33,784 nt of DNA. Origin: Alphaproteobacteria bacterium. GTDB taxonomy: Bacteria > Pseudomonadota > Alphaproteobacteria > VGDZ01. Below are positions 1 to 33,784 of this stretch, piece by piece; position 1 is the first letter of the stretch; each line of letters starts with the position of its first letter. A program made the translations under genes and the position numbers. Where the stretch lies: NCBI GenBank assembly GCA_016869515.1, contig VGDZ01000031.1, forward strand, positions 1 to 33,784. The letters run 5' to 3'. A model generated the notes under the pieces. That model had not been told where the DNA came from and made no database searches. It saw only the letters and a list, made by a program, of their open reading frames with translations.

Positions 1-1113
1 TGCGGCGCGGCCGTCGCGCCGGCCCAGGCGCTCGACCAGATCGGCCAGGCGCTTGGCGGCGTCTGGCACGCCGACCGCGCGCGCTTTGGTGGCACGTTCT
101 GCCAGAAGGGCGCCGTCGCCCAGCAGCGGCGCCAACAGCGTCGCGACACGCTCGGACGTGAACTCGCTTTGCCGGACGATATCGGCCGCGCCGACCGCGC
201 CCAGGATGGCGGCGTTGGCGGTCTGGTGATCGTCGACCGCCTGCGAATAGGGCACCAGCAGCGCCGGGCGACCGGCGGCGGCGATCTCGCACACCGTCGA
301 AGCGCCGGCGCGCGCCACCACCAAATGGGCACGCGCCAATTCCTCGGTCACGGCATCGAAGAACGCGGCGCAGCGCGCCTTGATACCGGCCTTGGCGTAG
401 GCGGCGCGGGCCTGGTCGAGGTCCTCGCGGCGGCATTGCGCCACCACCGACAGCCGCGCCTTGAGACCGGCATCGAGCCGGCCCAGCGCCTCGGGCAACA
501 CCGCGCTGAATACGCTCGCGCCCTGGCTTCCGCCCAGCACCAGCAGGTTGACGCTCTCGCCCGCCGCCGGCGCGGCATAGCGCGCGGCGCGGATCGGCAT
601 CAGATCGGGACGAATCGGATTGCCGGTCACCACCACCTTGCTGGCGCAGATCTCGGGGATGCGCGCCGTGGCGGCGAAGGTCACGGCGATGGCATCGACC
701 CGTGTCGCAAGGAATCGATTGGCGCGGCCCAGCACCGCGTTTTGCTCGTGGATCACGGTCGGCAGGCGCTTTTGCAGCGCCGCCATCATCGCCGGCAAGG
801 CGGGATAGCCGCCGAAGCCGACCACCGCCAGCGGCCGCAGCTGTTCCATCAGGCCATGCGCCTGCCACCAGCCCGATGCCACTTCGACCGCCGCGCGCAG
901 CCGCCCGAACCAGCCCTGCCCCGTCGTCGTGCCGGCGCGCAGGCGATAGGTGTCGAGCTTGACCACGCTTTCGCCATAGGCCTCGCCGCGGCGATCGGTG
1001 ATGAAGGCCAAGGTGTGGCCGCGGCCGAGCAGCTCGACCGCCAGCGCGCGCGCCGGAAAGACATGGCCGCCGGTGCCGCCGGCCACCAGCACGATGCGAT
1101 TGCCGCCGCTCAC
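1..1113 (-). CDS. murG: UDP-GlcNAc:lipid I N-acetylglucosaminyltransferase MurG (3' end cut by window)
   Basis: MurG transfers GlcNAc from UDP-GlcNAc to lipid I to make lipid II at the inner face of the cytoplasmic membrane. Translating the minus strand from the GTG at 1113 gives a GT28-type N-terminus with the loop VAGGTGGHVFPA, then VVGFGGYPA, IHEQNAVLGRANR, LVLGGSQGA and, near the end, ARAGASTVCEIAAAGRPALLVPY. These are the usual MurG acceptor- and donor-binding motifs. The frame is open for 371 codons to the window edge, close to the family's full length of about 360, so only a few residues are missing. The start is set by GGAGG five bases upstream and by a GTGA overlap with the ftsW stop, which implies translational coupling. 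The next dcw gene, expected to be murC, lies outside. Confidence 0.95.
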   Translation of the reverse strand, partial: MSGGNRIVLVAGGTGGHVFPARALAVELLGRGHTLAFITDRRGEAYGESVVKLDTYRLRAGTTTGQGWFGRLRAAVEVASGWWQAHGLMEQLRPLAVVGFGGYPALPAMMAALQKRLPTVIHEQNAVLGRANRFLATRVDAIAVTFAATARIPEICASKVVVTGNPIRPDLMPIRAARYAAPAAGESVNLLVLGGSQGASVFSAVLPEALGRLDAGLKARLSVVAQCRREDLDQARAAYAKAGIKARCAAFFDAVTEELARAHLVVARAGASTVCEIAAAGRPALLVPYSQAVDDHQTANAAILGAVGAADIVRQSEFTSERVATLLAPLLGDGALLAERATKARAVGVPDAAKRLADLVERLGRRDGRAA

Positions 1114-2243
1114 CGCAGCCTCCCGGCATCGGGCAGGCGACGGGTGAGCGCCAGCGTCATGCCGATCCCCAGCGCCAGCGCCAGCAGCGACGAACCGCCG
1201 TAAGAGACGAAGGGCAGCGTCATGCCCTTGGTCGGCAGGAGGTGCAGGTTGACGCCGAGGTTGATCACCGCCTGGACGCCGAACTGCACCATCAACCCGG
1301 CGGCCGCCAGCATGGCGAAGTAATCGACTTGGCCCAGCGCGCGCACCAGCCCGCGCAGCACGATGAAGGCGAACAGCACGACGATGCCGAGGCAGACCAG
1401 GAGCCCGAACTCCTCGGCGGCGACGGCGAAGATGAAATCGGTATGGGCGTCGGGCAGCACCTGCTTGACCACGCCCTCGCCCGGACCGCGGCCCAGCAGC
1501 CCGCCCTGGCCGAAGGCCTCGATGGCGCGGTCGATCTGGAAGGAATCGCCCTTGCCCGGATCGAGGAAGCGGTCGATGCGGCTGGCGACATGCGGGAACA
1601 CCAGATAGGCCGCGACCGCCCCGCCCAGACCGAGCAGCAGGATCGACGCCACCCACCACAGCGACAGCCCGGCGAGGAAGAACTGCCCGGCCCAGATCGC
1701 GGTCACCACCGCCGCCATGCCGACATCGGGCTGCGCCAGCAGCGCCGCCATCACCGCCACGTAAAGCGCGATCGCCATGAGATTGGCGGGAAAGGTCGGA
1801 TTGTCCTGGCGGGCGGCGAACATCCAGGCCGCCGCCACCGCGAAGCAGGGCTTGAGGAATTCCGATGGCTGCAGCGAAAAGCCGCCGAGATGCAGCCAGC
1901 GCCGCGCGCCCTTGATCTCGACGCCCATCCACAGCGTGGCGAAGGTCAGGCCGAGGAAAACCACGAACAAGAGCGTCCCCAGTCGCCGCACGCCGCGCGG
2001 CGACAGCAGCGAGATCGTCAGCGCCAGGCCAAGCGCGATCGGCATCAGCCCGAGCTGGCGCTTGACGAAGTGGAAGGAGTCGAGACCCAGCCGCGAGGCC
2101 ACCGCCGGGCTGGCGGCCAGGGTCAGCACCGCGCCCACCGCCAGCAGGATCAGCAGCGCCGCCAACAGCCAGCGATCGATCGACGACCACCAGCGGCCGA
2201 GAATGCTGGTGTCGGCGATCGGCGCGGTCGCCAGCGCGGTCAC
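1110..2243 (-). CDS. ftsW: Peptidoglycan glycosyltransferase FtsW
   Basis: This is a SEDS-family integral membrane protein of 377 residues that polymerises lipid II at the septum with its partner FtsI, encoded five genes upstream. About ten hydrophobic segments alternate with short loops. Family landmarks visible are GARRWLHLGGFSLQPSEFLK (the conserved GAxRW and QPSE region), LAQPDVGMA, HTDFIFAVAAEEFG and the C-terminal LPTKGMTLPFVSYGGSSLL. The start is a GTG at 2243 with GGAG eight bases upstream, and it overlaps the murD stop as GTGA. Its own TGA overlaps the murG start in the same way. The assignment to FtsW rather than RodA rests mainly on its place in the dcw cluster between murD and murG. 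Confidence 0.96.
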   Translation of the reverse strand: MTALATAPIADTSILGRWWSSIDRWLLAALLILLAVGAVLTLAASPAVASRLGLDSFHFVKRQLGLMPIALGLALTISLLSPRGVRRLGTLLFVVFLGLTFATLWMGVEIKGARRWLHLGGFSLQPSEFLKPCFAVAAAWMFAARQDNPTFPANLMAIALYVAVMAALLAQPDVGMAAVVTAIWAGQFFLAGLSLWWVASILLLGLGGAVAAYLVFPHVASRIDRFLDPGKGDSFQIDRAIEAFGQGGLLGRGPGEGVVKQVLPDAHTDFIFAVAAEEFGLLVCLGIVVLFAFIVLRGLVRALGQVDYFAMLAAAGLMVQFGVQAVINLGVNLHLLPTKGMTLPFVSYGGSSLLALALGIGMTLALTRRLPDAGRLR

Positions 2244-3583
2244 GACGCGAACTCCCGCACCAGCGCGCGAAAGGCATCGCCGCGCGCCTCGAAATTGGCG
2301 AATTGATCGAACGAGGCGCAGGCCGGCGACAGCAGCACCACCTCGCCGGGTTTGGCGTTCGCGCGCGCCGCCTCGACCGCCCGCGCCAGCGTTCCGGCGC
2401 GGGTCTGCGGCACGGACTTGCCCAGCGTCCGCGCGAAGGCCTCGGCCGCCTCGCCGATCAGATAGGCATGGCGGAGGCGGCCGAACAGCGGCCGCAGCCC
2501 CTCGATGCCGCCCTCCTTGGCCAGGCCGCCGGCAATCCAGTGGATGCGCTCATAGGCCGCCAGCGCCTTTTCGGCGGCATCGGCGTTGGTGGCCTTGGAA
2601 TCGTTGATCCAGACGACGCCGCCGACAGTGGCGATCAATTCAAGCCGGTGCGCCAGCCCAGGGAAGCTGCCGAGACCCCGCGTCGCATCCGCGACCGAGA
2701 GCCCCAACGCACGCACCGCGACAAAAGCGGCAGCCGCGTTCTGCCAATTGTGAGCGCCCGGCAGCCGCGGCGCGGCTTGGCGCAGATCGCAGACCTGCCC
2801 GCCCGGCGCTTCGTACAGCACGCCGTCCAGGACATAGGCCCCGGCCGCGACCTCGGATCCGACCGAAACCCGCAGCACCCGCGCCCGCCCTTCCAGCCGC
2901 TTGGCGGTCTCGGCGCCATGGGCATCGTCGATGCCGATCACCGCCACCGCGCCCGGGCGCTGCATGTCGAACAACCGCCGCTTGGCTTTGACGTAGCCCG
3001 CCATGTCGCCATGGCGATCGAGATGATCGGGCGTGACGTTGAGCAGGACGGCGACCGAACAGGCCAACGACCCGGTCAGGTCGAGCTGATAGGAGGACAG
3101 CTCCAGCACATAGACGCCATCGGCGCCAAGCTCCGGCAGATCCAGCACCGGCGTGCCGAGATTGCCGCCGACCGCGACCGGCAACTTGGCTTCGGCCAGG
3201 ATGTGGCCGATCAGCGCCGTGGTGGTCGACTTGCCGTTGGTGCCGGTGACGCCGACGATGCGCGCCTGGGTGCCGGCGCGGGCGAACAGCTCGACGTCGC
3301 CCAGGATCTCGACCCCGGCATCGTTGGCGGCCCGCACCACCGCGTGCGGGCGGGGATGGGTCAGCGGCACGCCCGGCGACAGCACCAGCGCCGCCGTGCC
3401 GGCGCCGGCGAAGGGCGCGAGCGCAATGCCCGCCGCCGCCGCCTGGGCGCGGCTTTCGGCCTTGTCGTCCCAGGCCGCGACTTCGGCGCCGCCGGCCGCC
3501 AGCGCCCGCGCCGCCGACAGACCCGAACGCGCCAGGCCGAACACCGCCACCCGCTTGCCGCGAAAGAGCGAAATCGCCCGCAT
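2240..3583 (-). CDS. murD: UDP-N-acetylmuramoyl-L-alanine--D-glutamate ligase MurD
   Basis: This cytoplasmic ATP-dependent ligase adds D-glutamate to UDP-MurNAc-L-Ala. The 447-residue product starts with a Rossmann-like domain (VAVFGLARSGLSAARAL). The Mur P-loop GTNGKST lies at about residues 114-120, and the central ligase domain has LELSSYQLD and NVTPDHLDRH. The C-terminal domain has NDSKATNADAAEKAL and LLSPACASFDQF, all typical of MurD and distinct from MurC, MurE and MurF. The ATG at 3583 lies two bases after the mraY stop and gives a normal N-terminus. A much longer open frame upstream, antisense-like in composition and running through mraY, is not part of the gene. The stop overlaps the ftsW start as GTGA. 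Confidence 0.97.
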   Translation of the reverse strand: MRAISLFRGKRVAVFGLARSGLSAARALAAGGAEVAAWDDKAESRAQAAAAGIALAPFAGAGTAALVLSPGVPLTHPRPHAVVRAANDAGVEILGDVELFARAGTQARIVGVTGTNGKSTTTALIGHILAEAKLPVAVGGNLGTPVLDLPELGADGVYVLELSSYQLDLTGSLACSVAVLLNVTPDHLDRHGDMAGYVKAKRRLFDMQRPGAVAVIGIDDAHGAETAKRLEGRARVLRVSVGSEVAAGAYVLDGVLYEAPGGQVCDLRQAAPRLPGAHNWQNAAAAFVAVRALGLSVADATRGLGSFPGLAHRLELIATVGGVVWINDSKATNADAAEKALAAYERIHWIAGGLAKEGGIEGLRPLFGRLRHAYLIGEAAEAFARTLGKSVPQTRAGTLARAVEAARANAKPGEVVLLSPACASFDQFANFEARGDAFRALVREFAS

Positions 3584-3585
3584 GG

Positions 3586-4674
3586 TCAGCGCAGCTTCAA
3601 GGTCGAGAGGCCGGCCAGGGCCAGGATGATGGCGATGATCCAGAACCGGATCACCACCGTCGGCTCGGACCACCCCTTCTGCTCGAAGTGGTGGTGAATC
3701 GGCGCCATGCGGAAGACGCGCTTGCCGGTCAGCTTGAACGAGGCCACCTGGACGATGACCGACACCGCCTCCAGCACGAACAGCCCGCCGACGATCGCCA
3801 GCACCAGCTCGTGCTTGGTGACGACGCTGATGGTGCCGAGCGCGCCGCCCAGCGACAGCGAGCCGGTGTCGCCCATGAACACCATCGCCGGCGGCGCGTT
3901 GTACCAAAGGAAACCCAGGCCGGCGCCGACCATGGCTCCGCACAGCACCACCAATTCGCCCGCGCCGGGCACGCCGTGGATCAAGAGATAGTTGGAATAG
4001 ACCACGTTGCCGACCAGGTAGCTGATCAGCCCGAACGAGGCGGCGGCGATCATCACCGGGCCGATCGCCAGGCCGTCGAGCCCGTCGGTCAGGTTGACGG
4101 CGTTGGAGGCGCCGACGATCACCAGCATGCCGAAGGGCACGAAGAACCAGCCGAGCTGGATCAGCAGGTCCTTGAAGAACGGCACCGCCAGCGCCATCGA
4201 CAAGGGCGCGCGCGCCTCGGCGCCGATCCACGTCACCGCCGCCGCGGCGATGGCGAACTCGATCAGCAGCTTGATCCGACCGTTGAGGCCGCGGACATTG
4301 CGCTTGGTGACCTTGAGATAATCGTCGGCGAAACCGACCAGGCCGAAACCCACCGTCACCGCCAGCACCGCCCAGACATAGCTGTTGGTCAGATCGGCCC
4401 ACAGCAGCGTGGCGACCACGATCCCGGCCAGGATGATCAACCCGCCCATGGTCGGCGTGCCCTGCTTTTCGATCAGGTGGCGCTGGGGGCCGTCGTCGCG
4501 GATCGGTTGGCCCTTGCCTTGAATGCTCTTCAGCCAGCGGATCACGGCTGGCCCGATGACGAAGGCGATCAACAGTGCGGTGACGATCGCGCCGCCGGTG
4601 CGGAAGGTCAGATAGCGGAACAGGTTGAACGGTCCGAAATCGGCCGCCAGCGGAACGAGGAAATTGTAGAACAT
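3586..4674 (-). CDS. mraY: Phospho-N-acetylmuramoyl-pentapeptide-transferase MraY
   Basis: MraY attaches phospho-MurNAc-pentapeptide to undecaprenyl phosphate, forming lipid I, the first membrane step of peptidoglycan synthesis. The polytopic protein shows the family signatures near the N-terminus ([20 protein letters not shown]), in the middle ([15 protein letters not shown], carrying catalytic Asp residues) and in [12 protein letters not shown], the HHH motif near the C-terminus. Length is 362 residues from the ATG at 4674, close to the normal 360. I chose this ATG because the protein then begins [14 protein letters not shown], as alphaproteobacterial homologues do, and GAGG lies nine bases upstream. 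An in-frame GTG at 4689 would overlap the murF stop as GTGA and add five residues, so it cannot be excluded. Confidence 0.95.
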
Positions 4675-4685
4675 GCCGCCGGCCC

Positions 4686-6101
4686 TCACGCCGCCTTGGG
4701 CGCGGGCGCGGCCAGCGCGTCCAGCGCCGCCACCACCGCCGCCATCTTGCTGCCGAGCGACCCCTTGACCAGCACGGCATCGCCCGGCCGCATCGCCCGC
4801 GCCGCGACCGGCGCCAGCGCCGCGGAATCGGCGGCGTAGGCGCCGCGCTTGGATGCCGGCAGCGCGTCGTAAAGCGCGCGGCTGAGCGGGCCGCAGGCGA
4901 ACACCAGATCGATCGGCTGCGCGGCGATATCGGCCGCCAGTTCGGCATGCAGCCGCCTAGCGTCAGGTCCCAGCTCCAGCATGTCGCCGAGAACGGCGAT
5001 GCGCCGCCCGCCCGCCGCCGGCTCGGCCGCGGCCAAGGCATCGAAGGCGGCGCGCATCGCCACCGGGCTGGCGTTGTAGCTGTCGTCGATCAAAAGGAAG
5101 GCGCCGGCGGCGGCCTCGATCTTGCGCCGGAGGCCGCGGCCCTTGAGCGGCTTCATCTCGGCCAGCGCCACCGCCGCCAGGGCGAGATCGCCGCCTGCCA
5201 GCTTGACCGCGGCCAATGCCGCCAGGCTGTTCATGGCCCAATGCCGGCCGGGCGCGCCGACCTTGTAGGTCACCGGCTCGCCCAAAATGTCCGCCGAAAT
5301 GCAGACGCAGCCGGGGTGCAGCACATGGCGCACCAGCCGCGCCTCGGCCGATTCGTGCTCGCCGAAACCGACCACGCCCGCGCCCTTGGCCCGCGCCGCC
5401 GCGGACAAGCGCGCGAAGTACGGATTGTCGCGATTCAGCACCGCCGTCCCGCCCGGTTCCAATCCCTCGAAAATCTCGGCCTTGGCATCGGCGATGGCCT
5501 CGACCGACGAAAAAAATTCGAGATGCACCGCCTCGACGGTGGTGATTACCGCCACATGCGGCCGGGTCAGGCGGCTGATCGGGGCGATCTCGCCGGCGTG
5601 GTTCATGCCCAATTCGAACACCGCGAAGCGCGCCGTGGGCGGCAGCCGCGACAAGGACAACGGCGCGCCGATGGTGTTGTTGAGGTTGCCTTCCGATGCG
5701 TAGGTCTCGCCGCTGCGCGCCAGGGCAAGCCGCAGCATCTCCTTGGTCGAAGTCTTGCCGACCGAACCGGTGACCGCGATCACCCGCGCTTGGGACCGTG
5801 CCCGCGCCGCACGCCCCAGCGCCTCGAGCCCCGCCAGCGTGTCTCCGACCAGGATCAGCCGCGCATCGCGCTCGAGGCCCGCCGGGCGGCGCGCGACCAT
5901 GGCGGCGACCGCGCCCGCGTTCAGCGCCGCGGCGACGAAATCATGGCCGTCGAGACGCCCGCCCTTGATGGCAACGTAGACCTCGCCCGGCTTGACGGTG
6001 CGGCTGTCGATCGAGACGCCATGGGTCGACCAATCGCCGGCGACGACGGCACTGGTGGCCGCGGCAATCTCGGCGGCGCTCCAGAGCGGCGCGCCCATCA
6101 C
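4686..6101 (-). CDS. murF: UDP-MurNAc-tripeptide--D-alanyl-D-alanine ligase MurF
   Basis: MurF adds the D-Ala-D-Ala dipeptide to UDP-MurNAc-tripeptide in the cytoplasm and completes the Park nucleotide used by MraY, encoded next. The 471-residue protein has the N-terminal substrate domain ([18 protein letters not shown]), the ATP loop GSVGKTSTK at about 112-120, [27 protein letters not shown], the lysine-region signature NRDNPYF and the C-terminal [14 protein letters not shown] and VLGDMLELG. The GTG at 6101 has GAGG eight bases upstream and overlaps the murE stop. An ATG follows immediately at 6098, so the start may be either codon. The gene is tightly packed between murE and mraY. Confidence 0.96.
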
Positions 6102-7534
6102 CGCGCCCGCCTCAGTTCGGCCACCGCCGCGCGGGCCTCGACCGCGTCGTCGAACGGTCGCGTCTCGCCGCCCACGATCTGGCCCTGCTCATGGCCCTTG
6201 CCGGCCAACACCAGAAGATCGCCTTTTTCCAGCCCGGCCACGGCCTGGCGGATGGCGTCGCCGCGGTCGCCGATCTCGATCGCGCCTGGCGCCCCCGCCA
6301 GGATGGCACGCCGGATCGCGGCCGGATCTTCGCTGCGCGGATTGTCGTCGGTAACGAAGACGCGGTCGGCCAGGCGGACGGCGATCTCGCCCATTTCCGG
6401 ACGCTTGCCGGCATCGCGATCGCCGCCGCAGCCGAACACCACCACCAGCTTGCCGGCGGCGTGCGGCCGCAGCGCCTCGAGCACGGCGCGCAGGGCGTCG
6501 GGCTTGTGGGCATAGTCGACGAAGATCGGCGCGCCCGAAGGATGCCGCGCCACCAGCTCGACCCGCCCCGGCACCACGGTCAAAACAGACAGCGCCTCGG
6601 TGGCGCGCTCGGCATCGGCCCCGCTGCCGATGGCAAGTCCCAAGGCGCAGAGCGCGTTGAGCGCCTGATAACCGCCGACCAGCGGCAGATCGAAGTCGTG
6701 CTGCTTGCCCAGCACGGCGATGCGCACGCGCTGACCGGTGGCGTGCGGCGCGCGCGCCACCAGCCGCAACTCCGCCTCTTCCGCCGTGCCGTAGGACAGG
6801 ATGCGATGGCCGCGCTTGAGACACAGCGCGCGCAGACCCTCGAATTCGGGGATGTCGCGATTGAGCACCGCCGCGCCGCCCGAAGGCAGCAGCCAGGCGA
6901 ACAGCCGCCGCTTGGCCGCCAGGTATTGGGTCATGTCGGCGTGATAGTCGAGGTGATCGCGGCTGAGATTGGTGAAGGCGGCGGCGGCCAGGGCCAGGCC
7001 GTCGAGCCGATACTGGGCGAGGCCGTGGGAGGAGGCCTCGATCGCCAAATGATCGATCCCCGAGCGCGCCAATTCGGACAGTGCCGCGTGCAGCGCCACC
7101 GGATCGGGCGTGGTGTGGTCGAGCTTGGCCTTGCCGCCGTTGCCGACGATGCCGAGCGTGCCCAGGCTGACGGCCTTGTGGCCCAGCGCCAGCCAAATCT
7201 GGCGCGTGAACCAGGCGACCGAAGTCTTGCCGCTGGTGCCGGTGACGGCGGCGATGGTCTTGGGCTGGGGCGCGTAGAAGCGCGCCGCCAGCAGCGCCAA
7301 TTCGCGGCGCGGATTGTCGCTTTCGACCAGCACGGCGCCGCGGTCCTCGACCGTGGTGCCGGGCTCGGCCAGGATCGCCACCGCGCCGGCCTTGATGGCG
7401 TCGGCGATGAAGCGGCGGCCATCGTCGCGCTCGCCGCGCAAGGCGGCGAACAGATAGCCCGGGCCGACGGCACGGCTGTCGGCGGTCAGGCCGCGGATTT
7501 CGAGGTCGGCAAGGGGTTGGCGGGTCAGTCCCAT
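6098..7534 (-). CDS. murE: UDP-MurNAc-L-Ala-D-Glu--meso-2,6-diaminopimelate ligase MurE
   Basis: MurE adds the third stem-peptide residue to UDP-MurNAc-L-Ala-D-Glu. The 478-residue protein carries TADSRAVGPGYLFAAL at the N-terminus, the P-loop GTSGKT at about 99-104, LDHTTPDP, EASSHGL and NLSRDHLDYH in the central domain. VTDDNPRSEDP follows, with DNPR at 397-400. DNPR is the established signature of meso-diaminopimelate-adding enzymes, so the wall should be of the Gram-negative A1gamma type. The ATG at 7534 follows the ftsI stop and has GGTGAG upstream. An in-frame TTG at 7555 would overlap ftsI by 14 bases but has no ribosome-binding site. Confidence 0.97.
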   Translation of the reverse strand: MGLTRQPLADLEIRGLTADSRAVGPGYLFAALRGERDDGRRFIADAIKAGAVAILAEPGTTVEDRGAVLVESDNPRRELALLAARFYAPQPKTIAAVTGTSGKTSVAWFTRQIWLALGHKAVSLGTLGIVGNGGKAKLDHTTPDPVALHAALSELARSGIDHLAIEASSHGLAQYRLDGLALAAAAFTNLSRDHLDYHADMTQYLAAKRRLFAWLLPSGGAAVLNRDIPEFEGLRALCLKRGHRILSYGTAEEAELRLVARAPHATGQRVRIAVLGKQHDFDLPLVGGYQALNALCALGLAIGSGADAERATEALSVLTVVPGRVELVARHPSGAPIFVDYAHKPDALRAVLEALRPHAAGKLVVVFGCGGDRDAGKRPEMGEIAVRLADRVFVTDDNPRSEDPAAIRRAILAGAPGAIEIGDRGDAIRQAVAGLEKGDLLVLAGKGHEQGQIVGGETRPFDDAVEARAAVAELRRAR

Positions 7535-7541
7535 GGTCAGC

Positions 7542-9308
7542 TCACCGAGTTGCAAGTTGATCCCCGTGCGCGGCGATCTCGTGCACGGGGCCGCGGGTGG
7601 GTTCTTCCTCGAACATGCCGCCGGCGCCCGCTTCGGGCGCGATCAGCGGCGGCAGCATGTCGAGCGGCATGCGGCCGGTCGGCATCACGCCCAGCACGGG
7701 CGCGATGCGATTGACGATCCGCGCCACCGCCGGCGCCGCCGTCCAGCCGCCGGTGGCGTAGCCGTTGGTGTCCTTGCGGCCCTTGGGTTCGTCCAACACC
7801 GCCAGAATGACGAAACGCGGCGCATCGGCCGGGAACACGCCGACGAAGGAGGACAGCAGCGCCTTGCGCTGATAGCCGCCGCGACCGGCCTTCTCGGCGG
7901 TGCCGGTCTTGCCGCCGACCAGATAGCCCTCGGCCTCCGCCTGCTTGCCGGTGCCCTGCTCGACCACGGCCCGCATCAGCCGCCGCATCTGCACCGACGT
8001 TTCCGCCGAGACCACGCGTCGCCCCTCGACCGGGCCGGTCCGCTTGAGCAGCGTCGGCGTCACGGCGATGCCGCCATTGGCCAACGCGGCATAACCGGCG
8101 ACCAGCTGGACCGGCGTGATCGCCAACCCGTGGCCGAAGGCGATGGTCAGGGTGTTGATTTCGCGCCAGGGCCTGGGCACCAGCGGCTGGCCGTTCTCGA
8201 GCAATTCGAGGCGGACCGCCTCGAGCAAGCCGAGCGATCCGAGGAACTGGCGATGGCGGGCGATGCCGACGTCCATCGCCATGCGCGCCGAGCCGATGTT
8301 GGAGGAGTAGACGAACACCTCCGACACCGACAGCCAGCGATTCTTGGGATGATCGTCGCGGATCGAAAAACGGGCGTATTGCAGCGGCGCGCGGGCATCG
8401 AACTTGTGATCGAGCGAGGTCGCCCCCAGCTCCAGCGCCATCGCCGTGGTGAAGGCCTTGAGCGTCGAGCCCATCTCGTAGACGCCCAGCGCGGCGCGAT
8501 TGAACAGCGCTTCGCGCTCGGCCGCGCCCGGGCGCTGCGGCTCGAAATCCGGCAGCGACACCATGCCCAGGATCTCGCCGCTGGCGATGTCCATCACCAG
8601 CCCGGCCGCGGCCAGCGCCTGATGGCGCTCGACCGAACGCAGCAACTCGTCGCGCAGCGCGTGCTGCACCCGCAGGTCGATCGACAGCTCGGCCGCCTCG
8701 CCGCGCCGCAAGGCGCCGTCGAAACTGCGTTCGATGCCGGCGAGGCCGCGCGAGTCGGGATCGACGTAACCGACCACATGCGCGGTCAGCGCGCCTTGCG
8801 GGTAGATGCGGGAATGGTCGGGGGCGAGGCCGATCCCCGGCAGGCCGAGCGCGTTGACCTCCTGCTGTTGGCGTGGCGTGAGGTGGCGCTTGATCCAGGC
8901 GAATTGCTTTTCGCCCGATAGCCGCTCGGTCAGCGAAGCGGCGTCGATTTCGGGCAGGACCCGCGCCAGCTTCTCGGCCGCGCCGGGAACGTCGAGCATG
9001 GCCTTGGGTCGGGCGTAGAGCGAGGCCGTGGTCAGGTTGGTCGCCAACAACAGCCCGTTGCGATCCTGGATCGCGGCCCGGCCGGGCTCGGGCTTGGCGG
9101 CGACGACCCGCGTCGGGCGCGGCTCGGCTTCGGCAAACAAGGTCAGTTCGACCAGCCGCCCAGCCAGCACCGCGAAGGCGATTCCGAACAGGCCGATGGT
9201 CACCCCAAGGCGGATGCGCCCGACGTCGATCGCCCGCCGCCCGGCACCCTCGCGCACCAGCTTGAAGGCGTAGCCGCCGGTTGGGCCGGCGGTTCGCGGC
9301 GCGGTCAT
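7542..9308 (-). CDS. ftsI: Septal peptidoglycan transpeptidase FtsI (class B penicillin-binding protein)
   Basis: This class B PBP cross-links septal peptidoglycan and works with FtsW. The 588-residue protein has a short basic cytoplasmic N-terminus, one membrane anchor at about residues 34-55, a PBP dimerisation domain starting at AAIQDRNGLLLATNL, and the transpeptidase domain. All three active-site motifs are intact: STLK (281-284, nucleophile Ser), SSN (335-337) and KTGT (467-470). The ATG at 9308 overlaps the ftsL stop as ATGA and has AAGGGG seven bases upstream. The open frame continues upstream through ftsL, but that stretch is the antisense-like reading of another gene. A Pro/Glu-rich tail of about 45 residues follows the transpeptidase domain and is probably disordered. 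Confidence 0.96.
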   Translation of the reverse strand: MTAPRTAGPTGGYAFKLVREGAGRRAIDVGRIRLGVTIGLFGIAFAVLAGRLVELTLFAEAEPRPTRVVAAKPEPGRAAIQDRNGLLLATNLTTASLYARPKAMLDVPGAAEKLARVLPEIDAASLTERLSGEKQFAWIKRHLTPRQQQEVNALGLPGIGLAPDHSRIYPQGALTAHVVGYVDPDSRGLAGIERSFDGALRRGEAAELSIDLRVQHALRDELLRSVERHQALAAAGLVMDIASGEILGMVSLPDFEPQRPGAAEREALFNRAALGVYEMGSTLKAFTTAMALELGATSLDHKFDARAPLQYARFSIRDDHPKNRWLSVSEVFVYSSNIGSARMAMDVGIARHRQFLGSLGLLEAVRLELLENGQPLVPRPWREINTLTIAFGHGLAITPVQLVAGYAALANGGIAVTPTLLKRTGPVEGRRVVSAETSVQMRRLMRAVVEQGTGKQAEAEGYLVGGKTGTAEKAGRGGYQRKALLSSFVGVFPADAPRFVILAVLDEPKGRKDTNGYATGGWTAAPAVARIVNRIAPVLGVMPTGRMPLDMLPPLIAPEAGAGGMFEEEPTRGPVHEIAAHGDQLATR

Positions 9309-9666
9309 CGTCTGGCCCCTTGGCTCTCGTGCGAGGACAGCGTCGGCTTCGGTCGCGGCACCGGAATCACCTTCCAGCGATCCGGGCCCGGTTCGCGGCG
9401 GAAAGGCAGATCGTCGATGGCGACGATCTGGCGCGCCGCCACCGGCTGCAGCGCGAGATGACGGTCGGCCGCCGCCTGCAGCGCCGCCGGCCGGTTGAGG
9501 AAGGCCCATTCGGCGCGCAGCACGTGAATGATCTGGTTCTCGGCCGCGATCGCGCGGTCGAGCGCGGCGAGGCGGTCCTCGAGCAGACGCACCTCGTGCT
9601 TGAGGCGATAGACGCCGTAGGACACGGCGACGGTCAGCGCGAGCGCGAGCGCGGTGGCGAGGCGGA

Positions 9667-9670
<4 letters not shown>
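9305..9670 (-). CDS. ftsL: Cell division protein FtsL-like (bitopic, coiled coil)
   Basis: This 121-residue bitopic protein sits between rsmH and ftsI, the invariant dcw position of ftsL. It starts with one membrane helix (LATALALALTVAVSYGVYRL). A periplasmic heptad-like coiled coil follows, with HEVRLLEDRLAALDRAIAAE and then a segment containing NQIIHVLRAEWAFLN, the conserved region of alphaproteobacterial FtsL that pairs with FtsB. Sequence conservation in this family is low, so position and architecture carry most of the call. FtsL scaffolds FtsB and FtsQ and activates FtsWI. The ATG at 9670 overlaps the rsmH stop as ATGA and has GGGAG four bases upstream. The C-terminal tail of about 35 residues is Pro/Arg-rich. 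Confidence 0.9.
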
Positions 9671-10607
<937 letters not shown>

Positions 10608-10611
<4 letters not shown>

Positions 10612-11111
10612 GTGCCGCCTCCGGGCTGGCGCCACAGCGCGCCGCGGCGTTCGCGGGCGATGCGGGCATCGGCGTCGATCATCGCTCGCGCCGCATCCGG
10701 CGCCATGACCAGGAAGGTCTCGCCGCGGCCGAGAAACGCCGCCTGCTCGGAAATGCCGACCGCGTCCAGCTTGTCGCGCGGCATTTGCACGCGCCCCTCG
10801 CCGTCGAAATCCAACGCCACGCCCATGGTGAAGATCGCGGTCTCGAGCGTGCCGCGCTCGACCGAGTCCTGCGGCAGGGCTTCGATGCGGGCGCGCTGGC
10901 GTTCGAGGTAATCGTCCCCCGCGCCGACCAGCGCCTGACCGTCGAGCGAGGGATGGACGAACACGCCCTTGAGCGAAAGCTGGTCGAGATTGGCGCGAAA
11001 CGCCGCCGGGACCGACACGCGCCCTTTGCGGTCGACCTTGTTCACCACGAAACCGGCAAATGCCTTGGTGCGCCTTTCCTCAGCCACGACCTCAAATCCC
11101 TCCCCGCCCAT
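10608..11111 (-). CDS. mraZ: Transcriptional regulator MraZ
   Basis: MraZ is a ring-forming DNA-binding protein that represses its own dcw operon in E. coli. The protein has two AbrB/SpoVT-like half-repeats, each with the diagnostic DxxxR motif: KVDRKGRVSVPAAFR near residue 25 and DFDGEGRVQMPRDKL near residue 100. It is 167 residues from the ATG at 11111, slightly long for the family. A GTG at 11087 is a possible alternative start, with GGGGAGGG about ten bases upstream, whereas the ATG has only a weak site. The upstream region carries four repeated MraZ-type boxes overlapping the promoter, which fits autoregulation. Confidence 0.94.
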
Positions 11112-11118
11112 CGCCTGA

Positions 11119-11153
11119 TGGGATTTTATGGGATTTAATGGTATCGCATGGGG
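11119..11153 (+). promoter_or_regulatory. MraZ operator: four TGGGN-type boxes, 10-bp period
   Basis: On the plus strand the boxes TGGGA (11119), TGGGA (11129), TGGTA (11139, one mismatch) and TGGGG (11149) recur exactly every 10 bp, separated by 5-bp AT-rich spacers. E. coli MraZ is known to bind TGGGN repeats separated by 5 nt upstream of mraZ. The array covers the -10 box and the expected transcription start of mraZ, a position suited to repression. Binding here is inferred, not shown. Confidence 0.85.
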
Positions 11154-11169
11154 CGCAATATAGTGTCAA
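11140..11169 (-). promoter_or_regulatory. Candidate promoter of the dcw operon (mraZ)
   Basis: On the minus strand a perfect -35 box TTGACA (11169-11164) is followed after 18 bp by GATACC (11145-11140) as the best -10. Transcription would start near 11132, about 20 bases before the mraZ ATG. It lies within and beside the MraZ boxes. The minus-strand packing of the next ten genes suggests this is the main promoter for the visible operon. Confidence 0.65.
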
Positions 11170-11267
11170 TGGGAAATCGCTACAAAATCGATGATTTTTC
11201 CTGAGGTTGGTGGGAAAGGGGGATTCCGCTCAAGAATCTGAACCAATAGTGAACATTGAAATCGTGC

Positions 11268-11650
11268 GTCAGAGGGCCTGTAAGCCGGGTTCTGTCCCGC
11301 CTTGCGGCGGGGATGACCATTCCTCTGGGACGTCCGTCGCCGGACGCCTCGCGCGACCAACCCGGGCGAGCGGCGCGAAAGCGCGCTTGTCGGCCGAGGC
11401 CGACCTCTCGCCCCTATTCGGTCTTGCTCCCGGTGGGGTTTGCCGTGCCGCCGACGTTGCCGCCGGCGCGGTGCGCTCTTACCGCCCCGTTTCACCCTTG
11501 CCGCGGGGCCGAAGCGCCGCGGCGGTCTGTTCTCTGTGGCACTGTCCCTGGGGTCGCCCCCGCCGGGCGTTACCCGGCACCGTGCTTCCGTGGAGCCCGG
11601 ACTTTCCTCCCCCGATCCGAGGATCGGCAGCGGTCATCCGGCCTTCTGAC
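11268..11650 (-). ncRNA. rnpB: RNase P RNA, bacterial type A
   Basis: RNase P RNA is the catalytic subunit that trims tRNA 5' leaders. Read on the minus strand, the 5' end forms P1 with the 3' end: GTCAGAAGGCC near 11650 pairs with GGCCCTCTGAC ending at 11268. Conserved blocks are GAGGAAAGTCCGGGCTCC (11609-11592), CAGAGAACAGACCGCC, AAGGGTGAAACGGGGCGG followed by TAAGAGCGCACCG, GAGCAAGACCGAATAGGGG and the near-3' segment GGGACAGAACCCGGCTTA. The total of about 383 nt is normal for the type A class. Ends are set by the P1 pairing and may be off by a few bases. Short open frames across this region are artefacts of the RNA gene. Confidence 0.97.
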
Positions 11651-11656
11651 GCAACC

Positions 11657-12337
11657 TCAACTTAGGGCGTTTGCCTTCAGCGTCAAGAGCCGCGCCGCAA
11701 GCCCGGCGCATTCGGCATCGGCCTGGCCGTCGATGCGCGCCGGCCGGAAATGGCGCTGAAAGGCCGCGATCGCAGCGTCGTCGGGCGCCTCGGGGTCGTA
11801 GCCATAGGCGCGCAGATCGGCCGCGAGCTGCGTTCCCTTGCCCATGTCCGCGCCCTCGGGCCAAAGACCCAAGCCGGAAGCGGCCAAGGGCCGCCACGGA
11901 AAGCGCTCGCCCGGATCGATCTTGCGCGCGGGCGCGAGATCGGAATGCCCGATCACCCGCCAGGCCGGAATGGCGTGGCGCGCCACGATCTCGCGCCCGA
12001 GCCCGATCAAAGCCGCGATCTGCGGCGCGGGAAAATCGCCATAGCCCCAGTCATGGCCGGGATTGCACAGCTCGATGCCGATCGACACCGCGTTGACGTC
12101 GCGCGCCCCGCCCCAGAAGCCCTGGCCGGCATGCCAGGCGCGCATCGCCTCGTCGACCAGCGCCGTCACCGCGCCGTCCTGGGCGATGAAGTAATGCGCG
12201 CTGACCTTGGCCGTGGGATCGCACAGCCGGGCCAGCGCCGCCTCGGCCTCGATCATGCCGGTGTAGTGGATCACCAAGGTGTCGACCGCTTGGCCGCGGC
12301 GGGAATCGAAATTGGGCGAGGGCCGGCGGCGGATCAC
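11657..12337 (-). CDS. N-acetylmuramoyl-L-alanine amidase (amidase_2 plus peptidoglycan-binding domain)
   Basis: This is a zinc amidase of the AmpD/AmiD family that cleaves the MurNAc-L-Ala bond in murein fragments. The amidase_2 domain shows the first zinc ligand in LVIHYTGM (His24), GIELCNPGHDWGYGDF with the catalytic-region Glu, and the second and third ligand region IGHSDLAPARKIDPGERFPW. The last 60 or so residues resemble a peptidoglycan_binding_1 three-helix domain (QLAADLRAYGYDP and IAAFQRHFRP), an architecture typical of AmiD. No signal peptide or lipobox is visible, which favours a cytoplasmic, AmpD-like recycling role. The GTG at 12337 was chosen because the protein then begins VIRRRPSPNF, the family's usual start, but no clear ribosome-binding site is seen and a GTG 33 bases upstream is possible. 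It is 226 residues long. Confidence 0.88.
   Translation of the reverse strand: MIRRRPSPNFDSRRGQAVDTLVIHYTGMIEAEAALARLCDPTAKVSAHYFIAQDGAVTALVDEAMRAWHAGQGFWGGARDVNAVSIGIELCNPGHDWGYGDFPAPQIAALIGLGREIVARHAIPAWRVIGHSDLAPARKIDPGERFPWRPLAASGLGLWPEGADMGKGTQLAADLRAYGYDPEAPDDAAIAAFQRHFRPARIDGQADAECAGLAARLLTLKANALS
11659..11686 (-). promoter_or_regulatory. Candidate rnpB promoter inside the ampD 3' end
   Basis: On the minus strand TTGACG (11686-11681) and TAAGTT (11664-11659) are spaced by 16 bp. The expected start point, eight to nine bases further on, coincides with the P1 5' end of rnpB at 11650. The boxes lie inside the last ten codons of the amidase gene, so the promoter and coding sequence share bases. 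Confidence 0.7.
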
Positions 12338-12342
12338 GGCGA

Positions 12343-12371
12343 TTGCCAGCCCGCGCGGCCCCGGCCACACT
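12343..12371 (+). promoter_or_regulatory. Weak candidate promoter for the HD-GYP gene
   Basis: TTGCCA (12343-12348) and CACACT (12366-12371) are separated by 17 bp and lie about 40 bases before the ATG at 12413. The -35 is good (5 of 6) but the -10 matches only 3 of 6, so this is tentative. Confidence 0.3.
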
Positions 12372-12412
12372 CGGCCGATCGCCGCGCCAGGATGTAGTTC
12401 AAGGAGCAGCTC

Positions 12413-14032
12413 ATGACCCAAACCAGCGCCGCCGCGCCGGACCGATACCAGAAGCTGATCGACATCGGCGTCGCCCTTTCGGCCGAGCGCGACCACGCCC
12501 GGCTGTCCGAGCGCATCCTGATCGAGGCGATGGAGATCTGCAACGCCGACGGCGGCACGCTCTATCTGCTGAGCGAGGACGAGCGCCAGCTCAAGTTCGA
12601 GATCGTGCGCAACCGCTCGCTCGGCATCGCGCTGGGTGGCACCACCGGCCGGCCGGTCGAGTTTCCGCCGCTGCCGCTTTACGATCCCGAGGGACCGCCC
12701 AACCACGCCAACGTCGCCACCCATGCCGTGCTGGCGCGCAAGACCGTCAACCTGGGCGATGCCTATCTGGCGCCGGGTTTCGATTTCTCGGGCACGCGGC
12801 GCTTCGATACCGCCACCGGCTATCGCTCGCGCTCGTTCCTGACCGTGCCGCTGGCCAATCGCAGGGGCGCCGTGGTCGGGGTCTTGCAACTGATCAACGC
12901 CACCGCCGCCGACGGCAAGGTGGCGGCGTTCGACGCCGCCGATCAGGCCGTGGTCGAGGCGCTGGCCAGCCAGGCGGCGGTGGCGATCGAGAACGAATCG
13001 CTCTTGCGCGGCCAGCGCGCGCTGCTGGAGGCCTTCATCAAGGTCATCGCCATGGCGATCGACCGCAAATCGCCCTACACCTCGGGCCATTGCCAGCGCG
13101 TGCCGGTGCTGACCGAGATGCTGGCCGAGGCCGCCAACGCCGCCACCAGCGGCCCCTTCGCCGGCTTCACGCTCGATGCCGAGCAGATGTACGCGCTGCA
13201 CATCGCCGGCTGGATGCACGATTGCGGCAAAGTGACCACGCCCGAATACGTGGTCGACAAGTCGACCAAGCTCGAGACCATCTACGACCGCATCGAGCTG
13301 GTGGCGACGCGCTTCGAGGTGCTGAAGCGCGAGGCCGAGATCGCGCGCCTTGCGGGCCGGATCTCGGCCGCCGACGCCGCGGCCCGGATCGCGCAGTACG
13401 ATTCGGATCGCGTCTTCCTAGCCGAGATCAACCGCGGCGGCGAGGCGATGAGCGATACCGCCGTCGAGCGCCTCGGCCGCATCGCCAAGTACCAATGGCG
13501 CGGGCTCGATTCAGCGGACGGCGCCGAGCAGGATTTCCTGACGCCCGACGAACACGACAATCTCGCCATCCGCCGCGGCACGCTGAACGCTTCCGAGCGC
13601 GCGGTGATCAACGATCACATCGTCGCCACCATCGAGATGCTGGAGGCGCTGCCCTTCCCCAAGCACCTTCGCCACGTGCCCGAATATGCCGGCGGCCATC
13701 ACGAAAAGATGGACGGCACGGGATATCCCAAGAAGCTGACCCGCGAGCAGATGTCGGCGCCGGCGCGGATGATGGCGATCGCCGACATTTTCGAGGCGCT
13801 GACCGCTGCCGACCGGCCCTACAAGGCGCCGATGAAGCTGTCGCAGGCGATGGCCATCATGACGCGCATGAAGGCGGACCACCACGTCGACCCCGAACTG
13901 TTCGACCTGTTCGTGACGCAGAAAGTCTACCGCGCCTATGCCGACAAGTTCCTGCGCCCCGACCAGATCGACGCCGTCGACGAGGCGGCGGCGCTGGCGG
14001 CGAAGCCAAGGCCGATTCAGCGGTCGCCGTAA
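12413..14032 (+). CDS. GAF-HD-GYP domain cyclic-di-GMP phosphodiesterase
   Basis: HD-GYP proteins hydrolyse cyclic di-GMP. The 539-residue protein has an N-terminal GAF sensory domain (about 10-200, with DGGTLYLLSEDERQL, FLTVPLANRRGAVVGVLQLI and the closing helix VEALASQAAVAIENE). The HD-GYP domain follows. Metal-binding motifs are SGHCQRV, HIAGWMHDCGK (HD near 267) and HHEKMDGTGYP (near 428), so the diagnostic HHExxDGxGYP signature is intact and the enzyme should be active. Between HDCGK and the next conserved helix (LNASERAVINDHIVATIEML) lie about 115 extra residues, where most HD-GYP proteins have a short loop. There are no membrane segments, so it is a cytosolic, ligand-responsive enzyme. 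AAGGAG lies six bases before the ATG. Its 3' end overlaps the convergent toxin gene by 16 bases. Confidence 0.93.
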   Translation: MTQTSAAAPDRYQKLIDIGVALSAERDHARLSERILIEAMEICNADGGTLYLLSEDERQLKFEIVRNRSLGIALGGTTGRPVEFPPLPLYDPEGPPNHANVATHAVLARKTVNLGDAYLAPGFDFSGTRRFDTATGYRSRSFLTVPLANRRGAVVGVLQLINATAADGKVAAFDAADQAVVEALASQAAVAIENESLLRGQRALLEAFIKVIAMAIDRKSPYTSGHCQRVPVLTEMLAEAANAATSGPFAGFTLDAEQMYALHIAGWMHDCGKVTTPEYVVDKSTKLETIYDRIELVATRFEVLKREAEIARLAGRISAADAAARIAQYDSDRVFLAEINRGGEAMSDTAVERLGRIAKYQWRGLDSADGAEQDFLTPDEHDNLAIRRGTLNASERAVINDHIVATIEMLEALPFPKHLRHVPEYAGGHHEKMDGTGYPKKLTREQMSAPARMMAIADIFEALTAADRPYKAPMKLSQAMAIMTRMKADHHVDPELFDLFVTQKVYRAYADKFLRPDQIDAVDEAAALAAKPRPIQRSP

Positions 14033-14286
14033 TGGCCCTCGATCGCATGCACCTCCAACCGCTCGCCATCGACCCGATAGATCAAGCGATCGCGCTGATT
14101 GAGCCGCACCGACCAAAACCCGGCCAAGTCGTGGCGTAGCGGTTCAGGTTTATGAAGTCCGCCGAAGGGAGATGCGGACAAATGAATCAGGACTTCGAGC
14201 ACCCTGTCCAGGGCCGCCGGATCGCGCTTGGCCATGGCGGCGAGGCTGCGACGCGCTCCTCTCGACAGGCGCGGCACCAGCCGCAT
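14017..14286 (-). CDS. yoeB: YoeB/Txe-type ribosome-dependent mRNA interferase toxin
   Basis: YoeB-family toxins bind the ribosomal A site and cut mRNA. The 89-residue protein matches the YoeB core: SPFGGLHKPEPLRHDLAGFW, then SVRLNQRDRLIYRV and a C-terminal GHY. The equivalents of the E. coli catalytic residues are visible as Glu in KPEPL, Arg in RDRLIY, and the terminal His-Tyr pair, so the toxin looks intact. The N-terminal 25 residues are more basic and less like E. coli YoeB. The ATG at 14286 lies four bases after the antitoxin stop, giving the usual antitoxin-toxin operon. It converges on and overlaps the end of the HD-GYP gene. Confidence 0.88.
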   Translation of the reverse strand: MRLVPRLSRGARRSLAAMAKRDPAALDRVLEVLIHLSASPFGGLHKPEPLRHDLAGFWSVRLNQRDRLIYRVDGERLEVHAIEGHYGDR

Positions 14287-14290
14287 GCGA

Positions 14291-14554
14291 TCAGGTCCGA
14301 ATCAAGCGCTCGAGCGTCTTGCGATCGATCGTCTTGAGCGGCTTGAAGTCGCCGGCGCGCTCGATGCGCCTGACCGCGCCGGGTATCGAACGGACATACT
14401 CGGTCTCGGTCATGGCTTCCCAATCCTCGACCGCCACCACCACCACGTCGCCGCCGCGCCGGCGGTGGATGCGCGCCGGCACCCGGCTCTTGCGCACGGT
14501 GTCGCAAAGCCGCTTCAAGTCGCTGCGCGCGCGCGAATAACTCAGAACCAGCAT
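14291..14554 (-). CDS. yefM: YefM/Phd-type antitoxin
   Basis: This 87-residue protein begins MLVLSYSRARSDLKRLCDTV, the Phd/YefM DNA-binding fold in which SYSxAR is conserved. It continues with a strand-rich part, DVVVVAVEDWEAMTETEYV, matching YefM's VVLMSLEEYNSLEETAYL. The C-terminal third (GAVRRIERAGDFKPLKTID) is the flexible toxin-wrapping tail. It should neutralise the downstream YoeB-like toxin and, with it, repress the operon. The ATG at 14554 has GAGG eight to nine bases upstream. A longer open frame reading in from 14998 is not coding, since it crosses the promoter and operator. Confidence 0.9.
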   Translation of the reverse strand: MLVLSYSRARSDLKRLCDTVRKSRVPARIHRRRGGDVVVVAVEDWEAMTETEYVRSIPGAVRRIERAGDFKPLKTIDRKTLERLIRT

Positions 14555-14570
14555 TTCGGATTCCTCTAAT

Positions 14571-14588
14571 TGTACGATATATTGTACG
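14571..14588 (-). promoter_or_regulatory. YefM-type operator: paired TGTACG sites
   Basis: Two copies of a TGTACG core (14571-14576 and 14583-14588, plus strand reading) lie 12 bp apart in an AT-rich island and overlap the -10 box of the antitoxin promoter. The E. coli YefM-YoeB complex binds palindromes with a TGTACA core, so each copy differs at one base. Autorepression is the expected role. Confidence 0.75.
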
Positions 14589-14609
14589 TTTATGTCCGAG
14601 GCGATGCAA
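14581..14609 (-). promoter_or_regulatory. Promoter of the yefM-yoeB pair
   Basis: On the minus strand TTGCAT (14609-14604) and TACAAT (14586-14581) are 17 bp apart. The -10 differs from consensus at one base. The start point would be near 14574, within the operator and about 20 bases before the antitoxin ATG. Confidence 0.7.
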
Positions 14610-14700
14610 CCGTCTTGCGCTGCGGCGAACTCCACCGGACCAAGGCCGGAGGCACAGCCCACTTTTTCCGGGAGTGACGAGACAGCGGTTGCGCCTAACG

Positions 14701-15120
14701 CTATCGGCAGGCCGCGTATTCTTTTCCGTCCGCCACCAGGATGATCGCGCCGGAGGAGTTGCGTTTGGCTTGAAGGCCGGTGGGTTGCCATTGGGCGCCG
14801 TTTTCGGACAGGTGCAGATCGCCCTGGGCGACGCGCCAGAAATAGCGGCGGCTGGCCTGGGATTGGCCGGCGACGGTGCCGCCGCGGCCCGCGCTGTAGG
14901 ATTCCGCGCCGCTGGTGACCGTCAGGCTGCCGTCGGGCGCGAACTGGGCGCGTTCCGAGCGCGAGGCGCCGCTGATCTGGTTGTAGGCGAAGCTGCACCA
15001 GGCATTGCCGAGCAGGAGTTGGCGAATCTGGGCGTCGTGCGCCCCGCCTTGCGCCGACGCCGCTGACGCCGCCAAGGCGAGACCGCCGACGAGACCGAGC
15101 GCGCCAAACGACCGTCCCAT
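14701..15120 (-). CDS. Small secreted protein of unknown function
   Basis: I do not recognise a named family. The 139-residue product begins with a clear Sec signal peptide (MGRSFGALGLVGGLALAASA, with probable cleavage after ASAQ or nearby), so the mature protein of about 115 residues is periplasmic or secreted. The mature part is short and polar, with a likely beta-rich fold: RQLLLGNAWCSFAYNQ, RAQFAPDGSLTV, RRYFWRVAQGDLHLSENG and a C-terminal GKEYAACR. The two cysteines, one near each end, could form a disulphide. The pattern of a feature followed by 'FxPDGxLTV' and 'WxVxxGxLxLS' resembles small lipocalin-like or META-like barrels, but that is only an impression. The ATG at 15120 has GGGAGG about six bases upstream. 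Confidence 0.8.
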   Translation of the reverse strand: MGRSFGALGLVGGLALAASAASAQGGAHDAQIRQLLLGNAWCSFAYNQISGASRSERAQFAPDGSLTVTSGAESYSAGRGGTVAGQSQASRRYFWRVAQGDLHLSENGAQWQPTGLQAKRNSSGAIILVADGKEYAACR

Positions 15121-15150
15121 TCTCGCCTCCCCTGTTGAAGTGGAGCGGCG

Positions 15151-15179
15151 ATTATGGGCGCGGGCGACATGACTCGCAA
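15151..15179 (-). promoter_or_regulatory. Promoter of the small secreted protein gene
   Basis: On the minus strand TTGCGA (15179-15174) and CATAAT (15156-15151) are separated by 17 bp. The start point would be near 15144, about 24 bases upstream of the ATG at 15120, leaving room for the GGGAGG ribosome-binding site. Confidence 0.65.
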
Positions 15180-15214
15180 CCGGCCGCCATGGGGGCGGCG
15201 GTAGACGCCGTCGA

Positions 15215-16633
15215 TCAGAACGAGGCTTGGCGACCCCGATAACCTTGGCCGCCGCCCTGGCGGCGTCCCTCGCCCTGGCGTTGGCCGCGGTGGAAGCCAC
15301 CGCGCGAAGGACGCCCGTTGCCGCGCGGCGGGCCTTGATAGGGGCGCGCGCCTGCGGGCACTGCTTGCGGGTGCGCGCCAGCGGGCGCGACCTGCGGCCG
15401 GCCGCTGGCGGGAATGTTCTGGCGGATCAGCTTTTCGATGTCGCGCAGGAAGGCGCGTTCCTCGCCCGAGCACAGCGACACCGCCTCGCCGGTCGCGCCG
15501 GCGCGCGCGGTGCGGCCGATGCGATGGACATAGCTTTCGGGAATATTGGGCAGGTCGTAATTGACCACCAGGCCGATGCCATCGACGTCGATGCCGCGGG
15601 CGGCGATGTCGGTCGCCACCAGGGTCTTGATGCGGCCGGCGCGGAAGCCCGCCAGCACGCGCTCGCGTTGGTTCTGCGATTTGTTGCCGTGGATCGCCTC
15701 GGCGGCCAGCCCGCCCCGGTTGAGATAGCGCACCACCTTGTCGGCGCCGTGCTTGGTGCGGGTGAAGACCAGGGTCAGGCGCTGGGGCGCGGCCTCGAGC
15801 AGGCCGGCCAGGGTTTGCGGCTTGGCGGCGCGCTCGACGTGGATTACGCGCTGGCTGACGCGCTCGGCGGTGCTGGCGACCGGGGTCACCGCGACGCGCG
15901 CCGGATCGCGCAGCATCTGGCCGGCCAGATCGGCGATCTCGCGCGGCATGGTGGCCGAGAAGAACAGCGTCTGGCGCGACGGCGGCGTCAGGGCGACGAT
16001 GCGGCGAATGTCGCGGATGAAGCCCATGTCGAGCATGCGATCGGCCTCGTCCAGCACCAGCACCTCCACCCGGTCCAGCCGCAGCGCGCGGCAATCGACC
16101 AGATCGAGCAGCCGGCCCGGCGTCGCCACCAGGATCTCGATCCCGTGGGCAACGGCGCGGCGCTGGCCGTGGATCGGCACGCCGCCGATCGCCAGCGCGG
16201 CCGCCGGCCGCAGGTGCCGGCCATAGGCGCGGAAGCTGTCGAGAATCTGACCCGAGAGCTCGCGCGTCGGGCTGAGCACCAGCACGCGGGTCTCGCCCGG
16301 CAGCACGCGGCGGCGATCGCCCGCCAGGCGATGCAGGATCGGCAGCGCGAAGGCCGCGGTCTTGCCGGTGCCGGTCTGGGCGATGCCGACCACGTCCCGG
16401 CCGCTCATCGCCACCGGAATGGTGGCAAGCTGGATCGGCGTCGGCCGGGTGTAGTTCTCCTCGGCCAAGGCGCGGGTCAGCGGCGCGGCTAGGTTGAAGG
16501 CGGCGAAGCCTGCACCGGCGACGGGCGCCGGGTTCGGAATCGAGCCGGCGACAGGCGCCGGGAGCGGAATCGACGCCGGAAAGGCGGCGGGAGTCTGAGT
16601 GCTGGAGGGAGTCGGAATAACGCTATAGGTCAC
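15215..16633 (-). CDS. DEAD-box ATP-dependent RNA helicase, RhlE-like
   Basis: DEAD-box helicases remodel RNA in ribosome assembly and mRNA decay. The 472-residue protein has every core motif: the Q motif ending TRPTPIQ (about 62-68), motif I AQTGTGKT (85-92), PTRELSGQI, TPGR, DEAD (195-198), SAT (226-228), VATDIAARGIDV and HRIGRTAR (370-377). The core is flanked by a Pro/Ala-rich N-terminal extension of about 40 residues and a basic Gly/Arg-rich tail (about 400-472) that probably binds RNA non-specifically, as in RhlE and CsdA-type proteins. The start is a GTG at 16633 without a strong ribosome-binding site. It lies after a long structured leader, which suggests post-transcriptional control. 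Confidence 0.93.
   Translation of the reverse strand: MTYSVIPTPSSTQTPAAFPASIPLPAPVAGSIPNPAPVAGAGFAAFNLAAPLTRALAEENYTRPTPIQLATIPVAMSGRDVVGIAQTGTGKTAAFALPILHRLAGDRRRVLPGETRVLVLSPTRELSGQILDSFRAYGRHLRPAAALAIGGVPIHGQRRAVAHGIEILVATPGRLLDLVDCRALRLDRVEVLVLDEADRMLDMGFIRDIRRIVALTPPSRQTLFFSATMPREIADLAGQMLRDPARVAVTPVASTAERVSQRVIHVERAAKPQTLAGLLEAAPQRLTLVFTRTKHGADKVVRYLNRGGLAAEAIHGNKSQNQRERVLAGFRAGRIKTLVATDIAARGIDVDGIGLVVNYDLPNIPESYVHRIGRTARAGATGEAVSLCSGEERAFLRDIEKLIRQNIPASGRPQVAPAGAHPQAVPAGARPYQGPPRGNGRPSRGGFHRGQRQGEGRRQGGGQGYRGRQASF
16515..16573. repeat. 30-bp tandem duplication inside the helicase gene
   Basis: Two near-identical 29- to 30-bp units start at 16515 and 16545 (plus strand CCGGCGACGGGCGCC and CCGGCGACAGGCGCC), differing at only a few bases. 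They encode the repeated Pro/Ala segment LPAPVAGSIP / NPAPVAG in the N-terminal extension of the helicase. It is probably a recent in-frame duplication in a disordered region. Confidence 0.8.
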
Positions 16634-16833
16634 GTGAGTTCACTTTCGATAAGCCGTCGAATCGGTCGCGCCGGCCCAAGGCTGCGCGATCCCGATCGCG
16701 AGTCTTTTGTCTAACATCCCGCGTGGTATGAGCTGTCGGACGGAGATGGCCTGGGATCAGGCCCGGAGCGGACCCGGGGTCGCCCGAAGGCGACCGCGAC
16801 ACGCGGTCCGCGAAACGCGCCGGAACGACGCGC
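16634..16833 (-). promoter_or_regulatory. Hairpin-rich 5' leader of the DEAD-box helicase mRNA
   Basis: The stretch between the helicase start and its likely promoter contains perfect inverted repeats. GGTCGCC/GGCGACC (16778-16795) closes a UUCG tetraloop on the minus strand. It is nested in an outer stem GCGGACC/GGTCCGC (16768-16774 with 16805-16811). There is also GGCCTG/CAGGCC (16748-16763) and CGCGAT/ATCGCG (16685-16700). No convincing open frame fills this interval on the minus strand. It may be a regulatory leader or, less likely, a separate small RNA. Confidence 0.55.
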
Positions 16834-16839
16834 GAGGGG

Positions 16840-16868
16840 CATATAGGCGCTATCGCCCGGCAATGCAA
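16840..16868 (-). promoter_or_regulatory. Candidate helicase promoter
   Basis: On the minus strand TTGCAT (16868-16863) and TATATG (16845-16840) are 17 bp apart. Transcription would start near 16833, giving a leader of about 200 nt before the helicase GTG. The boxes overlap the upstream edge of the divergent MFS gene. Confidence 0.55.
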
Positions 16869-16883
16869 GCGACGAATCTGGTT

Positions 16884-18086
16884 ATGCTGCGCCCCGCGAT
16901 GATCGACCGCGCGCTGATCCTTCGCCTCGGCGTCACGCAACTGGTGTGCTGGGGCACGACCTATTACCTGATCGGCGCGTTCGGCGAGGCGATGATCGCC
17001 GATCTCGGCTGGTCGCGCGCCACCGTCTTCGGCGGGCTGTCGCTGGCGGTGCTGATCCAGGGCCCGCTATCGGCCGCGATCGGCCGCCGCATCGACCGCC
17101 ATGGCGGGCGGCTGGTGATGGCGGCGGGATCGGTGGTCAGCGCGCTGGCCTTGGCGCTGCTGTCGCAGGCGCGCGAGCTGTGGGTCTATTACCTGGCCTG
17201 GGCTGCGATGGGCATCGGCATGCGGCTGTGTCTTTACGATGCCGCCTTCGCCACCTTGGCCAATCTCGGCGGCCTCGCCGCCAAGCGGCCGATTTCGCAG
17301 ATCACGCTTCTGGGCGGGCTCGCCTCCACCGCCTTCTGGCCGATCGGCCATGTGCTGGAACAGGCCCTGGGTTGGCGCGGCGGGGTGCTGGCGTTCGCGG
17401 CCTTCGCGCTGGCGACGCTGCCCTTGCACCTGGCCATTCCCAAGCCGCGACCGCAGCCGCCCGCCGAGGCCAAGCCGGCGGCCGCGCCCGAGAACAGTCC
17501 CGCGAGCGCCGCGGAAGCCCGCGAACGTCTCGCCGGATTCCTGTTCGCGTTCATGATGGCGGTCCATGGCTTCGTCGGCTCGGGCATGTCGGCGCACATG
17601 ATCGGCATTTTCACCGGGCTTGGCCTAGCCGCCGGCATGGCGGTCAGCCTGTCCTCGCTGCGCGGCGTGGCGCAGTCGGCGGCGCGGCTGCTGGAAGTGC
17701 TGTTCGGCGCGCGGCTGCATCCGCTCGGGCTCGGCGTGCTGGCGGCGGCGATGGCGCCGATCGGCGTCGGGTCGTTGCTTGTGCTCGGCGGGACCGAGGC
17801 CGGCGGCGCCGCCATGGCGCTGTTCTACGGCGCCGGCGTCGGCCTGATGACCATCGTCCGCGGCGCCGTGCCGCTGGTGCTGTTCGACCCGCGTCATTAC
17901 GGCGGGCGGGTCGGCAAACTCTTGAGCCCAGCCCTGTTCCTGGTCGCCGCGGCGCCGCTGGGCTATGCCCTTCTGATCGAGCGCTGGGGCGAGCGCGGGA
18001 CGCTCGGGCTTTCGTTGGTGCTGGAATCCCTGGTGTTCGCCGCCGCGCTTGCGCTCTATTTCGGCTTTCGCCGCAGAAGTCAGTAA
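16884..18086 (+). CDS. Major facilitator superfamily transporter
   Basis: This is a 12-helix secondary transporter of the inner membrane with unknown substrate. The first half contains TQLVCWGTTYYLIGAFGEAM and the MFS loop 2-3 signature GRRIDRHGGRLVM. A long polar, Pro/Ala-rich central loop (KPRPQPPAEAKPAAAPEN and onward) separates the two six-helix halves. The second half is well conserved in hydrophobicity up to LYFGFRRRSQ. The opening resembles MFS proteins often found beside catabolic genes. The start is uncertain: ATG codons at 16863, 16884 and 16899 are in frame and none has a good ribosome-binding site. I use 16884, which leaves a short basic N-terminus before the first helix. Its last seven bases overlap the end of the convergent gamma-glutamyltransferase gene. 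Confidence 0.85.
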   Translation: MLRPAMIDRALILRLGVTQLVCWGTTYYLIGAFGEAMIADLGWSRATVFGGLSLAVLIQGPLSAAIGRRIDRHGGRLVMAAGSVVSALALALLSQARELWVYYLAWAAMGIGMRLCLYDAAFATLANLGGLAAKRPISQITLLGGLASTAFWPIGHVLEQALGWRGGVLAFAAFALATLPLHLAIPKPRPQPPAEAKPAAAPENSPASAAEARERLAGFLFAFMMAVHGFVGSGMSAHMIGIFTGLGLAAGMAVSLSSLRGVAQSAARLLEVLFGARLHPLGLGVLAAAMAPIGVGSLLVLGGTEAGGAAMALFYGAGVGLMTIVRGAVPLVLFDPRHYGGRVGKLLSPALFLVAAAPLGYALLIERWGERGTLGLSLVLESLVFAAALALYFGFRRRSQ

Positions 18087-19670
18087 CCCAGCGCCATGCC
18101 GTCCTTGCGCGATTCCGATCCCGCCACCAGCACCCCGCGCCCCCAGTCGATGCCGATGACCTGGGCCCCGCCCCAGGGCGCGTCCGCTCGCGCCACCTTG
18201 TGGCCAAGCCGCGCGAGACCTTGGGCCACCATCTCGGGCATGCCGGTCTCCAGGCTGTAGACGCCGTCGAACAAAAAGCCGCGCGGCAACTCGATCGCCG
18301 CCTGCGGCTCCATGCCCCATTCGATCAGGTTGAGCAGCAGGCTGACATGGCCGGTTGGCTGGTAATGCGCGCCCATCACGCCGTAGCTCCACGCCACCTT
18401 GCCGTCCTTGAGCGCCAGCCCCGGGGATGATGGTGTGCATCGGCCGCTTGCCGGGGGCGACGCAATTGGGATGCGCCGGATCGACCCGGAAGCTCATGCC
18501 GCGGTTCTGGAACACCACGCCGGCCTCGGGCGCGAACAGCCCGGTGCCGAAGGACGAGAACAGCGAGTTGATGAACGAACAGGTGTTGCGGTCGCGGTCG
18601 ATCACGGTGATGTAGACCGTGTCGCCCGCCGGCCAGAGCTCGGCGCCGGCCGGCCAGGGCATGGCGCGGTCGCGACGGATGTTGGCGGCCAATCGCTTGG
18701 CGGTATCGGCCGACAGCATGCGCGCGGTCGGCACCGCCGCCTTGTCGGGATCGGCCACCAGATGGTCGCGCAGCGCATAGGCCTGTTTCAGCGCCTCGCC
18801 CTGCAGATGCCAGCGTTCGGTCGACAGCGGATCGAGCGATTTGAGATCGAAGCCCTCCAACTGGCTGAGCGCGATCAGGGCCGAAATGCCCTGGCCGTTG
18901 GGCGGGATCTGGAAGCACTCGTAGCCGCGATAGCGGGTCGAGATCGGCGTGACGTAGTCGCCGCGATGGGCGGCGAAATCCTCCAGCGCATGCGTGCCGC
19001 CCTTGGCGCGCAGCGCATCGACCATGCACTTGGCGACGGGACCTCGATAAAAGCCCTTGGCGCCGTCCTTGGCGACGCGGCGCAAGGTCTCGGCCAGCGC
19101 CGGCTGGCGATGGATGTCGCCGGCGCGCGGCGGTTTGCCGCCGGGCAGGTAGACCGCGGCGGCGGCAGGATCGCGCCGCAACTTGGCTTCGGCCCGCTCC
19201 CAGTCCCAGGCCACGCGCGGCTGCACGGTAAAGCCCTCGGCCGCGCAACGGATCGCCGCAGCCAGCACATCGGCCAGGGTCTTGCGGCCGTGCTCGGCTA
19301 CCAGCCGAGCCCAGGCTTCGACCGTGCCGGGGATAGTCACGGCATGGGGAGAAGTGTCGCCGATCGCGCTCAGACCCTGGCCGCGCAGATGCTCGACCGT
19401 TAGACCGGCAGGCGCACGGCCCGAGCCGTTGTAGCCGATCACTGGCGCCTGTCCGCCCCTGGCCATGAGCATGAACACATCGCCGCCGACCCCGGTCGAT
19501 TGCGGTTCGGCCACGGCCTGGACCGCCGCCGCCGCAACCGCGGCATCGACCGCATTGCCGCCCGCGCGCAGGATCTCGACCGCGGCCAAGGTCGCCGCCG
19601 GGTGCGAGGTCGCCGCCATTCCGTCGGCGGCGTAGGCGGTCGAACGACCGGGTAGCTGGAAATCGCGCAT
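18080..19670 (-). pseudogene. Gamma-glutamyltransferase family protein, frameshifted
   Basis: This Ntn-hydrolase family (GGT/cephalosporin acylase-like) cleaves gamma-glutamyl bonds after self-processing. Reading from the ATG at 19670 gives a normal large subunit: HPAATLAAVEILRAGGNAVD, STGVGGDVFML and IPPNGQGISALIALSQLEGF. The processing region follows as GDTVYITVIDRDRNTCSFIN (Thr nucleophile) and FQNRGMSF. At HTIIPG, within the run CCCCGGGG (18419-18426), the frame shifts. Removing one G restores LALKDGKVAWSYGVMGAHYQ, and from there to the stop at 18080 the frame is the conserved GGT C-terminus. The repaired protein would be 529 residues, normal for the family. A real mutation or a sequence error are both possible. 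A GAGGA lies eight bases before the ATG. No signal peptide is visible. Confidence 0.88.
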
Positions 19671-19718
19671 CACATTCGTCCTCAAGGCAAATTCGTCCGC
19701 GACCCGCGACCGCGGCGA

Positions 19719-19747
19719 CACTTAGGCCATCAGGAAGGCATTGTCTA
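19719..19747 (-). promoter_or_regulatory. Candidate promoter of the gamma-glutamyltransferase gene
   Basis: On the minus strand TAGACA (19747-19742) and TAAGTG (19724-19719) are 17 bp apart, about 50 bases before the ATG. The -35 overlaps the -35 of the divergent gene on the opposite strand. The -10 is poor by E. coli standards. Confidence 0.4.
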
Positions 19748-19768
19748 AGGGGTTTGCCGGAGTAAGAT
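19741..19768 (+). promoter_or_regulatory. Candidate promoter of the coiled-coil protein gene
   Basis: TTGTCT (19741-19746) and TAAGAT (19763-19768) are 16 bp apart. The -10 ends only eight bases before the ATG at 19777, so the transcript would have almost no leader. No well-placed ribosome-binding site is present, which fits leaderless translation. Confidence 0.5.
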
Positions 19769-19776
19769 AGAGCGCC

Positions 19777-20313
19777 ATGTTCGACAATCTCTCTATCATC
19801 TTGATGATATTGATCGTCGGTGCCCCGGTTGCGGCCTTTCTGGTCTCCCGGATCGTCGCCCGCTACAAGCGCGAAGTGGCGATGTACGATTGGTCCAGCC
19901 AGGAGGTCAAGCGTCGCGGCTCGCGCATCGAAGAGATGGAAAAGAAATACAAGACCGTCGACACCACCATCGCGCAAATGCAACGCGAAAATCAGCGCCT
20001 GACCGACGAGGTGACGCGGCTGCAAAAAGAGCTCGAGACGCGTGGCGGCCCCAAGTCCCAAGCCGCGCCTGCCCCGGCCACTCCGGTCGCGCCGGGCAGC
20101 GAACGCAAGTTCGATGTCGGCATCTACAACAAGGAAGTTCGCGACCTGGTCGGCCAAGGCAAGAAACATAGGTCGCTCAACGTGTCGTGGGCCGACGTCA
20201 ATTACATCGAGTTCACCGCCGCCAACGAAGTCGATGCCCGCGCCCAGGCGGTCAAGAAATATCCCGCCGCCCAGGGCTACGTCATCTCCTCGATCCAGAT
20301 GCAGAAGTTTTAG
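19777..20313 (+). CDS. Membrane-anchored coiled-coil protein of unknown function
   Basis: I do not recognise the family. The 178-residue protein opens with one hydrophobic helix (MFDNLSIILMILIVGAPVAA), followed by positive residues (RYKREV), so it is probably a bitopic inner-membrane protein with its bulk in the cytoplasm. Residues of about 45-90 form a charged coiled coil (RIEEMEKKYKTVDTTIAQMQ and RLTDEVTRLQKELETR). An Ala/Pro linker leads to a C-terminal module of about 70 residues (FDVGIYNKEVRDLVGQGKK and VNYIEFTAANEVDARAQAVK, then AQGYVISSIQMQKF) that looks like a small alpha/beta domain. The layout resembles phage-shock-type or DUF-type scaffold proteins, but no assignment can be made. 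It is divergent from the broken gamma-glutamyltransferase gene and convergent with the thioesterase gene, nine bases away. Confidence 0.82.
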   Translation: MFDNLSIILMILIVGAPVAAFLVSRIVARYKREVAMYDWSSQEVKRRGSRIEEMEKKYKTVDTTIAQMQRENQRLTDEVTRLQKELETRGGPKSQAAPAPATPVAPGSERKFDVGIYNKEVRDLVGQGKKHRSLNVSWADVNYIEFTAANEVDARAQAVKKYPAAQGYVISSIQMQKF

Positions 20314-20322
20314 GCTGCCCGC

Positions 20323-20751
20323 TCAAACCGGCTTGACCGGCGCCAGGGCATAGGTCGAGGACACCATCGCCACCGGCTCGCTCTGCCCGACATTGGCGAT
20401 CGTCACCTCGCCGAACACCAGCGTCCGCCCCGACTTCAGGGTGCGCGCCTCGGCAACCAGATCGCCCTGGCCGGCCGGGCGCAGGAAATTGCTGGTCTGG
20501 GTGACGGTCGCCATCGGCCGGTATTCGCCCAAGGTGGCGGCGATGGCGAACACCATCGCCGTGTCGGCCAGTGCCATGATCGCTTGCCCGCAGATGATGT
20601 CGCCGGCGCGCATCAGTTCGGGCCGCGCCGGCAGGCGCAGCCGCGCCTTGCCCGGCTGCACGTCCTCGATCGCGATCTTCATGTCCTGGATCCAGGGCGC
20701 GAAGTTGCGTTTGAGCGCCAGATTGGCGTCCATCGCGGTGAAGCGGGCCAT
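20323..20751 (-). CDS. PaaI-like hotdog-fold acyl-CoA thioesterase
   Basis: This 142-residue protein fits the PaaI/YdiI hotdog thioesterase family. The core reads RAGDIICGQAIMALADTAMV, where the Gln-to-Asp stretch on the long central helix corresponds to the PaaI active site (GGAIxxLAD). TATVTQTSNFLRPAGQGDL follows, the substrate-binding strand and loop typical of the family. These enzymes hydrolyse short or aromatic acyl-CoA thioesters in the cytoplasm. It lies divergent from a fused aryl-CoA monooxygenase/reductase, with 63 bases between start codons and shared promoter elements, so an aryl-CoA product is a plausible substrate. The ATG at 20751 is supported by the -10 box six bases upstream rather than by a ribosome-binding site. 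An ATG at 20733 is an alternative. Confidence 0.85.
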   Translation of the reverse strand: MARFTAMDANLALKRNFAPWIQDMKIAIEDVQPGKARLRLPARPELMRAGDIICGQAIMALADTAMVFAIAATLGEYRPMATVTQTSNFLRPAGQGDLVAEARTLKSGRTLVFGEVTIANVGQSEPVAMVSSTYALAPVKPV

Positions 20752-20757
20752 GGCCGC

Positions 20758-20786
20758 GACTTAGCGCCATCGCGCCACATGGTCAA
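20758..20786 (-). promoter_or_regulatory. Leaderless-type promoter of the thioesterase gene
   Basis: On the minus strand TTGACC (20786-20781) and TAAGTC (20763-20758) are 17 bp apart. The -10 ends six bases before the ATG at 20751, so transcription should begin at or next to the start codon. The -35 overlaps that of the divergent monooxygenase promoter. Confidence 0.6.
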
Positions 20787-20808
20787 GTCCGGCCGCCGCC
20801 TCTAAGAT
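20780..20808 (+). promoter_or_regulatory. Leaderless-type promoter of the monooxygenase/reductase gene
   Basis: TGGTCA (20780-20785) and TAAGAT (20803-20808) are 17 bp apart, and six bases separate the -10 from the ATG at 20815. There is no ribosome-binding site. The arrangement mirrors the thioesterase promoter on the other strand. Confidence 0.6.
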
Positions 20809-20814
20809 CGCGCC

Positions 20815-23151
20815 ATGAAGATCGGCATCGTCGGCGGCGGTCCGGCCGGACTCTATTTCGGTCTGTTGATGAAACGCAGCGATCCGCGCCACCACGTGCG
20901 GATCTACGAACGCAACCGGCCGGACGACACCTTCGGCTTCGGCGTGGTGTTCTCGGACGAGACCTTGGCCGGCTTTCGCGACGCCGACGCCGCCAGCTTT
21001 CGTGACATCGTCGGCGGCTTCGCCTGGTGGGACGAGATCGAGGTTCGGGTCAAGGGCGCGCGCATCCGCTCGGGCGGGCACGGCTTCTGCGGCATCGCCC
21101 GCAAGGAGCTGTTGGCCATCCTCCAGCGCCATTGCCGCGAGGCCGGCGTGGAGTTGCGCTTTCAAGCCGAGGTCGGGGCCGATCTGCGCGAGGTCGCGGA
21201 TTGCGATCTGGTGCTGGCGGCGGACGGCATCAACTCGGCCATTCGCGAACGCCATCAGGCGCAATTCCGCCCCCGGCTCGATTGGCGCAAGAACAAGTTC
21301 ATCTGGCTGGGAACCACGCTGCCGCTCGATGCCTTCACCTTCATCTTCAAGCAGGATCCGGCCGGGCACGGCATCTGGAACGTGCACGCCTACAAGTTCA
21401 ATCGTGAACTTGCCACCTTCATCGTCGAGACCACCGAAAGCTGCTGGCGGCGCAACGGGCTCGACCGCGCCGACGAAGCGACCAGCGTCGCCTTGCTCGA
21501 AAACCTGTTTCGCGACGATCTTGCCGGCCACCGGCTGATCGCCAACAAGTCGATCTGGCGCACCTTCCCGACGGTGCGCAACGCCACCTGGCGGCACGGC
21601 AACATCGTGCTGATGGGCGATGCCGCTCACACCGCGCATTTCTCGATCGGCTCGGGCACCAAGCTGGCGATGGAGGACGCCATCGCCTTGTACCAGGCCT
21701 GCACCAAGCATCCGGATTCGGTGGCGCGCGCGCTCGAGGCCTACGAGGCCGGACGCAAGGACGAAGTCGAGCGGCTGCAGACCGCGGCCCAGACCAGCCT
21801 GGAATGGTTCGAGCAGGTCGAGCGCTATTGGAACATGGAGCCCGAACAGCTGACGCTGTCGATGCTGTCGCGCTCCAAGCGCGTGACTTACGACAATCTG
21901 CGCCTGCGCGATTCCGGCTACGGCGCGGCGGTCGATCGCTGGTGGCGCGGACACGCCGCGCGCGAAGGCACGCCGGTCCCGGCCGAGGCGCCGCCGATGT
22001 TCACGCCCTTCCGCTTGCGCGGGCTGACGCTCGAAAACCGGGTCGTGGTCTCGCCGATGTGCCAATACTCGGCCGAGAACGGCACCGTCGGCGATTGGCA
22101 TTTGGTCCATCTCGGCGGCCGCGCTATCGGCGGCGCCGGCCTGGTGATGGCCGAGATGACGGCGATCGCGGCCGATGCCCGCATCACGCCGGGCTGCGCC
22201 GGCGTCTATGCGCCGGGCCACATCGCCGCCTGGAAGCGGGTGGTCGATTTCGTCCATGCCAGCAGCCGCGCCAAGATCGGTCTTCAGCTCGGCCATGCCG
22301 GCCGCAAGGGCGCCACCTGTTTGCCCTGGGCCGGCGGCTACGATCGGCCGCTGCCCGAAGGCGCCTGGCCGATCCTCTCGGCCTCGGCCCTGCCCTATCG
22401 CCCCGACAGCCGGACGCCCAAGGCGATGGACGAGGCCGACATGGCGCGCGTTGCCGGAGAATACGCCGTCGCTGCGGGCCGCGCGCTCGAAGCCGGATTC
22501 GATCTGCTCGAAATCCATATGGCGCATGGCTATCTGCTGGCTTCGTTCATTTCGCCGTTGACCAACCGCCGCAACGACGGCTATGGCGGCGACGTCGAAG
22601 GGCGGATGCGGTTCCCTCTGCGCGTGTTCGACGCGGTACGCGCCGCCTGGCCCAAGGATCGGCCGATCTCGGTGCGCATCAGCGCCACCGACTGGGTCGA
22701 GGACGGCGGCCTGAGCGAAGACGATTCCCTGGCGGTGGCGCGGCTGCTGAAACAGCACGGCTGCGATCTGATCGACGTCTCGGCCGGCCAGACCGTGGCC
22801 GAGTCGAAGCCGGTCTATGGCCGCATGTTCCAGACCCCGTTCTCGGACCGCATCCGCAACCAGGCCGGCATTGCCACCATGGCAGTCGGCGCCATCACCA
22901 CCGCCGATCAGGTCAACACCATCGTCGCCTCGGGCCGGGCGGATCTGGCGGCGCTGGCGCGGCCGCACCTGGCGGATCCCTATTTCACGCTTCACGCGGC
23001 CGCCCAGTATGGCCACAAGGGAGCGGTCTGGCCCAGGCAGTACGAAGCCGGCGGCGAGCAGGCGCAGGCGCTGGCGGCGCGGGAACGGGCCGAACTCGAG
23101 GAGCTGCGCCGCGCCGCCCGCGCGACATCGCGTCCAAAAACGGGGGAATAG
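20815..23151 (+). CDS. Fused aryl-CoA flavin monooxygenase / Old Yellow Enzyme (2-aminobenzoyl-CoA or salicylyl-CoA type)
   Basis: This 778-residue protein joins two flavoenzymes. Residues 1 to about 385 are a PheA/TfdB-type FAD monooxygenase with the dinucleotide fold [13 protein letters not shown], the Asp-containing [12 protein letters not shown] and the FAD loop [20 protein letters not shown]. From about 396 to 765 it is an Old Yellow Enzyme: [70 protein letters not shown] and [11 protein letters not shown]. This fusion is known from 2-aminobenzoyl-CoA monooxygenase/reductase of Azoarcus evansii and from proteins annotated as salicylyl-CoA 5-hydroxylases. Either would hydroxylate, and perhaps reduce, an aryl-CoA ring. 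The substrate cannot be settled from sequence alone. The neighbouring divergent thioesterase could release the free acid. Confidence 0.88.
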
Positions 23152-24312
23152 CTAGCCGAGTATCACTTCGCCGCGCCAGCGGCGCCGCAACGCCAGGGCG
23201 GCGAGGCCGCCGGCGGCCGACATCGCCGCCATCAGCAGGAAAGCGGCCGCGCCGTGATGGCTGTAGACGAAGCCCGCCACCGCCATGGCCACGCCCATGC
23301 CGATGGCTTGCGGCAAAGCCGCATAGACGCCCTGGGCCGAGCCCGAGTCCTCGGGCGCGATCGCCTTGACCAGGAACATCATCGCCCCCAGATGCGCCAA
23401 GCCGAAAGTCGCGCCATGGAGAGCCTGCAGCAGCACCAGCCCGGGCAACGCCGTCACCTCGGCCAGGCCGATCCAGCGCACCACCCCGCCCGCGCCCGCC
23501 AGCGCCATCAGCGCCAAAGGCGAAATCCGCGGCGTGACCCTGCTGGCGAACAGGAACAGCGTCACCTCGCACGCCACGCCTACGCCCCATAGGATTCCGA
23601 TGGTGGTCTTGTCGTGCCCGGCGTCGAGCCAATGCAAGGTCGAAAAACCGTAAAGCGCGGCATGGCTGCCATGCAGCATCCAGGCCGCGAACACGAACAG
23701 CAGAAAGCGCGGGTTGGCGATCAGCGCCAAGAGGCGCCGACGACGACCGGGCGCCGGCGGCACGCGCACATCCGGCAGCAGGAAGGTCGTCCCCACCAGC
23801 GCGGCGAGCATGACCAGCGCCATCGCCAGCACCCATTCGCCCGACAGGCCCTCCAGCAGCCATCCCGCCGCCAGCGCCGCCACGATGAAGGCGATCGAGC
23901 CGACCCCGCGCAGCCGGCCGTAATCGACACCTCGGGCGCGGACCGCCAGCAGCGCCGCCGACTCGCCGAGCGAATACATCGGCGACAGCGCGCAGGCCGT
24001 CAGCAGCGCGACCGCAAGGCAGCTCCAGAACCCGATGGTGGGATAGAACAGGGCGTGGGTCAGTAGCGCGGCAATGCCGAGCGCGATCAGCGGCCGGCGC
24101 CGCTCGCCGATGCGATCGGCCAGCATGCCGACGCCGACATGGGCGAAGGTGCGGATCGCCATGGCCGAGGCCAGGATCAGCCCGATCTCGGCCTCGTCGC
24201 GCCCCCGCCCCTTCATCCAAGTCGGCCAAAACGGCAAGAGAATGCCGCCGATCGCGAACAGGGCGACGAAGAACAGTCCATAGCGCAGAAGCGGCGAAGA
24301 CAGGACAGGCAC
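23152..24312 (-). CDS. MFS transporter, phenylpropionate-permease (HcaT/PPP) type
   Basis: This 386-residue, 12-helix inner-membrane protein begins with RYGLFFVALFAIGGILLPFW. The short WPTWMKGRG loop after helix 1 and the GMLADRIGERRRPLIALG loop between helices 2 and 3 resemble the phenylpropionic acid transporter branch of MFS_1-like proteins (HcaT, YcaD relatives). The second half has FVFAAWMLHGSHAALYGF and LLQALHGATFGLAHLGAM, both typical of this branch. Substrate is unknown. A hydrophobic aromatic acid would suit the adjacent aryl-CoA enzyme, but many members of this family have no known substrate. The start is a GTG at 24312 with no strong ribosome-binding site. Its stop abuts the convergent monooxygenase stop directly. 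Confidence 0.82.
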   Translation of the reverse strand: MPVLSSPLLRYGLFFVALFAIGGILLPFWPTWMKGRGRDEAEIGLILASAMAIRTFAHVGVGMLADRIGERRRPLIALGIAALLTHALFYPTIGFWSCLAVALLTACALSPMYSLGESAALLAVRARGVDYGRLRGVGSIAFIVAALAAGWLLEGLSGEWVLAMALVMLAALVGTTFLLPDVRVPPAPGRRRRLLALIANPRFLLFVFAAWMLHGSHAALYGFSTLHWLDAGHDKTTIGILWGVGVACEVTLFLFASRVTPRISPLALMALAGAGGVVRWIGLAEVTALPGLVLLQALHGATFGLAHLGAMMFLVKAIAPEDSGSAQGVYAALPQAIGMGVAMAVAGFVYSHHGAAAFLLMAAMSAAGGLAALALRRRWRGEVILG

Positions 24313-24398
24313 GGCGCCAGAGCCATAGCGAATTCCGCCGCGTCACGGAAGGAAAGACTATCATCGGAGCGAGTCGAATTTTGAGGGAGCGCAATTCC

Positions 24399-24785
24399 AT
24401 GGTCCTGCCGATCACGTCGCTTTATGCCGGGTTGTTGGGAGCGCTGCTGGTGGGGCTGGCGGCGTTGGTGTCGCGCCAGCGCCTCAAGGGACGGCCCACC
24501 GACGAGACGTCGAACGACGCCCTCAACCGCGCCGTCCGTGTCCATGGCAACGCCACGGAATACGTCCCGATCGCGCTGATTCTGCTTGGCCTGCTCGAGG
24601 CCAACGGCGCGCCCGCCGACTGGCTGCATGTCCTGGGCGGAGGCTTGTTCCTTGCCCGCATTGGCCATGCCTGGGGCCTCAGCCGCCATTCCGGCCGCTC
24701 GCCCGGACGGTTCGTGGGCACCGTGGTCACGTGGTCGGCGATCCTGTTCGCGGCGCTGTGGCTGATCCAGCTGGCCTGGCCGTGA
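24399..24785 (+). CDS. MAPEG family membrane protein (first of tandem pair)
   Basis: This 128-residue protein has four hydrophobic helices and the conserved MAPEG motif NRAVRVHGNATEYVPIALIL on helix 2, the region that binds glutathione in eukaryotic members. Bacterial relatives (YecN type) are small inner-membrane proteins of uncertain function, some with glutathione transferase activity. GHAWGLSRHSGRSPGRFVGT is the equally typical loop before the last helix. The ATG at 24399 has GAGGGAG nine bases upstream and is preferred over a TTG at 24381. A second, similar gene follows after 53 bases. Confidence 0.88.
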   Translation: MVLPITSLYAGLLGALLVGLAALVSRQRLKGRPTDETSNDALNRAVRVHGNATEYVPIALILLGLLEANGAPADWLHVLGGGLFLARIGHAWGLSRHSGRSPGRFVGTVVTWSAILFAALWLIQLAWP

Positions 24786-24838
24786 CTTGCCTTCGGCACG
24801 GCATTCTGGTCAGATGATATTTAACCAGGAGGTAAAAT

Positions 24839-25228
24839 ATGACCTTGACCGTGATCCCGATCTACGCCGCGCTGTGCGGGCTGCTGATGACCTGGCTCGC
24901 CATCAACGTCGTGCGCAAGCGCGCCGGCACCAAGATCCTGTTCGGCGACGGCGGCAACATCGAAGTGACCGGCGCGGTGCGCGCGCACGGCAACACCGCC
25001 GAATACGTCCCCATCGCCCTGATCCTGCTGGCGATGCTGGAATTGGCCAAGGTCGAGGCGATGTGGCTGCACATCATGGGAGCGGCGCTGGTGCTGTCGC
25101 GGGCCTATTACTCGGTCGGGCTCGGGCGGCTGGACCGACCCTCGAACGGACGCCTGGTCGGCACCACGGTGACCTGGATCGTCACGGTGGTGGCGGCGCT
25201 GTGGCTATTGTGGATCGCGGCGCGTTGA
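24839..25228 (+). CDS. MAPEG family membrane protein (second of tandem pair)
   Basis: A 129-residue paralogue of the preceding gene with the same four-helix layout and the motif GAVRAHGNTAEYVPIALILL. The two share the helix-2 motif almost unchanged but differ elsewhere (for example SRAYYSVGLGRLDRPSNGRL here), so the duplication is old. AGGAGGT six bases before the ATG is the strongest ribosome-binding site in the region, in an AT-rich spacer (ATGATATTTAACC) that stands out from the surroundings. The 3' end overlaps the convergent GH17 gene by 24 bases. Function is unknown. Confidence 0.88.
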   Translation: MTLTVIPIYAALCGLLMTWLAINVVRKRAGTKILFGDGGNIEVTGAVRAHGNTAEYVPIALILLAMLELAKVEAMWLHIMGAALVLSRAYYSVGLGRLDRPSNGRLVGTTVTWIVTVVAALWLLWIAAR

Positions 25229-26854
25229 ACGCAGCAGGGTCAAGGCCGGCGGCAAGGCAAGGCCGACCAGCACCAGGATCCACAGCCAGGCTTGATGGTT
25301 GAGGGCGCCCTCGCGGACGCGGATGGTCAGCGCCGAGACCAGCAGCACCGCGACCAGGCCACCCTCGATCCATAGCGCGCGACCGCGGAGCGCCGGCGGT
25401 CGCGTGCGGCCCCCGAAAATCCAACCCAGCAGCAGGACCAGAGGAACTCCGAAAGCCGCGACCAGGAAGTCGAAGCTGGGCATGTCGCGATAGCGCGGCG
25501 CGATGGCAAGGCCGAGCGCGAGCGCGGCGCCCGCGAACAGCGACGCGGCGTGGGCCAGCTCGGCCCAGCTGATCGCGGTCATGGCGCGTCCGCGCCAGGC
25601 GGCCTCGACCGTCGCCAGGCCGAATTCCGGTGCGCGTTCCGCCAGCACCGCGCGCAGATGAATCAACAGCCCCGCCGCCAACCCGGCCTGCAATGCGACC
25701 TTGGCCAGGCTCCACAGCGTCTGCCACCAGGTAAAGCTATGGGCCAGCCCGGTAAAGGCCGCGGCCACGATCGCCGCTGCCGCCGCCTGAGCCAGGCCAG
25801 CCCAGGTCAATACCCGCCACCACGACAACTCGGGCGCCGCGCCCAGCAACCGCCACAACATCAGCCCGGCCAACGCCACCGCCAGCGCCGCCTCCAGCCA
25901 CCAGCCTGGATTTTCGACCACGGCGCCCGACAGCGAGAACTTCCGCTTGCGATCGACGTCGAACAGGCCCCAGGCGCCGCCGACCGAGCCTTCGAGCCGC
26001 GCCTTCCAGGTCTGATCGAAGGCCTCGATCAGGTTGTAGTCGATGCCTTCGGCCCGGGCCAAGGCGAGGAAATCGGTCAAGTGCCGCGCGGCGTTGAACC
26101 GCGAGGGCACGGCATCGGCCCGCGCCCGGCCGGTGCTGGGCCAGCCGACTTCGCCGACCAGGATCGGCTTGTCGGGAAAGGTCTCGCGGATCTTGCGATA
26201 GCCGTGCAGCACCGGATGCATGGCGCGGGTGACGCCGTGCGGATCGTCCTCCCAATAGGGCAAGAGATGGATGGTGATGAAGTCGACATGCTTGGCCATT
26301 TCGGGGTGGCGCAGCCAGAACTCCCACACCTCGGCATAGGACACCGGCTGCTTGATCGCCCGCCGCACGCGGTCGATATAGGCGCCAAGTTCGGCCGGGG
26401 TCAGTTCCTTGCGCAGCAGCACCTCGTTGCCGACGATGACGCGCTTGATCACGTCGCGATAGGCGTTGGCGGCGCGGATCAGCGCCGCGACCTCGCGTTC
26501 GTTGTTGTCCTTCTTCTTCGACAGCCAGGCGGAATGAATCACCTCGAAGCCGTATTTGCGCGCCAAGCCCGGCACCACGTCGACGCCCTCGATCGAAGTG
26601 TAGGTGCGCAGGCCACGGGTCACGCCGACCATCAGCTTGACGTCGGCCTCGACCTCGGGCGGACTCGGAAACACCTTGGTCAGGGGGCTGTGGCCCTCGC
26701 CGAAGGGCGCGAAGGACAGGCTGGCCACCGGGCCCTCGAAAGGCTGCGGAATCGGCTGCGGGCGGTTGGGCAGCCACCACAACCCGATCGTCGCCAGCGC
26801 GACCAGCAGGCAGCCGAGGCCGAGCACCAGCCGCCGCGCCAGACCGTCACGCAC
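25205..26854 (-). CDS. ndvC: NdvC-like GH17 membrane beta-glucan transglycosylase
   Basis: This 549-residue protein has a signal anchor (about 8-28), a periplasmic glycoside hydrolase family 17-like domain (about 40-310), and then about eight membrane helices to the C-terminus. The GH17 catalytic pair is intact: acid/base Glu144 in VIVGNEVLL and nucleophile Glu235 in ILVGEVGWPS. The domain architecture and the neighbouring ndvB-like gene match Bradyrhizobium NdvC, a proposed beta-(1,6)-glucosyl transferase for cyclic beta-(1,3),(1,6)-glucans. The GTG at 26854 lies 22 bases after the ndvB-like stop and has AAGG eight bases upstream, so the two genes are probably one operon. Function as transferase rather than hydrolase is inferred from family and context. 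The C-terminus overlaps the convergent MAPEG gene. Confidence 0.85.
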   Translation of the reverse strand: MRDGLARRLVLGLGCLLVALATIGLWWLPNRPQPIPQPFEGPVASLSFAPFGEGHSPLTKVFPSPPEVEADVKLMVGVTRGLRTYTSIEGVDVVPGLARKYGFEVIHSAWLSKKKDNNEREVAALIRAANAYRDVIKRVIVGNEVLLRKELTPAELGAYIDRVRRAIKQPVSYAEVWEFWLRHPEMAKHVDFITIHLLPYWEDDPHGVTRAMHPVLHGYRKIRETFPDKPILVGEVGWPSTGRARADAVPSRFNAARHLTDFLALARAEGIDYNLIEAFDQTWKARLEGSVGGAWGLFDVDRKRKFSLSGAVVENPGWWLEAALAVALAGLMLWRLLGAAPELSWWRVLTWAGLAQAAAAAIVAAAFTGLAHSFTWWQTLWSLAKVALQAGLAAGLLIHLRAVLAERAPEFGLATVEAAWRGRAMTAISWAELAHAASLFAGAALALGLAIAPRYRDMPSFDFLVAAFGVPLVLLLGWIFGGRTRPPALRGRALWIEGGLVAVLLVSALTIRVREGALNHQAWLWILVLVGLALPPALTLLRSTRRDPQ

Positions 26855-26876
26855 GCGTTAGGCCTTCAGGATGGAT

Positions 26877-29528
26877 TCAGTCGTCGCCCGGGGCCGGCGC
26901 CGCGGTCAGCGCGCGCGCGGGCGCCGGAGCCGGTACCGGCGCCGCCACCTTCGCCAATTGCGGCAGGGCCGAGACCAGCGAGGTGAACACCGAGGCGGCA
27001 TAGGGCACCGCCTGGATCGCCAGCACCGTGGCCCAGATGCGCGCCTCGCCGTCCATCATGCCGCGCGTCGCCAACACGCCGACGATGCCCATCAGCAACA
27101 GGCCGAGCAGGATCGCCTCGTCGCGCGCCGCGACCAGGGCGCGCAGCACCGCCGGCCGGTCGCCGCCCTTGGGCGTGCGGATGAAAGGCTTGCCGTCGGT
27201 CAGCAGCCCGTCGACCACGGCCAATCCCACGACATGCGCCAGCGACATGCCGGCGATGGCGGCACCGACGCGCTGCTGCGGGCTGCAGGGCACGCGTGCC
27301 TGATAGAGCCACAGCGTCTGCATCAGCTTGAATGCGAACATGCCGATGGTCGGCACGACGAAGATCGCCAGCGGAAACTCGAAATATTTGGGAGCAGCCA
27401 CCAGGCCCACGGTCCACAACAGCGACGCCGCGACAAAGAACAGGTTCAAGGCATCGGCGAACCAAGGCGACCAGCCGGCGACGAACTGGAATTTCTGGGC
27501 CGCGGTCAGGCGGTTGTCGGCGCCGGGCAGCAACTGCCGCCAATGGCCCTTGAGGATCTGCATCGCGCCATAGGCCCAGCGGAAGCGCTGGCGCTTGTAG
27601 CCTTCCCAATTGTCGGGCACCAGCCCGCGCCCCAACGTCTCGGGCGAATAGACCGAGCGCCAGCCGCGCTCCATCAACCGCAGCCCAAGCTCGGAATCCT
27701 CGCAGATGCACCATTCCGACCAGCCGCCGGCATCGGCCAGGGCCTCGCGCCGGATCAGGGTCATGGTGCCGTGCTGGATGATGGCGTCGTATTCGTTGCG
27801 CTGGACCATGCCGCCGTGGAAAAAGCCGGCATATTCCCAATTGCTCATTTCGCGATAGGCATCGCCCTGCCAGTCGCGATGGTCCTGCGGCGACTGCACG
27901 AAGCCGACCTTGGGATCGAGCGTGAAATAGGGCGCCATGGCGCGCAGCCAGCGCGGCTCGACGACGTAATCCGAGTCGATCACTCCGATCACCGCGGCGT
28001 CGGGCGCGGTGTGGCGCAGCGCCACGTTGAGCGCCCCGGCCTTGAAGCCCTTGAGGCTGTCGAAATGCAGGAACTTGAAGCGCGGACCCAGCTGCGCGCA
28101 CTGCGCCTCGACCGGACGCCACACCGCCGGGTCCTTGGTGTTGTTGTCGATGACGATGACCTCGAAATCGGGATAGTCGAGGCGCGCCAGCGAATCCAGC
28201 GTCGCCGCCACCATCGCCGGCGGCTCGTTGCAGATCGGCAGGTGGATCGAGACCTTGGGCAGGACCACGCCCGCGGGCGGGCGGACGAAGGGCTTGAACG
28301 ACCGCCGCCAGCGCCGGGTGAACAAGATCTCGGCCAGGGCGAAGCCTTCGCTCAGCAGCAAGGCGATCACCAGCATCTGCGCCGTCAGCAGCACGCCCCA
28401 TACGATCCAGGTGGCCAACGTCATGTATTTCATCGCCCCGATCATCGCCGTCCACACCAGCGCGGTGGTGACGATCTGAATCAGCACGGCGAAGAACAGG
28501 TGGCCCGAGCGGCCGAGATGGGTCGCACGCCGCATCAACACCAGGATCGGCAGCAGCGACAACAGGCTAGCCGCCGCGGCATAGATCGCCCAGTTGGGAC
28601 GATCCAGCACCGAGCCCGAGAACGAGAATTTGAGGTCGCGGTCGGCGCCCCAGATGCCCCAATAGGCGCCGGTCAGGCCTTCGATCTGGTATTTCCAGGG
28701 CTGATCGAAGGCTTCGATGACGTAGTAGTCGAGATTGTGCGCCTGGGCCGCGGCCAGGAACTCGCGGATCACCCGCGCCTGGTTGGTGCGGTTGGTGCGC
28801 GAGGCGCCGATGTTGCGGCCGTCCGAAGGCCAGCCGACCTCGCCGATGGTGACGTGCTTGTCGGGATAGGCCTCTTTGACTTCGCGATAGCGCCGCAGCA
28901 CGTAGTCGACGGCGATTTCGGGCGCGATGCCCTCCCAGTAGGGCAGGACGTGGATCGAGATGTAGTCGACTTCCTTGGCCAGTTCGGGATTGGCCAGCCA
29001 GACGTCCCAGGTCTCGGCGGTCGAGACCGGCTGCTTGACCTTGCCGCGGACATGGCGGAGATGACCGATCATCTCCTTGACCGTGACGTCGGCGCGCATG
29101 ATCGACTCGTTGCCGACCACGACCCGCCGCACGTTCTTGTTGTTGCGCGCCATCTTGATCAGCCCGGCGATCTCGGCGCGGTTGTTGTCGATGCGCTTGT
29201 CGAGCCAGGCGCCGGCGGTGACCTGGATGCCGTATTTGTCGGCGATGCGCGGCAATTCCTGCAGATTCTCGAGCGAGCTGTAGAGCCGCACCGCCGCCAC
29301 CTTGCCCTGGAGGAAGCGCATGTCGCGCTCGAAATCCTCGGGCGCCGGGAAGCGCTCGGCGATCGGGTCCTGGTCCTTCTGATAGGGGCTGAGCGAGACG
29401 CCCTTGACGACGCCGGTATAGGGCACGAAATCGCGCGGACGATTCATCCCCGCCCAGAACGCCAAATTGGCGAGCATGACGACGGCAAGGATCAGCCAAC
29501 TGCTACGACCAAGTGTCAGTTCGCGCAT
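26877..29528 (-). CDS. ndvB: NdvB-like GH17-GT2 beta-(1,3)-glucan synthase
   Basis: This 883-residue protein joins two activities. After an N-terminal anchor (about 10-27) comes a GH17-like periplasmic domain (40-310) with Glu141 in VVVGNESIM and Glu230 in IGEVGWPSDG. Three or more membrane helices (about 313-400) lead to a cytoplasmic GT2 domain with CNEP, DSD (518-520), CEDSELGLRL (ED near 610) and QRFRW (647-651), the D,D,D,QxxRW pattern of processive synthases. More helices follow (about 690-870). This architecture is that of Bradyrhizobium NdvB, which makes periplasmic beta-(1,3)-glucan from UDP-glucose. The GH17 part could cyclise or branch the chain. The ATG at 29528 has only a weak ribosome-binding site. 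Confidence 0.88.
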   Translation of the reverse strand: MRELTLGRSSWLILAVVMLANLAFWAGMNRPRDFVPYTGVVKGVSLSPYQKDQDPIAERFPAPEDFERDMRFLQGKVAAVRLYSSLENLQELPRIADKYGIQVTAGAWLDKRIDNNRAEIAGLIKMARNNKNVRRVVVGNESIMRADVTVKEMIGHLRHVRGKVKQPVSTAETWDVWLANPELAKEVDYISIHVLPYWEGIAPEIAVDYVLRRYREVKEAYPDKHVTIGEVGWPSDGRNIGASRTNRTNQARVIREFLAAAQAHNLDYYVIEAFDQPWKYQIEGLTGAYWGIWGADRDLKFSFSGSVLDRPNWAIYAAAASLLSLLPILVLMRRATHLGRSGHLFFAVLIQIVTTALVWTAMIGAMKYMTLATWIVWGVLLTAQMLVIALLLSEGFALAEILFTRRWRRSFKPFVRPPAGVVLPKVSIHLPICNEPPAMVAATLDSLARLDYPDFEVIVIDNNTKDPAVWRPVEAQCAQLGPRFKFLHFDSLKGFKAGALNVALRHTAPDAAVIGVIDSDYVVEPRWLRAMAPYFTLDPKVGFVQSPQDHRDWQGDAYREMSNWEYAGFFHGGMVQRNEYDAIIQHGTMTLIRREALADAGGWSEWCICEDSELGLRLMERGWRSVYSPETLGRGLVPDNWEGYKRQRFRWAYGAMQILKGHWRQLLPGADNRLTAAQKFQFVAGWSPWFADALNLFFVAASLLWTVGLVAAPKYFEFPLAIFVVPTIGMFAFKLMQTLWLYQARVPCSPQQRVGAAIAGMSLAHVVGLAVVDGLLTDGKPFIRTPKGGDRPAVLRALVAARDEAILLGLLLMGIVGVLATRGMMDGEARIWATVLAIQAVPYAASVFTSLVSALPQLAKVAAPVPAPAPARALTAAPAPGDD

Positions 29529-29721
29529 GATGCCGACTTAACGTCCTCGACCTCGTTCTTGTCCTTCACAAACCCGTGTCGTGCGACAACCGCCGCGATC
29601 CGCCGACGCGTCTCCGCGCCGTCGCTCGGGCATCCCATTCTTGGTTGATCGATCGGGCCGTTCAGCCCGGCAACGCGACGGATTCGCTCCGCGACTTTAT
29701 TCCTGGCCCCGGGCCGCCGCA

Positions 29722-29736
29722 GCGGTCCAGGACCGC
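29722..29736. repeat. Perfect 15-bp palindrome at the ndvB-like promoter
   Basis: GCGGTCC-A-GGACCGC is a 7-bp perfect inverted repeat around one central base, lying just downstream of the -10 box and over the predicted start point of the ndvB-like gene. It may be an operator for a dimeric regulator. As RNA, the one-base loop would make a poor hairpin. Confidence 0.6.
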
Positions 29737-29739
29737 AGG

Positions 29740-29769
29740 GTTATATTGGAGCAAATACAGGCTTGTCCA
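29740..29769 (-). promoter_or_regulatory. Candidate promoter of the ndvB-ndvC pair
   Basis: On the minus strand TGGACA (29769-29764) and TATAAC (29745-29740) are spaced by 18 bp, each one mismatch from consensus. The leader to the ATG at 29528 would be about 205 nt. The 276-base gap (29529-29804) otherwise holds a GC hairpin (CGGGC/GCCCG, near 29653-29668) and an AT-rich AAAAATATTTTT palindrome just after the transglutaminase stop. I see no gene in it. Confidence 0.6.
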
Positions 29770-29804
29770 GCGGATTGTGCAGTGCAGCAAAAATATTTTT
29801 GAGG

Positions 29805-30659
29805 TTATTTCAAGTCGATGAAATCGACCTTGACCTCAAGGCTATGCTTGCCGCCGCCGACCAGCACCCCTTGGATCGGGGCGATATCAGAATAATCTCT
29901 TCCGTAACAAAGGGTTACGTGGCCTTGCCCGGCTCGACAGCGATTGGTCGGATCGATTTCCAGCCAACCTTGGCCGGGGACGTAGACCGCAACCCAGGCG
30001 TGGCTGGCATCAGCCCCCGACAGCCCGGGACCGGGATGCAAATAACCGCTGACATAGCGTGCCGCAAAACCGAGGCCGCGCAGACCGGCAATGACCAGAT
30101 GGGCGAAGTCCTGGCACACCCCCTGCCGACGCGCCAACACTTCGCCGACCGTGGTGGCGACATGGGTCGTTCCCGGAGCATAGGCGAAGTCGGCGTGAAC
30201 CCGCGCCAGCAGATCGTCCAGTGCCTCGCCCAGCGGCCGGTCGGCGATGAAGCTATGGCGAACGTAATCGACGATCGCGGCGTGTCGCGGCGCCAACCGG
30301 GAATCGAGCCGGAACTCGCCGCAGGCCAGCCGTGCCGAATCGATCGCGCCCTCATGCCAAGCGACGGCCGATTCCCACGTCATTTCGGCCGCAACTTCGG
30401 GACGATCGCCGACTTCGACCTCGAGCGTCGTCGTCACCGTCAGATGATCGTGCGGCTCGATCTGCAGCGCGTAATCGATCGGATTGCCGAAATAGTCCTG
30501 ATGGATACGACGCTGCGACGGCTTGGGATCGATCGCCAGCTCGCCGTGTCGCAAGTTCTGGTGCGGCAAGGGCCGCGGCCGCAAGCGCAGCAGATGATGG
30601 CCGGAGGCCACCGGCTCGCCATAGCGATAGCGGCTGAGATGGCGGATGCGGCTATGCAT
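29805..30659 (-). CDS. Transglutaminase-like cysteine protease family protein
   Basis: This 284-residue protein has a bacterial transglutaminase N-terminal region (HSRIRHLSRYRYGEPVASGH, then HQDYFGNPIDYALQIEPH) and a transglutaminase core. The triad is visible: Cys in RRQGVCQDFAHL (near 181), His in ASHAWVAVYVPG (near 219) and Asp in EIDPTNRC (near 235). There is no signal peptide or membrane segment. Proteins of this type in bacteria are usually predicted peptidases or amidases rather than true cross-linkers. The ATG at 30659 overlaps the upstream ATP-grasp/alpha-E gene by eight bases, so the two are translationally coupled. That pairing is conserved in many proteobacteria and is thought to be a peptide-synthesis or peptide-breakdown system with no known product. 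Confidence 0.9.
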   Translation of the reverse strand: MHSRIRHLSRYRYGEPVASGHHLLRLRPRPLPHQNLRHGELAIDPKPSQRRIHQDYFGNPIDYALQIEPHDHLTVTTTLEVEVGDRPEVAAEMTWESAVAWHEGAIDSARLACGEFRLDSRLAPRHAAIVDYVRHSFIADRPLGEALDDLLARVHADFAYAPGTTHVATTVGEVLARRQGVCQDFAHLVIAGLRGLGFAARYVSGYLHPGPGLSGADASHAWVAVYVPGQGWLEIDPTNRCRAGQGHVTLCYGRDYSDIAPIQGVLVGGGKHSLEVKVDFIDLK

Positions 30660-32946
30660 GCGCCCGCCGCTCCTGCGCCAAATGCGTCGCCGGCAGGGCC
30701 TGGACGAAGTAGCGGCGCGACAACGCGTCCGACAATGCCGCCAGCTCGGCACCCACCCTTTGGAGGAACTCGGTCAGCCCGGTGCGTACTCCCTGTGCAT
30801 CGGCCCGGCCCAACGCCACCAAGTCGACCTCGGCCAAGATGCGTTCGAGCGCCCGCAGCGCCCGGCGCACCGGCCCCGGCCGACGCGAGCGGCCGAAGCG
30901 CGCCAGCGCCTGGACATGCTCGGCGATCGCCGCCACGTCGCGCGCCAGCGAATTCGCCGCACCGTCGTCGACCAGCGACAGATGCAAGAGCGGGGCGATC
31001 TGCGGCGTGCCCAGATAGCGTGCGCGATAGGGCGTTCGTGCCTGGTCGAGTTCGAGGATCAGTTCCAGCGCCTCGATCTCGGCCGCGATCCGTCGGCCGA
31101 GCAACGTCGCCAGGCGGTCGCAGCCGGCCTGGGCGTGCTCGATCCGCCGCCCGAGATCGAAGAACCGAGCGCCGCCGTCGGACCCGACTTCGGCCACGAT
31201 CGCCGACGCCAACCCGTCCAGCGCCACGACCAAGGCCGCCGCATTCTCGCCGCCCTCGAGCGCGCCGTGCGGCGCGCCTCGGCGATCCAGGTCTTCGACA
31301 CGGCGCGCCAATGCCCATGCAGCGGGGCTGAGGCGATTGCGGACGTAGCGCACCAGCCGCCGCACCGCTGCCAGGGCGGTCGCGGGATCGACGCTCGGCT
31401 CGACGTAAGCCGCCAGCACCGCCGCCTCGATCGCGGCGCGATCGCGCTCGACCCCGAGCCAACCTCGACGCGCCATCGCCCGCGCCACCGGCTCGATCCA
31501 GTTCGCATCGGCCCGAGCCGCCGCCCGCGCCAGCGCCGCCTGCGCCAGACGCAGCGCCGCGGTGGCGCGTTCGACATAGCGTCCTAGCCAAAACAGATTG
31601 TCGGCCGCGCGGCTTGGCAGATCGTCACCCGTCGCCAAGGTCACGATATCGCCCGCCGGGCTGTCGGCCTCGACCCCGGCATCGTCGGGATCGCGCCCGA
31701 CGATCCAGCAATCCTTGGTCACGCCGCCACGCTGCAGGCTGACTCGCTCGACCTCGCCGTCCGGCGCCGTCCGCACGAACCCGCCCGGCATGACCTGGTA
31801 TCCGGTGGGCGTGCGGGCCACGAACATGCGCAGCACCATGGGTCGCGGCTCGTAGCCGGCGGCCAGGGTGGTCGGCATGTGCGACAGCGTCACGCCAGGG
31901 GGCGCGGTCGGCACCGCCAGTTCTTCGCCTCGCCAGGCGCGCGCTATGCCGGGCAAGGCTGCGGCGATCGCCTTATTTTCGGCCAACGCCGCGCCCAGCG
32001 CATTGGCCATCACCAGCCTGCCGCTGCGCAGCACCTCGACTAGGCCGGGCACGCCCAAGGCGGAATCCGGACGCAGCTCCAGCGGATCGCAAAACGCGGC
32101 ATCGACCCGTCGCATGACGACGTCGATCCGTTCGAGACCGCTTGCGGTCTTCAGCCACAACGCGTCCTCGCGCGCGATCAAATCGCTGCCTTCGACCAGG
32201 TTGATGCCCAATTGCCGGGCCAGGAAGGCGTGCTCGAAATAAGTCTCGTTGAACGGCCCCGGCGTCCACAGCACGATGCGGGGCCGATCGGTCCAGGCCG
32301 CCAGCCGGCCAATGCCTTCGCGATAGGCGGCGTAGAACCCGCCCAAGCGCCTGACTTCAAGGGTCCGCATGATCTCCGGCCAGGCGCGCCTGAGCACGAT
32401 GCGGTTTTCGAGCGCATATCCCGCCCCCGAAGGCGCCTGGGTCCGGTCGGCCACCACCGTCCAGCGACCTTCGCCGTCGCGCGCCAAATCGGCCGCGTAA
32501 AAATGGATATGGATGCCTTCGACCAGCGGCGTCCCGGCCATGGGCCGCAGAAAGGCCGGATCCGACCAGATCGCCTCGGCTGGGACCATCCCGCTGTCGA
32601 GCAGTTTCCGTGGCCCATAGAGATCGGCCAGCACGGCGTTGAGCAGTTCGACCCGCTGCGCGAGGCCGCGCCGCAAGGTCTCCCATTCCGGCCCCGGCAG
32701 GATCAAAGGCAGGGCATCGAACGGCCATGGCCGATCGAGACCGCCGGGCTCGCCATAGAGGTTGAAAGTCACGCCATGCTCGAGCAGCAGGCGATCGATC
32801 ACCGTCCGGCGGCGCTCGAGACCTTCGGCACCCATAGCATCGAGCGTGCGAACCAGATCCTGCCAATGCGGGCGGATAGAGCTATCTTTTTGACATAGCT
32901 CATCAAATTCGGATCGCGCGCAAACGTAATCGGCCAATCTCTGCAT
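30652..32946 (-). CDS. Circularly permuted ATP-grasp / alpha-E domain fusion protein
   Basis: The 764-residue protein joins two domains that are often separate genes. Residues 1 to about 470 are a circularly permuted type 2 ATP-grasp (GVTFNLYGEPGGLDRPWPFD, ENRIVLRRAWPEIM, VVMRRVDAAFCDPLELRPDS, the metal-binding region, and RPMVLRMFVARTPTGYQVMP). From about 480 (SRAADNLFWLGRYVERATAA) to the end is a helical alpha-E domain (DUF403 type). This family is predicted to form amide or peptide bonds using ATP and is found with a transglutaminase-like protein, encoded next. Substrate is unknown. The ATG at 32946 has GGA six bases upstream. An ATG at 33015 would add 23 residues. Confidence 0.88.
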   Translation of the reverse strand: MQRLADYVCARSEFDELCQKDSSIRPHWQDLVRTLDAMGAEGLERRRTVIDRLLLEHGVTFNLYGEPGGLDRPWPFDALPLILPGPEWETLRRGLAQRVELLNAVLADLYGPRKLLDSGMVPAEAIWSDPAFLRPMAGTPLVEGIHIHFYAADLARDGEGRWTVVADRTQAPSGAGYALENRIVLRRAWPEIMRTLEVRRLGGFYAAYREGIGRLAAWTDRPRIVLWTPGPFNETYFEHAFLARQLGINLVEGSDLIAREDALWLKTASGLERIDVVMRRVDAAFCDPLELRPDSALGVPGLVEVLRSGRLVMANALGAALAENKAIAAALPGIARAWRGEELAVPTAPPGVTLSHMPTTLAAGYEPRPMVLRMFVARTPTGYQVMPGGFVRTAPDGEVERVSLQRGGVTKDCWIVGRDPDDAGVEADSPAGDIVTLATGDDLPSRAADNLFWLGRYVERATAALRLAQAALARAAARADANWIEPVARAMARRGWLGVERDRAAIEAAVLAAYVEPSVDPATALAAVRRLVRYVRNRLSPAAWALARRVEDLDRRGAPHGALEGGENAAALVVALDGLASAIVAEVGSDGGARFFDLGRRIEHAQAGCDRLATLLGRRIAAEIEALELILELDQARTPYRARYLGTPQIAPLLHLSLVDDGAANSLARDVAAIAEHVQALARFGRSRRPGPVRRALRALERILAEVDLVALGRADAQGVRTGLTEFLQRVGAELAALSDALSRRYFVQALPATHLAQERRAHA

Positions 32947-33116
32947 TGGTTTCCGTTTTGACCCGAGCCCCCGGAATCGGTGCCAGCTTACCCCATTTGA
33001 CCTAATTGAACGCATCCGGGCTGGCGAATCGGACGCTTGGCTGTTAATCTAGGGCTTGTCGCGGGGGCAAGGGCGACGGCGTCGGAACCAGCAAGGCCAA
33101 GATCGAGGCAACTCCC

Positions 33117-33784
33117 ATGATTTACCGCAAGCTTACTCTATCGGCGGCATTGGTCGCCTTTGCCGGAACGGCCTTTGCGGCCGACCAGGGGCTCTATATC
33201 GGCGCGGGCTTCGGCTACAACAAGCCGCGCGACGAGAACTTCTCCGGCGCCGGCACCGCGGGCGGCAGCGACAAAGTCAGCTACGATCGCGGCTGGGTGG
33301 GCATGCTGAACCTGGGCCATGCCTATGGCAACGGCTTCCGCAGCGAAGTCGAACTGTCCCAGCGCAACAACGGTTCGGACAAGGTCAATGGCCAGGGCGG
33401 CAGCGGCGACACCATCGCCCGCGCCCTGATGCTGAACGGCATCTACGACATCAGCCTGGGCTCGTCCTTCGTGCCCTATGTCGGTTTGGGCCTCGGCTAT
33501 GCTTCGGTCAAGGCCGACAATCTCGGCACCTTCAACGGTACCCGCACCGTCAACGACAGCGACCGCTCCTTGGCCTTCCAGGGCATTCTCGGCGTCGGCT
33601 TCGAGGTCTCCGACAATCTGCGGCTGGGCCTCGATTACCGCTATTTCGGCACCCGCGAGCTCGATTTGAAGAATTCGGCCGGCGGCGGCGTCGACGCCGA
33701 CTACCGGACGCATTCGGTGATGGCCAGCTTGCGCTACCTGTTCACCCCGGCGCGGATGGCGGCAGCCCCTGCGCCGATGGCGGC
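33117..33784 (+). CDS. Outer-membrane beta-barrel protein, OmpA-like (3' end cut by window)
   Basis: The product starts with a Sec signal peptide (MIYRKLTLSAALVAFAGTAFA, cleaved before ADQ). The remainder is an eight-strand-type barrel (COG3637-like) with alternating strands: GLYIGAGFGYNKPRDE, GWVGMLNLGHAYGNGF, RSEVELSQRNNGSD, FVPYVGLGLGYASVK and LRLGLDYRYFGTRELDL, ending MASLRYLF. After the barrel comes FTPARMAAAPAPMAA, an Ala/Pro-rich linker at the window edge. Such a linker often precedes an OmpA peptidoglycan-binding domain, but that part is not visible. The ATG at 33117 has GAGG eight to nine bases upstream. Expected to sit in the outer membrane. Confidence 0.9.
   Translation, partial: MIYRKLTLSAALVAFAGTAFAADQGLYIGAGFGYNKPRDENFSGAGTAGGSDKVSYDRGWVGMLNLGHAYGNGFRSEVELSQRNNGSDKVNGQGGSGDTIARALMLNGIYDISLGSSFVPYVGLGLGYASVKADNLGTFNGTRTVNDSDRSLAFQGILGVGFEVSDNLRLGLDYRYFGTRELDLKNSAGGGVDADYRTHSVMASLRYLFTPARMAAAPAPMA

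Follow-up and report, generated by a model that had tools for sequence, protein, structure and literature searches.

Back-to-back promoters of predicted leaderless type with overlapping -35 boxes between a thioesterase gene and a fused flavoenzyme gene in an alphaproteobacterium

The closest described relatives of the arrangement considered here are the leaderless promoters of the Alphaproteobacteria. In this class, the most frequent spacer between the -35 and -10 boxes is 17 nt, and the -10 most often lies 6 nt before the transcription start. More than 60% of the promoters in the alphaproteobacterial species analyzed have no T at position -7, and the protein CarD has been proposed to aid promoters of this kind (PMC8407463). 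For example, 171 leaderless starts have been mapped in Sinorhizobium meliloti, all of them AUG (PMC3616915), and 119 leaderless mRNAs are described in Zymomonas mobilis (PMC7566282). A second group for comparison is the bidirectional promoters of bacteria, in which two divergent transcripts share a -10 box and have their starts on opposite strands, typically 10, 18 or 23 bp apart. In Escherichia coli, strong activation of one side of such a promoter represses the other (PMC12825309).

The locus described here is a 63-bp divergent intergenic gap (20752–20814), which holds both of the promoters discussed below. It lies in a 33,784-nucleotide stretch of DNA, called the window from here on, which is contig C31 of an alphaproteobacterial genome assembly of 3.69 Mb (166 contigs, 97% complete). 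This genome is the sole member of its family and its order among the genomes searched. The other genomes found in its class, and also the relatives of its flavoenzyme, indicate the Alphaproteobacteria. To the left of the gap, on the minus strand, is a gene for a 142-aa thioesterase of the hotdog fold (4HBT; 20323–20751), and to the right, on the plus strand, is a gene for a 778-aa fusion of an FAD monooxygenase and an Old Yellow Enzyme-type reductase (NF006101; 20815–23151).

The two sites in the gap have several features in common with the alphaproteobacterial leaderless promoters: a TTG-type -35, a 17-nt spacer, a -10 in which the last T is often missing, a distance of 6 nt to the start, an AUG start codon and no Shine-Dalgarno sequence. 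They differ in that their 5' ends are predicted rather than mapped and that two of them overlap back to back. The gap resembles the bidirectional promoters in that divergent mRNAs would arise from a short stretch in which one polymerase should exclude the other. However, it is the -35 that is shared, and the overlap is confined to the -35 boxes. The distance is 39 bp between the two -10 boxes and 64 bp between the predicted starts, which face away from each other. This is thus an ordinary promoter type for the Alphaproteobacteria, in a new instance and in an unusually compact arrangement. The explanation we regard as likely is that the gap consists of two back-to-back promoters of the housekeeping sigma factor, each of which would have transcription begin at the A of its ATG, so that both mRNAs would begin with AUG and be translated without a leader. 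Their pairing would then follow from the frequency of leaderless promoters in this lineage.

Layout of the gap

Read on the minus strand, the thioesterase promoter has a -35 TTGACC (20786–20781), a spacer of 17 nt, a -10 TAAGTC (20763–20758) and 6 nt (GCGGCC) before the ATG at 20751–20749. On the plus strand, the flavoenzyme promoter has a -35 TGGTCA (20780–20785), again a spacer of 17 nt, a -10 TAAGAT (20803–20808) and 6 nt (CGCGCC) before the ATG at 20815–20817. An earlier note on this DNA had described these boxes, spacers and distances, and all of them are found at these positions. It had also given 20780–20786 as the overlap of the two -35 boxes; the overlap is real, but that range is the union of the boxes, and the bases common to both are the 5 bp at 20781–20785. 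Without a mismatch, the minus-strand pattern occurs only once in the window. The predicted 5' ends are 20751 for the thioesterase mRNA and 20815 for the flavoenzyme mRNA, and the 5-bp overlap would then follow from packing two leaderless promoters, each 35 bp from -35 to ATG, into 63 bp.

The start codons are correct. The TAA of each -10 doubles as an in-frame stop four codons upstream of the respective ATG, which rules out a longer reading frame on either side. In addition, nearly all relatives have homologues of the two proteins whose alignment begins at residue 1. The absence of a ribosome-binding site, also reported earlier, holds as well: the longest Shine-Dalgarno match on either side of the gap is 3 nt, which is the background level. 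In contrast, the second of two tandem MAPEG-family genes, at 24839 and 4 kb from the gap, shows a match of 7 nt. These two genes lie on the plus strand at 24399–25228, and the Shine-Dalgarno sequence of the second, AGGAGG, is very strong.

Both promoters deviate from the E. coli consensus. A generic scan of the window for that consensus reported neither site, as the last T of the -10 is missing in TAAGTC and the second T of the -35 in TGGTCA. The former fits the common absence of T at -7 in alphaproteobacterial promoters. A CarD-type protein is encoded by a 263-aa frame of the source genome; a further frame, of 1171 aa, is taken to be Mfd.

Leaderless promoters across the genome

The use of such promoters elsewhere was examined in 2.36 Mb of the source genome, about two thirds of it, in which some 2,000 genes were called. 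Of the 752 ATG genes whose upstream sequence is free over 40 nt or more, 8.5% have TANNNT 6 to 9 nt upstream of the ATG, compared to 3.6% at other offsets, or 2.4 times the background. The counts at 6, 7, 8 and 9 nt are 24, 19, 9 and 12, against roughly 5 per position elsewhere. The excess is absent at TTG start codons and weak at GTG start codons, and such a signal specific to ATG is what leaderless translation predicts. The peak at 6 nt could be suspected of being an artefact of in-frame stops, with TAA at -12, but this was rejected since the out-of-frame distance of 7 nt peaks too and the signal is specific to ATG. Alignment of the upstream regions shows T, T and G at positions -23 to -21 relative to the -10, corresponding to a -35 with a spacer of 17, and 23 of the 64 TANNNT cases have TTG at a spacer of 16 to 18 (background 8.3%). 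These statistics, together with the published data on alphaproteobacterial promoters, support well the earlier proposal that both mRNAs of the gap are leaderless, which they probably are; the 5' ends themselves are predictions. Wide use of leaderless promoters can thus be read from sequence alone in an alphaproteobacterium to which none of the genomes searched is closely related.

Another promoter of the leaderless type is present on the plus strand of the window at 19741–19777 (TTGTCT-N16-TAAGAT-N8-ATG). The gene that follows it codes for a 178-aa protein predicted to be coiled-coil-like and is convergent with the thioesterase gene.

An unanchored motif search over all upstream regions converged on the Shine-Dalgarno sequence AGGAG rather than on a -10, so genes with a Shine-Dalgarno were taken out before a promoter matrix was trained. 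The matrix was derived from simple gene calls and anchored on TANNNT, and both genes of the present gap were left out of its training. Its consensus is T-T-G-C/A-C, a spacer of 17, T-A-G/T-N-N-T and a distance of 6 to 7 to the start. On both strands of the gap, the held-out matrix selects the same boxes, in the register of distance 6 and spacer 17, and scores the plus site at 10.97 and the minus site at 9.00. Among shuffled upstream regions, 0.06% attain the plus score and 0.55% the minus score. When the start-codon anchor is dropped, the two sites rank 15th and 46th of 202,524 window positions and are the top two near the gap. A matrix trained on the source genome can be used to predict leaderless promoters in it.

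One could argue that the boxes arose by chance and that both mRNAs carry leaders that simply have no Shine-Dalgarno. Indeed, about half of the ATG genes with free upstream sequence in this genome have no Shine-Dalgarno of at least 4 nt, so its absence alone proves nothing. However, among 20,000 dinucleotide-shuffled versions of the gap, the plus score was reached in 3, the minus score in 63 and both together in none, which, along with the rank of the two sites around the gap, makes chance a highly improbable explanation.

It is also rather unlikely, although less so, that only the plus promoter is leaderless, with TTGACC and TAAGTC being fortuitous and the thioesterase transcribed from elsewhere, such as from within the flavoenzyme gene. 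The minus site is indeed the weaker of the two, its -10 being the one without the last T. Its score is reached at 1.6% of far-upstream control positions, and a second minus-strand candidate starts at 20879 (CTGCGT-N18-TAGAGT). Against this, the register of the minus site is the modal one of the genome, it contains TTGAC and it outscores the candidate at 20879, and a thioesterase mRNA with a leader would still be without a Shine-Dalgarno. Leaderless promoters on both strands are thus still the preferred reading.

Among the points against the leaderless reading is that such expression is not ancestral for the flavoenzyme gene. In 92 of 107 relatives, the same start of the orthologue is preceded by a Shine-Dalgarno of 4 nt or more, and only 3 of the 107 score as leaderless with the matrix. 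A relative on a contig labelled Planctomycetota carries TGGTCA-N17-TAGATT-N6-ATG (L020, 4966–5003), the same layout as the plus promoter of the window. As the layout is seen in one relative of 107, it was regarded as coincidental. The site follows directly on a stretch with a duplicated tRNA-like 3' end.

The flanking enzymes and a common pathway

The flavoenzyme passes the model NF006101, for bifunctional salicylyl-CoA 5-hydroxylase/oxidoreductase, with 1135.5 bits (cut-off 1078) over residues 1–761, and its FAD-monooxygenase half and its Old Yellow Enzyme-type half are each matched over their own length. It thus has the fusion of monooxygenase and reductase in common with the known NF006101 enzymes, with a full-length match above the cut-off. 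The domain layout is presumably that of the 2-aminobenzoyl-CoA monooxygenase/reductase type. In 85 relatives, the recurrent neighbors of the flavoenzyme gene code for a benzoate-type CoA ligase, a short-chain dehydrogenase (SDR), an acyl-CoA dehydrogenase and an enoyl-CoA hydratase, as well as a MarR regulator, a Rid protein and ABC-transport proteins. The first four and the MarR regulator are absent from this window, in contrast to the usual setting of these enzymes, and the substrate is a prediction. For the thioesterase, the one model passed is TIGR00369, which describes hotdog thioesterase domains in general. With 38 bits, the protein does not reach the cut-off of 118.9 of the PaaI hydroxyphenylacetyl-CoA thioesterase model (TIGR02286).

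The symmetry of the gap had been taken in the earlier note as a sign that the two enzymes carry out one pathway step, in which the flavoenzyme hydroxylates or reduces an aryl-CoA and the divergent thioesterase frees the acid. As a pathway module, the two would be induced jointly from the shared gap. Both genes do belong to enzyme families that act on CoA esters, and the MFS gene downstream resembles 3-phenylpropionate transporters, but that match is under its curated cut-off and the thioesterase is far below the PaaI cut-off. No thioesterase of the 142-aa type was found near the flavoenzyme in the 85 relatives, none of the relatives examined keeps the pair, and the only weak hotdog match in these neighborhoods is about 4 kb away (L084). 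The relatives of the thioesterase are on other contigs or in other neighborhoods, the best of them next to genes for an ammonium transporter and a Na+/H+ exchanger or next to thiolase and SDR genes. Also, the usual partners of the flavoenzyme point to further processing of the CoA ester rather than to release of the free acid. A joint pathway module is therefore unlikely. The gap reveals no new pathway, and under the preferred reading of two leaderless promoters it would reflect a habit of the lineage rather than a single pathway step.

Two genes that favor a joint pathway lie elsewhere in the genome: a gentisate dioxygenase gene (contig C130) and a gene for a benzoate-type CoA ligase (contig C77) whose product is 55% identical to the usual partner of the flavoenzyme. 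They are possibly scattered pieces of a CoA-dependent degradation of aromatic compounds, so that the chemistry is possible, with no adjacency to the thioesterase gene. The gentisate 1,2-dioxygenase gene (L272) adjoins an SDR gene, and the ligase gene (L273) adjoins a luciferase-like monooxygenase gene.

Shared -35 boxes in other divergent gaps

Co-regulation of the two genes, which had also been read from the symmetry of the gap, does not follow from it and is unsupported. The overlap of the -35 boxes suggests, by its geometry and by analogy, that two polymerases would exclude each other and that only one at a time could occupy the gap. Competition between the genes would then be expected if at least one promoter is strong, and independent firing if both are weak. 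Such an overlap should bar simultaneous occupancy, and competition of this kind has been measured at the E. coli promoters with a shared -10, where one side is repressed once the other is strongly activated (PMC12825309). Furthermore, divergent gaps with two leaderless promoters are about as frequent as two independent events predict: among the 120 divergent gaps of 40–150 bp, 9 are of this kind compared to 5.6 expected, an excess that is not significant (p ~0.06). With a median length of 74 bp, the nine are shorter than the other gaps (93 bp; p = 0.017), as expected where no leader is needed.

In the 2.36 Mb, three gaps (63, 65 and 65 bp), the present one included, have -35 boxes that overlap by 5–6 bp. 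The central hexamers of the other two are TTGCAC and ATGCAA. In the first of these (contig C9; L164, 10706–10770), a single hexamer, TTGCAC/GTGCAA, provides both leaderless promoters with their -35, and the flanking genes code for a protein with no Pfam match and a MipA-family protein. The second lies between genes for a TPR/glycosyltransferase protein and a CoA-transferase, and no functional link is evident within either pair.

These gaps bear on whether the central TGGTCAA/TTGACCA could be the operator of a regulator of both genes instead of two -35 boxes. The heptamer does sit mid-gap in a quasi-symmetric position. However, no inverted repeat is centered on it, the repeats that were found run into the flavoenzyme coding sequence, and the geometry recurs in the other two gaps although their central hexamers differ, all of which makes an operator improbable. 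Two overlapping -35 boxes remain the better account of the heptamer, and they allow polymerase competition over two leaderless mRNAs to be tested. It is conceivable, though still doubtful, that one -35 hexamer serving two opposite leaderless mRNAs acts as an either/or switch, a compact design that recurs in this lineage.

An even shorter divergent gap of 47 bp on contig C43 (L227, 1189–1235) has two strong leaderless promoters (12.1 and 11.3). Here, each -35 overlaps or abuts the -10 of the other promoter, and one of the flanking genes codes for an acyltransferase, the other for a protein that matches no Pfam family.
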